From contig NZ_ML769307.1 of NCBI RefSeq assembly GCF_009720385.1, positions 115,510 through 179,509 of the forward strand: a stretch of 64,000 nt of DNA, given 5' to 3'. Positions 1 to 64,000 of this stretch are shown piece by piece. This DNA is from Catellatospora vulcania (GTDB taxonomy: Bacteria > Actinomycetota > Actinomycetes > Mycobacteriales > Micromonosporaceae). The notes under the pieces are model-generated. The model had not been told where the DNA came from. It saw nothing but the letters and a program-made list of their open reading frames with translations, and did not search any database. Position numbers and translations under genes: made by a program. Every line of letters starts with the position of its first letter. The first letter of the stretch is position 1.

Positions 1-432
1 GCCACGACCTGGTACAGCATCGTCAACAAGACCAGCGGCAAGTGTGTCGACGCCCGTGCTTCGGGCACCGCCAACGGCACCGCCATCCAGCAGTACACGT
101 GCAACAACTCCAACGCCCAGCAGTACCTGTTCCAGCCCACCGCCGGCAGCAACGTGCGCATCAACAACCGGAACAACGCCGCCCAGGTCATCGACGTCAG
201 CGGGGTGTCGGCCGCGGACAACGCGCTCGTGCACCTGTGGGCGTACGGCGGCGGCGGAAACCAGCAGTGGACACCGGTGGCCGAAGGCGGCGGCTACTAC
301 CACTTCGTGTCCGTGCACAGTGGCAAGTGCCTGGACGTCCCGGGCGCCGCCACCGCCGACAGCGTGCAGCTGGTGCAGTACACCTGCAACGGCACCGGGG
401 CTCAGTCGTTCCGGTTGGTGGCCCAGCCGTAG
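1..432 (+). CDS. Ricin-type lectin domain, C-terminal end of a secreted protein (partial)
   Basis: The frame is open from the first base, so the start lies upstream of the window. The 143 visible residues form a ricin-B/CBM13 beta-trefoil: three subdomains, each with a KxCxDV or related strand and a QxW-like motif (NAQQY, NQQW, AQSF). Such modules bind sugar polymers and usually sit at the C-terminus of secreted actinobacterial glycosidases, so the missing N-terminal part is probably catalytic; that part is inference. The gene converges on the GH5-type gene at 482-1999, which ends in the same kind of lectin domain. Confidence 0.85.
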   Translation, partial: ATTWYSIVNKTSGKCVDARASGTANGTAIQQYTCNNSNAQQYLFQPTAGSNVRINNRNNAAQVIDVSGVSAADNALVHLWAYGGGGNQQWTPVAEGGGYYHFVSVHSGKCLDVPGAATADSVQLVQYTCNGTGAQSFRLVAQP

Positions 433-439
433 CAGAACT

Positions 440-473
440 CCGGCGGGGGCGTCGGCGACGACGCCCCCGCCGG
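440..473. terminator. Bidirectional hairpin terminator
   Basis: A perfect 15-bp inverted repeat (440-454 with 459-473, loop GCGA) lies between two convergent stop codons. It has no T-tract, as is usual in high-GC actinomycetes. It can serve both genes. Confidence 0.8.
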
Positions 474-481
474 GATGACCG

Positions 482-1999
482 TCAGACGGCCGTACGCGAC
501 CACTGCTGGTTGGTGCCGGTGTTGCACGTGTACTGCTTGAGGATCACGCCGTCCGCGGTCGACGCGGCCGGCACGTCCACGCATTTGCCACTGTGCCGGG
601 CCCGGAGCTGGAAGTAGCTGCCGTTGGCGACCATCTGGAACTGCTGGTTGGCGCCGGTGCCGCAGGTGTACTGGACGAGTTCGGCGCCGTCGGCCGTGGA
701 AGCGCTCACCACGTCGAGACACTTTCCGCTGTGCCGGCTGACGATGCGCCAGTAGCCACTGCCGGCGTCGGAGAACTGCCACTGCTGCCAGGCGTTGCCG
801 CCGTAGGTGTACTGGCCGACGCGCGCGCCGTTGTCGGTGTTCGGTGACTGGACGTCCATGGCCTTCCCGCTGTGGCGCACGTTGACCCGGTAGAACGTCG
901 TCGGCTGCGGCGTGGAGTCGCCGACGGTGTCGCCCCAGGCGTACCGGATCCGGTCCGCGCCGGAGGCGTTGCGCACGGTCAGGTTGAGGTTGGTGCCGCT
1001 GCCGCTCAGGGCGAACATCGAGTACCAGTCGTAGCCGATGGTGCCGGGTTTGCCGCCGAGCGCGGGCCAGTAGGTGCCGCCCATCTGGTTGTCCCGCATC
1101 ACCTGGGCCATGGCCCGGATGTGGCGGACGAAGTTGTCGGTGCTGTTCGCGTCGCCGTAGTCGAGGCCGGTGGACATCGGCCCCCCGAACTCGGTGGCCA
1201 CCGCCCGGGAGGCGCAGTTGCCCAGGCGCGTCTGGATGTGGCTGCGGAAGGCGTCGTAGGTCATCGCGCTGTAGAAGAAGGCGTAGTGGTGGAAGGACAG
1301 CAGGGTGGCGTTGAAGCGGCTGTCGTTGCAGATGTCGCGCAGATCCTGGCTGTAGCCGGTGCCGCCGATGAGCACCCGGCTCGGCACAGCCGAAGTGTGG
1401 TAGCCGAGCCAGTTCGCCGCGACGTTGCGCCAGTCCACCGAGGTGTACCCGTGCGGCTCGTTCATCGGCTCGAAGTAGACGTTGGTGTTCGAGCCGTACG
1501 TGTTGGTCACGCTGGACCACATCGTGTTCCACGCGGCCAGGTTCGTGATCTTTCCACCGGAGGCGGCCCCGTCCTCCCAGTAGGCGAGGATGACTTTGAA
1601 GCCGCGCTCGGTGGCGGCGTCGATGGCGCCGCGGTAGGCGTTCCACCAGGTCGTGTTGGCCACGGTGTGGGTGTTGATGGGCAGCCGGACCGTGTTGACC
1701 CCCATCGTGGAGGCCAGGTCGTCGTAGACGGCGTTGGCCTTGGCCCGCACGGTGGCATTGCTGTCGGACTGGCTCAGGCCCTGCACGACGAGCAGGCCGG
1801 TGCTGAAGTTGTCGCCCAGCACGGCCCAGTTCATGCCGCGGAACTGGCGGGTGGCGGCCTGGGCCGGCGCGGCGAAGACGACGATGCTCGCCATCGCCGC
1901 CAGCGCGGTCGCCACGAGTGCGGTCAGCAGCCGGTGCGATGACCGGGCACTGCTCGACGGTCCTGATGCGTAGCCGTCAGGCGACTTGATCCGTGTCAT
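482..1999 (-). CDS. Secreted GH5-type glycoside hydrolase with C-terminal ricin-type CBM13
   Basis: The 505-residue product has a signal peptide (basic N-terminus, hydrophobic run, then APAQAA) and a catalytic TIM barrel. FEPMNEPHG near residue 179 carries the acid/base Glu and ATEFGG near residue 269 the nucleophile Glu, as in clan GH-A family 5 enzymes. From about residue 365 a ricin-type trefoil follows with three KxxDV/QxW repeats (WQQW, NQQF, NQQW). It probably cleaves a beta-linked plant or microbial polysaccharide outside the cell; endoglucanase or mannanase activity cannot be told apart by eye. I chose the ATG at 1999 because it directly precedes the signal peptide; an upstream in-frame start at 2071 would add 24 unlikely residues. 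GTTAC-ATCG-GTAAC (2045-2058) in the leader is a possible operator. Confidence 0.85.
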   Translation of the reverse strand: MTRIKSPDGYASGPSSSARSSHRLLTALVATALAAMASIVVFAAPAQAATRQFRGMNWAVLGDNFSTGLLVVQGLSQSDSNATVRAKANAVYDDLASTMGVNTVRLPINTHTVANTTWWNAYRGAIDAATERGFKVILAYWEDGAASGGKITNLAAWNTMWSSVTNTYGSNTNVYFEPMNEPHGYTSVDWRNVAANWLGYHTSAVPSRVLIGGTGYSQDLRDICNDSRFNATLLSFHHYAFFYSAMTYDAFRSHIQTRLGNCASRAVATEFGGPMSTGLDYGDANSTDNFVRHIRAMAQVMRDNQMGGTYWPALGGKPGTIGYDWYSMFALSGSGTNLNLTVRNASGADRIRYAWGDTVGDSTPQPTTFYRVNVRHSGKAMDVQSPNTDNGARVGQYTYGGNAWQQWQFSDAGSGYWRIVSRHSGKCLDVVSASTADGAELVQYTCGTGANQQFQMVANGSYFQLRARHSGKCVDVPAASTADGVILKQYTCNTGTNQQWSRTAV

Positions 2000-2044
2000 G
2001 AAGGTCCCATCATCTGAACGCCCTCGCAGGCTGATGTCGTCGGT

Positions 2045-2058
2045 GTTACATCGGTAAC
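2045..2058. promoter_or_regulatory. Inverted repeat upstream of the GH5 gene
   Basis: GTTAC-N4-GTAAC lies 46 bp upstream of the GH5 start, in the divergent interval with cutC. It has the size of a LacI- or GntR-type half-site pair. The regulator is unknown. Confidence 0.3.
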
Positions 2059-2194
2059 GGAAGCGAGGCATCGGACGCCATGACTTGATCCGATACGTTC
2101 AGGAGCGCTCAGAGTCGAACTCCGCACCCGGATCGACGGCTCGCCGACTACCGGGGCCTTCGCCGCCTCCGGATCTTGGCGCTACATTTCTTCC

Positions 2195-2893
2195 GTGACC
2201 ACGGTGGAGATCTGCGTGAGCGACGTGCCGACCGCGCTGGTGGCGGAGGCGGCCGGAGCCGACCGGCTGGAACTGTGCGCCGATCTCGGCCAGGGCGGCA
2301 CGACTCCGAGCCTGGGGGCTGTCGAGATCGCCCTCCGCTCGCTGCGCACCGCGGGCGTACGGATCATGGTCCGGCCCCGCGGCGGCGACTTCCGGGTCGG
2401 CGAGCTGGAGGAACAGGTCATGCTCGCCGACATCGCCGCGATCCGCGCCCTGCCCAACCCGCACGGGCTCGCGCTCGGCGTCGTCGTCGGCGCCGTCACC
2501 GACGGCGCGGAACTCGACCTCGCCGTCCTGCGCCGCCTGATCGAGGCGGCCGGGCCGCTGCCGGTCACCGTGCACAAGGCGTTCGACGAGGTGCCCGACC
2601 AGTTCACGGCGCTTGAGCAGATCATCGAGCTCGGCGCGGACGCGGTCCTCACCTCCGGCGCGGCCCGCACCGCGCTGGACGGCGCCGCGCGGCTGGCTGC
2701 GCTACGGCAGCGGGCCGGCGACCGGCTGCGCGTCATCGCCGCGGGCGGCATCCGATCGCACAACGTCAGGCTGGTGCTCGCCCAGACCGGGGCACAGGAG
2801 GTGCACCTGCGGGCACCGGTGCTGCGCGACGGCCGCGAGGCCACCGACGCCGCCGAGGTACGCCGGGTCGTGGACGCCGCCCGCGCAGCGTGA
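2195..2893 (+). CDS. cutC: CutC-family protein
   Basis: The 232-residue product matches the CutC TIM-barrel family over its full length: VEICVSD at the N-terminus, GADRLELCADL, RPRGGDF, GVVVGAVT, TVHKAFDE, VLTSG and AAGGIR. CutC has long been linked to copper homeostasis; its biochemical role is still debated. The start is a GTG. The gene diverges from the GH5 gene and is followed after about 100 bp by a HAD phosphatase. No metal-responsive operator is evident to me. Confidence 0.9.
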   Translation: MTTVEICVSDVPTALVAEAAGADRLELCADLGQGGTTPSLGAVEIALRSLRTAGVRIMVRPRGGDFRVGELEEQVMLADIAAIRALPNPHGLALGVVVGAVTDGAELDLAVLRRLIEAAGPLPVTVHKAFDEVPDQFTALEQIIELGADAVLTSGAARTALDGAARLAALRQRAGDRLRVIAAGGIRSHNVRLVLAQTGAQEVHLRAPVLRDGREATDAAEVRRVVDAARAA

Positions 2894-2990
2894 CCCTTCC
2901 CACCAGCTCCGCGGATCGACTGTGGCCGCGACGTGCCCGGCAGATGCCGCCGATGACACGGCTGCCGTGGCTGCCGGAAAGGATCAGACG

Positions 2991-3632
2991 GTGAGGAAGT
3001 ACCTGCTCTTCGATCATGACGGCGTTCTGGTGGACACCGAATTCTGGTACTACAAAGCCGGAGAACGCGCCCTGGCGGACATCGGATTGGCGTTGGACAA
3101 GGATCGCTACCTGCGGCACATGAACCAGGGATCGGGCACCTGGGCGCAAGCCAGGGCGACAGGTGTCGATGAACAGACCATCAGCAGGCTACGTGGGGTT
3201 CGTGACGGTTACTACCAGGAATATCTCAGAACAGAGGCCATCGAGATCGAGGGCGTCGCCGAAGCGCTTGCAGAACTGTCGAAACACGTCCGCATGGCCG
3301 TCGTGACGACTGCAAAACGTGCGGACTTCGAACTCATCCACGAAAAGCGCCAACTCACGCGATTCATGGACTTCGTTCTTGTCCGCGAAGACTACAGACT
3401 CGCCAAGCCGCACCCGGAGCCATACCTGACCGGCTTGCAGCGCTTCGGCGCCACCAGAGAAGAGACACTCGTCGTGGAGGATTCATCCAGAGGGCTGAAC
3501 TCGGCCGTGGCGGCCGGTGTCGACTGTGTCATCGTCCATAACGAATTCACGAAAGCACAAGACTTCTCGCAGGCGAGGTATCGGGTCGAAGCTCTGCGTG
3601 AACTGCAGGACATCATCCTGGAAGCGAGCTGA
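2991..3632 (+). CDS. HAD-superfamily hydrolase (beta-phosphoglucomutase-like)
   Basis: The 213-residue protein starts with the HAD motif I FDHDGVLVDTE (nucleophile Asp followed by the DxD acid/base Asp). It has a helical cap, motif II VVTTAK, motif III Lys in LAKPHPEPY, and motif IV VVEDSSRGLNSA. It most resembles subfamily IA phosphatases and phosphoglucomutases; the substrate is unknown. The GTG at 2991 is preceded by GGAAAGGA at proper spacing, although the frame is open upstream. Base composition is clearly less GC-rich than the neighbours (codons such as GAA, AAA, ATT and TCA recur), which suggests acquisition from elsewhere. Confidence 0.85.
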   Translation: MRKYLLFDHDGVLVDTEFWYYKAGERALADIGLALDKDRYLRHMNQGSGTWAQARATGVDEQTISRLRGVRDGYYQEYLRTEAIEIEGVAEALAELSKHVRMAVVTTAKRADFELIHEKRQLTRFMDFVLVREDYRLAKPHPEPYLTGLQRFGATREETLVVEDSSRGLNSAVAAGVDCVIVHNEFTKAQDFSQARYRVEALRELQDIILEAS

Positions 3633-3891
3633 CGGGCATCGCGGCACCGCCGGCTCTTCGCCGGACGCCGACTCCACACTTTGTCGTCAGCAGCCCGGTG
3701 ACGTCGCGCAGGCAGACCTGGGAACCGGCGGTCCGCGCCGAGCAGCGCGACGACGGTCGCGCAGGCATGGGCGCGGAGGGCGCTTGCTGTTGCGGCCGAC
3801 TCCTGATGAGATCGATGGTCGACGACGCTTCGGCTGCGCCCGGTCGCCGTAGCCGTCGACCCCGCCGCCGGTCACCCCGCGTAAGGAAGCC

Positions 3892-6888
3892 ATGGATCTG
3901 CAGTTCCGCATCCTCGGTCCGGTGGCGGTGCAGGCGGGCGGTTCGACGTTGAGCCCGGGTTCGTCGAAGCAGCGCGCCCTGCTGGCAGCCCTGCTGCTGG
4001 AGCCCAACACGGTGGTCCCGCTCGACCGGCTCATCGCCGCGCTCTGGGAGGGTCCGCCGCCCGCGTCGGCGGTCGCGAACCTGCGCACCTACGCGTCCCG
4101 GCTGCGGGCCGCGCTCAGCCAGGCCACCGGCGCGTCCCCGGTGGTCGGCCGGCCCACGGGTTACCTGGTCGAGGTCGCCGACGACGCGCTCGACGCGCTG
4201 GTCTTCGAACGCGAGGTCGACGCCGGCCACAAGGCCGCCGCCGACGGGGCGGCGGCCCGCGCCGTCGAGCACTTCGGCCGGGCGCTCGCACTGTGGACCG
4301 GACCGGCCGCCCAAGACGTGCCCCGTTTCCCGCAGGGGCTCGGCGTCGCTCTCGAAGCGCTCGACGAGCAGCGGCTCAGCACCGTCGAGGCGTGGCTGGA
4401 CGTGCGGCTGCGCCAGGGCGAGACGGCGGCGGTCGTCGCCGAGCTGCGCCGGCTCACCGCGGCCCATCCGCTGCGCGAGCGCCTGTGGACCCTGCTGGTC
4501 AGCGGCCTGTACGCGGCCGGGGACACCGCTGCCGCGCTCGCGGCGTACGGCAAGGCGCGTGAGGTGTTCGCCGACGAGCTCGGCGTGGACCCCGGCCCGG
4601 AGCTGGCGCGGGCGCACCGGGCGGTGCTGCACCGCGAACCCGCCCCGGGCGGCGCCGAGACTGCTCCGTCCCCGGCCGAGGTCACCGGCCGGCCGGGCGG
4701 AGCGGGTCCCGCCGGGTCCGCGGCCGGGGACGTCGGCGTGCCACGCGACCTGCCTCGCGACGTCGTCTTCCTGGTCGGGCGGGATGCCGAACTGGCCCGG
4801 CTGCTGGCGGCCGTACGGGCGGGCGACGGCGCGCAGGTCGTCGCGGTGTACGGGCCGGGCGGGGTCGGCAAGTCTGCGCTGGCCGTCCACGCCGCGCACC
4901 TGCTGGCCCGCGATTTTCCGGCCGGGCAGCTCTATCTCGACCTGCACGGGGCCGCCGTCGGGTTGCCGCCGGCGGAACCCGCCGACATCCTGCGCCGGCT
5001 GCTGCGCGCACTCGGGGTGCCAGGTGACCGGATCCCCGCCGGCGCGCAGGACGCCGCGGACCGGTGCCGTGCCGTGCTTGCCGGACGCCGCATGATCCTG
5101 GTGCTGGACAACGCCGTCGACGAGGCGCAGCTGCGGGCGGTGCTGGCCGCGGTCGGCGGCTGCGCCGTCGTCATCACCGGCAGGCGGCACCTGGCCGCCC
5201 TGGACGAGGTCAGCCACCTGCGGCTGGGCCCGCTCGCCGAGCAGCCCGCGATGGACCTGCTGGGCGCGGTCATCGGCGCCGAGCGTGCGCTGGCCGCGCC
5301 GGAGCGGCTCCGGCAGCTGGTGGGGCTGTGCGACCGCCTGCCGCTGGCGCTGCGGATCGCCGGGGCCCGGCTGGCCGTGCGCCCGGACTGGACCCCGGCC
5401 ACGCTCGTGGCGCAGCTCGCCGACGAGCGGCGGCGGCTGGACACGCTGGCCTTCTCGGATCTGGCCGTGCGCTCCAGCCTGGAGGTCAGCGTCGGCGAGC
5501 TGGCCCGCGCCGCCGACGCGCCCGGCAGGCACGCGGGCCGGCTGCTCCTGCTGCTGGGCGTGCTGCGGCTGACGACCCTGACCGCGTCGCTGGCCGCGGC
5601 CGTGCTGGGCCTGCCCGCGGCCGACGCGGACGAGGCGCTGGGGCGGCTGCTGCAGGCGAGCCTGCTGGAACCCGACGAGTCGGGTCGGCATCGGATGCAC
5701 GACCTGGTCCGGCTGTACGCGGCGGAGCTGGCCGCGGGCGCGGTGCCGGCCGCCGACCGGGCGCAAACCCTGGAACGGGCCCTGGCCTGGTATCTCGCGT
5801 CCAGCCTGCGGGCCCGTCAGCTGATCCGGCCGATGCCCGTCAACGACGACGAGCAGGTCGCCGGGGCGCCCGCGGTGCGGCCGGCGGAACCGGCCGACGC
5901 GGCGGCGGCGCTGGCCTGGTGGACCCACGAGCGGGACAGCATCTTCGCGCTGGCCCGCCAGGCCGTCGAGCACGGTCCCACGGCGACGCGCTACCTGCCG
6001 CGGCTGATGGCGGCGATGTACCACTACCTGGCCACCAACGCCTACTGGGACGAGCTGGCGGAGCTGGCGGAGCTGTCGCTCGGCCCGACGATCGAGGCCG
6101 GCGACCGGCGGGCCGAGGCGGCGTCGCGGGTCGCGCTGGCCGTGGTGCACTCCGAGCGCGGCAGGGGCGCACAGGCGCTGGAGCACCTGTACGAGGTGCT
6201 GCGCATCCGGCGCGAGGACGGCGACGAGCAGGGCATGGCCGGCTGCCTGTCGCACCTGGGCATAGCGCACCTGCGCGCGGGCGACCCGGGGCGGGCGCTG
6301 GCGGCGCTGGAACGCAGCGCGGCGCTGCATGCGCGGCTGGCCATGCCGGTGGGGGAGGGCATCGCCCGCAACGAGTGCGCCGCGGTCCTGTGCCACCTCG
6401 GCCGGCACACCGAGGCGGCGGAGCAGTTCCGGCAGGCGCTCGCGCTGCGCCGCGCGGCCGGTGACCTGATCGGCGAGGCGATCAGCGTGTACGGCCTGGG
6501 AAAGGTGTCGGTGCTGCAGGGCCGGCACGAGGCGGCCGTCGGGCAGCTGACCGACGCGCTGGCCCGCTGCCACGACGCGGGGGTGCGCACCTACACCTGG
6601 CGGGCGCTGCTGTGGCGGGCGGACGCGTTGCACGGCCTGGGCCGCACGGCCGACGCGATCGCCGACGTGGCCGCCGCCGAGCAGGTCTGCGCCGAGCTGC
6701 GTGACAGCTGGGCGCAGGGTGTCGCCGCACTGCTGCTGGGCCTGCTGTGGGCCGAGCTGCGGCAGCCCGGCCCGGCCGCCGGGCACGCCGAGCGCGGTCG
6801 GGCGCTGATGGCCGGGGCCGCCAGCCGGCCCGGTGACGACCTGATCCTGTTGCGCGGCGGGGCCGTCACCGGGTTGTCGGGGTGCTAG
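3892..6888 (+). CDS. AfsR/SARP-type transcriptional activator (winged helix - BTAD - NB-ARC - TPR)
   Basis: The 998-residue protein has the full large-SARP layout. An OmpR-like winged helix lies at about residues 15-95, a bacterial transcriptional activation domain to about 245 (ending ELGVDPGPEL), and an NB-ARC ATPase with the P-loop GPGGVGKS near 321 and LVLDNA as Walker B. TPR-like helices run from about 640 to the end. SARPs bind 11-bp-phased direct repeats next to -10 boxes and switch on biosynthetic genes. Two such repeats occur in this window, upstream of the MauE-like gene and of the CxC peptide gene, so this protein is the natural candidate regulator. Its stop codon overlaps that of the convergent peptide gene (6885-6888). 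Confidence 0.92.
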   Translation: MDLQFRILGPVAVQAGGSTLSPGSSKQRALLAALLLEPNTVVPLDRLIAALWEGPPPASAVANLRTYASRLRAALSQATGASPVVGRPTGYLVEVADDALDALVFEREVDAGHKAAADGAAARAVEHFGRALALWTGPAAQDVPRFPQGLGVALEALDEQRLSTVEAWLDVRLRQGETAAVVAELRRLTAAHPLRERLWTLLVSGLYAAGDTAAALAAYGKAREVFADELGVDPGPELARAHRAVLHREPAPGGAETAPSPAEVTGRPGGAGPAGSAAGDVGVPRDLPRDVVFLVGRDAELARLLAAVRAGDGAQVVAVYGPGGVGKSALAVHAAHLLARDFPAGQLYLDLHGAAVGLPPAEPADILRRLLRALGVPGDRIPAGAQDAADRCRAVLAGRRMILVLDNAVDEAQLRAVLAAVGGCAVVITGRRHLAALDEVSHLRLGPLAEQPAMDLLGAVIGAERALAAPERLRQLVGLCDRLPLALRIAGARLAVRPDWTPATLVAQLADERRRLDTLAFSDLAVRSSLEVSVGELARAADAPGRHAGRLLLLLGVLRLTTLTASLAAAVLGLPAADADEALGRLLQASLLEPDESGRHRMHDLVRLYAAELAAGAVPAADRAQTLERALAWYLASSLRARQLIRPMPVNDDEQVAGAPAVRPAEPADAAAALAWWTHERDSIFALARQAVEHGPTATRYLPRLMAAMYHYLATNAYWDELAELAELSLGPTIEAGDRRAEAASRVALAVVHSERGRGAQALEHLYEVLRIRREDGDEQGMAGCLSHLGIAHLRAGDPGRALAALERSAALHARLAMPVGEGIARNECAAVLCHLGRHTEAAEQFRQALALRRAAGDLIGEAISVYGLGKVSVLQGRHEAAVGQLTDALARCHDAGVRTYTWRALLWRADALHGLGRTADAIADVAAAEQVCAELRDSWAQGVAALLLGLLWAELRQPGPAAGHAERGRALMAGAASRPGDDLILLRGGAVTGLSGC

Positions 6889-7103
6889 CAGGTGCCGACT
6901 CCGGCACGGTACGTGCAGGTGCAGGTGTACGAGCTGCCGCTGCTGTTGCACTTGCAGCGGTAGTAGTAGGGACGGCCGCCGCTGCAGTAGCAGTAGCCGG
7001 CCCACCAGGCGGAGTTCGGGCTGCAGGTCGCCGCAGCCGCTTCGGCCTTGGGCACCACGGCGCCGAGCATGCGTTCGCCCAGCGTTTCGAGCATCCTCTT
7101 CAT
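6885..7103 (-). CDS. Cys-rich precursor peptide with three CxC motifs (candidate secreted disulfide-rich peptide)
   Basis: This 72-residue product matches no family I know. A leader-like segment (residues 1 to about 25, amphipathic MLETLGERMLGAVVPKAEA followed by Ala repeats) precedes a core of about 46 residues. The core has eight Cys: C27, three CxC pairs (38/40, 50/52, 61/63) and the terminal C72. It also holds a WW pair (33-34), a YYY run, and many Gly and Ser. The start is set by a strong GAGGAGGT ribosome site 6 nt upstream; in-frame codons further upstream lack one. The Ala-rich stretch could be the cleavage site for the adjacent S26 peptidase. The exporter, thioredoxin and MauE-like genes next door fit oxidative folding and export of this peptide. 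Function (toxin, signal, metal binding or quinone cofactor carrier) is unknown. Confidence 0.75.
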   Translation of the reverse strand: MKRMLETLGERMLGAVVPKAEAAAATCSPNSAWWAGYCYCSGGRPYYYRCKCNSSGSSYTCTCTYRAGVGTC

Positions 7104-7161
7104 GTTCAACCTCCTCATGTCGGGACTCAGCAAGACGCTAACGTCGCTCGATATACGGCCG

Positions 7162-7179
7162 ATACATGCGCGGTACGCG
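7162..7179 (-). promoter_or_regulatory. SARP-type direct repeat upstream of the CxC peptide gene
   Basis: On the minus strand CGCGTAC and CATGTAT are spaced 11 bp apart, followed by CGGCCGTATATC, which may include the -10. The block ATGTATCGGCCGT is nearly identical to the one before the MauE-like gene. Eleven-bp heptamer phasing is the hallmark of SARP binding sites. Confidence 0.55.
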
Positions 7180-7608
7180 TCACCGGCGCGGTCCGGTGAA
7201 GTGGCGCACCACGACGCCGCGCACGTCGGCCAGGGCGAAGTAGCCGTGCTGGCGGGAATCCCTGCTGGCTTGCTGGTTGTCGCCGAGCAGGACGACGCGG
7301 CCGGCGGGCACGAGCGTGCCCGCCGCTTCGGGCAGCACGGCCGGCGCCGGATCGCCAGGCAGCGCCGCCACCCGCTTGACCATCAGCGGGTCGCCGGTGG
7401 CGCCCGGTTCGCGCGGCCAGCCCGCGACCACCAGGCGCCCGGCGCGCAGGGCAGCTGTGCCCCGCCGCACCAGGACCCGGTCACCGGCCCGCAACGTGGG
7501 CAGCATGCTGGTGCCGTCGACGGTCACCAGCAGGTAGCGCCGCCGCACCAGCAGCAGCGTGGCGGCGGCCCCGGCCAGCACCCCGACGAATACCGCCGCG
7601 ACGATCAC
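7180..7608 (-). CDS. S26-family (type I) signal peptidase, short form
   Basis: The 142-residue protein has one N-terminal membrane helix and the S26 catalytic dyad: Ser34 in DGTSMLPTL and Lys78 in MVKRVAALPGD, followed by the conserved LGDNQQASRDSR box. It is shorter than housekeeping LepB, like the dedicated peptidases found in peptide-export clusters. The GTG start overlaps the stop of the ABC transporter gene (GTGA), so the two are translationally coupled. The likely substrate is the 72-residue peptide encoded immediately downstream; this is inference from position and from the Ala-rich leader end of that peptide. Confidence 0.85.
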   Translation of the reverse strand: MIVAAVFVGVLAGAAATLLLVRRRYLLVTVDGTSMLPTLRAGDRVLVRRGTAALRAGRLVVAGWPREPGATGDPLMVKRVAALPGDPAPAVLPEAAGTLVPAGRVVLLGDNQQASRDSRQHGYFALADVRGVVVRHFTGPRR

Positions 7609-9458
7609 GGCTGCTCCACGAGCGCGTCGTCGGGCTGGTAGCCGTCGGCCTGCAACCGGAACAGCCGGGCGTAGACGCCGCCGGCCGCCAGCAGCTCCCG
7701 GTGCGTTCCCCGCTCGGCCACCCGCCCGTCGGACAGCACGACCAGCGCGTCGGCGTCGCGCAGCGTGCCCAGCCGGTGCGAGACGAGCACGCTGGTACGC
7801 CCGCTGCGGTGCGTGCGCAGCGCCTGGTGCACCTCGGCCTCGGCCTCGGCGTCGAGGCCGGCGCTGGGCTCGTCGAGGATCATCAGGTCGTGCCGGCCGC
7901 GCAGGTACGCCCGCGCCAGCGCGACCCGCTGCCACTGCCCGCCGGACAGCCGCACGCCCGTGGTCACGTCGCCGTCGTCGGACTCGCCGAAGAACAGGCG
8001 GGTCAGCAGGGTGTCGTAGCCGTGCGGCAGCTTGTCGAGCACCGGGTGCACCCCGGCCCGGGTGGCCGCCGCGACCAGCCGGGCCCGGTCGCCGAGTGCG
8101 GTCAGGTCACCGACGGCGACGTTCTCGGCGGCGCTCAGGTCGTACTCCATGTAGTCCTGGAAGACCGCGCCGATGCGGCGGCGCAGTTGCGCGACGTCGA
8201 GCTCGCGCACGTCGACGCCGTCCCACAGCACCGCCCCGCGGGTCGGGTCGTAGAAGCGGCACAGCAGTTTGACGATGGTGGACTTGCCCGAGCCGTTCAG
8301 GCCGACCAGCCCGACCGCGGCCCCGGCCGGCACGTGCAGGTCGACGCCGCGCAGCACCCACGGGTGCTCGTCGCTGTAGCGGAACCACACGTCGCGCAGT
8401 TCGATCCCGTGCCGCAGCGGCGGGACCGGCCGGGCGGCGGCTGCCTGCGGCAGGTCCGGCGGTGCGGTGGTGACCGCCACCAGGTGGTCGAACAGCAGCA
8501 GTTGCTCGTGGCCCTGCGCGAGCGCGTTGACGACGGCGTTGACGCCGCTCTGCACGCCCGCGAGCGCGGCGATGACCATCGCGACGTCGCCCGCGCTGAG
8601 CTGCCCGGCGTACGCCTGCCCCACCGCCCACAGCAGCCCGGCCCCGGCCACCACCGCGTTGAGCAGCGCCAGGCCGCCCTGCACGGCCAGCTCGCGCCGG
8701 TCGGCCCGGCGCAGGGTCCGGTCGGCGGTGCGCCGCTCGCCCAGCATCCGCTCGCGCAGGAAACCCGCCAGCCCGAACAGCCGGATCTCCTTGGCGGCCT
8801 GTTCGCTGTCGAGCAGGCCGCGGTAGAACAGTTCCCGCCGCTCGGCCGGGCCGATCTGCAGGTGCACCCCGGCCCGCCGCCGGGCCAGTGCCAGCTCGCC
8901 GAGCAGCACCGGTCCCGCCGACAGCAGCACCAGCCCGGTCAGCAGGGGGCTGACCGGCCACAGCGACCCGACGAATCCGAGCCCGAGCAGCATCCCGCGG
9001 GCCAGTCCGAGGCCTGCCTCGACCAGCTGCACGGGCATCGCCGCCGCCTGCTGGGCCAGCCGCAGCCGGTCCAGGAACACCGGGTCTTCGAGCCTGGCCA
9101 GCCCGACCTGCCGGCCGACCGCCTGGTAGAGCTCGTCGTCGGCGACCAGGGCCACCTTGCGGCCGACCTGGCCGCGCAGGTAGTCACCGATCCGGGGCAG
9201 CACGGCGGTGACCAGGCCCGCCAGGCCCAGCCCTGCGCCTGCCCACAGCACCTGCGATCGGCTGGCCCCGCCCGCGGCCACGGCATCGAGGACCAGTTTG
9301 AGCAGCCACGCCGTCGCGATCGGAGCCGCGCCTGCGATGAGGGTGACCAGGGCGAAGCCCGCCGCCGCCACCGGCGCGCCGCGGCCGACCAGCCGTAAGC
9401 CGGCCAGCCCGGCCGACCACCTGGCCCGGCCGGCACCGGGCGGCTGACCGTCGGGCAT
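7605..9458 (-). CDS. ABC transporter, fused permease and ATPase (peptide exporter type)
   Basis: The 617-residue half-transporter has an N-terminal membrane domain of about six helices (residues 20-320). The ATPase domain follows with Walker A GLNGSGKST near 386, signature LSGGQWQRVALAR near 501, Walker B LMILDEPSAGLDAEAE, and the H-loop Ser-His. No N-terminal C39 protease domain is present, which fits leader removal by the separate S26 peptidase. The ATG at 9458 is assumed; a GTG at 9464 would overlap the preceding TGA and is equally possible. By context it exports the processed CxC peptide. Confidence 0.88.
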   Translation of the reverse strand: MPDGQPPGAGRARWSAGLAGLRLVGRGAPVAAAGFALVTLIAGAAPIATAWLLKLVLDAVAAGGASRSQVLWAGAGLGLAGLVTAVLPRIGDYLRGQVGRKVALVADDELYQAVGRQVGLARLEDPVFLDRLRLAQQAAAMPVQLVEAGLGLARGMLLGLGFVGSLWPVSPLLTGLVLLSAGPVLLGELALARRRAGVHLQIGPAERRELFYRGLLDSEQAAKEIRLFGLAGFLRERMLGERRTADRTLRRADRRELAVQGGLALLNAVVAGAGLLWAVGQAYAGQLSAGDVAMVIAALAGVQSGVNAVVNALAQGHEQLLLFDHLVAVTTAPPDLPQAAAARPVPPLRHGIELRDVWFRYSDEHPWVLRGVDLHVPAGAAVGLVGLNGSGKSTIVKLLCRFYDPTRGAVLWDGVDVRELDVAQLRRRIGAVFQDYMEYDLSAAENVAVGDLTALGDRARLVAAATRAGVHPVLDKLPHGYDTLLTRLFFGESDDGDVTTGVRLSGGQWQRVALARAYLRGRHDLMILDEPSAGLDAEAEAEVHQALRTHRSGRTSVLVSHRLGTLRDADALVVLSDGRVAERGTHRELLAAGGVYARLFRLQADGYQPDDALVEQP

Positions 9459-9460
9459 GC

Positions 9461-10003
9461 TCACACCAGCGCGGGCGAGGGCAGGTCGTCCAGGGTCGTG
9501 CCACTCGCGACGATCACCCCGTCGGCGCCGACGACGCAGATCGCGGGGAAACCCTGCACGGCGAACGCGCTGCCCAGCGGACCGTGGTCGGGCTCGACCA
9601 CGACCCGGGCCACCGCGCTCAGCGCAGCCACGGACTCGGCCGCATCGTCGGGCTCGGCGGCCACCACCGCGATGACCTGGTCCCGGCCGCCGGGCATGGA
9701 CGCCGCGTAGTCGAGGAACGCCGGCAGCCGCTCCTGGCACGGCACGCACCGGGGGGAGAAGAACGAGACCAGCGTACGGCCGGACAGTTCGTCACGCGCC
9801 ACCGTCGTGCCGTCGGTCGCGACGGCCCGGAACTGCCCGGCGGTCGCCCCGGCCCGCAGCATGATCTGGTCGCCGCCGTGCTCGCGCAGCTCGGTCAGCT
9901 GCGCGGTGTGCTCCCGCAGCCGCTTGACGACCCCGAACGTGAACACGAGGTTGAGCAACCCGATGACGCCGACCAGGGTGACGGCCGTTGCCAGGTAGAC
10001 CAT
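9461..10003 (-). CDS. Membrane-anchored TlpA/MauD-like thioredoxin
   Basis: The 180-residue protein has one N-terminal membrane helix and a thioredoxin fold with FFSPRCVPCQERLP (active-site CVPC at about residues 85-88) and the cis-Pro loop GFPAICVV. Such proteins act outside the membrane as disulfide oxidoreductases. In methylamine-dehydrogenase operons MauD plays this role together with MauE for a Cys-rich subunit; here the Cys-rich partner would be the 72-residue peptide. AGGAG sits 7 nt before the ATG. A small CTATC-CCGC-GATAG hairpin (10014-10027) overlaps the ribosome-site region and could tune translation. Confidence 0.87.
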   Translation of the reverse strand: MVYLATAVTLVGVIGLLNLVFTFGVVKRLREHTAQLTELREHGGDQIMLRAGATAGQFRAVATDGTTVARDELSGRTLVSFFSPRCVPCQERLPAFLDYAASMPGGRDQVIAVVAAEPDDAAESVAALSAVARVVVEPDHGPLGSAFAVQGFPAICVVGADGVIVASGTTLDDLPSPALV

Positions 10004-10043
10004 GCCAGAACTCCTATCCCGCGATAGACGGACGCCCGGCGCC

Positions 10044-10556
10044 CTAGGCGAACAAGTCCGCCAGGTCGTCGAAGCGGATGAGCACCATCGCGGCCACCGC
10101 GGCGGCGGCCACGGCGAGCACGACTCCGGCCGGCTCCACCGCGCCACCGGAACCCGCGGCCGCCGCCCCCGCTGCCGCCAGCACCAGCAGCAACCCGTTG
10201 CGTACCAGGTGGCGGCGGCCCAGCGGGCTTCCTTCGGCGCCGAAGCAGCGGCAGACCACGGTGCGCCGGTGCCGCAGCACCGCCGTGATCGCGACGCAGA
10301 ACGCGGCCAGCAGCGCAGCCGCGAGCAGGTAGCCGAGCAGCTCCGTGGGCGGCCAGGCCAGCAGGGCCGGCACTGACAGCTCCACGGCCAGCACCGTCAT
10401 CGCGGCCGGGGCAACTGCCCATCCGGCGAGCAGCCCGACGGCGCGCACCGATTCGGCGAACTCGCGCCGCCGGTCGCGGTTGCGCAGCTTGCCGGTCGCG
10501 GCGGCCAGGAACACGATCCCCAGCAGGCACCGCACCGCGATGTCGAGGTGCTCCAC
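10044..10556 (-). CDS. MauE/DoxX-like redox-associated membrane protein
   Basis: The 170-residue integral membrane protein has four to five helices and the MauE signature CRCFG at about residues 101-105, between helices 3 and 4. MauE-type proteins are thought to pass oxidising equivalents across the membrane to a MauD-like thioredoxin; that partner is encoded 40 bp downstream. The GTG start at 10556 has no ribosome site, but a -10-like TATGCT (minus strand, 10568-10563) lies about 7 nt upstream, so the mRNA may be leaderless. This is the first gene of the five-gene run ending with the peptide gene. Confidence 0.87.
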   Translation of the reverse strand: MEHLDIAVRCLLGIVFLAAATGKLRNRDRRREFAESVRAVGLLAGWAVAPAAMTVLAVELSVPALLAWPPTELLGYLLAAALLAAFCVAITAVLRHRRTVVCRCFGAEGSPLGRRHLVRNGLLLVLAAAGAAAAGSGGAVEPAGVVLAVAAAAVAAMVLIRFDDLADLFA

Positions 10557-10562
10557 CGGGCC

Positions 10563-10596
10563 AGCATAGGAACGGCCGATACACGATCCATACACG
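10563..10596 (-). promoter_or_regulatory. Promoter of the MauE-like operon with SARP-type direct repeat
   Basis: On the minus strand two identical CGTGTAT heptamers (10596-10590 and 10585-10579) are exactly 11 bp apart. They are followed after 10 bp by TATGCT (10568-10563). This is the geometry of SARP-activated promoters, where the repeats replace the -35 box. Initiation would fall at or next to the GTG start. Confidence 0.6.
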
Positions 10597-10643
10597 ATCG
10601 GGCCGCGCCCGAGCGTCCGCGCCGATCGACCGCGCAGGCGGTG

Positions 10644-11708
10644 TCAGCTGGGGACGGTGGCGCGCAGCGCGGCTATCGAGGCGAGCAGTTCCTCGCGCCG
10701 ACCGAGCGGCATCATCCAGTCCGGCAGGCCGACCTGGTATGCGGGGAGGTAGGCAGCGCCGTCGGCCAGGCGTACGCGGGCGCGCAGGTGCTGCTCGATC
10801 GCGTCCAGATGCGCGGTCCCGTACGCCCAGAGGCGGCCACCGGCGCAGGGCTGTTGCAGCCACAGCGGCAGGCGGAACACCGGATCGTGGACGGGACTGC
10901 CGTCCCAGCGGTTGCCCTGCCTGAACTCCGGCCGGCGCGTCGCGGTGAACGGGCACTGCGCGCAGGTCACCCGCCACACCTGGCCGGCCGGTCCGGGTAC
11001 GGGGCAGACGGCCGCCGCCGGGCCGTCGCACCGGGGGCAGCGCACCAGGGTCGGCACGTGTCCGTGGTCGACCTGGGACAGGATCGGCGCGGCGCGTTCC
11101 GTCGGCATCTCGGCCAGTCCCTGCTGCAGCAGGTAGTCGCGCCACTGGCTCGGCTTCGGCTCCGGCATGGCCCGTCTGCCGACCACCCACGCCAGGTAGC
11201 CGGCGCGCAGGCGTACCCCCTCGTCGGCGTGCTCGGCCAGTTCCCGCAGCCGGTCGCGCAGCGGGTCGTCGGCCAGTACCCGCGCCAGCCGGGCATAGCG
11301 CTCGTCGCCGAGCCGGTGCGGCCGGGCCACCACCGACAGGATCAGGTCGGTCAGCACCGTCCGGACCCAGGCCGGCAGCTCGTCCGCGCGGTGGTGGAAG
11401 GTCCGCAGCAGGCTCTTCTTCGTGGTCCAGGACTTGGCGTGCCAGGCCCATTCGTGCGGGAACCGCACCTCCCAGTCCAGGTAGAGCAGGCGGTAGCGCA
11501 CGGCGCGCGGCATCCGCGGGCGCGACTCGGTCCACAGGCCGTCGGGCAGCAGCCGGCGGCTCGCGTGTTCGTGCTGCTGCCGGGTGGTGGCGCAGGCACG
11601 AGCCAGGCGCAGCTCGTCGAGCCGCAGGTGGGCGTCGTCGCGCCGGGCGGGGTCCTCGCTGATCAGGTCCCAGGCCCAGCTGAACCGCTCGTCCCAGTCG
11701 TCGGCCAT
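10644..11708 (-). CDS. Uncharacterised protein with a zinc-ribbon-like segment
   Basis: I do not recognise the family of this 354-residue soluble protein. The N-terminal two thirds look helical and rich in Trp, Arg and Glu (for example WTTKKSLLRTF). Two Cys pairs, CPRCDG and CAQCPF about 30 residues apart, resemble a zinc ribbon. The C-terminus is rich in aromatic residues. It ends 87 bp before the MauE-like gene start on the same strand, but the SARP-type promoter lies between them, so it is probably a separate unit. A role in the peptide system cannot be excluded. Confidence 0.7.
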   Translation of the reverse strand: MADDWDERFSWAWDLISEDPARRDDAHLRLDELRLARACATTRQQHEHASRRLLPDGLWTESRPRMPRAVRYRLLYLDWEVRFPHEWAWHAKSWTTKKSLLRTFHHRADELPAWVRTVLTDLILSVVARPHRLGDERYARLARVLADDPLRDRLRELAEHADEGVRLRAGYLAWVVGRRAMPEPKPSQWRDYLLQQGLAEMPTERAAPILSQVDHGHVPTLVRCPRCDGPAAAVCPVPGPAGQVWRVTCAQCPFTATRRPEFRQGNRWDGSPVHDPVFRLPLWLQQPCAGGRLWAYGTAHLDAIEQHLRARVRLADGAAYLPAYQVGLPDWMMPLGRREELLASIAALRATVPS

Positions 11709-11782
11709 CCGGGCACTCGATCACGGAACGCCCCGTCCCGGCAAGCTCCGGCCGGGCAGGAGAGCCGATTCGGCACCGGATG

Positions 11783-11831
11783 ACAGCGCAAAGGGACTGA
11801 CTTCGCGAGGCAGCCAGTCCCTTTGTGCTGT
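11783..11831 (-). terminator. Hairpin terminator downstream of the cupin gene
   Basis: ACAGCGCAAAGGGACTG (11783-11799) pairs with 11815-11831 with one wobble position. The stem is 17 bp and the loop 15 nt. It lies just past the cupin stop codon at 11845. Confidence 0.7.
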
Positions 11832-11844
11832 TCCCTGACGCTGA

Positions 11845-12294
11845 TCAGGCCATGGACGCGCGTTTTTCCCGCAGCGGGTGTGCGCCGGCGAGCGGGAGGA
11901 CGTGGACGCTCTCCTGCTCGGCGGGATCCGTGCGTGCGACAACCACGGTCACCGGTTCGTGATACGTCACCGGGACGTGGGGGTAGTCGGCGGGGATGTA
12001 GACGACGTCTCCCGGTTCGACGGTGAGACGCTGGTCGAAGCCTTCGCCGTGCCAGATCTCGTGTCGGCCCTTGACGACGTACACCGCGGATTCGTGGCCC
12101 ACGTGCTTGTGCGGCACGCCCCGGGAGCCCGGCGGGATGTTGATCACATGCATGCACAGACCGGTCGACCCGACGGTCGCCGACGAAGCGCCGTAGTGGA
12201 AGTCGCCGCCCTGGCGGCCGGTGTAACCGGACTCGCCGTCGTCGCGGACCACGACGATGCCGGGCCGCACGCGGGCCTCGACGCCGCTAGGCAT
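11845..12294 (-). CDS. Small cupin-domain protein
   Basis: The 149-residue single-domain cupin has motif 1 around GVPHKHVGHESAVYVVKG (His pair and Glu) and motif 2 around VEPGDVVYIPADYPHVP (His). It is probably a metal-binding beta-barrel; the substrate is unknown. The segment GDFHYGASSATVGS before the barrel is typical of stand-alone cupins of this kind. The ATG overlaps the end of the calerythrin-like gene by 8 bp, so the two are co-translated and may work together, but nothing in the sequence says how. Confidence 0.8.
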   Translation of the reverse strand: MPSGVEARVRPGIVVVRDDGESGYTGRQGGDFHYGASSATVGSTGLCMHVINIPPGSRGVPHKHVGHESAVYVVKGRHEIWHGEGFDQRLTVEPGDVVYIPADYPHVPVTYHEPVTVVVARTDPAEQESVHVLPLAGAHPLREKRASMA

Positions 12295-12805
12295 CGACGA
12301 GTACGGCCGTGACCGTGTCGGAGACGCTCGGGTTGTAGAACTCCTCGATACCCGCGATCCACTCGTCGCGGTCGACGCTGCCGTTGCCGTCCCGGTCGAA
12401 CGAGGCGAACAGTTGGCGCACCTTGTCCGGGGCGAATCCCGCTGCCTCCATGACGGGCTGGAACTCGGTGAGGCTGATCTGCCCGTCGTCGTCGCGGTCG
12501 CAGATGTCGGCCAGCGACTGCGCGTAGGGGAGTCCGTTGCGGTCGAACCAGCCGGCGGCCGACACGGTGGCGGCGTAGGCGGCCAGGTCGATCCGGTCGG
12601 CGGCGTTCGTCAGCTGCAGGCTCTGCCAGTACTGGGCGTGCGCGGCGCGCAGGGCGTCGGCCTTGGGGTCGGTCTCCGCGGCGCCGACCGCCTGGATGAT
12701 CCGGTCGGCCAGCGCGATGAAGTCCTCCTCTTCGAGGACTCCGTTGCCGTCGGCGTCGAAGAGGTTGAAGCGCAGACGGATGCGGTCCGAGATGTTGGTG
12801 TCCAT
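12287..12805 (-). CDS. Calerythrin-like EF-hand calcium-binding protein
   Basis: The 172-residue acidic cytosolic protein has three canonical EF-hand loops: DADGNGVLEEED, DRDDDGQISLTE and DRDGNGSVDRDE. A degenerate fourth site (WFDRNGLP region) lies between the first and second. Three working hands in about 170-190 residues is the calerythrin pattern known from actinobacteria, proteins thought to buffer or sense calcium. The ATG at 12805 is preceded by a G-rich ribosome site; an upstream in-frame start at 12841 is less likely. It overlaps the cupin gene. Confidence 0.9.
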   Translation of the reverse strand: MDTNISDRIRLRFNLFDADGNGVLEEEDFIALADRIIQAVGAAETDPKADALRAAHAQYWQSLQLTNAADRIDLAAYAATVSAAGWFDRNGLPYAQSLADICDRDDDGQISLTEFQPVMEAAGFAPDKVRQLFASFDRDGNGSVDRDEWIAGIEEFYNPSVSDTVTAVLVDA

Positions 12806-12963
12806 GATGCCCCCGTATGAGATGAAAGCGGTGATCACCAAGCACAGTAGTCATGCACCACCTGCCGTTCCCGGAAGATCCACGGCGTGTCGTATACGCA
12901 GCGTAATCGAACAAACACGACTTTTCCGTGACGGAGTTTCCGGGCCCGTGCGTCGTGCCGTCT

Positions 12964-13000
12964 CCTTGCCGGCGGTCGCCGTCAGCGGCCGCCGGCAAGG
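12964..13000 (-). terminator. Hairpin terminator after the 13,011-13,589 gene
   Basis: CCTTGCCGGCGG (12964-12975) and CCGCCGGCAAGG (12989-13000) form a perfect 12-bp stem with a 13-nt loop, 10 bp past the stop codon. Confidence 0.7.
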
Positions 13001-13010
13001 CAGTCGCCCG

Positions 13011-13589
13011 CTAGGGGTTCGGGTGGTACTCCTCGATCTCCGCACAGTCGTTCGTGTAGTGCCACGACGTCTGCGAACTGTTCGCCTTGGCCATGAACGT
13101 GCCCTGGGTCCCGGCCGGCGTCTCGTACGACACGAAGTAGCTCTTGTTCTGCGCCGCCGCGGCAGCATCGGTTTTGGGGCCCCCCTCGGGCACCTCCATC
13201 GTCACGGTGCCGTTGAACGTCTCGACGGTGCCGGCACGCACTGTTCGGGGCTCGACCGCTCGCGGACGCCGCCACCCGAGCGCGTAGTAGCCGACGCCGT
13301 ACGCCCTGGGATCAGAGTTGACGAAGAGCCGGACCGGGTCGAACTGGAAGTCGCTCGCGCCAGCGGTGGTGTTCGTGATGGTGCTGATGCGGAACACCAC
13401 GTAGGCGTGCCCGGACTGGGCGGGCTGCATCGCGCCGTCCGGCCGCCGGAAGCCGTTACAGGCGCCGAGTTGCTCGTAGTTGATCGTTGCGGCCACGACC
13501 GGGCCCTCGCAGTCGGCGGCCGCGACCAGGGGCATCATCAGGAGCGCAAGAGTCACCGAGATCCATTTGTGCGTGCGGATTCGCGTCAT
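13011..13589 (-). CDS. Secreted protein of unknown function
   Basis: The 192-residue protein begins with a signal peptide (MTRIRTHKW, hydrophobic core, cleavage around VAAA-DCEG). The mature part has three Cys and alternating hydrophobic strands (HAYVVFRIS, YFVSYETPA), suggesting a beta-sandwich like the DUF4352 or telomeric-repeat-binding-factor-2-like folds. I cannot assign a family. It is monocistronic, with its own hairpin terminator. Confidence 0.7.
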   Translation of the reverse strand: MTRIRTHKWISVTLALLMMPLVAAADCEGPVVAATINYEQLGACNGFRRPDGAMQPAQSGHAYVVFRISTITNTTAGASDFQFDPVRLFVNSDPRAYGVGYYALGWRRPRAVEPRTVRAGTVETFNGTVTMEVPEGGPKTDAAAAAQNKSYFVSYETPAGTQGTFMAKANSSQTSWHYTNDCAEIEEYHPNP

Positions 13590-13785
13590 GCGAGAAGAGT
13601 GTGGGCCGTTGCCGACACCGCGCCATTCACTGTCCGCTACCGGGCACGGGCCGCCCCGGAATTCACCCGAACCGTGTCGCCGGTCCGACTCGTGCGCGCC
13701 GCTGCCCCTGGCGCGACCGTCCCTCCACGTCTGCTGCGCGGGCCGTGCCGTCCGCGTGTCCGTCGGTCCCGGTCCGCACGCTTCG

Positions 13786-14145
13786 TCAGCCGCCTGGGCA
13801 ACCCCTGCCTCCGCTGACGGCTTGGCAGTGTCCGGGCGAGGCGGGCTCGGGCTGCTCGACGCGGTCGATGGTGGCCAGGGACGCCGCGGTGACCGCGGTG
13901 AGCAGCACGCCGATCGCGAGGGCAGCGCCGTGGTACACGCTCCAGCGCCGGTCCCGGCGCAGACGGGCCAGTGCCAGCCCGGCCGCCGGCAGCCCGACGG
14001 CGCAGGCCAGGCCGCCGTACACGAACAGCATCGCGGTCGGCCCGTCGGCGGACCGGAGATTGCCCGCGTCGTCCAGATGCCGCAGCACGCCGGGGATCAG
14101 CAGCAGGGGCACGCCGTAGAACCAGCCGAGGAAGATGAGCTTCAC
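13786..14145 (-). CDS. Small membrane protein
   Basis: The 119-residue protein has three predicted membrane helices (KLIFLGWFYGVPLLLIP, MLFVYGGLACAVGLPAAGLAL, HGAALAIGVLLTAVTAASLA) and a short polar tail. I do not recognise the family. Its GTG start overlaps the stop of the upstream gene (GTGA), so the two small membrane proteins are translationally coupled and probably form a complex or a divided transporter. Confidence 0.6.
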   Translation of the reverse strand: MKLIFLGWFYGVPLLLIPGVLRHLDDAGNLRSADGPTAMLFVYGGLACAVGLPAAGLALARLRRDRRWSVYHGAALAIGVLLTAVTAASLATIDRVEQPEPASPGHCQAVSGGRGCPGG

Positions 14146-14414
14146 AGCAGCCACGCTCCCGCGAGCACCGCCGCCGTGCCGGTCCATGCCGCCGTGACGC
14201 CCAGCCACAGGTCCGAGCGCAGCCGCCGGCCGAGCACCGCCACCGTGAGCAGCCCGACCAGCAACACCCCGAACGCGCCGGGCAGCACGTAGTAGACCCC
14301 GACCACGTACGCCATGAACGATCCGCCCGTGTCGGGCAGGCTCACCACCGTCAGCGCGTACGCGCACAACAGCATGAGCGCCCAGCCGGCCACCATGCCC
14401 GCCGCGGTCTTCAC
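14142..14414 (-). CDS. Small membrane protein, coupled to the preceding entry
   Basis: About 90 residues with three membrane helices (MVAGWALMLLCAYALTVVSL, AYVVGVYYVLPGAFGVLLVG, LWLGVTAAWTGTAAVLAGAW). The start is uncertain: GTG at 14414, ATG at 14396, or further upstream in frame to 14537. None has a clear ribosome site. It overlaps the next gene by 4 bp. The interval 14415-14657 holds an AT-richer stretch (GATCTGATATCGGATTCGAT, 14507 onward) that is probably its promoter region. Confidence 0.55.
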   Translation of the reverse strand: MKTAAGMVAGWALMLLCAYALTVVSLPDTGGSFMAYVVGVYYVLPGAFGVLLVGLLTVAVLGRRLRSDLWLGVTAAWTGTAAVLAGAWLL

Positions 14415-14657
14415 GGTGCGGGCCGGTGGACGGTTACCATGATCAGAAATTGCATGAGGCGAGTATGGCCACCAGGTGACCGCTCCGGCCAATACCGATC
14501 TGAGCATGATCTGATATCGGATTCGATATGGCTGCACGGTGGCGGCTCGCGATGCCGCCGCCTCGCCCGCGACCGTGATCCAGCTCGCACGGGTGCTGTG
14601 ATCCGTCCGCGGAGGTGCCGGTGGGCCCCGAAGAACTCGTGCGGTTCCCGCGCCCGC

Positions 14658-15320
14658 CTACGGGGTGACCGTGCCGGACATGTTGCTGACGCGACCCAGG
14701 GCGTCGAAGTCCACGCGCAGGGTGGAGCCGTCGGGGTGGTGCGCCGTCACCGCATGGGGCGCCGGGTCCAGCCGCCACGACTGCTGGCGCAGGAACGACT
14801 CCACAGCGACGCGGTGGTCCACCGGGAAGCTCTGAATGACCTGGCCCAGCACACTCAGCGCGCGCTCCGGCCGGACCGGCGAGGTGATCTGCGCCGGGGC
14901 GTCGTCGAGGTGGAAGAAGACGGCTCCACCGGCGTACGGGCCGCGGTAGTAACACCGGCCGGTCAGGCCGGAGGCCAGCAGGGCGAGGCGGTGACCGTCG
15001 GCCCGCTCCAGCGCGAAGGACGGCTCGGTGAGTTCGGCGATTCCCTGGCGGTCACCGAACTCGCGGAGCCAGCCGCACAGCTGCAGCAACGCCGGCGGCA
15101 GGTTGCTCGCCTCGTTGGCCCATGCCCACAGCCAGCTGCCCTCGTCGTGGCTCTCCGTGCCGAGCAGCTGGACGCGGTACCGCAGGTCGTCGCCGAAGGT
15201 CACGGTGCCGCCGGCCAGGTCGAGTTGCCAGCCGCGCGCGCCGATCAGGTCGCCCAGTGCCAGCTGGCGGGCCAGCCCGGTGGCGACATGCTCGGCGAAG
15301 AGTTGATCAAACGTCAGCAT
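14658..15320 (-). CDS. DUF6882-family protein
   Basis: The 220-residue cytosolic protein starts MLTFDQLFAEHVATG and contains GTVTFGDDLRYRVQLLGTES followed by WLWAWANE. This is the pattern of the actinobacterial DUF6882 family as I remember it. Function is unknown; these are usually single genes. The ATG at 15320 is chosen because homologues begin this way, although the frame stays open to 15617. Confidence 0.7.
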   Translation of the reverse strand: MLTFDQLFAEHVATGLARQLALGDLIGARGWQLDLAGGTVTFGDDLRYRVQLLGTESHDEGSWLWAWANEASNLPPALLQLCGWLREFGDRQGIAELTEPSFALERADGHRLALLASGLTGRCYYRGPYAGGAVFFHLDDAPAQITSPVRPERALSVLGQVIQSFPVDHRVAVESFLRQQSWRLDPAPHAVTAHHPDGSTLRVDFDALGRVSNMSGTVTP

Positions 15321-15722
15321 CGTCGCAGTGTGCCAGACCGCGCTGTGCGGCTGTGGGGTGACGGTCAGCTCGGACAGGGCAGCAGCATCGATGACTCCTT
15401 TCCGGCGACAGATGGGCAGGTCCGCAGCGTGGCATTCCGAGCCACCGGGCGAGAGGTCCGCGCACGCCTGCGGGTGACGTGAGGCGGCCGGGCTCCCTCG
15501 TACGGGTGCGGGTGTCGCCTGCGCAGGTTGTGCGCGACCGGCTGCCTCGACTTGAGGGAGTGAGTCGTCACGTCTGGCGATAATCATCCGCCTACCAGGC
15601 GTTTTGGATTCATTCATGAGTTCAATGTGGATTAGGGGTATACGTCATATTCTGATCAATCAAGGTCTGTCGATATCGTTTGGTCGCCCGCGAATGGCAC
15701 CCGGGAGACGAAGGAGAACCTC
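15321..15722. other. Intergenic region between divergent genes
   Basis: These 402 bp separate the DUF6882 gene and the serine protease gene. Bases 15595-15695 are markedly AT-rich for this genome and probably carry the protease promoter. I see no small gene or structured RNA in it. Confidence 0.5.
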
Positions 15723-16724
15723 GTGAAACGAACCCTGCGATGGCAGGCCGTAGCCGGTCTGGCACTCGCCATGATCGCGACCGCCGCCTCGGCCGCAGAG
15801 GCCGGACCTGCCGTCGAGGACCGATCCGGCAACACCAGCGCCGTCGCCCGCACCAGCGACGGCCGTGCGGTGACCAGCGAGGCCGTCGCCAAAGACGTCG
15901 CCGCCTACTGGACACCCGCCCGCATGGCGTCAGCCGTCAGCCTCGACTTCGGCAAGGGCAAGGACGCCACCGCCTCGTCGAGCGACCGGCCCACACCCGA
16001 CGGGCCGTCCGGCAGCATCGCACCGCTCGCGCCGACCGTCACCGGCGGCAGCGGCTTCGGCACGCTGCTCAACGAGTCCGCGACCGTCGGCAAGGTCTAC
16101 TTCACCGTCCCCGGCGGCGGGTCGGCCTCCTGCTCGGCCAGCACCGTGGCCAGCGGCAAGAGGCGACTGGTCGTCACGGCGGGCCACTGCGTGCACCAGG
16201 GCGCCGGCGGCCAGTGGTACAGCAACTGGCAGTTCGTGCCGCGCTACCGCAACGGGGTCAGGCCGTTCGGCACCTGGTCGGCGTACACGCTCACCGCTCG
16301 CACCGCGTGGATCAACAGCAGCAGCTACAGCGAGGACATGGCCTTCGCCGTCATGAACACCAACGGCTCCGGCCAGCGGATCGTGGACGTCGTCGGCGGC
16401 AACGGCCTGCGCTGGAACTACGGCTACAGCGTCAACGTCACCGCACTGGGCTACCCGGGCAACCTCGGCGGCGGCGAGAGCCAGCAGTACTGCCAGAGCG
16501 GCACCTGGTACGGCCACGACCAGGTCATCCGGATGTGGTGCAACATGACCTACGGGTCAAGCGGTGGGCCCTGGCTGCAGGAGTACAACGACGTCACCGG
16601 CCTCGGGTACGTCAACAGCACCGTCAGCCACGGCGACAGCCCAGGCAACGGCCAGTTCGACGGCCCGTACTACGACAACGACATCAAGAGCCTGTTCGAC
16701 TACGCCGAGAGCATCTCCCCGTAG
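15723..16724 (+). CDS. Secreted trypsin-like serine protease
   Basis: The 333-residue protein has a signal peptide, a pro-like region (residues 30-105) and a chymotrypsin-fold domain. The catalytic His is in VVTAGHC near 154, Asp in SEDMAF near 205, and Ser in YGSSGGPW near 279. Extra Cys pairs suit an extracellular enzyme. The GTG at 15723 is preceded by GAAGGAGA. It resembles the actinobacterial V8/glutamyl-endopeptidase-like group rather than classical trypsin, as no trypsin-type Asp pocket is obvious. Confidence 0.88.
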   Translation: MKRTLRWQAVAGLALAMIATAASAAEAGPAVEDRSGNTSAVARTSDGRAVTSEAVAKDVAAYWTPARMASAVSLDFGKGKDATASSSDRPTPDGPSGSIAPLAPTVTGGSGFGTLLNESATVGKVYFTVPGGGSASCSASTVASGKRRLVVTAGHCVHQGAGGQWYSNWQFVPRYRNGVRPFGTWSAYTLTARTAWINSSSYSEDMAFAVMNTNGSGQRIVDVVGGNGLRWNYGYSVNVTALGYPGNLGGGESQQYCQSGTWYGHDQVIRMWCNMTYGSSGGPWLQEYNDVTGLGYVNSTVSHGDSPGNGQFDGPYYDNDIKSLFDYAESISP

Positions 16725-16784
16725 CCCACCACAGGGACACCGCCGTCCCAGCTCGCAGCCTTGAAGGCCACCTGCGGTAGAGGT

Positions 16785-16824
16785 GGGGCCGGGTGTCGGA
16801 CAGGTGGATCCGACGCCCGGCCCC
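16785..16824. terminator. Bidirectional hairpin terminator
   Basis: A 16-bp stem (16785-16800 with 16809-16824, one G-T wobble) with an 8-nt loop lies between the convergent protease and secreted-protein genes. Confidence 0.8.
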
Positions 16825-16859
16825 TGCGCCGTGTCGAGCGGCCCGGCGCTGACCGGCTG

Positions 16860-17726
16860 TCACAGCCACGCGAACGTCACCGTCAATCCGCACTTGACCG
16901 TGCCGGTGTTGGTGAAGTCCACCCAGAAGTTCGCCGACCCGCTGTAACCCACCTCCTGATCAGGGGTGATGTCGCAGGGGCCCGTCGCGACCCTGGTGGG
17001 CGCGGCTCCCGCCACCTGCACCCTCGTGCCGGCCGGCGGCGCGGCCGTGCGGATCCCCCAGCCGTTGCCGGGATTCAACGGGTTCAGGGCATGGCTGTCG
17101 TTCACCGGGAGCTTCACATGCAGCAGCTGGGCCGAGCAGGCCACGCCGCCGACGTTGACGGCCCGGTAGGAGAACTCGTTCTCCCCGTCCGGCTGGGTCC
17201 GAAACGCGGTGGTCACCTCGATGGCGCAGGCGCCGGAGTCGACCTGGGCGGGAAGGACCCCGACGACGTACACGTTCTGGTCGGTGTGCGCGTTGTTCCA
17301 GTGTGCCGACCACGACTCGCCAGGCTCCAGCGTGCTCGTGATGGAGTGGCGGTACATGGTCAGGCGCGCCAACCACACCGTCACCCGGCACCGGTCGCTG
17401 GTGTCGCCCTCGATCTCGAGGTGGAACTCCCGTTCCCCGGAGGTGTTGCGCTGGTACCACGTCCGCTTCACCTTGACGTGGCAGACCGCGTCCGGATCGT
17501 CGACGCCGGTTGCCTCCAGGCCGGGTGCGTACGCGTCCCAGTTGGCGTTGTTCCACCAGATGTGCCTGACCTGCCCCGGCTCGAACACGCCCGCGCTGAA
17601 GGAGGCCAGACTCGCCGCCGACGCCACGCCGGGTGTCGCCACGAGGCCGCCCGCGACGGCCAAGACGAACGCGAGCCCGGCGAGGAGAGCCCGACGTCCC
17701 CTGCCCGGGAGATGCAAAGTGGTCAT
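16860..17726 (-). CDS. Secreted protein of unknown function
   Basis: The 288-residue protein has a signal peptide ending near GVASAAS. The mature part shows internal similarity: WWNNANWDAYAPG and SAHWNNAHTDQNVY, each followed by a Cys-containing beta segment (CHVKVKRTWYQ, CAIEVTTAFRT). A third Cys-rich segment (CGLTVTFAWL) closes the protein, so it probably holds repeated beta-sandwich domains with disulfides. No catalytic motif is visible. Some in-frame codons lie upstream, but the ATG at 17726 fits the signal peptide best. Confidence 0.72.
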   Translation of the reverse strand: MTTLHLPGRGRRALLAGLAFVLAVAGGLVATPGVASAASLASFSAGVFEPGQVRHIWWNNANWDAYAPGLEATGVDDPDAVCHVKVKRTWYQRNTSGEREFHLEIEGDTSDRCRVTVWLARLTMYRHSITSTLEPGESWSAHWNNAHTDQNVYVVGVLPAQVDSGACAIEVTTAFRTQPDGENEFSYRAVNVGGVACSAQLLHVKLPVNDSHALNPLNPGNGWGIRTAAPPAGTRVQVAGAAPTRVATGPCDITPDQEVGYSGSANFWVDFTNTGTVKCGLTVTFAWL

Positions 17727-17844
17727 CGGCGCATGGTTCCATGCGTACTGCTCGTGCGGCCGCACACTGGACACCGTTGGACACCGCGCGGCGGTCGCGG
17801 ACCACGGCAGCCCACGCCGCCGTCGAACGTAAGCTGATCCGACC

Positions 17845-18531
17845 ATGAGACGTCGCGCCCTGCTCACGCTGCCCCTGCTCGTCGCGGCAGCCGGATGTGC
17901 ACGGACCGCCCCCGCCACCACCGCGTCCCGGGAGGACACCATGACCGACCCCGCCGACCAGCGACTGCTGACCGCCGCCGGTGGCGGCGACGGCGACGGG
18001 GTGCGCGCGGCGCTGGCCGCGGGAGCCGACCTCGAGACCCGCGACGCCAACGGGCGCACCCCGCTGCTGCTGGCCGCCGCGAACGACCACGTCGAGGTCG
18101 CGAAGACGCTGGTCGCAGCCGGCGCAGACCCGGACGCGCTCGACGACCGGCACGACACGCCGTGGCTGGTCACCGGGGTTACGGGCAGCGTGGCGATGCT
18201 GGAGGCGCTGCTGCCCGCCAAGCCGGACCTGACCATCGTCAACCGGTACGGCGGGATCTCCGTCATCCCGGCCAGCGAGCGCGGTCACGTCGACTACGTA
18301 CGCCGCGTGGTGAAGACGGGCATCGACGTGAACCACGTCAACAACCTCGGCTGGACCGCGCTGCTGGAGTGCGTCGTCCTCGGCGACGGGTCGGCGCCAT
18401 ACCAGGAGATCGCGCGGATCCTGACGGCCGCCGGAGCCCGCGTCGACATCGGCGACAGGGACGGCGTCGACGCCCTCGAACACGCGCGCCGCCGCGGGTT
18501 CGGCGAGCTGGTCGCGATCCTGTCGCGCTGA
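17845..18531 (+). CDS. Ankyrin-repeat lipoprotein
   Basis: The 228-residue protein carries a lipoprotein signal with lipobox LVAAAGC (Cys at residue 18). About five ankyrin repeats follow (for example NGRTPLLLAAANDHVEVAKT and LGWTALLECVVLGDG). Lipid-anchored ankyrin proteins in actinobacteria are thought to bind protein partners at the outer face of the membrane, often catalase or protease related; no partner is evident here. The ATG is the first in frame. Confidence 0.87.
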   Translation: MRRRALLTLPLLVAAAGCARTAPATTASREDTMTDPADQRLLTAAGGGDGDGVRAALAAGADLETRDANGRTPLLLAAANDHVEVAKTLVAAGADPDALDDRHDTPWLVTGVTGSVAMLEALLPAKPDLTIVNRYGGISVIPASERGHVDYVRRVVKTGIDVNHVNNLGWTALLECVVLGDGSAPYQEIARILTAAGARVDIGDRDGVDALEHARRRGFGELVAILSR

Positions 18532-18646
18532 CTCCCGACGACGCGGGGGATCGCCCTGCTTTCTCGTCGCCGGGGTTCTCGGGCTCTCGAAGGCTGCGCC
18601 GGGCGACCGGCGCGCGAAGGTCGCCGACAACCGTTACTGTCGGCCT

Positions 18647-19066
18647 ATGTCCGGCCCTGGAGACGTGCCACCGGAGATCCTGGAGCGGCTGCGACCGATC
18701 TGCCGGCGGTTGCCCGACCTGTACGAGGAACCAGCCTGGATCGGCGTCCGCTGGCGGATCCGCGCGCGGACGGTCGCCCACGTCTACACACCCGACCCGG
18801 AGCGTTCCCCGGTCTATGCCCAGCACGTCATCGCGGGCGAGGCGCCGACCGTGATGACGTTTCGCGTACCCGTCGACGACCTGCTCAGCCTGGCCGCGCG
18901 CGGCTTCCCGTTCTTCCGCGCCCCCTGGGGCGCCAACGTCGCCGCCGCCGTTCTCGGTGACCACACCGACTGGACCGAGATCGCCGAACTGATCACCGAC
19001 AGCTACTGCGAGATGGCCCCGAAGTTCCTCGTCGCCCGGGTCGCTCTTCCCCTGCAGGGCAGCTGA
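18647..19066 (+). CDS. MmcQ/YjbR-family protein
   Basis: The 139-residue single-domain protein has the pattern of this family: LCRRLPDLYEEPAW near the N-terminus, WRIRARTVAHVYTP, then VDDLLSLAARGFPFF and GDHTDWTEIAELITDSYCEMAPKFL (the last quoted in parts: DHTDWTEIAELI, YCEMAPKFLV). Members have a double-wing DNA-binding-like fold, but their function is unknown. Confidence 0.8.
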   Translation: MSGPGDVPPEILERLRPICRRLPDLYEEPAWIGVRWRIRARTVAHVYTPDPERSPVYAQHVIAGEAPTVMTFRVPVDDLLSLAARGFPFFRAPWGANVAAAVLGDHTDWTEIAELITDSYCEMAPKFLVARVALPLQGS

Positions 19067-19129
19067 TCCGCACCGCGGAACAGGGGCGGTGAGGCGCGCT
19101 CGCGTGCGGCGTTGCCATATTCTTGCTCG

Positions 19130-19567
19130 GTGCCTCATGCGTCTGACGGCGGCCTCGGGCCGGGCCGAGCGGTGTATCCAGGGACGTTCGATCCTTTCAC
19201 GCCGGGTCATCGTGATGTCGTCGACCGGGCGCGCCGCATGTTCGACCAGGTGACGATCCTGGTTGCCGTCAACGACGGCAAGCGGCCGTCCCAGACGACC
19301 GCGGCACGGGCGAGGGGGATCCGCAGCCTGCTCCCGGCGGGCTGGGAGAACGTCGCGGTGGCCGCCTGGCATGGGTTGACCGTGGACTACTGCCGGGCGA
19401 ACGGGTGCAGGGTGATCATCCGCGGGGTCAGGAACTCGACCGACTACCTGCGCGAGCACGAACTGGCCGCGACGAACGAGGTGCTGGGCGTGACGACGTT
19501 GTTCGTGCCTGCCCGGCCGGAGTTGGTGGCGATGTCGTCCACCGCGGTGCGGGCTTTGCGAGCCTGA
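19130..19567 (+). CDS. coaD: Phosphopantetheine adenylyltransferase (CoaD-like)
   Basis: The 145-residue nucleotidyltransferase has the PGTFDPFTPGHRDVV start with its TxGH-type motif, RGVRNSTDYLREHELA, and a C-terminal SSTAVRAL box close to the ISST motif. CoaD converts 4'-phosphopantetheine and ATP to dephospho-CoA. The protein is short (usual length about 160) and lacks the normal rsmD neighbour. It may therefore be a second, specialised copy; whether the genome has another coaD cannot be seen here. The GTG at 19130 is assumed; a TTG at 19112 would add six residues. Confidence 0.78.
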   Translation: MPHASDGGLGPGRAVYPGTFDPFTPGHRDVVDRARRMFDQVTILVAVNDGKRPSQTTAARARGIRSLLPAGWENVAVAAWHGLTVDYCRANGCRVIIRGVRNSTDYLREHELAATNEVLGVTTLFVPARPELVAMSSTAVRALRA

Positions 19568-19642
19568 GCCGCTCGGCGTGGCCGGCAGCAGTCCTCCCGG
19601 CTTCCGGTCGCAGCGGCCCGATGACGACCGCCGTAGGATCCG

Positions 19643-21184
19643 ATGGTGGACGACCTGCCTCGCACAGATCATGGCGCCCGGATGAGCGGCTGGGCACGGC
19701 TTCCGGTCAGCTACTGCCAGTACGAGGTGTGGACCGTGCCGGGCACGTCGGGGCTCGGAATCTACACCCTTGGCGATGACCTGCTGCACGTCGGCGGGCC
19801 GAACAATCTCACCGGCTTCTGCGGTGTGCACACCGGCTGGATCGACGTACGTGTCCGTGTCCTGTCCGGCCCTCCGGCCGAAGTCGACGCCGGTTGGGAC
19901 GCGGTCAGCGAGGCGACGCTCTGGAGTCCCACCGGCAGGCTGTCGGTCATCGGCCTGATCGGCGGCGTGGCGGAGGCCCTCACCGATCTCTCCGTTCCGC
20001 GAGGGCTGATCCGGGTTCGGTTGCACGCGCGCGACCGCCTGGACGAGTGCACTCGCGGCGACGGTGACCCGCCCGAACGGCACGAGGTGCACATCTGGGC
20101 GGTGTCCGAGCAGACCCCGTGGCGCACCGTGCTCGCCGACCCGCAGCGCCGCAGCTGGGAGCAGAAGCCGGCGAAGGCCGCCGAGTGGGCGATGCTGTCT
20201 CTGGCACCGCGCCCGTCCGGTCGGCCGTCCGTCCTGCCGCCGGGGGCTCCCGACCCGGACCGGGACGACACGGGCCTGCCGCGGGTGACCGTGGTCTGCC
20301 GCCGGCCCGCGCCGGTCGAGGTCCCGGTGGGCGTGCTGCCCGCCGGCGACCTGGAGGTCCGGCTGGCGCGGGTCGACAGCGAGACCTTCAGCTGGTCGTG
20401 GGCCACCGCCGAGGAGCCGCTCTTTCCGCATCCACTGGTCGCGCTGCCCGACGAGGAGCCGAGCACCGTGCGGCTGACCTCGGGCCCGGACGGGTTCACG
20501 CTGCGGCACGAGGGCGTGCCCGGTCGGCAAGCCCTCGCGGTCGGCCTGCTCTGGGACCACCTGCTCGACACCCCGGGCTGGTATCCGTGGATGGACACGT
20601 TGCGGCAGCAGGCCGCTGACGCGCGCGCACTGGCCGAGCAGACCCGCCGCCGGCAGGCCGAGCGTGACGCCAAGCGGTGGGGAGGCGCCCCACCGTCGGA
20701 TCGTGTCCGCGCGCTCGTCAGCCAGGCGCAGTCCCTGGCGCGGATCGACCGCTCGCTGCTCGACCGCATCGAGGCTGCGCCTGCCACCCGCCAGCGGGAA
20801 ACAGCGTGCTGGGCGGCCCGCCACGCGTTGCGGGTGGCGGGGCTGGAGCGGATCGGGTGGATCGCCGAGGCGCTCGCCGACGCCGAGGCCGCCCGCCCGC
20901 TGCCCGGATACTTCACCGAGCAGTACGGCGCCGGCGCGTTCGAGCGGCTGATGTCCGATCCCGAGGTGTCGCATACCACCGTGCCACTTCGCCACGAGCC
21001 GGGTGTGTTCAGAACCGGGCACGCCGACGAGATGAGCCGGCCGGCCGCCGCCTTTCCCGCGTTGACCGCCCTGGCGAACAGTGATCCGCTGGTCGCCGCG
21101 ATCGACGCCGTCTACCACGCGGCGATCGCCCACGGCGACGACCTTGACCGCTTCCTCGCCGACGCACACGTCACGCTGCGCTGA
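19643..21184 (+). CDS. Uncharacterised 513-residue protein
   Basis: I recognise no family. The protein is soluble, with an N-terminal beta-rich half (SYCQYEVWTVPG, GFCGVHTGWIDVRV) and a C-terminal helical half that includes an Arg/Gln/Ala-rich coiled-coil stretch (LRQQAADARALAEQTRRRQ). It has no signal peptide or membrane helix. The ATG at 19643 may not be the true start; a second ATG lies at residue 14 (GARMSGW), nearer the first conserved-looking segment. It ends 120 bp before the biosynthetic operon on the same strand. Confidence 0.7.
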   Translation: MVDDLPRTDHGARMSGWARLPVSYCQYEVWTVPGTSGLGIYTLGDDLLHVGGPNNLTGFCGVHTGWIDVRVRVLSGPPAEVDAGWDAVSEATLWSPTGRLSVIGLIGGVAEALTDLSVPRGLIRVRLHARDRLDECTRGDGDPPERHEVHIWAVSEQTPWRTVLADPQRRSWEQKPAKAAEWAMLSLAPRPSGRPSVLPPGAPDPDRDDTGLPRVTVVCRRPAPVEVPVGVLPAGDLEVRLARVDSETFSWSWATAEEPLFPHPLVALPDEEPSTVRLTSGPDGFTLRHEGVPGRQALAVGLLWDHLLDTPGWYPWMDTLRQQAADARALAEQTRRRQAERDAKRWGGAPPSDRVRALVSQAQSLARIDRSLLDRIEAAPATRQRETACWAARHALRVAGLERIGWIAEALADAEAARPLPGYFTEQYGAGAFERLMSDPEVSHTTVPLRHEPGVFRTGHADEMSRPAAAFPALTALANSDPLVAAIDAVYHAAIAHGDDLDRFLADAHVTLR

Positions 21185-21239
21185 GCGCGCTGTTCTACGA
21201 GGTGTGAGTGTCGTGCTCCTCACGGGGGAGGGGCGATCG

Positions 21240-21257
21240 ACTCAGCGGGATCTGAGT
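21240..21257. promoter_or_regulatory. Inverted repeat upstream of the carrier-protein operon
   Basis: ACTCAG-N6-CTGAGT lies 46 bp before the first gene of the seven-gene operon. It may be an operator or a small leader hairpin. No matching regulator gene is adjacent. Confidence 0.35.
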
Positions 21258-21303
21258 ACGGACGCTCATGTGCGCACGGCCCGCCGTGATCAGGATGAGA
21301 TCC

Positions 21304-22248
21304 ATGGACGGGCTCTATATCGGATCCTTCGCCCACGCACTGGGCGCGCAGCAGCGGCATATTCGGGAGTCGGCCGAGGCGGGACTGCTCCGGTCGGCTC
21401 CGGAGGACCTGGAGGCGGCCGGTTTCCGCCGGCACCACGTCTGCGAACCGGGCGACACGGCGTACGACCTGGCACACGCGGCGGTAGCGCAGATCGCGGC
21501 CCGCGGCGACCTCACCGACATCGACGCGATCGTCTACGCCACCTGCCTGCCCGGCGGCGAGACGGGCACCGGTCCCGTCCGTGACGTGAAGGAGCTGATG
21601 GACTTCCCGGCAGGCCGTCTGCAGGCCGAGTTCGGTCTGTCCCGGGCGATCGTGGTCGGGCTGCACCAGCAGGCGTGCACCGGCGCGCTCGGGGCGCTGC
21701 GGGTGGCGGGCGCGCTGCTGGCGACCGAGCCGGACTGGCGGCGCGTGCTGTGTGTGACCGCCGACCGGTTTCCGGCCGGCGCCTGGTACGAGCAGGCGTA
21801 CAACCTGATCTCGGACGGTGCCGCGGCCTGCGTGGTCGGCCGTGACCCGGATGTGTGCCGCCTGCTGACCGTGCACCAGATCACCAACGGCGGCCTGGGC
21901 CGGGCCGGCGACGACGAGACCGTCGGCACCTACTTCGCCTACACCCACCGGCTGGTCCGCCAGGCCGCGGCGCGCGTCGGGCTGACGCCCGCCGACCTGG
22001 ACTGGGTGGTCACCCAGAACACCCACGAGAAGGCGTGGGAGATCCTCGCCCGCCTGCTCGGCCTCGACCATGCCCGGGTGTGGGCCCCGACCCTGGCCGA
22101 CGTCGGGCACGTGATCTCAGCCGACGCCCTCGTCAACCTGTCCGCGCTGCTCGGGTCGGGGCGGGCGCGGCCGGGTCAGCGGATCGCGGTGCCGATGGCC
22201 GGTTTCGGGCTCAACTGGCAGTGCGCGGTGCTGGAGGTTGCCGCATGA
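21304..22248 (+). CDS. Ketoacyl-ACP synthase III-like enzyme
   Basis: The 314-residue thiolase-fold protein has a KAS III layout: catalytic Cys125 in HQQACTGALGAL, then QNTHEKAW in place of the usual HQAN (His241), and LADVGHVISADALVNL where KAS III has GNTSAAS (His269 region). The conserved Asn residues are thus changed, which often marks KAS III relatives that form ester or amide bonds or condense unusual thioesters rather than priming fatty acids. It is the first gene of a run of seven overlapping genes that includes a carrier protein. GGATGAG precedes the ATG at 21304; alternatives lie at 21295 and 21268. Confidence 0.82.
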   Translation: MDGLYIGSFAHALGAQQRHIRESAEAGLLRSAPEDLEAAGFRRHHVCEPGDTAYDLAHAAVAQIAARGDLTDIDAIVYATCLPGGETGTGPVRDVKELMDFPAGRLQAEFGLSRAIVVGLHQQACTGALGALRVAGALLATEPDWRRVLCVTADRFPAGAWYEQAYNLISDGAAACVVGRDPDVCRLLTVHQITNGGLGRAGDDETVGTYFAYTHRLVRQAAARVGLTPADLDWVVTQNTHEKAWEILARLLGLDHARVWAPTLADVGHVISADALVNLSALLGSGRARPGQRIAVPMAGFGLNWQCAVLEVAA

Positions 22249-23126
22249 GCGCCCTGGCGACCGCGCTGGCCGAGGTGTCGCAGACCGCCGACCGGCTCAG
22301 CCGGCTGTCGGTCCGGGCGCACCAGAACCCGTACACCCTGGTCGACTGGCCGCCCGCGGTGGACCCGGAACGGGACTGGTTCGGCACCCCGGAGTACGTG
22401 AGCCTGTACGGCACGCCGGTCTGGGCGGGCCTGGACGACAGGGCCCGCCGCCGGGTCGCGTTCCACGAGGCCGCCGGGTTCTACAGCCTCAACATCCACG
22501 GCGAGAGGGCGCTGATACAGGGCCTGGCCGCGCGGCTCTACCGCAGCGACCTCGCCGGTTCGGCCGGCTACCTGCACCACTTCCTCGACGAGGAGAACAA
22601 GCACAGCGTCTGGTTCGGCGGATTCTGCACCCGCTACGCGCGGGTCCACCGCAGCCGCCAGGTGTCGTTCGCCACCGACCGGACGCGTGACGTCGACGAC
22701 TTCCTGTTCTTCGCCAAGACGCTGATCTTCGAGGAGATCGTGGACCACTACAACCGGGTCCAGGCCCGCGACGGGCGGCTGCATCCGCTGGCCCGCTTCA
22801 TCAACGACAACCACCACCGCGAGGAGGCCCGGCACCTGGTGTTCGGCCGCCGCCTCGTGACGGCCCTGTGGCAGGCGGGCGGCTGGGATCGGGCGACCGC
22901 CGCCGAGATACGCGACGACCTCGCCCGGTTCGTGACCGCGACCTGGCGCGAGTACTACCACCCCGACGTCTACGCCGACGCCGGGCTCGACGACCCGTGG
23001 GAGCTGGCGGAGGCGGCCTGGTCCGCACCCGACCAGCGCACCCACCGCCGCCGCGTGTCGGCGGACTGCCTGCGGTTCCTGGCCGCAGCGGGTGTCCTGA
23101 CCGAGGAGCCGGCCGATGCGTTCTGA
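22245..23126 (+). CDS. AurF-like diiron oxygenase
   Basis: The 293-residue helical protein carries all seven ligand positions of the AurF N-oxygenase family: Glu87, Glu117 and His120 (ENKH), Glu163 or 164, then His190, Glu194 and His197 (HHREEARH). The H-x3-E-x2-H spacing is that of AurF. AurF oxidises an aromatic amine to a nitro group; relatives act on amines bound to carrier proteins. The ATG overlaps the stop of the KAS III-like gene (ATGA). In this operon it probably oxidises an amine or carbon of a carrier-bound intermediate. Confidence 0.85.
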   Translation: MSALATALAEVSQTADRLSRLSVRAHQNPYTLVDWPPAVDPERDWFGTPEYVSLYGTPVWAGLDDRARRRVAFHEAAGFYSLNIHGERALIQGLAARLYRSDLAGSAGYLHHFLDEENKHSVWFGGFCTRYARVHRSRQVSFATDRTRDVDDFLFFAKTLIFEEIVDHYNRVQARDGRLHPLARFINDNHHREEARHLVFGRRLVTALWQAGGWDRATAAEIRDDLARFVTATWREYYHPDVYADAGLDDPWELAEAAWSAPDQRTHRRRVSADCLRFLAAAGVLTEEPADAF

Positions 23127-23358
23127 CACCGAGATCCGCGCCGAACTGCGCACTTTCGTGCGCCGCCACACCGGGCAGGTGGCCGTCACCGACGACACGC
23201 CCCTGTTCACGCTGCGCCTGCTGCGTTCGGTACACCTACCGGAACTGATCATTCTGCTCGAACGGCTGCGCGGCGCACCCATCGACGTCGAACAGCTGCG
23301 CATAGGTGACTTCGACGGGATCGACGCCATGGTGGCGCGCTTCGGGAGGCAGCCGTGA
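23116..23358 (+). CDS. Small acyl/aminoacyl carrier protein
   Basis: The 80-residue protein has the four-helix carrier pattern, with DDTPLFTLRLLRSVHLPELI around the expected phosphopantetheine Ser38. The residue before it is Arg rather than the usual Asp (RSV instead of DSL), a known variation among non-fatty-acid carriers. It overlaps the oxygenase gene by 11 bp and the ligase gene by 4 bp. The adjacent amino acid:carrier protein ligase is very probably its loading enzyme. Confidence 0.83.
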   Translation: MRSDTEIRAELRTFVRRHTGQVAVTDDTPLFTLRLLRSVHLPELIILLERLRGAPIDVEQLRIGDFDGIDAMVARFGRQP

Positions 23359-24236
23359 CGGGCCTGGCGGACCTGGCCCGCATCGGGCTGCGCTGGGACC
23401 CCAGCGGGCAGGCCGGGCTGCACGGGCCGCTGCTGGCGCTGGCCGGCGACTGCGACCGCGCCTTCCAGCACCTCGCGAGCCGGTGGGGTGCGAGCGAGGA
23501 GGCGTACGCGATGACGCTGCCCGCCTCGTCCCTCGGCGGGCACCTGCGGTCCTTCCCGCACCAGGTCACCTTCGCGATGGCACTCGATCCGGCCGAGGCG
23601 AACCTCGCCGGGTTCGCCGACGGGACGGTGCTGGACCGTTCCGGGGCGGTCGCGTTGACCCGTACGGCCCCGGTGACCGCCGTGCTCACCCCGGCCGCCT
23701 GCTACCACGTCTACGCCGCGCACCACGGGGAGCAGCTGACCGCAGCCACGTACGTGACCACACGCAACACCTGCTTCCGCCGCGAGTCGGCCTACGAGCC
23801 GCTGCGCCGCCAGTGGACCTTCACCATGCGGGAGATCGTCTGCCTCGCCACGGCCGACGAGACCGCGTCGTTCCTGGCCCAGGCCCGCGCGGCCGTCGAC
23901 CAGCTCGCCGGGCTGATCGACCTGCCGATCGACTGGGCACCGGCGACGGACCCGTTCTTCCGCCCCGACCGCCACCCCGGCCACCTCCTGCAGCGCATCC
24001 AACCGGTCAAGCACGAGGCGGCCTACGGCGGTTCGCCGGCCCTCGCCTCGGCCAACCTCCACCACGACCACTTCGGGTCCGCGTACGCCATCACCCGCGA
24101 CGGCGCGCCGGCCACCACCGCCTGCCTCGCGTTCGGCGTCGAACGGTGGCTGCACGCCCTCGTCGACCGGCACGGCCCGGACCCCGACGGCTGGCCGGAC
24201 CTGGTCGCCGCGGCCCGGCAGGTGGTGACCCGATGA
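23355..24236 (+). CDS. Amino acid:[carrier protein] ligase (class II aaRS-like)
   Basis: The 293-residue protein resembles the truncated seryl-tRNA-synthetase homologues that charge carrier proteins instead of tRNA. Motif 2 is FTMREIV and motif 3 FGVERWL. The presumed zinc ligands are Cys116 (AACYH), Glu160 (MREIV) and Cys257 (TTACLAFG), with family-like spacing. The tRNA-binding N-terminal coiled coil of true SerRS is absent. Known members activate Gly, Ala or similar small amino acids with ATP and pass them to the phosphopantetheine arm. Its specificity cannot be read by eye. It overlaps both neighbours by 4 bp. Confidence 0.87.
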   Translation: MTGLADLARIGLRWDPSGQAGLHGPLLALAGDCDRAFQHLASRWGASEEAYAMTLPASSLGGHLRSFPHQVTFAMALDPAEANLAGFADGTVLDRSGAVALTRTAPVTAVLTPAACYHVYAAHHGEQLTAATYVTTRNTCFRRESAYEPLRRQWTFTMREIVCLATADETASFLAQARAAVDQLAGLIDLPIDWAPATDPFFRPDRHPGHLLQRIQPVKHEAAYGGSPALASANLHHDHFGSAYAITRDGAPATTACLAFGVERWLHALVDRHGPDPDGWPDLVAAARQVVTR

Positions 24237-25276
24237 GCACGCTGATCACCGGAGCGGACGGCTATCTCGGGCGGCGGATCGCGGCCGCGCTACGCGGACA
24301 GGACCTCATCCTGGCGGTGCGCTGCGCCGACGAGACCGAACTCGACCACAAGCGGGCCCGGCTCGCCCACGTCGCCGACGCGCCCGTCGTGCCGGTCGAC
24401 CTGCGCGACGCCGACCCGTTCGCCCGCGTGGACCCGCGGCAGGTCACGCGGATCATCCACGCCGCCGCCGTCATCCGCTTCGACGTCACCCGCGACACCG
24501 CCGACCAGGTCAACGTCGCCGGGACGGCACGCGTGCGCGAGTTCGCGCACCGCTGCGACCGCCTCGACCAGCTCATGCTGCTGTCCACCCTGTACAGCGC
24601 CGGTCGGCGACGCGGCGAGGTCCACGAGACCCGCCACGACGACGCCGGGTTCGTCAACCACTACGAATGGTCGAAGTGGGCGGCTGAGGAGTGCCTGCTC
24701 GACCCGCCGGGGCTCCCGGTGACGGTGGCACGCCTGCCCACCCTGATCGCCGACGACACGACCGGGGCCGTCGCCCAGTACAACGCGTTCCACCACACGA
24801 TGCGGCTCTACCACGCCGGGCTGCTGACGCTGCTGCCCGGCGACCCGGCGACACCGCTCAGCCTGGCCACGGCCGAGTTCACCGTCGACGCCGTGACGGC
24901 GCTGCTCGCCGCACCGCCAGGCGTCTACCAGATCTGCCCCGGCCCGGTGACCCTCGGCGCCGCGATCGACACCGCCTTCGCCGTCTTCGAGCATGATCCG
25001 GGCTTCCGCCGGCGCATGCTGCCCCGCCCGATCCCCTGCGACCAGGCCAGTTTCCACGACATGGCGCAGGCCGCCCAGCGGCTGCGCGGCGGCCCGCTCC
25101 AACCGGCGCTCGCCTCCGTCACGCCGTTCGCCGAACAGCTCTACCTGCCCAAACACTTCCGCACCGACCGCCTGCGGGCGGCGTGGCCCGGATACCGGGC
25201 GCAGGACGCCACCGCGCTGGTCGCAGCGGCCTGCACCGACCTGATCGAGAGGAGCTTCCGTGTCACCGCGAACTGA
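24233..25276 (+). CDS. NAD(P)-dependent epimerase/reductase (extended SDR, thioester-reductase-like)
   Basis: The 347-residue extended SDR has the nucleotide motif GADGYLG, the catalytic YxxxK in YEWSKWAAE and LSTLYSAG supplying the Ser/Thr. The overall pattern (IIHAAAVIRF, VNVAGTARVREFA) is close to the thioester-reductase and fatty acyl-CoA reductase group. Such an enzyme could release the carrier-bound product as an aldehyde or reduce a keto group; which one is inference. The start codon overlaps the ligase stop (ATGA). Confidence 0.82.
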   Translation: MSTLITGADGYLGRRIAAALRGQDLILAVRCADETELDHKRARLAHVADAPVVPVDLRDADPFARVDPRQVTRIIHAAAVIRFDVTRDTADQVNVAGTARVREFAHRCDRLDQLMLLSTLYSAGRRRGEVHETRHDDAGFVNHYEWSKWAAEECLLDPPGLPVTVARLPTLIADDTTGAVAQYNAFHHTMRLYHAGLLTLLPGDPATPLSLATAEFTVDAVTALLAAPPGVYQICPGPVTLGAAIDTAFAVFEHDPGFRRRMLPRPIPCDQASFHDMAQAAQRLRGGPLQPALASVTPFAEQLYLPKHFRTDRLRAAWPGYRAQDATALVAAACTDLIERSFRVTAN

Positions 25277-26381
25277 AACGCCGCAGCCGCGAGTCGTGCA
25301 GCGGACCGAACTGCCCGGCGCCGCCGACGACCGGTTGTACTTCGCCCAGGTCCGCGAAGACCCGGAACTGGAGATCGCCGCCTTCGCCGGGCACTGGGAC
25401 GGCCCGATCGCCGTGGTCAGCTCCGGCGGCTGCACGGCGCTGTCGCTGCTCGCCGCAGGCGCTGCCGACGTCGTCGGCGTCGACGTCAACCGCACCCAGA
25501 ACCACCTCGTGGAACTGAAGGCGGCAGCGGTCGCGTTGCTCGCGCCCGGCTCGGCGCTCGGACTGCTCGGCGGCGTCCCCATGGCGCCGGCCGCACGCCG
25601 GCAGGCTTACGAGCAGGTACGCGGCGCGCTCACGCCGCAGGCACGCGACTACTGGGATGCCCGCCCGCAGGTGGTCGATCTCGGCGTGCTGCAGGCAGGG
25701 GTCACCGAGCGGCTGATGCGCCTGATCGCCCGAACCCTGCGCGTGGTCCATCCCCGCCTGACCGGGTCGCTGCTCGCCCCGCGGACCCTCGACGGCCGGC
25801 GAGAGTTCTACCGCCGCCAGTGGGACACCTTCGGCTGGCGACTGCTGTTCCGGTTGCTGTGCAACCGGCTGGTGCTGCGGCGCACCTACGACGAGCGGTT
25901 CTTCGCGCACGTCGAGAACCCGAGCTACGCCCGGCACTTCCGCCAGGTCGCCGAACACACGCTCACCGACCTGGACATCGGCGGCAACTACTTCCTGCAC
26001 CACCTGCTGACCGGCGCATACCCGGCGGGATGCCGCCCGCGCTACCTGGACGCGGCGGTGCCGGTGGACCGGCTGTCCCTGGTCGACGGCACGTTCACCG
26101 GCTACCTGCGTACGCGGCCGGACCGCAGCATGGCGGGATTCGCCCTGTCCAACATCTGTGAATGGCTCAGCGCCGCGGAGATCGACGAGCTGTTCGCCGA
26201 GATCGTCCGCACGGCCCGGCCCGGCGCCCGGCTGGTCTTCCGCAACTTCGTCGGCTGGACCGAGGTGCCGCCGCGCTGGCGCGACGCCGTCCGCGAGGAC
26301 CGGGCGCGCGGCGAGGAGCTGATGCGCACCGACCGCAGCCTGTGCCAGCGGCGCTTCGCGGTCTGCGAGGTGACGCCGTGA
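25260..26381 (+). CDS. BtaA-like (DUF3419) S-adenosylmethionine 3-amino-3-carboxypropyl transferase
   Basis: The 373-residue protein has the DUF3419/BtaA pattern: VSSGGCTALSLLAAGAADVV with the Asp of VGVDVNRTQNHLVELKAA (quoted in parts) forming the AdoMet pocket, and a long middle region ending in FALSNICEWLS. BtaA moves the aminocarboxypropyl group of AdoMet to diacylglycerol in betaine-lipid synthesis, but no BtaB-type N-methyltransferase is nearby. In this operon it more likely decorates a small molecule, or uses AdoMet as a C4 amino-acid donor; that is inference. The GTG start lies 17 bp inside the preceding gene. Confidence 0.8.
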   Translation: MSPRTETPQPRVVQRTELPGAADDRLYFAQVREDPELEIAAFAGHWDGPIAVVSSGGCTALSLLAAGAADVVGVDVNRTQNHLVELKAAAVALLAPGSALGLLGGVPMAPAARRQAYEQVRGALTPQARDYWDARPQVVDLGVLQAGVTERLMRLIARTLRVVHPRLTGSLLAPRTLDGRREFYRRQWDTFGWRLLFRLLCNRLVLRRTYDERFFAHVENPSYARHFRQVAEHTLTDLDIGGNYFLHHLLTGAYPAGCRPRYLDAAVPVDRLSLVDGTFTGYLRTRPDRSMAGFALSNICEWLSAAEIDELFAEIVRTARPGARLVFRNFVGWTEVPPRWRDAVREDRARGEELMRTDRSLCQRRFAVCEVTP

Positions 26382-27418
26382 GGGTCCGCGACGCCCGGCC
26401 CGGGGACAACGCGGCCCTGGTCGACCTGGCGTCCCGGTGCGCGATGGAGGGCGACCTGTCGCTGTGCATCGACCGGCGGCCCGACTTCTTCGCGCTCAAC
26501 CGGATCGCCGGGGACGCCTGGCGGGTCGGGGTCGTCGACGGAGACGACGGCCCGATCGCCTGCGTGGCGGCCGCCCGCCGAATGGCCTACCTCGACGGTG
26601 AACCGGCCCCGCTCGGCTACGTCGGTGACCTGAAAGTGCATCCGGCGCACCGGCGGCGGGGAACCGCCCGGGTGCTGGCGCAGTGGGCCCAGGCCGCGGC
26701 CCGGGAGCTGGCCGGCCCGGACGCGCCGCTGATCGGCACCGTACTGGCCGGCAACGACGCCGTCGAGATGCTGCGCCGGCAGGTCGAACCGGGCGTACGC
26801 CGACGGGCCACCATCCGATCGCACAGCATCGACCTGCTGACCCGCCGCCGCCTCCCGACCACGGACCTCACGGTGTCCGTGGCCGGCCCCGCGGACGAAC
26901 CCGACATGGTCGCACTGTGGCGCCGCGTGGCCGCGTCCCGCCAGTTCGCCCCGGTCTGCGCATCGTTCCCACTCGCCCAGCCGGATGTGGAGTACCTGCT
27001 GGCCCGGCGTCCCGGCGGCGAGCCGGCCGGGTTCGTCGGGCTGTGGAACCAGCACGACATCAAGCAGATGCGCGTCACCGGCTACTCGCCCCGCCTGGCG
27101 GCCGCCCGGGTCGGCTTCAACCTCGCGGCCCCGCTGTTGCGCGCACCGCGCCTGCCGCGTACCGGGCAGGAGCTGAGCTACCGCACGGTGGTCAATCCGT
27201 GCGCGTCCGACCCGGAAACGCTGCGCACCCTGGTCAGGCATGCCTGCAACCGGCTGCACGGGCAGCACTCGTTCCTCACCATCGGCCTGGACGTCCGCGA
27301 TCCGCTGGCTCAGGCCCTGACCGGACTGCGGGCGCAGCCCACCGACGTCGACCTGCTCGTGCTGGGCGGGCCGGATGACCTGGCCGCGCCGGTGCATTTC
27401 GAGATCGCCACGGTGTAG
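26378..27418 (+). CDS. GNAT-family acyltransferase (two-domain)
   Basis: The 346-residue protein has an N-terminal GNAT fold with the acetyl-CoA motif VHPAHRRRGTARVL. The C-terminal half (about residues 165-346) looks like a second, degenerate GNAT copy. GNAT members acylate amines or use carrier-bound acyl groups; in this context it could acylate the free amine of the product or off-load it. The GTG start overlaps the BtaA-like stop (GTGA). It is the last gene of the operon and is followed by a strong terminator. Confidence 0.82.
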   Translation: MRVRDARPGDNAALVDLASRCAMEGDLSLCIDRRPDFFALNRIAGDAWRVGVVDGDDGPIACVAAARRMAYLDGEPAPLGYVGDLKVHPAHRRRGTARVLAQWAQAAARELAGPDAPLIGTVLAGNDAVEMLRRQVEPGVRRRATIRSHSIDLLTRRRLPTTDLTVSVAGPADEPDMVALWRRVAASRQFAPVCASFPLAQPDVEYLLARRPGGEPAGFVGLWNQHDIKQMRVTGYSPRLAAARVGFNLAAPLLRAPRLPRTGQELSYRTVVNPCASDPETLRTLVRHACNRLHGQHSFLTIGLDVRDPLAQALTGLRAQPTDVDLLVLGGPDDLAAPVHFEIATV

Positions 27419-27485
27419 ATCCGGTGAGGGGCGACCCGTCCACCGTCACGGCCTTGACACGCTCCTGACGCGGCGCGGACAGGGT

Positions 27486-27521
27486 GTCAGCGGGCAGGCC
27501 CGGCCGGGCCTGCCCGCTGAC
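27486..27521. terminator. 36-bp perfect palindrome, bidirectional terminator
   Basis: GTCAGCGGGCAGGCCCGG is followed directly by its exact complement, giving an 18+18 bp palindrome between convergent genes. It is the strongest hairpin I found in the window and would insulate the biosynthetic operon from the cutinase gene. Confidence 0.85.
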
Positions 27522-27531
27522 GTGCGGAGTG

Positions 27532-28941
27532 TCAGATGAGGCGGCCGAGCGCGGCCCAGGTGTTGGGGCCGGGGACGCCGTCGACCGGGCCGGTGTAGCC
27601 GCCGAGCTGCGCCATCCGCTGCAGCGCGGAGTACGTGTTGATGCCGGGCACGCCGTCGACCGGTCCGGTGTAGCCGTATCCGGACATCACCTTCTGCACG
27701 CCCTTCCACGAGTTGGCGCCCAGTACGCCGTCGGCGGGGCCGGTGTAGCCGCCGAGTTTGGCCAGGCGCTGCAGCGCGGCGTAGGTGTTGGCGCTGGGCA
27801 CGCCGTCGATCGGGCCGGTGTAGCCGAAGCCGCGCAGGATGGTCTGCAGGCCCTTCCACGAGTTGACGCCCAGCGCGCCGTCGACGGGGCCGGTGTAACC
27901 GCCCAGCTGCGCCAGGCGCTGCATCGCCGCGTACGTGTTCGTGCCCGGCGCGCCGTCGATCGGTCCGGTGTAGCCGTGACCCCGCATCACCCGTTGCACA
28001 CCCGACCAGGTGTACGTGCCCGGTGCGCCGTCGACGGGACCGGTGTAGCCACCCGCCTGGCCGATCTCCTGCAGGATCACACCTGCCGAGGCCGACGGGA
28101 TCGGCGTCGTGTTGCCGCCGCCGGCCGGGTAGCCGCCCAGGCCGAGCTTGCCCATGATGAACTCCCACGCCCACTGCACGGGGCTGCCGGGGTAGGCGTT
28201 CAGGCGGTCGGCGTAGACCTCGTTGTGCACGGTCCAGTTCCAGTCCGCCGGATTGATGCCGCCTTCGTCGTGGTCGCAGATCGTGTCACGGTCGTAGCAG
28301 TAGGAGTGCAGACGTGAGGCGATCCAGTCGAGGTTGCCCGCTGCCCGGTAGCGGACCCCGGGCCCGTCGCCGGTGTTGCGCGGGTCGTTGAACAGGTCTT
28401 CCTTGCGGTAGCCGGGGTCGCCGAAGAACGTCACGGCGGCGATCTTGTTCTTGGCCGCCGTGCTCAGCGCGACGAGGGGCGGGTACCCGGGGTCGGTGTA
28501 GTTCGGGTTGAAGGCCTCGCCGATGACGGTCGCCCCCTGGGAGAACCCCAGCAGCACGGTGCGGGTGCTCGGGCAGCTGGTGCTGAGTTTGTTCAGTTCT
28601 TCCCGCAGGTTCACCACCCCTGCGGTCACGTTCTGCAGCTGTCCCGCCTCGTAGATCAGGCCGGCGCTGCGAACCGTGATGGCGGGCGTGGCGGCCAGCT
28701 CGTTGACGAGCGGAGACAGCGCGAGATAGCCGATGCCTCCGCTGGTGTAGGTGTTGCCGAACGGGCCCGTGCCCGAGCCTGCGGGCTCGCCCGTGCCGCG
28801 CGCCGCGATGACGACGATCGGTGCGCAGGTGGCCGTGGTGGAACCGGCTGACGCGGGGGCAGCGGTCACGGTCACCGCCGTGCCCGCCATGAGGGAGGCG
28901 AGCGCGGCGAGGACGCCGACCCGCCTGGTGCTGACAGTCAT
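27532..28941 (-). CDS. Secreted cutinase-fold esterase with seven wall-binding repeats
   Basis: The 469-residue protein has a signal peptide ending near APASAG, then a cutinase domain (residues 35-265) with nucleophile Ser in LLGFSQGAT near 131 and the Asp/His pair expected in the CYDRDTICDHDEGG and TVHNEVYAD segments. The C-terminal third is seven tandem copies of a 25-residue unit of the form GYTGPVDGxxGxNTYxxxQ, a variant of the peptidoglycan_binding_1 repeat. Cutinases hydrolyse esters of cutin, lipids or mycolates. The repeats are the same as those of the lysin encoded upstream, so both enzymes should bind the same wall polymer. The gene follows the lysin gene after 52 bp. Confidence 0.9.
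   Translation of the reverse strand: MTVSTRRVGVLAALASLMAGTAVTVTAAPASAGSTTATCAPIVVIAARGTGEPAGSGTGPFGNTYTSGGIGYLALSPLVNELAATPAITVRSAGLIYEAGQLQNVTAGVVNLREELNKLSTSCPSTRTVLLGFSQGATVIGEAFNPNYTDPGYPPLVALSTAAKNKIAAVTFFGDPGYRKEDLFNDPRNTGDGPGVRYRAAGNLDWIASRLHSYCYDRDTICDHDEGGINPADWNWTVHNEVYADRLNAYPGSPVQWAWEFIMGKLGLGGYPAGGGNTTPIPSASAGVILQEIGQAGGYTGPVDGAPGTYTWSGVQRVMRGHGYTGPIDGAPGTNTYAAMQRLAQLGGYTGPVDGALGVNSWKGLQTILRGFGYTGPIDGVPSANTYAALQRLAKLGGYTGPADGVLGANSWKGVQKVMSGYGYTGPVDGVPGINTYSALQRMAQLGGYTGPVDGVPGPNTWAALGRLI
27535..28065 (-). repeat. Seven 75-bp tandem repeats (wall-binding units)
   Basis: Each unit encodes 25 residues beginning GYTGP. Units alternate between two types, NSWKG(V/L)Q and NTY(A/S)A(L/M)Q, so the true period is a 150-bp pair. 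The array lies wholly inside the cutinase gene. Confidence 0.9.
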
Positions 28942-28993
28942 CCGGGGGTTCCTGCTTTCGTGAAGGGACGGATCAGGGGCGCAGGGCGGCGGG

Positions 28994-31609
28994 TCAGCCG
29001 ACCAGGTTGCGCAGCGCCAGGTAGGTGTTGGGCCCAGGGACGCCGTCGACCGGGCCGGTGTAGCCGCCGACCTGGGCCAGCCGCTGCAGCGCCGTGTACG
29101 TGCCGGGGCCTGGCACGCCGTCGATGAGGCCGGAGTAGCCCCAGCCGCGCAGGCACGTCTGCAGGCCGCACCAGCTGTAGGAACCGAGCACCCCGTCGAC
29201 CGGGCCGCTGTAGCCGCCGGTCTTGGCCATCCGCTGCATGGCGGCGTAGGTGTTGGCGCCGGGCGCGCCGTCGATGGGTCCGGTGTAGCCGAACCGGCGC
29301 ATGACCGTCTGCACGCCCTTCCAGCCGTTGACGCCCATCACGCCGTCGATCGGTCCGGTGTAGCCGCCCGCAGCGGCCAGGGTCTGCAGCGCCTTGTACG
29401 TGTTGGCGCCTGGCGCCCCGTCGATCGGTCCGGCGTAGCCGTAGCCGCGCAGCACGGTCTGCGCGCCCTTCCAGCTGTTGACGCCGGGCACGCCGTCGAT
29501 CGCGCCGGTGTACCCGCCGCCGGCGGCGAGCTTCTGCAGCGTCTTGCCGTCGGTGACCGAGATCGCGCCGGGGCCCGTGGACGTGACGGCGAGGTAGTTG
29601 CGGATGCCGGCGTAGGTGTTCGGGCCGGGCACGCCGTCGATCGGGCCGGTGTAGCCGTAGTCCTTGGCCAGCAGCTGCAGCGCCTTGTACGTGTTGGGGC
29701 CGGGCACGCCGTCCACCGGGCCGCTGTAGTAGTTCAGGGACAGCACGGTCTGCACCCCCTTCCAGCTGTTGACGCCCAGCACGCCGTCGACCGGACCGGT
29801 GTAGCCGCCGCGCTGGGCCACCTGCTGCAGCGTCTTGGCATCCGCCGTCGAGATCGTCACGCTGCCGGACACCTGGCCGAGGTAGTTGCGCAGCCCGGTG
29901 TAGGTGTTCGGGCCGGGGACCCCGTCGACCGGTCCGGTGTAGCCGCCGCGCTGGGCGAGCAGCTGCAGGCCCTTGTAGGTGTTGACGCCGGGGATCCCGT
30001 CGACCGGGCCGGTGTAGTACCCGAACTGCTTGATCAGGGTCTGGACGCCCTTCCAGCTGTTGGCTCCGAGCACGCCGTCGACCGGGCCGACGTAGCCGCC
30101 CAGCTGTGCGACGCGCTGCAGGGTGACACCGTCGGCCAGGGAGATGTCGGCGACCGGGTCGGGGATCGGGTTCGCGCCCGGCGGCGGCAGGACAGCCGTG
30201 CCGAAGGCGTCGGGCTTGGCCACGTTGGTGTCGACGCGGATGCCCTTGACCGTCCCGGAGCTGCTGAACTGGTGGATCGCCCAGGTCGGGTACGCGGTGC
30301 CGATGTTCGGGCTGCCCGGTGCGACGTCGTAGTGGGCGATCCACAGCTTCGCCCCGGTCGCCTGGGTCTGCGTCCAGGTCCGCGAGATCAGCAGCGACGA
30401 GTAGGTGTACAGGAACGGCGTGGCGCCCAGGGCGGTCTTGACGGCGTTGACGAACGCCGCCGTCTGCGCGTCGGTCCACACCGGGCTGCCGTCGATGCCC
30501 TCCACGTCGATCATCAGCGGGTCGCCGGGGCGGTAGTCGTGCAGGTGCGACAGGAAGTAGGAGGCGTCGCCCGCTGCCGAGCCCCAGCCGCTCATCCAGT
30601 AGTGGCCGACCAGGAAGCCCGCGGCACGGGCCGCGTCGACCTGCCGGGTGTAGTACGGCGAGGTGTAGGGCAGGTGGGTGCCGTCGTTGGAGCCGCCGGA
30701 CTTGACGACGCAGAACCGGTAGCCGGCGCTGCGCGCGGCCAGGAAGTCCAGGTTGGCCTGGCTGGTGCCGACGTCGATGCCGTAGACGAGACTGCCGGCC
30801 GGCGGGGTCGGCGCCGGTCCGGGCGCCGGTGGCGTCGACGGCGGGTGCGACTGCAGCCAGCTCGCCACGCCGATGATGGTGTTCGGGCCGAGGATGCCGT
30901 CGACGGGCCCGGTGTAGCCGCCGTCCTGGGCCAGAGACTGGATCGCTTTGTAGGTGTTCTCGCCGGGCAGGCCGTCGACGGGCCCGTTGTAGCCGTAGCC
31001 CTTGACGGCGGTCTGCACGCCCTTCCAGCTGTTGACGCCCATGACGCCGTCGACCGGGCCGGTGTAGCCGCCGCGCTGGGCGAGGGTCTGCAGCACGCGC
31101 TGGTCGGCGGCGGTCAGCGTGTACCCGCCCGGCCCCGGGTTGTTGCCCGGTCCGGGTGCGCCGACGTCGGCCATGGTCTCGCCGGTGTTGTCGAGTGTCC
31201 AGCCCAGATAGTGCGCACCCGTGAGCGCGTTGTACCGGGCGATGGACTGCGTGCCGATGCGGTAGCCGCCGGGGGCGAAGTCCTCCCCGCCGGACAGGGC
31301 CGACGATGCCATCAGGCAGCGGGCGCCCCCGCCGTCGAGATCGAGAGCCACGTGCCCGGCGCCGCCGGACCACCAGTGGAAGGCGCCCCGCGGCGCCGCC
31401 GAGTAGTCGGCGTGGTCCGCCCCGGACTCCAGGTACGCCTGGTACGCGGTGCCCCGCGAGTCGTCCAGGCCGCAGGCGCGGAACATCAACGCCTGGCACA
31501 TGTCCTGCCAGTTGACACCGTTGTAGAACCCCGCGTAGCCGGGACCGCCGGCGTCGGTGACGTGCTGACGGGCCCACTGTTCGGCCCCGGCGACCGTTCT
31601 CGTCGTCAA
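28994..31609 (-). CDS. GH25-type lysozyme with N-terminal CHAP-like domain and 16 wall-binding repeats
   Basis: The 871-residue protein starts at TTG (AGGAG 7 nt upstream). Residues 1-145 look like a CHAP/NlpC-type amidase with Cys in WQDMCQALMF and His in GAGHVALDL. Three wall-binding repeats follow, then a Pro-rich linker. A GH25-like domain comes next (about residues 275-460) with YGIDVGTSQ and MIDVEGID supplying acidic residues. Thirteen more repeats run to the C-terminus. No signal peptide is visible, so release may need a holin-like route, lysis, or a contractile or phage-like particle. Multi-catalytic lysins of this build are typical of phage endolysins, but no other phage genes are near. 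Confidence 0.87.
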   Translation of the reverse strand: MTTRTVAGAEQWARQHVTDAGGPGYAGFYNGVNWQDMCQALMFRACGLDDSRGTAYQAYLESGADHADYSAAPRGAFHWWSGGAGHVALDLDGGGARCLMASSALSGGEDFAPGGYRIGTQSIARYNALTGAHYLGWTLDNTGETMADVGAPGPGNNPGPGGYTLTAADQRVLQTLAQRGGYTGPVDGVMGVNSWKGVQTAVKGYGYNGPVDGLPGENTYKAIQSLAQDGGYTGPVDGILGPNTIIGVASWLQSHPPSTPPAPGPAPTPPAGSLVYGIDVGTSQANLDFLAARSAGYRFCVVKSGGSNDGTHLPYTSPYYTRQVDAARAAGFLVGHYWMSGWGSAAGDASYFLSHLHDYRPGDPLMIDVEGIDGSPVWTDAQTAAFVNAVKTALGATPFLYTYSSLLISRTWTQTQATGAKLWIAHYDVAPGSPNIGTAYPTWAIHQFSSSGTVKGIRVDTNVAKPDAFGTAVLPPPGANPIPDPVADISLADGVTLQRVAQLGGYVGPVDGVLGANSWKGVQTLIKQFGYYTGPVDGIPGVNTYKGLQLLAQRGGYTGPVDGVPGPNTYTGLRNYLGQVSGSVTISTADAKTLQQVAQRGGYTGPVDGVLGVNSWKGVQTVLSLNYYSGPVDGVPGPNTYKALQLLAKDYGYTGPIDGVPGPNTYAGIRNYLAVTSTGPGAISVTDGKTLQKLAAGGGYTGAIDGVPGVNSWKGAQTVLRGYGYAGPIDGAPGANTYKALQTLAAAGGYTGPIDGVMGVNGWKGVQTVMRRFGYTGPIDGAPGANTYAAMQRMAKTGGYSGPVDGVLGSYSWCGLQTCLRGWGYSGLIDGVPGPGTYTALQRLAQVGGYTGPVDGVPGPNTYLALRNLVG
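28997..29550 (-). repeat. Seven contiguous wall-binding repeats at the lysin C-terminus
   Basis: These 75-bp units have the same alternating NSWKG/NTYKA pattern as in the cutinase gene. Two triplets lie at about 29590-29820 and 29890-30120, separated by short linkers, and three more units before the GH25 domain at about 30870-31090. The lysin thus has 16 copies and the pair of genes 23. Confidence 0.85.
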
Positions 31610-31685
31610 GTCGTACTCCTGTTGTCGGGCGCGACGCAGCCGTCGACCGGCTCGCCGCCGCGAGGAAGATCGGAAAGGGGGCCGT

Positions 31686-32207
31686 TCAGATCACGGACAG
31701 GCGTGCCGAGGCGAGGATCTTCTCCGAGCCGACCAGCTGTGCCCGCAGCACCGGGCGCGCCGCGACCGCGGTGGTGGGCACGCCGCCGCGCCGCAGCCAG
31801 CGGTCCAGCACCACGGTGCCCGCCGCGTCGGTGTCCAGATCGAGGTAACCGCGCCGGTCCATCGCCTTGCGCCCGGTGCCGGCGTCGAACCAGACGCTGC
31901 CGGCGACCGCGTCGAACGAGCTGATCGAGAAACGCACCCGGCGGCCGGGTGCGGGCAGGCCGCCGGCCGTGCACAGGAACACCACACCGGACGCGAAGCC
32001 CTGCTCGCCGGGCGCCTGGGACGTCCACGAGTAACCGGACGCCGAGAACGTCCCCCGGACGGCGCCGTCGGCCGTGGGCGCGGCGGCCGCGGCGGCGGTT
32101 CCCTCGACGGCTGCCGCCAGGGCCACCGCCGGCACCATCGCGCCGACGCCTTGCAGGAGCACGCGACGGGACACGCCACGCCTGCCAACATCGATCGATT
32201 TCGGCAT
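31686..32207 (-). CDS. Tat-exported protein of unknown function
   Basis: The 173-residue protein starts with a twin-arginine signal (GRRGVSRRVLLQG, then a hydrophobic stretch and Ala-rich cleavage region). The mature domain of about 130 residues is beta-rich with no Cys or obvious catalytic motif. It resembles small exported proteins of the Twin-arginine-signal type seen next to wall enzymes. AGGAGG lies 5 nt before the ATG. It is upstream of the lysin gene on the same strand with a 76-bp gap, so the three genes may be co-expressed. Confidence 0.75.
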   Translation of the reverse strand: MPKSIDVGRRGVSRRVLLQGVGAMVPAVALAAAVEGTAAAAAAPTADGAVRGTFSASGYSWTSQAPGEQGFASGVVFLCTAGGLPAPGRRVRFSISSFDAVAGSVWFDAGTGRKAMDRRGYLDLDTDAAGTVVLDRWLRRGGVPTTAVAARPVLRAQLVGSEKILASARLSVI

Positions 32208-32260
32208 CTGACCTCCTAGAACATGAGCCGATTGCGGATGAATCGCGAACCTGTCGATCA

Positions 32261-32432
32261 CAACCCATCGGCCGGCGGCCGACAACCCAACGAAATCGCG
32301 GAAATCCGTGCCCGCGAGCAGCGCGTCCGTCGCCTGACGTTCACGAATTCGGCCGGCGATCGCTCTACCTTCCGTCCCGCCGCTGGCGTAGCTTGATCGT
32401 TGCGCTTGGCGGGTCGGTGGCAACCCAACGAA
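32261..32432. promoter_or_regulatory. Three CAACCCA repeats in a divergent promoter region
   Basis: CAACCCATCG (32261), CAACCCAACGAA (32283) and CAACCCAACGAA (32421) lie between the Tat-protein gene and the sensor kinase gene. The first two are 22 bp apart, two helical turns. They are candidate sites for the response regulator encoded downstream. Confidence 0.35.
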
Positions 32433-32482
32433 TCCGCAGAGTTTTTGCGGCGGCACGGGCCGTCGGCCGGACGGGGGGAATG

Positions 32483-33706
32483 ATGAGCGGCCGGAGCAGG
32501 CTGTGGCCGGTCGCGGAGTTGCCGACGACCAAGGCCGGCGTGGAGCGGGCGTTCTCGTACTTCATCGCGGGGGTGCGCATCGGCACCCTCGCGCAGATGG
32601 TGCCCGCCGTGCACGCCGGTGTGACGACGTCCCCGCACGACGTCGCATATCTCGTCTGCTGGGCTGCCGCCGCGCTCGCATCCGTGCTGGTGAGCGTGGC
32701 GACCCTCGTCCGCCGCCGCCCGCTGGGCGCGGTCGTGTCCGCGGCGGACTACACGCTGGCCTGCCTGCTGCTGGTGCTGGCGCCACTGGTTCTCGTGTCG
32801 GGGGAGCGGTTCGGCACCTGGATCGCCTACCAGCCCGGCTACGCGCTGTCGGTCATCATCACCGCCAGTGGCGTACGCAGCCTCGCCCTGTGGGCGGGTG
32901 GCATGCTCGGCATCGTCGTCAGCTACGCGGTCTATCTCGGCGGTGCGTTCGACGGCGACATGACCACGACCGCCATCGGCAACATCCTGACCTACGTCGT
33001 CTACGCGCTGGTCACGCGTATGTTCTTCGGCTACACGCGCCGCATCGCCCACGATGCCGACACCTCGCGCGCCCGCGCCGCCGAACTGGCCCGTCGCGAG
33101 GAGGAACGCCGCGCCCAGGTGATGATGCACAACGGCGTCGCCGTGATGCGCCTGCTCACCGAGCCGGGCACCGACGCCGCACGCTCCCGGCTCATCGACC
33201 TGGCCGGGGTCGAGGTGCAGCGTATGCGCTCCTACCTGCGCGGACGAGTGCCGGACCAGGACGGCGACGGCCCCGACACGGCGCTCGCCGCGATGATCGA
33301 GCGGGTGTGCGAGCGTTTCGCCGACCTGCCCGTCGAGACACTGCTCGACCTCGGCGCCGCCGTGCGCCTGCCCGCCGGGCAGGCCGAGGCCGTCGAGCGG
33401 GCGCTGGAGAGCCTGCTGCTCAACGTACGCGCGCACGCCCGCGCCGACGGTGTCGTGGTCCACCTCGACCAGAGCGCCGACGGGCACTGGACGCTGACCG
33501 TGCGCGACGACGGCGTCGGCTTCGACACCGCGACGGTCGTCGCCGGCGTGGGGCTGCGCGAGGTCGTCGTCGGCGAGCTGCGACGGCGGGGGATCGACGT
33601 CGACGTCGAGTCCGCGGCCGGTGCGGGCACCACCGTGACGATCTCGGCCGGACCCACGCCGTCGGCCGTGCGCGGGGACCGCGACGCGCTCACGGACGCC
33701 GCATGA
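32483..33706 (+). CDS. Sensor histidine kinase (NarL-system type)
   Basis: The 407-residue protein has five to six membrane helices (residues 25-190) and a linker. A short dimerisation helix follows with a candidate phospho-His in MMHNGVAVMRLL near 215, where the usual HD pair is HN. The HATPase domain has VRDDGVGFD and GVGLREVV. An ATGATG start gives two choices one codon apart; the second is better spaced from the G-rich site. The stop overlaps the response regulator start (ATGA). The signal is unknown. Confidence 0.85.
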   Translation: MSGRSRLWPVAELPTTKAGVERAFSYFIAGVRIGTLAQMVPAVHAGVTTSPHDVAYLVCWAAAALASVLVSVATLVRRRPLGAVVSAADYTLACLLLVLAPLVLVSGERFGTWIAYQPGYALSVIITASGVRSLALWAGGMLGIVVSYAVYLGGAFDGDMTTTAIGNILTYVVYALVTRMFFGYTRRIAHDADTSRARAAELARREEERRAQVMMHNGVAVMRLLTEPGTDAARSRLIDLAGVEVQRMRSYLRGRVPDQDGDGPDTALAAMIERVCERFADLPVETLLDLGAAVRLPAGQAEAVERALESLLLNVRAHARADGVVVHLDQSADGHWTLTVRDDGVGFDTATVVAGVGLREVVVGELRRRGIDVDVESAAGAGTTVTISAGPTPSAVRGDRDALTDAA

Positions 33707-34401
33707 GGCCCGCCGTCGCGGTCGTCGACGACGCGCCGCTGATCCGCGAGTCGATGGCACTGCTCATGCCCGGCCTCGACGTCGTCGCCGCGGTGGCGAC
33801 GGTCGAGGAGCTGGTGCGCCGACGCCCTACGGCCGACCTGGTCGTGCTCGACCTGCATCTGGCCAATCTCGAGCAGCAGCCCGACGTCCGGCAGGGCATC
33901 GCCGCGATCCGGGCGCTGACCGGCTGCGGCTACCGGGTGTGCGTGTACAGCCAGGAGGAGCGGCGGTTCGTGCTGGCCGCCTGCATCGCCGCGGGGGCGT
34001 GCGGGGTCGTCTCCAAGGCGCTGCCCACCGCCCGCGCCGAGCAGCTGTTCCTGGAAGCGGCCGCCGGCGGCGCCGTCGTGCCGCAGCCGGTCGTCGGCAT
34101 CCTCGAAGTCCTGGTCCGCCGTGACTGCATCACCCTGCTCAGCGAGCGCCAGCGCCAGATCCTGCACGGCCGGGCACGCGGGCTCAGCTACGCCCAGGTC
34201 GCCAAGCGGCTGTACGTCAGCGAGTCCACGCTGCGCGGATACTGGCTCGACCTGACCCGGTCGCTGACGGAGTCCCTGCGCAACCTCACCCCGGGCGAGA
34301 TCGAGCACGCCCTCGGGCTCGCACCCGGGGACCTGCTGGAGTTCTGGTCCGGCGAGGCGACCGACGGCAAGGACTGGTGGCGCACCGGCACGTCCCGGTG
34401 A
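33703..34401 (+). CDS. Response regulator with LuxR-like helix-turn-helix
   Basis: The 232-residue protein has a receiver domain with the phospho-acceptor Asp in LVVLDLHLAN near 50, an acidic pair VVDDAP near the N-terminus and the Lys in VVSKALP. The C-terminal helix-turn-helix (LSERQRQILHGRARGLSYAQ then KRLYVSESTLRGY) is LuxR/NarL-like, with a longer tail than usual (about 45 residues) ending in acidic and Trp-rich sequence. It is translationally coupled to the kinase. Confidence 0.88.
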   Translation: MRPAVAVVDDAPLIRESMALLMPGLDVVAAVATVEELVRRRPTADLVVLDLHLANLEQQPDVRQGIAAIRALTGCGYRVCVYSQEERRFVLAACIAAGACGVVSKALPTARAEQLFLEAAAGGAVVPQPVVGILEVLVRRDCITLLSERQRQILHGRARGLSYAQVAKRLYVSESTLRGYWLDLTRSLTESLRNLTPGEIEHALGLAPGDLLEFWSGEATDGKDWWRTGTSR

Positions 34402-34587
34402 CGGTCCCGCCTGGACGCCACGCGTAATCGACACCTACACTCATGCATTGAACTCGATCGCTGCGTTGCGGTGGTCGAGTACGGGAGCCGGGGCTGTTCC
34501 GCCCCAGCCGTGCGCCGGGCGCCGGCTGGTCGACAGCGCATCCCGCTGCAGCGGCCCCAGCCGCGCGGCCACCCGGAAGGACCATCC

Positions 34588-35832
34588 ATGCACCTGTCCG
34601 CACGTTGGCGCGCGTCCGCCGCCGCCCTGCTCACCGTGGCCACCGCCGCGGGCGTCGGGGCCGTCGTCGCCGCCGCGCCCGCCGCCAGCGCGGCCACCGC
34701 CTGCCAGGTCGCCTACCGCGCCGACCAATGGACCGGCGGCTTCGTCGGCTACGTCAAACTCACCGCCGGCGACACCGCCATCCACGGCTGGCGCATCGGC
34801 TGGACCTGGCCCGGCGACCAGAAGATCACCAACGCGTGGAACGCCGCCGTCACCCAGTCCGGCACCACCGTCACCGCGGTCAACGCCGCCTACAACGGTG
34901 ACCTGGCACCGGGAGCCTCCCTGGAGTTCGGCATGCAGGGCACCTGGGCGGCCGCGAACACCGCCCCGACCGACTTCACCGTCAACGGCGCACCCTGTGG
35001 CGCGACCCCGTCGCCGTCGCCCAGCTCGGCCTCGCCAAGGCCGTCCGGCAGCAGCTCTGCCAGCCCGTCGCCGAGCCCGTCACGCAGCGCGTCGCCGAGC
35101 CCCAGCCCGTCGGCGAGCCCGTCGCCGTCCGGGCCGCCGCCGGGGTGCACCGGCGCACTGTGGTGCGACGGTTTCGAGGACCAGACCGGCACCGTGCCGT
35201 CCGGAGCGTGGACGCTGGCATACCCCGACTGCCAGGGCGCCGGCACCGCCGTCGTCGACAGCGCCGTCGCCCGGTCCGGCACCCGCTCGGTCCGCGTCGA
35301 CGGCGCCGCCGGGTACTGCAACCACGTGTTCCTGAAGTCGACCCGTGACTTCAGCTCGCTCGGCGGCGTCTGGTTCGGCCGCTTCTACGTCCGGCACACC
35401 ACCGCGCTGCCGGCCGCGCACGTCACCTTCCTGGCCATGCGCGACGCCGCGGACGGCAACCGTGATCTGCGCGTGGGCGGCCAGAACGCGGCCCTGCAGT
35501 GGAACCGCCAGTCCGACGACGCGACCCTGCCCGAGCAGAGCCCGGCCGGGGTGGCACAGAGCCGCCCGCTGCCGGTCGACCGCTGGGTGTGCGTCGAGAT
35601 CCGGGTCGACGGCCCGGCCGGCCAGGTGCAGACCTGGACCGACGGCAGCGAGGTGGCGGGTCTGCGGGTCGACGGCGTGCCCACGGCCGACGTGGACCGG
35701 CAATGGCTGAGCCGGGCCGGTTGGCGGCCGAACCTGACCGACCTGCGCCTGGGCTGGGAGAGCTACGGCGAGGGCGCCGACCGGCTCTGGTTCGACGACG
35801 TCGCCTGGGGCTCGGCGCGCATCGGCTGCTGA
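34588..35832 (+). CDS. Secreted CBM2 protein with Ser/Pro linker and C-terminal jelly-roll-like domain
   Basis: The 414-residue protein has a signal peptide, a CBM2 cellulose-binding module (residues 37-140; conserved Trp in DQWTGGF, GWRIGWTWPGDQ and the closing Cys), and a linker of Pro-Ser-Ala repeats (about 142-185). The C-terminal domain of about 225 residues starts LWCDGFEDQ and looks like a concanavalin/LamG-type beta-sandwich, as in some polysaccharide lyases. No catalytic residues can be assigned, so it could be a lyase or a second binding domain. GGAAGGA precedes the ATG at 34588. Confidence 0.82.
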   Translation: MHLSARWRASAAALLTVATAAGVGAVVAAAPAASAATACQVAYRADQWTGGFVGYVKLTAGDTAIHGWRIGWTWPGDQKITNAWNAAVTQSGTTVTAVNAAYNGDLAPGASLEFGMQGTWAAANTAPTDFTVNGAPCGATPSPSPSSASPRPSGSSSASPSPSPSRSASPSPSPSASPSPSGPPPGCTGALWCDGFEDQTGTVPSGAWTLAYPDCQGAGTAVVDSAVARSGTRSVRVDGAAGYCNHVFLKSTRDFSSLGGVWFGRFYVRHTTALPAAHVTFLAMRDAADGNRDLRVGGQNAALQWNRQSDDATLPEQSPAGVAQSRPLPVDRWVCVEIRVDGPAGQVQTWTDGSEVAGLRVDGVPTADVDRQWLSRAGWRPNLTDLRLGWESYGEGADRLWFDDVAWGSARIGC

Positions 35833-35857
35833 GGCGGCACGACTCCGCTGCACGATG

Positions 35858-35891
35858 ACGGCATCTGGCGCCCGCCGGCGCCAGATGCCGT
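35858..35891. terminator. Bidirectional hairpin terminator
   Basis: A 15-bp perfect stem (35858-35872 with 35877-35891, loop CGCC) lies between the convergent CBM2-protein and kup genes. Confidence 0.8.
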
Positions 35892-35896
35892 GCCTG

Positions 35897-37831
35897 CTAC
35901 ACGTCGATGTGGGAGCCCATGATGATGGTGCGGTCACGGGGCAGGCCGAAGTGCGCCGCGGCATCAGCGGTGATGTACGAGGTCGCGACGAACAGCCGCT
36001 TGCGCCAGTTCGCCATCGTCGCCGCCGCCCCGCGCCGCAGCTCGATCTTCGACAGGAAGTAGGTCGCGTTGTCGAGGTCCAGCGGCCCCTCGGTGGCGGC
36101 CGGGTCCAGCGTGCGCAGCGCCGCGGGCACATCCTGCGTGTCCATGTATCCGAACCGGGCGGTCACGTGGGTGATGCCGTCGTCGCCGTAGCCGAGGTCG
36201 TCGACGGTGACCCGCTCCTCGGCGGGCACGAACGGGACCGTGTCGGTCTCGATCGACAGGATGACGACGTGCTCGTGCCGGACATGGTTGTGTTCCAGGT
36301 TGGCCCGCAGCGCCAGCGGCGCGGTCTGCTTGCCCCGGTTGAGGAAGATCGCCGTGCCGGGCACCGTGGCCGTCGACGAGCCGGCCTCGTGCAACTGCTC
36401 GACGAACTGCGGCAGGGTGCCTTCGGTGCGCTCCCGCTCGGCGGTGACGACCTGACGGCCGCGCTGCCAGGTGGTCATGATGGTGAACGCGGTGAGGCCG
36501 ATCAGCAGCGGCAGCCACGCGCCGTGCACGAGCTTGGTCAGGTTCGCGGCGACGAACAGCAGGTCGACGCCGAGCAGCACGGCCGCGCCGGTGCCCAGCA
36601 GCCACCACGAGGTGCCCCACTTGAGCCGGGCGACGTAGAAGAACAGCAGCGTGGTGATGGTGATCGTGCCGGTGACGGCCATGCCGAACGCGTACGCCAG
36701 CGCCGCGGAGCTCTGGAACGCGAACACCAGGGTCAGCACGGATACCATCAGCAGCCAGTTGATCCACGGCACGTAGATCTGGCCCATCGTCGCGGCCGAC
36801 GTGTGCGCGATGCGCAGCCGGGGCAGGTAGCCCAGCTGCGCGGCCTGCGAGGCGACCGAGTACGCGCCGGTGATGACGGCCTGGGAGGCGATGACGGTCG
36901 CGGCGGTGGCCAGCACCACCAGCGGCAGCCGGGCCCAGCCCGGGGCGAGCAGGAAGAACGGGCTGGTGATGTTGGCCGGGTCTTCGAGGATCAGAGCGCC
37001 CTGGCCGAGATAGCTGAGCACGCACGCGGGCAGCACGAGTCCCAGCCAGCCGCGGGTGATGGCGCGGCGGCCGAAGTGGCCCATGTCGGCGTAGAGGGCC
37101 TCGGCGCCGGTGACCGACAGCACGATCGCGGCCAGCGCGAAGAACGCGACGCCGAAGTGACCGGCCAGGAAGCCCAGCGCGTATGTGGGCGACAGTGCCT
37201 TGAGGATGTCGGGGTGGTGGGCGATCCCGGCGATCCCGAACACGGCGATCACCAGGAACCAGGCGATCATGATGGGGCCGAAGACGCGGCCGACCGCGGC
37301 GGTGCCCCGGCGCTGCACCATGAACAGCGCCACGATGATGACCGCGGTGACCGGGACGATCGCCGGCTCCAGGCCCGGATTTACGATCTTGAGGCCTTCG
37401 ATCGCCGACAGCACCGAGATCGCCGGGGTGATCATGCTGTCGCCGAAGAAGAGGGCCGCGCCGAAGATGCCCAGTGCCGCGAGCACGGCCGCCGTACGCC
37501 GTCCGCTGCGCGAACTCCAGCGGCGCAACAGCGTGATCAGCGCCATGATGCCGCCCTCGCCCTGGTTGTCCACCCGCATGGCCAGCAGCACGTAGGTGAC
37601 CGTCACGATGATCATCACGGACCAGAAGATCAGGGAGACGACGCCGAACACGTTGTCGACGCCGACCGGCACCGGGTGCGGGTCGGCGGGGTTGAACACC
37701 GTCTGCATGGTGTAGATCGGGCTCGTGCCGATATCGCCGAACACCACGCCCAGCGCGCCCACCACCACGGCGAGCCGCACCACGTCCCGTGCGCCCGGAT
37801 GGTGTCCCGGCTCTTGCTCTCGGCTGGTCAC
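35897..37831 (-). CDS. kup: Kup-type potassium uptake transporter
   Basis: The 644-residue protein fits KUP length and pattern: VVFGDIGTSPIYT in helix 1, GEGGIMAL after helix 2, FFGDSMITPAISVLSA, and about twelve helices to residue 450. A cytosolic C-terminal domain of about 190 residues follows (HVVILSIET, YFLSKIELRRG). Kup imports potassium with protons. AGGAGG lies 5 nt before the GTG at 37831; the longer upstream frame runs antisense through the divergent protease gene and is not real. I looked for a ydaO-type c-di-AMP riboswitch upstream and did not find one. Confidence 0.93.
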   Translation of the reverse strand: MTSREQEPGHHPGARDVVRLAVVVGALGVVFGDIGTSPIYTMQTVFNPADPHPVPVGVDNVFGVVSLIFWSVMIIVTVTYVLLAMRVDNQGEGGIMALITLLRRWSSRSGRRTAAVLAALGIFGAALFFGDSMITPAISVLSAIEGLKIVNPGLEPAIVPVTAVIIVALFMVQRRGTAAVGRVFGPIMIAWFLVIAVFGIAGIAHHPDILKALSPTYALGFLAGHFGVAFFALAAIVLSVTGAEALYADMGHFGRRAITRGWLGLVLPACVLSYLGQGALILEDPANITSPFFLLAPGWARLPLVVLATAATVIASQAVITGAYSVASQAAQLGYLPRLRIAHTSAATMGQIYVPWINWLLMVSVLTLVFAFQSSAALAYAFGMAVTGTITITTLLFFYVARLKWGTSWWLLGTGAAVLLGVDLLFVAANLTKLVHGAWLPLLIGLTAFTIMTTWQRGRQVVTAERERTEGTLPQFVEQLHEAGSSTATVPGTAIFLNRGKQTAPLALRANLEHNHVRHEHVVILSIETDTVPFVPAEERVTVDDLGYGDDGITHVTARFGYMDTQDVPAALRTLDPAATEGPLDLDNATYFLSKIELRRGAAATMANWRKRLFVATSYITADAAAHFGLPRDRTIIMGSHIDV

Positions 37832-37972
37832 GGATGCCTCCTGCGGCGCTGGGTGCCGATGATCGGGTGCCGTGCGGGGACGATACCGCCTCCCGGGCGG
37901 CTTGCGTGGGCAGGCTGCCGGTGTCGCCGTCGGGATCACGTCAAGGACGCGCCCGCCCGTCGCGCCGACCGG

Positions 37973-37984
37973 GCAATCAATTGC
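37973..37984. promoter_or_regulatory. GCAAT-CA-ATTGC palindrome in a divergent promoter region
   Basis: This small perfect palindrome lies in the AT-richer centre (37970-38030) of the 244-bp region between kup and the M4 protease gene. It is a candidate operator for either gene. Confidence 0.35.
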
Positions 37985-38075
37985 ATTACATCTATCTGTC
38001 CTCCCCGGACGCTCCGGGATATATATAGACGGCGGTGCATCACCGGCACTGCCATGCCTTCTGGGGAGGAACTCC

Positions 38076-39632
38076 ATGAGACGCACTCTCACCGCGGCGG
38101 TGGCCGCGACCGTGGCGATCGCCGCGGCCGCGCTGGCCACGGGCCCGGCGAGCGCGGTCGGCGACCCGGCCCGCGCCGTCGACACCGCCGCGGCCGCGCT
38201 GGCCGCGGTCGGCGACCGCTCGTCCACCGGCGAGGTGTACACCGTGCTGCGCACCGTGACCGACCCCGACGGGAGCGCGCACGTACGCCTGCGACGCACC
38301 CTGCACGGGCTGGCCGTGCGCGGCGGCGACGTCGTCGTGCACCTCGACCGTTCCGGCCGCGCCACGCACACCGATGGCGCACCACCCGCCGCCCTGGCCA
38401 CCCGCACGCCACGGGTCAGCGCCGACCGCGCGGCACAGGCCGCGAAATCCGCATTCGACGGCACGATCATCGGGGTCGACCGACCGCTGCTGGTTGTCGA
38501 CGCCGCTGCGGGCGGCCGCATGGCCTGGGAGACCGTCGTACGCGGCTGGGCCCCCGACGGGCAGACGCCGTCGCGGCTGCACGTGTTGACCGACGCCGCC
38601 ACCGGCGCCGTCTACGCCACCGACGACGAGGTCAAGACCGTGCTCGGCACCGGACGGACGATCTACGCCGGACCGGTGCGCATCGACACCACACTGTCGG
38701 GCACCGCGTACCAGATGATCGACCCGTCGCACGGCGGCAACCGCACCTGCGACATGCGCAACACCACCAGCGGGCCGTGCATCGTCTTCACCGACGCGGA
38801 CAACCTGTGGGGCAACTACACCACCACCGACCGCGCCAGCGCCGCCGCCGACGCCCACTTCGCCTCAGCCAAGACCTACGACTACTTCAAGTTCGTCCAC
38901 AACCGCGCCGGTCGCACCGGCACCGGCGCCGGGGTCACCTCGCGGGTGCACTACGGCAGCAACTACGTCAACGCCTTCTACGACGGCGCACAGCTGACCT
39001 TCGGCGACGGGATCGGCAACATCCACCCGCTGACCTCGATCGACATCCTGGCCCACGAGCTCGGCCACGGGTACACCGATGCCCTGGTCAGCCTCGTCTA
39101 CAGCGGCGAGTCCGGCGGCATCGACGAGGCCAGCAGCGACATCTGGGGCGCCATGGTCGAGTTCTACGCCGCGGCGCCCGGCGACCCCGGCGATTACCTG
39201 ATCGGCGAGGAGGCCGACATCTTCGGCACCGGCGAGCTGTTCGGCAACCTGTTCGACCCGTCACTGGACGGCTCGTCGCACAGCTGCTGGTCGCTCGCGA
39301 CACCGCCCGCAGCCCCGCACGTGTCGGCCGGTGTCGGCAAGCACTTCTTCTTCAACCTCGCCGAAGGCACCGGCGCGACGAAGTACGGCTACAGCCCGGT
39401 CTGCGGTGCGGCGGCCGACGTCACCGGGATCGGCCGGGCCAAGGCCGAGAAGATCTGGTACCGGGCGCTGAACGTGTACGCCCTGTCCACCACCAGTTAC
39501 GTGAACATGCGGGCGTACACCCTCGCGGCCGCGGCCGACCTGTACGGCAGCTGCTCGGTCGAGCACAAGACGGTGCAGGCGGCGTGGAACGCGGTCAACG
39601 TCGCGGGCGTCACCGTGTGCGGCGGTCCCTGA
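38076..39632 (+). CDS. Secreted M4-family (thermolysin-like) metalloprotease
   Basis: The 518-residue protein has a signal peptide, an FTP-type propeptide (to about residue 195) and a thermolysin-like domain. HELGH in ILAHELGHGYTD near 327 and the third zinc ligand Glu in GGIDEASSDIWG are present; HVSAGVGKHFFF carries the active-site His region. Such enzymes are secreted as self-processing zymogens. GGGGAGGA precedes the ATG. It diverges from kup. Confidence 0.92.
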   Translation: MRRTLTAAVAATVAIAAAALATGPASAVGDPARAVDTAAAALAAVGDRSSTGEVYTVLRTVTDPDGSAHVRLRRTLHGLAVRGGDVVVHLDRSGRATHTDGAPPAALATRTPRVSADRAAQAAKSAFDGTIIGVDRPLLVVDAAAGGRMAWETVVRGWAPDGQTPSRLHVLTDAATGAVYATDDEVKTVLGTGRTIYAGPVRIDTTLSGTAYQMIDPSHGGNRTCDMRNTTSGPCIVFTDADNLWGNYTTTDRASAAADAHFASAKTYDYFKFVHNRAGRTGTGAGVTSRVHYGSNYVNAFYDGAQLTFGDGIGNIHPLTSIDILAHELGHGYTDALVSLVYSGESGGIDEASSDIWGAMVEFYAAAPGDPGDYLIGEEADIFGTGELFGNLFDPSLDGSSHSCWSLATPPAAPHVSAGVGKHFFFNLAEGTGATKYGYSPVCGAAADVTGIGRAKAEKIWYRALNVYALSTTSYVNMRAYTLAAAADLYGSCSVEHKTVQAAWNAVNVAGVTVCGGP

Positions 39633-39639
39633 CCGAGGT

Positions 39640-39673
39640 GGCCCCGCCCGGCGCGCCGGCACCGGGCGGGGCC
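39640..39673 (+). terminator. Hairpin terminator after the M4 protease gene
   Basis: A 12-bp stem (GGCCCCGCCCGG at 39640-39651 with its complement at 39662-39673) with a 10-nt loop lies just past the stop codon. Confidence 0.75.
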
Positions 39674-39749
39674 CGGCTCCCCGGCGGCAGTCGGGTCTCG
39701 GTGTGTGCCTCTCACGTTTGCTCGACCGGTGCGCGGGAATGCGCAGCGC

Positions 39750-40865
39750 GTGAACAGAGGGCGGATCGGCTCGGCCGACATCTTCCGGTGGGCGGCGGCG
39801 GCCACGTGCGGCGTGGCGTTGGTGGCTCTTGGCCTGGCCGCCCTGTGGACCGTGCGCGGTGTGCTGGCCCTGGTGCTGGTGTCGCTGTTCGTGGCCGTGA
39901 GCCTCGACCCCGCGGTGCGCTGGCTGGTCCGGCACCGCGTACGGCGCCCGTACGCGGTCGGCATGATCCTGGTCGCCGTGCTGGGATCGGTGACCGCGCT
40001 GGTGGTCGGGGTCGGGCCCGCACTGGTGGGCCAGGCAGGCGACCTCGTCAAGGACCTGCCCGGCTACATCGGGGGTCTCGATGAGCGCTCGCCGGTGTTC
40101 CGTGAGCTCAGTGCCCGGTACGGGCTGGGCGACCGGCTCAACGAGCTGGCCGCGTCGGTGCCGGAATGGATCGCCACGAACCTGCTCAGCATGTTCCAGA
40201 CATTCCTGGACGGGCTGGCGACCACGCTCACGGTCGTGGTGCTGTCCCTGTACTTCCTGGCCGACATGCCGCGGCTGCGCAGGCGCGCCCAGCTGGTGGC
40301 ACCCGACCGGCACCGCGAGCGGGTCCGGCGCATCGTCGACACCGCCGTCGACAAGGTCGGCTCGTACATGATCGGCAACGTGCTGATCTCCCTGATCGCC
40401 GGTGTCGTCGCCTACCTGGGCTTGGTGATCTTGGATGTTCCGTTCGCCGTGCCGCTCGCGCTGATCGTCGCGGTCACCGACCTCATTCCGCTGGTCGGGG
40501 CGACCCTCGGCATGGCGGTCTGCGGCATCGTCGCTGCGATGGCCTCCGGCCTGTGGCCCGCGGCCATCGGGATCGTCGGCTGGCTGCTGGTGTACCAGCA
40601 GGTGGAGAACTACTGGATCGTGCCGCGGATGATGCGCCGCAGCCTCGACATGCCGTCGCTGGCGGTCCTGCTCGCGGGCCTGGTCGGCGCGGCGCTGCTG
40701 GGCCTGATCGGCGCGCTCATGGCCATCCCGATCGCCGCCACGATCAAGGCAGTGATCGCCGAGCTGCGCACTCCGCTCCCGCCGCCCGGTTACGCGACAG
40801 ACCATCCGGTCGACGATCCGGAGCTGAGCCTGCTCACCGCGCAGGAGGATCCAGCCGCCGTCTAG
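39750..40865 (+). CDS. AI-2E/PerM-family membrane permease
   Basis: The 371-residue protein has the family layout: two helices near the N-terminus, a periplasmic segment, and then a cluster of helices containing VDKVGSYMIGNVLISLIAG, VAVTDLIPLVGATLG and YQQVENYWIVPRMM, the usual conserved signatures (each quoted in part). Members move small solutes or act in sodium/proton exchange; AI-2 export is shown only for some. The GTG at 39750 is a choice; a GTG at 39705 would add 15 residues and neither has a good ribosome site. Confidence 0.85.
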   Translation: MNRGRIGSADIFRWAAAATCGVALVALGLAALWTVRGVLALVLVSLFVAVSLDPAVRWLVRHRVRRPYAVGMILVAVLGSVTALVVGVGPALVGQAGDLVKDLPGYIGGLDERSPVFRELSARYGLGDRLNELAASVPEWIATNLLSMFQTFLDGLATTLTVVVLSLYFLADMPRLRRRAQLVAPDRHRERVRRIVDTAVDKVGSYMIGNVLISLIAGVVAYLGLVILDVPFAVPLALIVAVTDLIPLVGATLGMAVCGIVAAMASGLWPAAIGIVGWLLVYQQVENYWIVPRMMRRSLDMPSLAVLLAGLVGAALLGLIGALMAIPIAATIKAVIAELRTPLPPPGYATDHPVDDPELSLLTAQEDPAAV

Positions 40866-40981
40866 GCCCGTCGGCCGGATGGCAGCGCGGGCGCATGTTC
40901 CTCGCTGTGAGTCCCCTGCCCAGGCCGTCGTCGATCGAGGCACGCGTGCTGTCGGGCGAGGATGGGTACTACGTTGCAGGC

Positions 40982-41554
40982 ATGTACGAGTTGTCCGCGC
41001 CGTATCAGGTGTCGATCTTCTGCTGGTTCGCCTTCGAGATCGGCCTGCTGGTACGTGACCTCGTCAGAGGCAAGGGCCGGTCAGGTCGCGACCGTGGCAC
41101 CCGCTGGATCGTCGTCCTGTCCCTCGGGGCCGCGATCGTCCTCGCCTGGCTGGTCCCGGGACGGGTGCCGGAGGCGGCCACGCCTGCGCCGGTCGGGTTC
41201 GCCGTGGCCGGCCTCGTGGTGATGTGGACCGGCCTGGCCGTGCGGGCCTGGGCGGTGCTGACACTCGGCGGCTCGTTCAGCACCTATCTTCAGGTGGCAG
41301 CGGATCAGGCCGTGGTCACCCGCGGCCCGTACCGGTGGGTGCGCCATCCCTCCTATACGGGCCTGCTGCTGATCGGGCTGGGCTTCGGCATCGGCGCGAG
41401 CAATTGGCTGTCGCTCGTGATATGCGCTGTCATGCCGCCGCTGGGACTGCTGCCACGCATCGCAGTCGAAGAGTCCGAGCTGGTCGGGGTACTGGGCGAC
41501 CGGTACCGCAGTTACCAGAGTCAGACGTATCGCCTGGTGCCCGGACTCTGGTGA
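40982..41554 (+). CDS. Isoprenylcysteine carboxyl methyltransferase-like membrane protein
   Basis: The 190-residue protein has four to five helices and the ICMT/PEMT signature GPYRWVRHPSYTGLLL followed by the Glu pair in IAVEESELVGVLGDRY. Bacterial members probably methylate lipids or small molecules using AdoMet; the substrate is unknown. The ATG at 40982 has a weak ribosome site, and an upstream ATG at 40895 would add 29 residues. It converges on a GNAT gene. Confidence 0.82.
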   Translation: MYELSAPYQVSIFCWFAFEIGLLVRDLVRGKGRSGRDRGTRWIVVLSLGAAIVLAWLVPGRVPEAATPAPVGFAVAGLVVMWTGLAVRAWAVLTLGGSFSTYLQVAADQAVVTRGPYRWVRHPSYTGLLLIGLGFGIGASNWLSLVICAVMPPLGLLPRIAVEESELVGVLGDRYRSYQSQTYRLVPGLW

Positions 41555-41667
41555 CCGGTACGGCGCCGGGTACGGGTGCGACGCCCTTGAGCTGGGGCTC
41601 GGCCGACTGCGGTTCCCGTGCTGCCGCAGAGCGGACGCGGTTCGCGAGTCGCGCTTGGGGACGTGGC

Positions 41668-42225
41668 TCAGCCCGTGCGGACGTCGGGATCCGCGGCGAG
41701 CAGTGCGTGCAGGTGTTCGTCGTGCAGCAGCCCGTCGCCGAAGCGTTTGCTCGAACGCATCACCCCTTCGAGCGCGAAGCCGGCGTGATGCGCCACGCGG
41801 CAGGAAGCGGTGTTCTCGACGGCATGGGTCAGCACGATCCGTCGCAGGCGCAGCGCTTCGAACGCCCACTGCGACACCGCGCGCACGCTGCCGGTGGCGA
41901 CGCCGCGACCGCGGGTCCACGGCGCGACCCGGTAGCCGATCCGCGCCTGGGCGTCGTCGTGGTCGATGTGATGCAGGGCGATCGTCCCCGCATATGCGCC
42001 GGTCGCGTCGTCGATGATGGAGAACGTCGCGTGGGTGCCGTCGGACCAGTCCGCGCCGCTGACGCAGTCGGCGACCGCGGCCGCCCGGTCGGGCAGCCGG
42101 CAGCGCGGATTCCACATCAGCACGTCGGGGTCCTGTGCGAGGAGCAGGACTGCCGGCGCGTCGGCGACGTCGGGCGGCCGCAGGCTCATCCCGGCCGCCC
42201 CGAGCCGGACGGATTCGATCATCAT
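41668..42225 (-). CDS. RimJ/RimL-type GNAT acetyltransferase
   Basis: The 185-residue protein has the acetyltransf_3 pattern: SLRPPDVADAPAV, RIGYRVAPWTRGRGVATGSV with the CoA loop, RRIVLTHAVENTASCRVAHH and AGFALEGVMR (the longer ones seen as parts of one continuous region). It probably acetylates an N-terminal or small-molecule amine. AGGAGG lies 6 nt before the first of two adjacent ATG codons. Confidence 0.87.
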   Translation of the reverse strand: MMIESVRLGAAGMSLRPPDVADAPAVLLLAQDPDVLMWNPRCRLPDRAAAVADCVSGADWSDGTHATFSIIDDATGAYAGTIALHHIDHDDAQARIGYRVAPWTRGRGVATGSVRAVSQWAFEALRLRRIVLTHAVENTASCRVAHHAGFALEGVMRSSKRFGDGLLHDEHLHALLAADPDVRTG

Positions 42226-42332
42226 GGGTTCCTCCTGATCGGTGACGCAGCCCAGCCTGCTATACGACGCGGGATGTGGTGCGCCGCACGGGTTGAGCCG
42301 CATGCCACACACCGTTCGATCGGCCGGGCGGG

Positions 42333-47038
<4,706 letters not shown>

Positions 47039-47051
47039 GACGACCTCCAGC

Positions 47052-47067
47052 GAAACGGTAAAGTTTC
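47052..47067. promoter_or_regulatory. GAAAC-N6-GTTTC dyad upstream of the GH20 gene
   Basis: GAAACGGTAAAGTTTC lies 14 bp before the GH20 start, overlapping the likely transcription start region. On the minus strand it gives AGGAAACTTT, similar to boxes I have seen before actinobacterial glycosidase genes. It suggests repression when no substrate is present. Confidence 0.4.
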
Positions 47068-47146
47068 CTGCTAGTTCGACCGCAGGCTATGTCTCGATGG
47101 CGTCGGTGTCAAGAAAACGGGGCGCTGCCCTGCGACGGCTGTCACC

Positions 47147-47929
47147 TCACGGTCGTGCCTGCTTCGGCAGGGTGAGGATTTCGGCTCCGTCGTCGGTGAT
47201 GGCGATCGTGTGTTCGCTGTGCGCGGTGCGGCTGCCGGTCGCGCTGCGCAGGGTCCAGCCGTCGGCGTCGGTGACGAGATCGGCGGTGTCGGCCATGACC
47301 CACGGCTCCAGTGCCAGCAGCAGCCCGGGGCGCAGCCGGTATCCGCGACCGGGCCGCCCGGTGTTCGGGACGTGCGGGTCCTGGTGCATCGTCGATCCGA
47401 CGCCATGGCCGCCGAACTGTGTGTTGACCGGATATCCCGCCTCGCTGAGGACGGTGCCGATGGCATGGGAGATGTCGCCGATGCGGGCTCCCGGCCCGGC
47501 CGCGGCTATGCCTGCGCGCAAGGCCCGCTCGGTGGCGCTGATCAACGCGACGCTCTCCGGGGGCTTGGCTTCGCCCACGAGGAAGCTGATCGCGGAGTCG
47601 GCGACGACGCCGCGATTCGATACGGCGAGGTCGAGGGTCAGCAGGTCGCCGTCGGCGAGGGTGTAGTCGTGCGGCAGGCCGTGCAGCACGGCGTCGTTGA
47701 CCGACGTGCAGATGTAGTGGCCGAACGGCCCGCGTCCGAAGGACGGCGCGTAGTCGACGTAGCAGGACTGCGCGCCGGCTTCGGTGATCATGGCTTGGGC
47801 CCACCGGTCGATGTCCAGCAGGTTCGTGCCGACTGCGCTGCGGCTCCTCAGGGACTGCAATATGTCGGCGACCAGGGCGCCTGCGTCCCTCGCTCGTGGC
47901 AGTTCGGTGGGGTCCAGAATCTCGATCAT
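47147..47929 (-). CDS. map: Type I methionine aminopeptidase
   Basis: The 260-residue protein has the pita-bread metal ligands: Asp in LTLDLAVS, Asp in VADSAISF, His in GGHGVGSTMH, Glu in LALEPW and Glu in SEHTIAI. It removes the initiator Met from new proteins. The context (divergent from an XRE regulator, far from secY/infA) suggests a second, regulated map copy rather than the housekeeping one. Confidence 0.9.
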   Translation of the reverse strand: MIEILDPTELPRARDAGALVADILQSLRSRSAVGTNLLDIDRWAQAMITEAGAQSCYVDYAPSFGRGPFGHYICTSVNDAVLHGLPHDYTLADGDLLTLDLAVSNRGVVADSAISFLVGEAKPPESVALISATERALRAGIAAAGPGARIGDISHAIGTVLSEAGYPVNTQFGGHGVGSTMHQDPHVPNTGRPGRGYRLRPGLLLALEPWVMADTADLVTDADGWTLRSATGSRTAHSEHTIAITDDGAEILTLPKQARP

Positions 47930-47957
47930 GTGGCGCCTTACTCGTACAGCCCAATAA

Positions 47958-47992
47958 GTATCCCGGCCATATTATCCCGGTACTAGTATCGG
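47958..47992. promoter_or_regulatory. Candidate operator between map and the XRE gene
   Basis: CCGGTACTAGTATCGG (47977-47992) is a palindrome with one mismatch, 4 bp before the XRE start. TATCCCGG occurs twice nearby (47959-47966 and 47973-47980). The 67-bp divergent space makes control of both genes by the XRE protein likely. Confidence 0.5.
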
Positions 47993-47996
47993 TGCC

Positions 47997-48299
47997 ATGG
48001 TCAGGTTGCCACTCACGGCCGCAGAGGTCGAACGCGGACAGCGCCTCGGCGCCCTGCTGCGTCGGGCCAGGGGACAGCGCTCGATGCTGGGCACTGCCCT
48101 GGCTGCGGGAGTCTCACCGGAGACCCTCCGGAAGATCGAGTCTGGTCGCGTGGCCACGCCCGCCTTCTCGACCATCGCCGCGATCGCCGACGTCCTCGGC
48201 CTTTCCCTCGACGCGGTGTGGTCGGAGATCAGCCAGTCGCAGGACAGGGCCGAACTCGCCGGACCAGGTCGCTACGCAGCTGAACGGTTGGCTGCGTAA
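47997..48299 (+). CDS. XRE-family helix-turn-helix regulator
   Basis: The 100-residue protein is almost wholly an XRE DNA-binding domain: LGALLRRARGQRSM, then GVSPETLRKIESGR (recognition helix) and FSTIAAIADVLGLSLDAVW. Pairing of such a regulator with a map gene recurs in actinobacteria as far as I remember. It probably binds the palindrome overlapping its own promoter. Confidence 0.85.
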   Translation: MVRLPLTAAEVERGQRLGALLRRARGQRSMLGTALAAGVSPETLRKIESGRVATPAFSTIAAIADVLGLSLDAVWSEISQSQDRAELAGPGRYAAERLAA

Positions 48300-48448
48300 G
48301 GTTCCGACCTCGCGCGGACATTCGTGCGCGCTCGGCCGGCGCAACCGCGACCGGCGACCCAGGGTTGCCGGCGCGGCCCCACCAGTATCGGCCGGGCGTC
48401 ACCGGCCGAGGCGAACAGGCTGTTGCCCAGATTGACTAAGAGATCAGT

Positions 48449-48560
48449 TCAGAAAGAATCTCGCAGGTGGCGTAGGCAGATGATCGAGCAGGCGAGGCTG
48501 ACGATGGCCTGGTGGATGTCGGCGCGGCGTTCGTAGCGGATCGTGACTCGGCCGCGGCTG
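48449..48560 (-). pseudogene. 3' remnant of an IS5-like transposase gene
   Basis: The minus strand encodes VTIRYERRADIHQAIVSL then ACSIICLRHLRDSF and a stop, the C-terminal end of a DDE transposase of the IS5/IS1182-like group. Nothing upstream of it is preserved. A related fragment lies at 49671-49730 in the same orientation. The rest of 48300-48693 holds nothing else I recognise. Confidence 0.75.
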
Positions 48561-48693
48561 ACGTCGTTGGGGGTGCCGGCTGGGTTCGGCAGAGAAGCTT
48601 GGTTGCTCACGGCTACGGATGCCTTGCACGTCTGCCTGCCGAAGGCTTAACTCGGTTGCGGCTGCCATTGTCCGACGTCAAGGATGACGATCC

Positions 48694-49491
48694 ATGATCG
48701 ATCGAACGCCTCGTCTGCAGTTCCCGCCCGAGCTGCCGGCGGAGCAGCGCAGCCTGCTCACCGATGTGGCGTGCCGGAATCAGGCCGATCACGGCAAGGG
48801 TCTGTTGGGCATGGTTCTTTCCGGTTCGGCGGGCAGAGGCCTCGCCACCGACCTATCCGACCTCGATGTCTACGTCGTACTGGTCGACAAAGGCCGACGC
48901 CGCACAGCGCACTCCGCTGCGCTCGATGAAATCCCGGTCACCCTCGCTGAGCTCGAGCAGGTGCCGGCATTCGGATCAGCAGGCTGGTGGTTCCGGTGGT
49001 CGTACGCATGGGCGCCTGTACTGCTGGACCGCACCGCAGGACGCGTGCAGTCCGCGATGAGCCGCCAGGCGACCGTTACCACCGGCGAAGCCGAGTCGAT
49101 CCTCGTCGAGCACGACCGACTCGACGGCTGGATCAACTACGCCTATCGCGCCCTCAAGAACAACCGTGACGGCCGCGGGCTCGAATGCCGCCTTGACGCC
49201 GCCGAGTCGATGCCTTGGCTGCTGGACGTCATCTTCACGCTCGCAGGCCGCGTCCGCCCGTATCACAAGTACCTGCCCTGGGAGCTGCATCACCACCCCG
49301 TGCCCGGTTGGGACGCGGCGGAACTGCTGGCCCTGCTGACAGCGACGCTCGATGGCGACCCTGCCGCCGTGCGCGCGACATTTCAACGGATCGATACGCT
49401 GTGTGCAGGGTTCGACAGCCAACGCACCGAGCCGGTCCTCAGGCCGATCATCGACGCCTGGGGCGATGAGCTGCTACTGCTGAGGCAGTGA
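48694..49491 (+). CDS. Nucleotidyltransferase-domain protein
   Basis: The 265-residue protein has the polymerase-beta-like nucleotidyltransferase motif LSGSAGRGLATDLSDLDVYV (GS followed by DxD) and a helical C-terminal domain. It resembles aminoglycoside adenylyltransferases and related stand-alone enzymes, but the substrate cannot be told. It lies between two direct transposase remnants, so it may be a passenger gene acquired with an insertion element. The start ATG lacks a clear ribosome site. Confidence 0.75.
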   Translation: MIDRTPRLQFPPELPAEQRSLLTDVACRNQADHGKGLLGMVLSGSAGRGLATDLSDLDVYVVLVDKGRRRTAHSAALDEIPVTLAELEQVPAFGSAGWWFRWSYAWAPVLLDRTAGRVQSAMSRQATVTTGEAESILVEHDRLDGWINYAYRALKNNRDGRGLECRLDAAESMPWLLDVIFTLAGRVRPYHKYLPWELHHHPVPGWDAAELLALLTATLDGDPAAVRATFQRIDTLCAGFDSQRTEPVLRPIIDAWGDELLLLRQ

Positions 49492-49633
49492 AAGCGTCGC
49501 GTATCCGCTGAGCTGCCTGCGCTCAAAGCCCACACTGCTCGCGGGCGACTCACTCTCGGGCCGCGCTGATCGGCTCAATAACGGCAATACGCGGATGGCC
49601 GTGTTTGGCGTTTGCGCAGCTTGGAGAGTGAGT

Positions 49634-49659
49634 GCTCGGCGGTCGGGGGACCGCCGAGC
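49634..49659 (+). terminator. Hairpin terminator
   Basis: GCTCGGCGGTC-GGGG-GACCGCCGAGC is a perfect 11-bp stem with a 4-nt loop. It lies downstream of the nucleotidyltransferase gene and just before the second transposase remnant. Confidence 0.65.
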
Positions 49660-49670
49660 TAAGAGATCAA

Positions 49671-49730
49671 TTCAGAAAGAACCTCGCAAGTGAGGTAGGC
49701 AGATGATCGAGCCGGCAAGAATGACGAGGG
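49671..49730 (-). pseudogene. Second 3' remnant of an IS5-like transposase gene
   Basis: The minus strand encodes LAGSIICLPHLRGSF and a stop, matching the remnant at 48449-48560 and its downstream bases (TAAGAGATCARTTCAGAAAG on the plus strand). It is cut off abruptly where the IS701-like fragment begins. Confidence 0.7.
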
Positions 49731-49731
49731 C

Positions 49732-50449
49732 GTGCTGCTGGACCGACGGCTGTACCTGCCGCGCAGTTGGTCGGACGACGAACGCCGCTGGAGGTAGCCG
49801 GGGTCCCCGATGAGGTGCTGTTCGCGACCAAGCCCGAGCTGGCTTTCGCGATGGTCGACGCCGCGATCACCGCCCGGGCCCCAGCCAGGTGGTTCACCGC
49901 GGACGAGGCGTACGGCTTGGCCCCGCCCTACGCTCGGGCCTGCGCGAACGGCGCATGGCCTACGTCCTGGCCGTGGCATGCGACAGCCGCGTCAACACGA
50001 CGTCGGTGCAGCGTGAACGCGTCGACCGGGTCGCCGCCCGAACAGGCATGGCAGACCCGCTCGGCCGGGACCGGGCGAAAGGTCCCAGGTTCTACGACTG
50101 GGCGTGGGTGCACATCCACGACCAGACCGAAGGACGCCACAGCCTGCTCATCCGCCGCGGCAACGGCGGCCAGCTGGCGTTCTGCCTGTGCTGGACTCCC
50201 GGGCCGGTGTCGCTGGCGCGGCTGGTCACCGTCGCGGGCAGCAGGTGGTCGATCGAGGAGGCATTCCAGACGGCCAAAGGCCACGTCGGGCTCGACCAGT
50301 ACCATATCCGACGCCTGATAAACGCCGCCCTGCCGGCCGCCGCGACCCTGACCGTCGCAGTCGCCTGGTCACGGTGGCGACGACGACACCAAGCCGGGGC
50401 CAAGCAAAGCCTCTACAAGCGGCGCTTCGAGCCCGCTGCCTGTGCATAA
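49732..50449 (+). pseudogene. Degenerate IS701-family transposase gene
   Basis: Pieces of one IS701-like transposase lie in different frames. LLDRRLYLPRSWSDDERRWR ends at a stop (about 49797), VPDEVLFATKPELAFAMVD continues in a second frame with the DEAYG box, and the last 185 codons from about 49889 are in a third frame. These contain AYVLAVACDSRV, SRWSIEEAFQTAKGHVGLDQ and a shuffled C-terminus. The N-terminal part is missing. It is inactive. Confidence 0.82.
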
Positions 50450-50503
50450 GCGCCACATGCCGCTGCCGTACCAAGCGGTCGGCTGGGACCACCGCCGCAG
50501 CTG

Positions 50504-51658
50504 TCAGCGGGCAGCGTTTCCGGTCGTCTCGGCGGCGAGGTAGCCCAGCACGTCGTTGATGTCGCCCGTGCGGCGGTGGACTCGCCGTTGACGCTCGGCA
50601 CCGGTGCCCTCGACACGCAGCCGTTCCAATCCGGCGATCACCGTCTGCAACTCGCCATCCCTGGTCAGTGCCGGTCCGACGAAATCGAGCAGGTCATCGA
50701 CGAGGTCCCACGCAGGCTGGAGGTCTCCGGTCAGCGGGTTGACGAGATGGCCTTCGAGCCCGTCGCGCGCGGCCCGCCAGTGCGCGGCGCTCATCAGGCT
50801 TCCCCGCAGACGCGGTGCCGGCAGCTCGGCGCGAATGTCGTCGATGACGGTGGCGACCAGCGCCCGGACGAGACCGGCCAGGACGACAGCGTCGTCGACC
50901 GTCGGTGCCACGTCCGCGACCCTTACTTCGACCGTGGGGTAACGGGCCGAGGGCCGGGCGTACCACAGCACCATTCCCACGTCCAGCATCACACCTGCGG
51001 TAATCAGCTGCTCGACCGTGTGGTCGTATTCCGCCGCGCTCGCGAAGTGCGGTGTGGGGCCGAGACTCGGCCAGCGTTCCATCTGAATCGACCGCCAGCT
51101 TGCGTAGCCGGTGTCGGCTCCCTCGTGGAAAGGCGAGTTCGCGGCGATCGCCTGGATGACGGGCAGCCAGGGCCGCAGGTGGTTGCAGACCTGGACGGCG
51201 AGCTCGCGATCGGGCACGCCGACGTGGACGTGGCAGCCGCACAGCGCCGGATCGAGCGCCACGGGCCCGAACTGCCGGATGATCCGCTCGTATCGCTCGG
51301 CGGCCGGCCTGTCGATGACCGCTTCCGCTACCGGCGTCGCTCCCACCGCCACAAGTCGCGCTCCGATCGCAGCGCCGGCGGCGGCAGCGACGGCGCGGGA
51401 GGCGGCCAGGTGCTCGCGAAGCTGTGTGAGGTTCGAGCAGACCGGGGTCACCATCTCGATCATGCTTTGGCGAAACTCGTGACGGCTCTGCTCCAACGCC
51501 TGCCCTGTCAGCCGGGCCAGCACCGTGTCGGCCACCGGCAGATTGCGACCACTGAAGGTGTCGAGCAGCAAGAACTCCTCTTCGACACCCAGGGTCAGTG
51601 GGCTGCGTTCCGCGGTGGCCAACTGACGACGGTCAAGCCCTTTGAAACCTGCGCCCAT
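50504..51658 (-). CDS. YbdK-type carboxylate-amine ligase
   Basis: The 384-residue protein has the glutamate-cysteine ligase 2 pattern: LTLGVEEEFLLLD, the Gly/Cys/His segment CGCHVHVGVPDRELAV, and IEMVTPVC. Family members ligate an amine to the gamma-carboxylate of glutamate with ATP; the E. coli YbdK has weak gamma-glutamylcysteine activity. In actinobacteria these genes often sit with redox or stress functions, as here. The ATG at 51658 is chosen over one at 51706. Confidence 0.87.
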   Translation of the reverse strand: MGAGFKGLDRRQLATAERSPLTLGVEEEFLLLDTFSGRNLPVADTVLARLTGQALEQSRHEFRQSMIEMVTPVCSNLTQLREHLAASRAVAAAAGAAIGARLVAVGATPVAEAVIDRPAAERYERIIRQFGPVALDPALCGCHVHVGVPDRELAVQVCNHLRPWLPVIQAIAANSPFHEGADTGYASWRSIQMERWPSLGPTPHFASAAEYDHTVEQLITAGVMLDVGMVLWYARPSARYPTVEVRVADVAPTVDDAVVLAGLVRALVATVIDDIRAELPAPRLRGSLMSAAHWRAARDGLEGHLVNPLTGDLQPAWDLVDDLLDFVGPALTRDGELQTVIAGLERLRVEGTGAERQRRVHRRTGDINDVLGYLAAETTGNAAR

Positions 51659-51825
51659 GCTCAGCCGTCCTTGGTGATCGGGAAGGTGCGTGTGAAGTGT
51701 CTGCATGCCCGACGCGAGGCCTCGCAACCGCGTCCTCGTCGGCTCGGATCCAGCGGATTCGGATTCGCTGTGGATGCCGTCGGGTGATCGTCGGCCGGCC
51801 GCCGGCGTCCGGGCCTGTGCATCAG

Positions 51826-52101
51826 TCAGTCGGCTGTCCGCTGTTCTGCGTCGTCGGCCGGATCGGGGTGGGGGAGCTGCCGGCCGGCGGGGGCGCGGAA
51901 GTCGATCAACTTGTGCGTGCCGTCGCAGAACGGCTTGATCCGCGATCGCCCGCAGCGGCAAAGGGCGACCGTCGGCCGCCCGGCCTCGATGTGCTCGCCG
52001 TCCGGGGTCACGATCTCGAAATCGCCGCGCAGCAGCAGCGGACCGTCCTCGTAGGGTGTCACGGTCGCCGAAGGGCGCACGTGCGTCGGCTCGTGTGTCA
52101 T
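51826..52101 (-). CDS. CDGSH-type iron-sulfur protein
   Basis: The 91-residue protein contains the CDGSH motif CRCGRSRIKPFCDGTH, whose three Cys and one His bind a [2Fe-2S] cluster. The N-terminal half (GPLLLRGDFEIVTPDG) matches the bacterial DUF1271-type CDGSH proteins. The ATG overlaps the stop of the diiron enzyme gene by 4 bp, so it may pass electrons to that enzyme; this is inference from the coupling. Confidence 0.92.
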   Translation of the reverse strand: MTHEPTHVRPSATVTPYEDGPLLLRGDFEIVTPDGEHIEAGRPTVALCRCGRSRIKPFCDGTHKLIDFRAPAGRQLPHPDPADDAEQRTAD

Positions 52102-53138
52102 GCCGCCACTCCCGCCAGCAGATCGGCTTGTGGTTGCGGGTCGGCCGACCCGAGCGCCGGCCGCAACGAGCTGCGGCCGGCGGCCCAGCTGTCGAGCAGG
52201 TGCGTGCTGGCCATGCCACCGAGCGCCTCGGAGGCGGCAGCGCCGAACAGCACGTCGGCGGCCAGCTCTGGGTGTTCGGCGACCAGCGATCCGCACATGT
52301 CGTATGCGGCGATCTGCTCGTGCACCGCGTCGGCCTCGACGTGCTCGTCGTAGAACTGTGTCGCCCGATTGTCGCCGCCGAGACGGCGCAGACCGTTGCC
52401 GTAGCGGCTGTTGGGCAGGCTTGAGGACATCTCGAAGGCGGCGAGCTGACCGGTGAGCGCGGCCCGTAACCGCCGATGCAGGGCGAACATCGACAGCATG
52501 TTGGTGCCCGCGAGCGTCACGGCCGGCAGCCGGTCGAGGTAGGCGCCGTATGCGGTGTCGAGCCCCAGACAGCTCATCGTGGTGCGAAACAGTTCGGCGT
52601 GCATCCGTGCGAGCTGCCCGGAACCGTATTCGTCGATCTGGATCTCGATCAGCGCCGCCTTGGCGCGCCCGGTCAGGCGCGGGATGGCGAAGGTGTGCGG
52701 GTCTGCCTCCTTCAGCTGGTAGAGCGAGCGGTGGATGACGAATTCCCGAAACTGGTCGATGGTGGCGTGTGACTGGATGTAGCGCGCTAATGACGGTCCG
52801 CCTTGCTCGGCGGTCAGCGCGGTCAGCGCTGCGGGGATCTCCGCGGAACCGACCGACGGTTGCGGACCGGTCAGCTCCCGCAACGCAAGTTCGAACATGC
52901 GTTCGATGTCGGCTCGCAATGCCAGCAGGCCGGGATGCCACTCCCAGCGATCCTCGACGTCGTCGAATCCGCTGTAGTGCAGTTCGTAGCACACGGCAAG
53001 GGTCAGCTGGAGGTCCTCGTCGGCGAGTGGGTCCACGTCAGTGACCTTCGGCAGGCAGGCGAATCCGGCCGCAGGTCCGGACCCGAGTCTTTCGATCACG
53101 GCTGCCGAAAGTTCACCCCTGGCTTCGGGAAGTCTCAT
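52098..53138 (-). CDS. Iron-containing redox enzyme (haem-oxygenase-like diiron oxidase fold)
   Basis: The 346-residue helical protein has ligand-type clusters QIDEYGSGQLARMHAELF and FYDEHVEADAVHEQIAAYD, as in the haem-oxygenase-like diiron oxidase/oxygenase group (PF14518-like). Characterised members oxidise amines or cleave acyl chains; the substrate here is unknown. The overlap with a CDGSH protein gene is a pairing I remember from other actinobacteria. GGAGTG precedes the ATG. Confidence 0.85.
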   Translation of the reverse strand: MRLPEARGELSAAVIERLGSGPAAGFACLPKVTDVDPLADEDLQLTLAVCYELHYSGFDDVEDRWEWHPGLLALRADIERMFELALRELTGPQPSVGSAEIPAALTALTAEQGGPSLARYIQSHATIDQFREFVIHRSLYQLKEADPHTFAIPRLTGRAKAALIEIQIDEYGSGQLARMHAELFRTTMSCLGLDTAYGAYLDRLPAVTLAGTNMLSMFALHRRLRAALTGQLAAFEMSSSLPNSRYGNGLRRLGGDNRATQFYDEHVEADAVHEQIAAYDMCGSLVAEHPELAADVLFGAAASEALGGMASTHLLDSWAAGRSSLRPALGSADPQPQADLLAGVAA

Positions 53139-53454
53139 GGTTCACTCCTGCCTCACTGTGCTGCTGTTTTCGGCTGTGTCGCCCGCACAGGTCCTCGCAT
53201 GTTGTTCCTCATTCGCGACCTGCTCAAACAAGGTGATGTTCTTGTCAAAGATCAACTACTGCGGCGGCCAGGGTCGTGCATTCGGAGGGGCGGTCGGCAG
53301 GCGGCAAGCGAACCGGGGGCGATTCTCCGCGGGTGGGTCGACCGACGGCGGGCACGTGTCGAAGCAAGCTGGCGGCGCTCGTAATGGGCGTAAAATCAAC
53401 CCGAACGGGGCTGAAGAACGCCTGTTTGATGCCCCTGATCGGAGGGTGGCTACC
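53139..53454. other. Intergenic region between divergent genes
   Basis: These 316 bp separate the diiron enzyme gene and the SPW protein gene. Bases 53190-53270 are less GC-rich and probably hold promoters. I see no gene or clear structured element. Confidence 0.45.
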
Positions 53455-53934
53455 ATGACTGTTCGAACTCCTCCCATCGAAGATCATCCAGACCTTGCCG
53501 AGCTTCGGCTGCGGTACGAGGAAGCCGCCGAAACGCCGACAGCGCAAGTCGTCGAGGGCCTGACCTTCCTCGCGGGTCTCTACCTGGCGATCTCACCCTG
53601 GGTGGTGGGCTTCACCGGTCAGTCCAGCCTGACGGTGAGCAACGTATTCTGTGGTGTCGCACTGGCGGTGCTGGCCCTGTGCTACGCGACCATGTACGGG
53701 CGTTCGCACCGGATCGCCTGGGTCGCCCCAATCATCAGCGCATGGGTGATCGTCGCTCCCTGGCTTGTCAGCGGACCCGTACCGAACGTGGGCGCCATCG
53801 TCAGCAACGTCATCGTCGGCCTGGTCGGCCTGGTGTGCACCATCGCGATGATGTCCGTAGGCAGGCGAAAGGCCAGCGGTCTGACGAGCATCCGGACGCC
53901 GGCGGAACCTCTCCGTGAAGGGCGGCGACCGTAG
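53455..53934 (+). CDS. SPW-repeat membrane protein
   Basis: The 159-residue protein has four membrane helices in two related pairs, marked by LAISPWVVGF and VIVAPWLVSG, the SPW motif pair. Function is unknown; such genes are common in actinobacterial stress regions. The ATG at 53455 follows GGAGGG. The frame is open upstream, but the first 30 residues of the chosen product (acidic, Glu-rich) are typical. Confidence 0.85.
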   Translation: MTVRTPPIEDHPDLAELRLRYEEAAETPTAQVVEGLTFLAGLYLAISPWVVGFTGQSSLTVSNVFCGVALAVLALCYATMYGRSHRIAWVAPIISAWVIVAPWLVSGPVPNVGAIVSNVIVGLVGLVCTIAMMSVGRRKASGLTSIRTPAEPLREGRRP

Positions 53935-54249
53935 AACGCGCCTCAGCGCGGGAACGCAGCCGTCGCTGCCGGCCGGTCCCATCGACACACATCACCACTC
54001 GGTGTAGCGACGATGTAGATGCGGCCCGGTAGGGGACGGGGAGCTCGCCAACGCGGGGCCACACCGAGGTTTAGCCGAGTCGGTCGGTGCCGCGCTCCCG
54101 GGGGTGTCATCGTCGGCAGATACAGGGGTCGAAGGACGGGTCGCCCGTCTTCCGACCCCTTCTTGCGTGGGTCGGGTCGCGGTCGTGCCCACTTTGCTTC
54201 CACCCGGTGGGAGGCGGCACCAGCGGGGCCTTGCAGGAACAATGGACCC
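53935..54249. other. Intergenic region with a hairpin
   Basis: No gene is recognisable in these 315 bp. The one feature is the hairpin at 54125-54159, listed separately. Confidence 0.45.
54125..54159 (+). terminator. Hairpin terminator
   Basis: GGGGTCGAAGGACGGG (54125-54140) pairs with 54144-54159 with two imperfect positions, followed by TTCTTG. It probably ends the SPW transcript. Confidence 0.6.
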
Positions 54250-54741
54250 ATGGACCCAGCCGAGGACGGCACGACGACGGCGGACGGCCGGTACCTGATC
54301 GTGTCCGGTCGGCGATGGCGGACCACCGACCCGGCCATCCCCGAGACACTGCGCCAGGAATTGGTGGACGAGCTGATGACAGCTCGCCGGCTCGTCCGCA
54401 GCGACCCGCAATCGGCTCGTCCGCGGGTGCAGGACGCCAAAGTGGCATTGGGTGAACGAGGCGACCCGTGGTGGGAGCCTACGCCCGATGGCCGGCGTGA
54501 GCGGCTGGCTGCGACCATACGTGCCCTGTTGAGGCATCGTCGCCCGGATGCCACCGTCTGTCCCAGCGAGGCGGCCCGAGCGGCCGGCGGCGAGGCGTGG
54601 CGTGGCCTGATGGACATGGCACGTGAGGTGGCCGGTGAACTGTCGCGGCAGGGGGTCGTCGCCATTCGCCAGCACGGCGCCGACGTCGATGTGGCTGCCG
54701 CGTCGGGGCCCATTCGCCTTGCTCGCGGCCCTCGGTGGTGA
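54250..54741 (+). CDS. DUF3253-type protein
   Basis: The 163-residue protein has a C-terminal winged-helix-like segment RLAATIRALLRHRRPDATVCPSEAAR (in parts) and WRGLMDMAREVAGELSRQGVV, as in DUF3253 proteins. The N-terminal part (GRYLIVSGRRWRTTDPAIP, VQDAKVALGERGDPWW) matches an N-terminal region common in actinobacterial members. Function is unknown; DNA binding is possible. Confidence 0.78.
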   Translation: MDPAEDGTTTADGRYLIVSGRRWRTTDPAIPETLRQELVDELMTARRLVRSDPQSARPRVQDAKVALGERGDPWWEPTPDGRRERLAATIRALLRHRRPDATVCPSEAARAAGGEAWRGLMDMAREVAGELSRQGVVAIRQHGADVDVAAASGPIRLARGPRW

Positions 54742-54921
54742 CACGGTCGAGGCCGGATGTCGACGGCGCCGCGGCCGCGTCCTCAAACAGACGTGACGCC
54801 GAGTTCGTCAGCCGAACGGCGAGCGTCGCGATCGAGTCGCCCGCCGCGCTGCTGCGGGGGTAGTTATGGTGGCGAAGAAAGGCCGTCAGCCGAGATCGGG
54901 CCGATTTCTGTCAGCTACGGC

Positions 54922-55557
54922 TCATCGCACAGCGGTCGTGACGTCGAGGCCCTTTGCTTTCACCACCTGTGCGCTGCCGTCGGCCAGCCGGTAACACAGC
55001 CCCACAACTGCGGTCCGGCCCGCTTCTACCCGCTCTGCCAGTACGCGAGAGCGGTCCAGAAGCAGATCGACCGTGTGCCTGACGTGTTCGGTCAGGATCT
55101 CGTCCGGTTCGACCAGCCCGGCCGCCCGTGCTGCGAGCACGCTGGGCGTCACCCGCTCGACGACATCGCGAACGTATCCGGCCGGAGGCATCCCACTCTC
55201 CAGCGCAGCGCACGCTGCGGCCACCGCGCCGCACGAGTCATGGCCGAGAACCAGCACCAGCGGGCAGTCGAGCACGTCTGCCCCATACTCGATGCTGCCC
55301 AGCACCTCAGAGCCCATCACGTGTCCTGCTGTGCGCACCACGAACATGTCGCCCAGGCCACGATCGAAGATGATCTCCGCTGCGAGCCGGGAGTCGGAGC
55401 AGCCGAACACCACGGCGAACGGGCGCTGGCCGGGTGCGATCTCAGCACGGCGGGCGGCGTCCTGATTGGGATGCTCCGGCGTGCCGGCAATGAAGCGTTG
55501 GTTGCCTGCCAGCAGCAGCTGGAAGGCTTGCTCGGGAGTCGGGGGCTGAAGAACCAT
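54922..55557 (-). CDS. Beta-class carbonic anhydrase
   Basis: The 211-residue protein has the zinc ligands CSDSR (Cys and Asp, near residue 52) and LGHDSCGA (His and Cys), plus VVRTAGHV. It interconverts CO2 and bicarbonate in the cytosol. Length and motifs are complete. It is monocistronic. Confidence 0.93.
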   Translation of the reverse strand: MVLQPPTPEQAFQLLLAGNQRFIAGTPEHPNQDAARRAEIAPGQRPFAVVFGCSDSRLAAEIIFDRGLGDMFVVRTAGHVMGSEVLGSIEYGADVLDCPLVLVLGHDSCGAVAAACAALESGMPPAGYVRDVVERVTPSVLAARAAGLVEPDEILTEHVRHTVDLLLDRSRVLAERVEAGRTAVVGLCYRLADGSAQVVKAKGLDVTTAVR

Positions 55558-55655
55558 GATCGCAGCCTAGTACGGCCGCCTCAGGATGCTCCGGCGATCC
55601 GAGCTTTACTCGGGTCAACGTTACTGCGGTACCAGGCGGATGCGGGTGCAGTCAC

Positions 55656-55937
55656 GTGGGGCGATCCGCCAACCACGGGGGCGGCGCCCTGCTGGTCCGC
55701 ACCCGGCTCCGAGTATCCGCTGGGGCGGAGACTCGGGCCGGTGCGGCGGGCCGGTGCGACGCCTCCCATGAGCTGCGCACGCCGCTGGCGCTGCAGCACA
55801 CCTTGGCGGAGGTTGCCCTGGCCGATCCGCGGGCCGATGCCGAGGCGATGCGGGGAGTGCTGCAGCGGATGCTCGCCGAACACCATGCCCGTGAGCTGCG
55901 CTGGCTGCATTCGCTCAGCGCGGACCTGGGGCGGTGA
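55656..55937 (+). pseudogene. Fragment of a sensor histidine kinase (HisKA region)
   Basis: The segment ASHELRTPLALQHTLAEVAL is an H-box with phospho-His, followed by about 25 more kinase-like residues. The membrane part before it and the ATPase domain after it are missing. The remaining sequence to 56,000 shows no further domain. Confidence 0.7.
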
Positions 55938-56279
55938 TCACCTGCTCGAACAGCGGCGGGCGATCAACACAAGTTGATGTGAGATGCGAAGCCCTCTGAG
56001 CGCCTTTCATCGCGGTTTTAATGTGGGTACGCAGGGTACGTCGAGGCAAGGACGGGCGAAGCAGCCGGTCCGGCTACCCCAGTCCCCGGTGGCACGCAGT
56101 GCTTGCGAGAGGAAGCCATGCCCGCCACCGGACGCCCCATCGTGCGCCGCTTGTCGCAGTGCCGACACGGAGCCCTCGTGACGGCCGGCCCGGGCCGGTT
56201 CAGGCAGGTGGAAACGCTCGTCGCAGGCGAACCCCGCGTCGGCGACCGCAGCGCTGACGCGGCCGACGGGCTGCGACAC

Positions 56280-56570
56280 CGGTGCGGTGCCGCCTCTCGT
56301 GTGCCGTCCGCATGCGGGGTTGGTCTGACCGACGTCGCGGCAGACGGCGTACGGACGGTGTTCGCGTTCCCATCGTGGATCGGCGCCGCCCGCCCGGGCC
56401 TGCTCGCCGTGTTCCGCCCCGCCGTCGGCAAGCTCACCCCCGACGAGGTCACCCGCGCACTCACCACCGCCCAGGTGACCGTCACGACAGTGCCCGACCG
56501 GCAACACGGCCGCCGACCGCGCCACCACCTGGCTGGACAACCCGCTGGTCTCACGCTCAACGCCTATAGA
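56280..56570 (+). pseudogene. Fragment of a GAF-domain protein
   Basis: The frame encodes GVGLTDVAADGVRTVFAFPS and GLLAVFRPAVGKLTPDEVTR, which look like the N-terminal GAF part of an ANTAR-type regulator. The flanks are not domain-like. It stays in frame with the next gene, but the ribosome site at 56570-56580 argues that the next gene starts on its own. The part 55940-56280 holds nothing I recognise. Confidence 0.5.
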
Positions 56571-56585
56571 GGGACGAAGGCTGCC

Positions 56586-57320
56586 ATGACCACTACCACC
56601 GTCTCCCCCCAGCGGCTCGCACGGGTGTTCGTCGAGGTCGCCGACACCCTTGTCGCCGACTTCGATCTCATCGAATTCCTGCAACTGCTCGCCAGCCGCA
56701 CCGCCGACCTCCTCGACGCCTCGCCAGTCGGCTTGCTCCTGGCCGACCCGACCGGGCGGCTGGAATTCATGGCCGCCTCCGACGAGACCGTCAAACACCT
56801 CGAACTGTTCCAGGTCCAAAACCAGGAAGGCCCGTGCCTGGACGCGTTCCGCACCGGCGCCGCCGTCGTCAATGCCGACCTGCAGGACGCCGCCGATCGC
56901 TGGCCGCTGTTCGCTCCCCGCGCCGTCGCCGCCGGCCTGCTGTCGGTGCACGCCTTCCCGCTGCGGTTGCGCAGCGACTGCATCGGCGTGATGAACGTTT
57001 TCAGCAGCCACGTGGGTGGACACCTCCCCGACACCGACGTCCATATCGTCCAAGCCCTCGCCGACGTCGCCTCCATCGCTCTGCTCCAGGAACGCGCCAT
57101 CAAACGCGGCGAACGGCTCACCGAACAACTCCGAGGCACCCTCAACAGCCGGATTGCCATCGAACAGGCCAAAGGCGCTCTCGCCCACATCCACGGCATC
57201 ACCGTCGACGAAGCGTTCATCCGCATCCGCGCACATGCCCGCCGCACCAACCAGCGACTCGGCGATGTCGCCCAAGCCGTCCTCGCCGACCCCCGTGCAG
57301 TGGTCGAGTTGTTCATATGA
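56586..57320 (+). CDS. GAF-ANTAR RNA-binding antiterminator-type regulator
   Basis: The 244-residue protein has a GAF sensor domain (about 20-165; NQEGPCLDAFRTGAAVVNAD) and a C-terminal ANTAR domain (LRGTLNSRIAIEQAKGALAH, IRIRAHARRTNQRL, then AQAVL). ANTAR domains bind paired RNA hairpins near terminators; GAF-ANTAR proteins are abundant in actinobacteria and often respond to stress. GGGACGAAGG precedes the ATG. Confidence 0.9.
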   Translation: MTTTTVSPQRLARVFVEVADTLVADFDLIEFLQLLASRTADLLDASPVGLLLADPTGRLEFMAASDETVKHLELFQVQNQEGPCLDAFRTGAAVVNADLQDAADRWPLFAPRAVAAGLLSVHAFPLRLRSDCIGVMNVFSSHVGGHLPDTDVHIVQALADVASIALLQERAIKRGERLTEQLRGTLNSRIAIEQAKGALAHIHGITVDEAFIRIRAHARRTNQRLGDVAQAVLADPRAVVELFI

Positions 57321-57462
57321 GCCGGCCATCTGCAGGCCGGGAACCAGCCGAGCCGGCGGTGGGCGGCGGACAGGCCGCGCGACTGGGCAACGCGCGCCGA
57401 CCGGCGGCACCTGCCAGCAGTTCGTCTTGGTTCAGGGCGAACCGTTCCGTGGCCAGGACGGT

Positions 57463-58281
57463 ATGACCAGCATCGCCTCTTCCGACGGCCGGGGGCCTGC
57501 CCAGGCCGGTCACGGATCCGCCCGGTCAGAGCCCTACGCATCCGCGCAGCCGCACCGCACGCGTGGACCGCTCGCCGCCGGGGATGCGACCGGGACGACC
57601 GCCATCATCGCCGTCACGGTGAGACGGCCCGCCCTCGCCGACTTCGGCCATCCACGGCTACGCGGACAACTACACGCCTATGCCTCGATCGTCGCGGTGG
57701 TCTGCGGCATCGTCCTGGTCAGCGTGGCCGCCACCCGGCCCGGGGTCGCCCCTGTGACCAGCGCGGCCGTGTACAGCGTGACGGTGTGCGCGCTGTTCGC
57801 GGTCAGCGCCCTGTTCCACCGGACTGTGTGGAGCGTCCGCGGCTACCGGATCATGCGCCAGCTCGACCACGCGATGATCTTCGTGTTCATCGCCGGCACC
57901 TACACACCCATCTGCGCGCTGCTTCTCCACCCGGCAAAAGCCGCCATCATCCTGACCATCGTGTGGGCCGGCGCCGCCGTCGGAGTCGCGACCTCGGTCA
58001 TCTGGCCACGCGCACCACGCTGGGTCAGCGCGTCGCTCTATCTCGGCCTCGGCTGGATCGCCGTGATCGTCCTGCCGGACATCCTGCGCACCGGAGGGCT
58101 GATCGACCTGATCATGCTCGCTGCCGGTGGCCTCATCTACAGCGCGGGCGCGGTCCTGTACGCGCTACGCAAACCCAACCCATGGCCCCGGACCTTCGGC
58201 CACCACGAGTTCTTCCACGCCTGCACCCTGGTGGCAGCCGCCTGCCACCACATCATGATCTACCTCGCCCTGTTCGCCTGA
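57463..58281 (+). CDS. Hemolysin III/PAQR-family membrane protein
   Basis: The 272-residue protein has a polar N-terminal extension of about 55 residues, then seven membrane helices with the family signatures LRGQLHAYAS, SALFHRTVW, RQLDHAMIFVFIAGTYTP and the closing HEFFHACTLVAAACHH. Conserved Ser, His and Asp residues point to metal-dependent hydrolase activity as in PAQR and CREST proteins. A GTG at 57619 would give a product of more usual length (about 220), so the start is uncertain. Confidence 0.85.
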   Translation: MTSIASSDGRGPAQAGHGSARSEPYASAQPHRTRGPLAAGDATGTTAIIAVTVRRPALADFGHPRLRGQLHAYASIVAVVCGIVLVSVAATRPGVAPVTSAAVYSVTVCALFAVSALFHRTVWSVRGYRIMRQLDHAMIFVFIAGTYTPICALLLHPAKAAIILTIVWAGAAVGVATSVIWPRAPRWVSASLYLGLGWIAVIVLPDILRTGGLIDLIMLAAGGLIYSAGAVLYALRKPNPWPRTFGHHEFFHACTLVAAACHHIMIYLALFA

Positions 58282-58743
58282 GCACACCGTCAGCGGGCGC
58301 AGTCCCCACGGCGCCGGCCAGCGTTCGCTGGGGCCAGCGGCGGCTCGCGTTCGCGGCCGTCGCGCACGGAACCGGCTCACCACCTCCCAGATTTCAAGAG
58401 GTGTGTGAAGCCGTTTCCTGTCCTGGAGAAGATGATCACGCTGGCTCAAGTTTTCCAGGCGTTGGGGTGCGAATTGCGTGGATATGCACGTCCAGCGCAT
58501 CCAGCCAGTGAGCCGTTGTGGTGCCTGTGCATCGGCGCGGCGAACCAGCCGAATCGGCAATAGCGTCGTAGGGCTGCAGAGTGTCACTGCTTTGTGACAA
58601 GCCCAACTCACCCGAGCCCATCGTCCACTGTTTTCCCTGTTCACGGCCTTGCTGTCAGATCCACGCCGGTTTCTTGGCCGGCTCGGGGGGTACCCGTCGC
58701 GCTGTAGCCGCAACGTCAGCGGCAGCCTTGAAGGAGACGACCC
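58282..58743. other. Intergenic region without a recognised gene
   Basis: These 462 bp contain no reading frame resembling a known protein on either strand. The stretch 58430-58640 is less GC-rich than the surroundings and may hold the promoter of the DUF6458 gene. Confidence 0.45.
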
Positions 58744-58971
58744 ATGGGTATCGGCGCAAGCATCTTCATGATCGTGCTCGGTGCGATCCTCACGTTCGCA
58801 CTCGACTTCGACGTCGCGGGTATCGACATCGACGTGATCGGCTGGATCTTCATGATCGGCGGTGTGATCGGCCTGCTGTTCACCGCGCTCATCTGGGGTC
58901 CGCGCAACCGGGCCAGGATCGTCAGCGAGCCGGCCGAGTACCGCCGGGTCGACGAGCGCACCGAGATCTGA
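58744..58971 (+). CDS. DUF6458-type small membrane protein
   Basis: The 75-residue protein has two membrane helices (SIFMIVLGAILTFAL and IDVIGWIFMIGGVIGLLFT) separated by the acidic DFDVAGIDIDV, then a short basic tail. This is the usual pattern of DUF6458. Function is unknown. GAAGGAGA precedes the ATG. Confidence 0.85.
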   Translation: MGIGASIFMIVLGAILTFALDFDVAGIDIDVIGWIFMIGGVIGLLFTALIWGPRNRARIVSEPAEYRRVDERTEI

Positions 58972-58981
58972 CAGGCCGCAC

Positions 58982-59017
58982 GGTTCCCCGCCGGGCCGCT
59001 CATCCCGGCGGGGAACC
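58982..59017 (+). terminator. Hairpin terminator
   Basis: A perfect 14-bp stem (58982-58995 with 59004-59017) and an 8-nt loop lie between the DUF6458 and DUF2188-like genes. Confidence 0.75.
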
Positions 59018-59041
59018 CTCTGCGGCACAGGAGGTGTGATC

Positions 59042-59296
59042 GTGCGACGTTTCGAGGTGGTCGCCAACCACGACGTGTGGGACGTGCTCGACGGCGACAG
59101 GGTGGTCGGCATACATCAGCGCAAGCCTGACGCCGTATGGCAGGCAGCCGCCGCAGCTCTGGCAAACGCCCCCAGCCGCCTGGCCGTGATCGCCGCCGAC
59201 GGGCGCGTGGAGAACACGACCGACTTCAACCTCAACGGCACCGCTGTGCCTTCGGCCGACAGCGACGGCGTCACATCTGGGGGCACCGCCGCCTGA
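59042..59296 (+). CDS. DUF2188-like small protein
   Basis: The 84-residue protein begins FEVVANHDVWDVLDGDRVV and continues with a helix and LAVIAADGRVE, resembling the small DUF2188 fold in which a beta-hairpin is followed by Ala-rich helices. Function is unknown. The GTG at 59042 is 7 nt after AGGAGG; a GTG at 59036 is too close. Confidence 0.65.
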   Translation: MRRFEVVANHDVWDVLDGDRVVGIHQRKPDAVWQAAAAALANAPSRLAVIAADGRVENTTDFNLNGTAVPSADSDGVTSGGTAA

Positions 59297-59346
59297 TCGG
59301 TCACCGGACAACCCCGCGTCCACACCCCTTTCGGAGAGTCGCTGCC

Positions 59347-59679
59347 ATGGAAGTCAGCAAGCCTGTCGGACGAGCAAGAGTTCTGAGGCACATCGGCCGC
59401 GCCCGCCCCGCCGCACCCGACACGTTCGCCCCAACCGGCGCGGCCGTGCTCGACGACGCCACCCGGCGTATGCCCGGTCCGGCATCCGCAGTACCGGTGT
59501 TCGTAGACGACACCGGCCGCCGGCGAGGCCGTATCCGCATCCTGATCTTCGCTGCGGCAGCGCTGCTGGCTATGGCGGCTGCCGCGGTGTGGCTGAGCGT
59601 TTCGCTCGCGCCCGTGCGTCCAGACCCGGCCCCGAGCGACATCTGCCCGAGCGCGGCGGCAAAGGGATGTGTGCGATGA
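59347..59679 (+). CDS. Small single-helix membrane protein
   Basis: The 110-residue protein has a polar N-terminal 60 residues, one membrane helix (ILIFAAAALLAMAAAAVWLS) and a short outer tail with two Cys (DICPSAAAKGCVR). I do not recognise a family. Its stop overlaps the start of the deacetylase/glycosyltransferase gene (ATGA), so it is probably a partner or accessory subunit. Confidence 0.6.
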   Translation: MEVSKPVGRARVLRHIGRARPAAPDTFAPTGAAVLDDATRRMPGPASAVPVFVDDTGRRRGRIRILIFAAAALLAMAAAAVWLSVSLAPVRPDPAPSDICPSAAAKGCVR

Positions 59680-61841
59680 CCGTCGACACCGCCGCCGGCG
59701 GTCAGCATGTGCATGACCAACTCGCGGTGACCAGCCGCCTGAGTGGCCGCCGACCGGTGGGAAGATGGCTACGCAGGCTGACCGCGCTGACCCTGGCCGC
59801 GGTGTTCGTTACGCTGCTGCTGGTCCAGGCCTACACCAATGCCTCGTTCGCGCCCGACAGCACAGCGCCATCAGGCCGTGCCGACACAGCCGTGCCGGTC
59901 CAGGTACGCGACGGCGGTCCGGCCATCACCATCGGCGCGCAACGGCCACGTACAGCCCAACCCGCCCGTGACCGCATCGCGTTGACATTCGACGACGGCC
60001 CCGACCCCACCTGGACGCCCAGGATCCTGGACCTGCTGGCCCGCCACCGCGTGCAGGCCACGTTCTTCGTCGTCGGATCGCAGGCCGCTCGTCATCCCGA
60101 CCTGGTCCGGCGGATCGTGGCCGAGGGCCACGAGATCGGCGTGCACACATTCACCCACCCCGACCTGACCGCGATCGGGTCATGGCGTCGCGACCTGGAG
60201 TACTCGCTGACCCAGCTCGCGATCGCCCACGCGACCGGGGTGAAGACGACATTGTTCCGGCCGCCGTACTCGTCCTCACCGGACGCGGTGCACGACGCCG
60301 ACTGGCGGGTCCTGCAGGACGCCGGCCGGCAGGGCTACCTGACGGTGCTGGAGAACGCCGACAGCCGCGACTGGGCCAGGCCCGGCGAGGCGGTGATCGC
60401 CGCCAACTCCACCCCGCGTAGCGGCGGCGCGATCGTGCTGCTGCACGACGCCGGCGGCGACCGCGCCCAGACACTTTCGGCGCTGCAGCGCTACATCCCC
60501 GCAATGCGTGAGCGCGGCTACCGGTTCACCACCGTGTCCCAGTCGCTGGCCACCCCTCCCGCCGCTGCGGCCCATCAGCGGGCCGGGGTCGCCGACCGGT
60601 GGCGTGGCCACGTCCTGGTCTGGACCATCGCCGCATCCGACGCGATGATGAGCGGCCTGTGGTGGATCCTCATCGTCATCGGGGTGCTGACCCTGGCCCG
60701 TACGCTGTTGATGTTCGCCGTTGCCGCCCGGGCCGGCCGCAGGCCGTCGTGGAAGCCAGGCCCGCCGGTCACCGACCCGGTGTCGATCATCGTGCCGGCC
60801 TACAACGAGTGCGACACCATCGCCGCGACCATAGCCACCCTGGCCAAGTCCGCCTATCCGCAGCTGGAGATCATCGTCGTTGACGACGGGTCCACCGATG
60901 CCACGGCAGCGGTGGTGCAGGCCATGGAGATGGACAACGTCCGGCTCGTGCGGGTGCCCAACGCGGGCAAGGCCCTGGCACTCAACACGGGTCTGGCGAT
61001 GGCGCGCTACGACCTGATCGTCATGGTCGACGCCGACACCATCGTCGAACCCGACGCGATAGCACGGGTGGTCGAGCCGTTCGCCGATCCCGCTGTGGGC
61101 GCTGTCGCGGGCAACGTCAAGGTAGGCAATCGCCGCCGGCTGCTCCCGCGTTGGCAGCACATCGAGTACGTCATCGGGTTCAACCTCGACCGGCGGCTCT
61201 ACGACGCCCTGGGCTGCATCCCCACCATCCCCGGAGCGCTGGGCGCGTTCCGGCGTTCCGCGCTGGCCGACGCCGGTGGGCTGTCGGTCGACACGCTGGC
61301 TGAGGACACCGATCTGACCATGGCGATCCTGCGCCAGGGCTGGCGGGTGGTGTACCAGCGCCACGCCCGCTGCCATACCGAAGCACCCACCACACTGCGG
61401 CAGCTGTTGATGCAGCGCTACCGGTGGAGCTACGGCACCATGCAGTCGATGTGGAAGCACCGCCGCAGCCTTGCCGAGCGCGGCGCGTCCGGCCGGTTCG
61501 GCCGCCGCGGCCTGCCCCTGATCGCCGCGTTCAGCGTCGTCCTGCCGCTGTTCGGGCCGATCCTGGACCTGCTGACCGTCTACGGCTGGTTCTTCCTCGA
61601 CCGCACCAGCACCGTCATCGGCTGGCTCGCGATCCTCGCCGTCCAGATCGCTACCGCGATCCTGGCGTTCCGCCTCGACAAGGAGCCGCTGCGGCCCCTG
61701 TGGGCATTACCTCTGCAGCAACTGGTCTACCGGCAGCTGATGTACGCGGTCCTGCTGCGCTCGGCCACCACCGCAATCGCCGGACGGCGCCTGCGCTGGC
61801 AGAAGCTGCACCGCACCGCAGAAGTCGCCGCCCGCGCTTGA
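59676..61841 (+). CDS. Polysaccharide deacetylase / family-2 glycosyltransferase fusion
   Basis: The 721-residue membrane protein joins two enzymes. After one helix (about 35-55) comes a NodB deacetylase domain (ALTFDDGPDPTW near 104, HTFTHPD, FRPPYS). After another helix (about 330-350) follows a processive GT2 domain with VVDDGST near 404, DAD, EDTDLT and QRYRW near 580, then two to three more helices. It should build a beta-linked N-acetylglucosamine polymer and deacetylate it outside, as in PNAG or chitosan-like exopolysaccharides; similar fusions are known from Gram-positive bacteria. The start overlaps the preceding gene by 4 bp. Confidence 0.9.
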   Translation: MTVDTAAGGQHVHDQLAVTSRLSGRRPVGRWLRRLTALTLAAVFVTLLLVQAYTNASFAPDSTAPSGRADTAVPVQVRDGGPAITIGAQRPRTAQPARDRIALTFDDGPDPTWTPRILDLLARHRVQATFFVVGSQAARHPDLVRRIVAEGHEIGVHTFTHPDLTAIGSWRRDLEYSLTQLAIAHATGVKTTLFRPPYSSSPDAVHDADWRVLQDAGRQGYLTVLENADSRDWARPGEAVIAANSTPRSGGAIVLLHDAGGDRAQTLSALQRYIPAMRERGYRFTTVSQSLATPPAAAAHQRAGVADRWRGHVLVWTIAASDAMMSGLWWILIVIGVLTLARTLLMFAVAARAGRRPSWKPGPPVTDPVSIIVPAYNECDTIAATIATLAKSAYPQLEIIVVDDGSTDATAAVVQAMEMDNVRLVRVPNAGKALALNTGLAMARYDLIVMVDADTIVEPDAIARVVEPFADPAVGAVAGNVKVGNRRRLLPRWQHIEYVIGFNLDRRLYDALGCIPTIPGALGAFRRSALADAGGLSVDTLAEDTDLTMAILRQGWRVVYQRHARCHTEAPTTLRQLLMQRYRWSYGTMQSMWKHRRSLAERGASGRFGRRGLPLIAAFSVVLPLFGPILDLLTVYGWFFLDRTSTVIGWLAILAVQIATAILAFRLDKEPLRPLWALPLQQLVYRQLMYAVLLRSATTAIAGRRLRWQKLHRTAEVAARA

Positions 61842-61868
61842 TCCCGGCCCAACCAGGAGGAGAACGTC

Positions 61869-61985
61869 ATGAGCAGCCCGGCTGCGACACCGTGGCAGGC
61901 GGGCACTCTGCTCGACGAGCGCTATCGCCTGACAGAACCAGCCGGGCGCGGCGGCAGCGCCACCGTCTGGCACGCACGCGACGAA
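61869..61985 (+). pseudogene. N-terminal fragment of a Ser/Thr protein kinase
   Basis: After AGGAGGAGA and an ATG the frame reads LDERYRLTEPAGRGGSATVW and HARDER, the glycine-loop start of a PknB-like kinase. It then breaks off into antisense sequence of another gene near 61,985. Only about 39 kinase residues remain. Confidence 0.78.
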
Positions 61986-62350
61986 CGGGGGTTGCTCAGC
62001 CACAGCCAGATCAGGAACACCACCACGCCGCCGAGGACACCGTAGGTGGCCGTGTAGGAACCGAAGTTGGCAGCGTAGAAACCAAACGCCACGGACACGA
62101 TGATCCACAAGACGACGGCGAGCAGGCCGCCGGGACTGACCCAGCGGAAGCCGCCCTGTCGGGCGTTGGGAGACGCCCAGTACAGGACTGCGAACAGCAG
62201 AGCGATCAGTACGACCAGCACCGGCCACTTGGCGATACTCCACACGCCGACCGCTTGATCGGGGACGCCGAGGGCGTTGCCTAGGGCTTCGGCGAGTCTG
62301 CCGCTGAGCACTACGATCAGCGTGCTGGCCACCAAAAGCATTCCGGTGAG
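61985..62350 (-). pseudogene. C-terminal part of a YihY/BrkB-family membrane protein, truncated at both ends
   Basis: The minus strand encodes about 120 residues with GVWSIAKWPVLVVLIALLF, YWASPNARQGGFRWVSPGG, FGFYAANFGSYTATYGVLGG and FLIWLWLSN, typical of the last helices of this family. The first half of the protein is missing and the end is cut at the kinase-fragment junction. The first bases upstream (MLTGM) could mimic a start but no ribosome site is present. 62351-62624 holds nothing recognisable. Confidence 0.78.
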
Positions 62351-62624
62351 CATCCGGCGGCGGGGCGCCACTCGTGTCCGGGGTCTTGTTGTCGGCCATG
62401 GCTGCTGCGTACCGCTGTCAAATCCAGCGCAAACCCGCTCACGCGCGAGGTCGCGGCGTGTGCCGCAGGCGGGGTAGACCGGTGAGGCGGTTCGCGGACA
62501 GCTCAGTCGCACCACGGCCCAGCGGTGGTGCGACTGTTCATCGTCGCGCCGGGACGCACGTGGCACCGCGCGGGCTACCCACCGCCGGCTGCGGCACCAT
62601 GGTTCACCTCCACGGCGCTGTTAC

Positions 62625-63095
62625 TCACGCACGCTTTTCCGGGATGTCGACTTCTCCACGCCACTCGCCGGTTTCGGTGCCGCGCTCTTCGATGAACTCC
62701 TTGAACCGCTGCGCATCGGCCTTGACCTGGCGACTGTCTGCGCCGATCGCGCTGCCGACGTTCTCCACGAACCCTTCCGGTTCCCAGTCCAGCTGCACCG
62801 TTACCCGTGTGTCGGATTCGCCGAGGCGGTGGAAAGTGACCACACCGGCGTGTTCGGTCTCACCGCTCGTGCTCTTCCAGGCGATCCGCTCATCCGGGTG
62901 CTGCTCGGTGATCTCCGTGTCGAACTCCCGCTTGGCCCCGGCCACGTCGACGACCCAATGACTGTGAATGTCATCGATCTGGCGGACCGATTCCACGCCC
63001 TTCATGAAGTGCGGGAAAGACTCGAACTGGGTCCACTGGTTGTATGCCGTGCGAACCGGTACGTGGACATCTACTGACTCAGTCACCGTGCTCAT
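62625..63095 (-). CDS. SRPBCC-family (cyclase/dehydrase-like) protein
   Basis: The 156-residue protein has the START-like pattern of this group: VTESVDVHVPVRTAYNQWTQ (in part) then FESFPHFMKGVESVRQID and ITEQHPDERIAWKS, with a C-terminal helix FKEFIEERG. Such proteins probably bind hydrophobic ligands and are common among stress-induced actinobacterial proteins. GAGGAGGAG precedes the ATG at ideal spacing. Confidence 0.88.
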   Translation of the reverse strand: MSTVTESVDVHVPVRTAYNQWTQFESFPHFMKGVESVRQIDDIHSHWVVDVAGAKREFDTEITEQHPDERIAWKSTSGETEHAGVVTFHRLGESDTRVTVQLDWEPEGFVENVGSAIGADSRQVKADAQRFKEFIEERGTETGEWRGEVDIPEKRA

Positions 63096-63147
63096 CGAAC
63101 TCCTCCTCGAAAACTTCGATCAAGATCGCGACATGGGCCGTCTTGGC

Positions 63148-63265
63148 TTACCCGATTCGTCCAGGTTCAAACCAGCGGGCCTGGGCTGACCAGCGGTAGG
63201 CGAGCTCGGACAACGGGAACCGGTCGCGCATCCAGGTGCTCAGCTCAGCGAACCGTTGCTCGACA
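63148..63265 (-). pseudogene. Fragment resembling an FAD-dependent oxidoreductase
   Basis: The minus strand encodes RFAELSTWMRDRFPLSELAY and RWSAQ, similar to the segment before the C-terminal FAD-contact region of DAO-type oxidoreductases, then runs out of the family. Only about 35 residues are informative. Confidence 0.45.
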
Positions 63266-63300
63266 CGACCCTCGCCGGGCTCATAGACCTCGGTCGGCGG

Positions 63301-63530
63301 AGTCGAAGAAGCCCGACGAGATAGACCGGCCCGAGGACTATCCAGAAAACGCCGGACCGGACGCACCGTCACCCTCGCGACGCAACGGCCTGGTGCAGCT
63401 GCTATACCGCAACAGCCTGGCCGTCGTGCTGCTCGGATTCTTCCTGCTGTCGTTCGTCAGCCATGTGCTCGGCGGGACGGCGGACTACAACGAGCAGCAA
63501 GCCCTGAGCGGACAGCCGTCGCTCAGCGCC
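63301..63530 (+). pseudogene. Internal fragment of a DUF6766-type membrane protein
   Basis: The plus strand reads SKKPDEIDRPEDYPENAGPD, then LVQLLYRNSLAVVLLGFFLL, SFVSHVLGGTADYNEQQAL and SGQPSLS. This is the middle of a two-part DUF6766 protein: the end of the first half and the first helix of the second. Both flanks are lost. 63531-63811 shows nothing else I recognise. Confidence 0.65.
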
Positions 63531-63811
63531 GGTAAGGGGCGAGAGGTCGTGGGTTTGGCCCTTCGCGTCGTTGAACGGTCAACCGGAAACCTCGTTGCCA
63601 CAACGCGCCCTGGCAGCAAGCGTCAACTGCTCCTGTCGTATGAGGCACCACACCCCGCCTTAGCCGGCCCAAGCGTCGTGCAGATCGCGGGCGTTTGCGC
63701 TCGACCGTTTAGGGAATTTTGACACCAGTCAGCGCCGCGCCGGGCCACGATGGTCTGGGCAGTCCGCGCAGCGCGGCACGACATGTCGGTGTTCGAAGAG
63801 GAGACGGAACT

Positions 63812-64000
63812 GTGTCCGAGCCACAGCAGCAGCCGCCAGGGACCCTGGCGGCCATGCGCCGCAAACCCGACCACGGCGAGGACTCATACCGCGGTTCAGG
63901 CCGGCTGGCTGGCAAGAAGGCCGTGATCACCGGCGGTGACAGCGGCATCGGCCGCGCGGTGGCCATCGCGTTCGCCCGCGAGGGCGCCGACGTGCTCATC
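63812..64000 (+). CDS. SDR-family oxidoreductase (partial, runs off the window)
   Basis: The 63 visible residues start at GTG (GAGGAG about 10 nt upstream) and include the polar tail typical of YhdF/GS39-type stress dehydrogenases ([20 protein letters not shown]). The Rossmann motif [20 protein letters not shown] follows. The rest lies beyond the end of the window. The substrate is unknown. Confidence 0.85.

Follow-up and report, generated by a model that had tools for sequence, protein, structure and literature searches.

A candidate SARP-controlled gene set for the maturation and export of disulfide-rich ribosomal peptides in Catellatospora vulcania and other actinobacteria

Introduction

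In methylamine utilisation, MauE works with a membrane-anchored thioredoxin-like partner, MauD, on a Cys-rich exported polypeptide. Sublancin and other glycocin systems join a disulfide peptide to the oxidoreductases BdbA and BdbB and to an ABC exporter, with processing of the double-glycine/C39 type. Prochlorosins are made by one machine from many scattered precursors, which share a conserved leader and carry a hypervariable core. Actifensins of Actinomyces are said to be small, disulfide-rich, defensin-like bacteriocins.

Candidate RiPP families with mauE or mauD genes were predicted in Streptomyces by decRiPPter (PLoS Biol 2020; PMC7794033). In the cited part of that article, the families have precursors with at least 8 Cys, feature mauE in three cases and mauD in one, and include a transporter, a peptidase and a regulator; involvement in modifying the precursor was suggested, all as prediction only. 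A limited literature search met no characterised product of such a system.

Here, we describe a gene set of this kind in a 64,000-nt window of the Catellatospora vulcania genome (NZ_ML769307.1, 115,510-179,509), to which all coordinates refer.

Results and discussion

Gene organisation and putative regulation

Both the sequence and Pfam confirmed the arrangement reported in an earlier note on this DNA, namely five minus-strand genes that run from MauE to a 72-residue precursor and include S26, ABC and TlpA-like genes. The first (10556-10044, GTG start; Pfam MauE, 8.6e-26) codes for a MauE-like membrane protein with a CRCFG motif. It is a single-copy gene in this genome at E ≤ 1e-5, and the pattern C-x-C-[FYWL]-G is present in 102 of 102 MauE relatives (E ≤ 1e-8) in the fetched loci. 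The second gene (10003-9461, minus strand) encodes a TlpA/redoxin-like thiol-disulfide protein with an N-terminal membrane anchor and the active site FFSPRCVPC (Pfam Redoxin and AhpC-TSA, 3e-6 and 4e-6). In a profile search it matched ResA, StoA and TlpA models, and none of the matches at E 0.1 was to a model named MauD. TlpA alignments comprised 30 rows (A2) and 9 rows (A3) out of 62, and both Cys of the CxxC are invariant in A2.

The MsbA/ABCB-type ABC exporter (9458-7605, minus strand, start codon assigned by eye; Pfam ABC_tran, 3.5e-27) features no C39 peptidase domain among its Pfam matches. Its stop codon is overlapped by the start of the gene for a short, signal-peptidase-like S26 peptidase (7608-7180, minus strand; Peptidase_S26, 5.5e-19; TIGR02227 above cut-off) with Ser in GTSMLP and Lys in VKRV. 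The precursor gene (7103-6885, minus strand) starts with ATG, has GGAGG 6 nt upstream and is convergent with the plus-strand gene of an AfsR-like SARP regulator (3892-6888) with BTAD, NB-ARC and TPR regions (BTAD, 1.4e-37; NCBIfam AfsR model, 4.9e-143, below cut-off). Rfam matched nothing in 6500-11000.

The proposed placement of the genes under a SARP gained support, as a SARP-like repeat with a -10 motif lies ahead of both transcription units of the window. Visual inspection of the window and of the S26 gene of locus L009 first revealed the 11-bp repeat, which was then scored; the motif was built without the TlpA promoter of L009 and without relatives like L109 or L238. Motif scoring placed a SARP-type promoter of the precursor gene at 7135-7166 (minus strand; TGTATCG-4-TATATCG-8-TAGCGT) and one of the MauE-TlpA-ABC-S26 unit at 10563-10594 (minus strand; TGTATGG-4-TGTATCG-8-TATGCT). 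Because the latter is separated from the GTG at 10556 by a gap of 6 nt, the MauE-TlpA-ABC-S26 transcript is probably leaderless. In the 8.8 Mb genome the motif occurs in 5 places, 3 of them in the window cluster and its paralogue, and the reversed-pattern control gave 0; the 14 kb fetched around the two remaining places (C7, C11) contain none of the cluster genes. Among 190 regions upstream of precursors, only 9, that of the window included, scored high for the motif.

Precursor peptide

The precursor has Cys at positions 27, 38, 40, 50, 52, 61, 63 and 72 and Trp at 33/34, and thus the eight Cys, the three CxC pairs (38/40, 50/52, 61/63) and the Trp pair listed in the earlier note. That note had assumed a core of about 46 residues; since the AxA motif ends at residue 24, a leader of residues 1-24 ending in AEAAA and a core of residues 25-72 (48 aa) with all 8 Cys are more likely. 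The gene appears to be real beyond chance, because it differs from its nearest homologue (L070) by 17 synonymous and 5 non-synonymous codon changes and because the gene set recurs. No match covering the precursors was found in Pfam, NCBIfam or PDB sequences, and the plasmid collection did not match the precursor either.

Family precursors share a leader of 24 aa ending in P-x3-AxA, with the approximate consensus M-x-R-x-L-x-x-L-G-D-R-L-L-x-x-F/V-V-P-K-x-x-A-x-A. Compared by eye with the n-h-c pattern of Sec signal peptides and its hydrophobic core, the leader has charged residues in its middle, D at position 10 in 75% and R at position 11 in 86% of 74 leaders. The precursor alignment (A1) was hand-chosen, with 51 of 65 rows kept and near-duplicates and weak rows excluded, and some precursor start sites are possibly misassigned. 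Apart from Cys the cores are hypervariable, with a non-Cys identity of 0.254 compared to 0.236 in shuffled cores. In this the family agrees with RiPPs in general, whose genetically encoded precursors combine a conserved leader and a variable core.

AlphaFold predicted the core from residue 31 to 72 at a pLDDT of about 90, with three beta strands that bear the CxC pairs; Foldseek retrieved nothing from the PDB for this predicted core at E ≤ 0.001. For a second core type (L106) only a moderate fold with strands was predicted (mean pLDDT 66.6).

Cysteine parity and candidate modifications

The number of Cys is even in 159 of the 180 unique precursors (207 rows in total) and in 113 of 120 non-redundant cores, a set from which 54 of 207 rows without a placeable AxA had been dropped before core-length and identity filters were applied. 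The 21 of 180 precursors with odd counts may partly reflect frame or start errors, while some seem genuine (e.g. L099, L117). A leader-only model built without genome G007 yielded 40 matches in the fetched regions of that genome, and 38 of the 39 tails of up to 80 aa have an even Cys number. The core had been part of the profile by which these regions were picked; Cys richness is thus no independent evidence here, but parity is. Even Cys numbers are strong evidence for disulfides in the precursors, and we infer that the core is modified by disulfides beyond cleavage; disulfide pattern and function of the product are putative. The earlier note expected oxidative folding to be the main modification; this view is backed by the parity and by the finding that no additional gene family is present in over 19 of 142 loci.

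Alternatively, the CxC pairs, which resemble metal ligands and are brought together by the predicted strands, could hold zinc, iron or copper, with TlpA and MauE keeping the thiols reduced until loading. We regard such a metal-binding peptide as improbable: Cys spacing varies freely among family members while evenness is retained, His (1.7%) and Met (0.5%) are low in the cores, no additional gene family recurs widely, and just 10 of 180 unique precursors have at least 3 CxC. With the last count the three-CxC layout is also rejected as a hallmark of the family.

Likewise, the combination of MauE with a thioredoxin-like partner and the adjacent Trp 33/34 had suggested a maturation resembling that of the Trp-modified methylamine dehydrogenase subunit. 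This analogy falls away, because at least 3 CxC occur in 10 of 180 unique precursors and WW shortly before CYC/CFC in 5 of 180 (WW anywhere: 15 of 180). A Trp cofactor was rejected on the count of 5 of 180, and a Trp-modifying pathway, for which no further widely recurrent gene family was seen either, is barely credible.

Conservation of the gene set

Conservation of the precursor beside the gene set, a check named in the earlier note, was borne out: 58 of 60 family loci and 77 of 80 loci of named actinobacteria have a related precursor no more than 6.5 kb from TlpA. At the same distance, ABC, S26, SARP and MauE genes were found in 57, 53, 45 and 38 of the family loci and in 77, 70, 42 and 63 of the named-genome loci, respectively. 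The family tally covers 60 of 62 loci, L128 and L129 being without a TlpA match, and the two tallies are not independent because loci overlap (e.g. L070/L188, L082/L196). No precursor was recognised at five TlpA loci (L122, L125, L190, L210, L214).

At genome level (n=200), precursor and TlpA occur together in 63 genomes, the precursor alone in 9, TlpA alone in 8 and neither in 120 (p 7e-33, odds ratio 105); the test uses two hand-copied genome lists and assumes that the 200 genomes of one are all among the 354 of the other. Four of the nine "precursor alone" genomes were opened, and all four show TlpA, ABC, S26 and MauE near the precursor. Seven of the eight "TlpA alone" genomes were opened around TlpA (L122, L125, L362-L366), with no recognised precursor there. 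Co-occurrence thus supports the earlier proposal that peptidase, exporter, TlpA and MauE form one ribosomal-peptide system with the Cys-rich precursor.

The redox pair could instead serve something else, e.g. the exporter or cytochromes, with only ABC and S26 acting on the peptide. MauE is missing near TlpA in 22 of 60 family loci, which would fit this explanation, but MauE was found in 6 of 6 genomes tested, including two (G007 and G026) where it is distant from TlpA and ABC. Taken with the odds ratio given above, this makes a separate role of the redox pair quite improbable.

Beyond the named parts, no gene family of at least 70 aa was seen in over 19 of 142 loci (clusters were not annotated individually by profiles); the further ORF clusters include a short ABC ATPase in 19 loci and an apparent S26 reverse strand in 17. 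No candidate for a recurring immunity gene emerged from the clustered ORFs of at least 70 aa, a procedure that shorter and fast-evolving genes would escape.

Related gene sets occur in many soil actinobacteria. The TlpA scan, of which the best 80 of 195 relatives were kept, extended to Streptomyces, Nonomuraea, Microbispora, Nocardia, Amycolatopsis and others. In a phylum-wide sample, a precursor match was found in 2 of 396 genomes, one of them that of C. vulcania; this scarcity is a weak negative because 15 candidates were scored per genome.

Genomes with many precursors

The 7.2-Mb genome G007 features 59 scattered precursor matches at E ≤ 0.01, compared to one ABC gene, one MauE gene, one strong and one weak TlpA match and at least two S26 genes, with S26 adjoining ABC. 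Its fetched parts, 39 precursor regions and the TlpA region, contain 51 precursor rows at E ≤ 0.01. Other genomes yielded 35, 30, 17 and 10 precursor matches compared to 1-3 TlpA, 1-2 close ABC and 1-2 MauE, and Rhizohabitans arisaemae has seven precursor matches in one locus. By gene counts, many unlinked precursors are combined with few machine genes, as expected where one machine serves many precursors. We lean slightly towards a RiPP-like class with a single trans-acting S26/ABC/TlpA/MauE machine, which would serve a library of hypervariable disulfide peptides encoded across the genome, the leader acting as address label and the core being free to evolve as long as its Cys stay paired.

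Proposed mechanism

We propose, with a probability of about three in four, that the gene set serves to mature and export ribosomal, disulfide-rich peptides under the control of the SARP. This regulator would switch on two promoters, that of the precursor and that of MauE-TlpA-ABC-S26, and the 24-residue leader would direct the precursor to the machine. S26 would cleave after A-x-A, and TlpA would oxidise the paired Cys through its CxxC. TlpA would be recharged by MauE (CxCFG), with electrons presumably passed to the respiratory chain, and the ABC exporter would release a folded peptide of about 48 residues. Each enzymatic step, the order and the membrane side are given as we infer them, and the product may be a competition or signalling peptide.

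The charge bias around the TlpA and S26 anchors argues against oxidation outside the cell, as it points to cytoplasmic active sites. K/R residues are more frequent after than before the anchor in 125 of 127 TlpA rows (reverse 0) and in 99 of 121 S26 rows (reverse 13); the count covers 127 of 141 TlpA rows and 121 of 124 S26 rows with recognisable motif and anchor, and uses three residues before the anchor where no Met is near. The MauE CxCFG motif is flanked by K/R-rich stretches. In the genome of C. vulcania, K/R stands before the anchor in three housekeeping signal peptidases and in a ResA-like protein. The same peptide family might hence be cleaved and furnished with disulfides at the cytoplasmic face, with ABC exporting the finished peptide. 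We consider this unlikely, though a serious possibility: the positive-inside rule is statistical and few pre-anchor residues were counted, the homology of S26 to signal peptidases favours an outside active site, and stable cytoplasmic disulfides are unusual. Metal binding would also fit the charge bias seen in TlpA, S26 and the MauE loop, since redox chemistry would then take place on the reducing, cytoplasmic side.

If the maturation and export line exists as proposed, it would give actinobacteria a widespread, largely unannotated means of making varied disulfide-rich peptides that does without the usual RiPP enzymes. The simple AxA leader rule would make precursors findable and cores swappable, MauE would gain a testable substrate, and genome miners would obtain a profile missing from Pfam, NCBIfam and PDB sequences. 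Multi-precursor genomes pose the question why a cell should have dozens of different disulfide peptides.

Comparison with known systems

The window resembles methylamine utilisation in its MauE and anchored thioredoxin-like partner, but no MauA/MauB subunits, dehydrogenase or MauG were found among the ten window proteins scanned. Nor did these ten include a cyclase, dehydratase or radical enzyme, in agreement with the earlier note, or a YcaO protein, which sets the locus apart from lanthipeptides, sactipeptides (radical SAM) and azole/thiopeptides. In contrast to class II bacteriocins, the leader ends in AxA instead of GG and the Pfam matches of the ABC exporter include no C39-type peptidase domain; unlike typical bacteriocin loci, the gene set comes without a recurrent immunity gene candidate among ORFs of at least 70 aa. 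Thiol oxidoreductases and an ABC exporter are shared with sublancin and the glycocins, whereas the scanned window proteins include no glycosyltransferase, AxA/S26 stands in for double-glycine/C39 and MauE for BdbB. Actifensins resemble the putative products by description, as small disulfide-rich actinobacterial peptides. The layout of the multi-precursor genomes is like that of the prochlorosins; here there is no lanthionine synthetase, and the crosslinks would be disulfides.

Compared by description, the window agrees with the decRiPPter candidates in that a precursor with 8 or more Cys stands next to a mauE homologue (PMC7794033). As these mauE/mauD candidates predate our analysis, the word "new" in the earlier note needs qualifying. 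In the cited part of the article, the families are described without a shared leader, a role of S26/TlpA, Cys parity, a SARP motif or multi-precursor genomes (PMC7794033). Genomes with scattered, multiple precursors and few machine genes are new here.

Gene organisation

In the window, the genes for MauE (10044-10556), TlpA (9461-10003), the ABC exporter and S26 (7180-7608) are located in close succession on the minus strand, with the start of the S26 gene overlapping the stop of the ABC gene. The 72-aa precursor is encoded after S26 on the same strand under a separate promoter, and a SARP gene converges with it from the opposite side. Among the matches listed, the closest named match of the window TlpA is from Catellatospora methionotrophica (92%). 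A paralogous second cluster in the same genome (L009, G000:C2:756000-775000) comprises precursor, S26, SARP, ABC, TlpA and a second SARP; MauE was not found in it. Since the genome search yielded a single MauE copy (E ≤ 1e-5), this protein may serve both clusters.

Upstream of MauE, a 354-aa protein without Pfam or NCBIfam match at E 0.1 is encoded at 10644-11708 (minus strand). An AhpC-TSA/redoxin-like match is located at 43707-43970 (minus strand; genome position C13:159216), and EF-hand-like calcium-binding repeats (minus-strand reading) were spotted by eye at 12300-12500 beside a cupin gene.

Distribution and co-occurrence

A search of 200 family genomes, with the window peptide and TlpA as queries, yielded 60 neighbourhoods, most of which contain a leader-like peptide according to an iterative profile. 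At E ≤ 1e-4, a profile of 51 aligned precursors had matches in 121 of the 354 genomes of the family, spread over 27 of 44 genera. A second, overlapping set of 80 named loci, reached via TlpA (the best 80 of 195 relatives), showed like arrangements in Streptomyces, Nonomuraea, Microbispora, Planomonospora, Thermobifida, Micromonospora, Dactylosporangium, Kibdelosporangium, Pseudonocardia, Nocardia and Amycolatopsis. At a distance of at most 6.5 kb from TlpA, the precursor was found in 58/60 family and 77/80 named loci (best 80 of 195), ABC in 57/60 and 77/80, S26 in 53/60 and 70/80, MauE in 38/60 and 63/80 and SARP in 45/60 and 42/80. Because clustering of ORFs of at least 70 aa gave no additional gene family in more than 19 of 142 loci, the six parts (precursor, S26, ABC, TlpA, MauE and SARP) may form the complete module.

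Precursor and TlpA are strongly linked by genome (odds ratio 105, p 7e-33): 63 of the 200 genomes have both, 9 the precursor alone, 8 TlpA alone and 120 neither. Four of the nine precursor-alone genomes were examined, and TlpA, ABC, S26 and MauE are present near the precursor in all four, the TlpA with weaker scores. No precursor was recognised within the stretch examined around TlpA in seven of the eight TlpA-alone genomes (loci L122 and L125 included). L125 (G097:C31) features TlpA-MauE-S26 without a recognised ABC and an adjoining small Cys-containing ORF with the deviating leader KLVQKVLPKAQGKA (E 1.5 in the iterative profile search), and is perhaps a divergent branch. A locus of Rhizohabitans arisaemae (L229) harbours, beside the machine genes, seven precursor matches, of which four were read.

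Some genomes encode many precursors. Profile matches at E ≤ 0.01 number 59 in genome G007, 35 in G026, 30 in G083, 24 in G075, 17 in G004 and 10 in G066. Counts of machine genes are low in G007, G026, G083, G004 and G066, with, in this order, 2 (one strong), 3, 2, 1 and 1 TlpA (E ≤ 1e-10), 1, 3, 2, 4 and 2 ABC (E ≤ 1e-60; 1, 2, 1, 1 and 1 below 1e-130) and 1, 1, 2, 1 and 1 MauE (E ≤ 1e-5). Unlike these, G075 has 15 TlpA copies at E ≤ 1e-15. In G007, where dozens of precursors lie scattered (regions L268-L307), the 39 precursor regions read have conforming leaders, diverse cores (median nearest-neighbour identity 0.54; 4 of 37 above 0.6) and mostly even Cys numbers. The machine genes of this genome are spread over at least three contigs: contig 4 has ABC adjoining an S26, and MauE 135 kb from them, contig 1 has TlpA together with a SARP, and contig 8 has another S26 beside a precursor. 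As no precursor was seen within the 17 kb fetched at the MauE-TlpA-ABC-S26 locus of G004 and G066, the machinery of these genomes presumably acts on their precursors in trans.

Precursor peptides

In 74 non-redundant leaders, A24 (100%), P18 and A22 (both 98%) are the most conserved residues, followed by R11 (86%), L13 (77%) and D10 (75%). Cys accounts for 18.6% of core residues, and non-Cys core identity between members (0.254) is near the value for shuffled cores (0.236). An even number of Cys was counted in 113 of 120 non-redundant cores and 159 of 180 unique precursors, where half would be expected by chance. This parity is the main evidence that the Cys residues would be paired in disulfides. 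A leader-only model built without G007 gave 40 matches in the fetched regions of that genome, and 38 of 39 tails of up to 80 aa behind them have an even Cys number. AlphaFold2 predicted the window core with a pLDDT near 90 (leader: low confidence) as three strands (32-41, 44-52 and 59-65) bearing the CxC pairs; Foldseek found no PDB structure similar to this core at E ≤ 0.001.

Promoter motif

The sequence TGTATCGGCCGT is present upstream of both precursor and MauE (2 occurrences in 64 kb versus 0.02 expected). At both sites, a pair of heptamers with an 11-bp spacing precedes a -10-like hexamer by 8 bp; SARP targets are laid out in this way. The pattern TGTA-N7-TRTA-N11-TANNNT occurs at five places in the 8.8-Mb genome (control: 0), namely at the precursor, at MauE, immediately upstream of the second cluster's TlpA gene and at two others (L367 and L368; G000:C7 and C11), where the 14 kb fetched contain none of the system's genes. 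Of 190 precursor upstream regions, nine, including that of the window, score at least 11/13 for the motif (shuffled regions: 0.0 on average); the remainder may use other motifs.

Predicted topology

More K/R residues follow the membrane anchor than precede it in 125 of 127 TlpA rows and 99 of 121 S26 rows; RLR after the TlpA anchor is invariant in all 30 aligned rows, and the CxCFG loop of MauE is rich in K/R. In the genome of the window, K/R precede the anchor of a ResA-like protein and of three housekeeping signal peptidases. Taken at face value, this charge bias suggests cytoplasmic active sites for TlpA, S26 and MauE of the window, in which case oxidation and cleavage might precede export. 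For TlpA and S26, such an orientation would be at odds with the common view that oxidation takes place outside.

Comparison with known systems

For the 51 precursors, Pfam and NCBIfam each yielded two chance-like matches (best E 0.027) and nothing convincing, and the precursor profile did not match any PDB sequence. A literature search on the whole words MauE and RiPP had a sole match, the decRiPPter study (PMC7794033). Among the candidates that it describes are three Streptomyces families with mauE, of which one has mauD as well; the precursor of every family contains eight or more Cys, and a role in RiPP modification was proposed (PMC7794033). Rather than being a first sighting, the present system probably unites and extends such decRiPPter-type candidates into one defined, widespread system.
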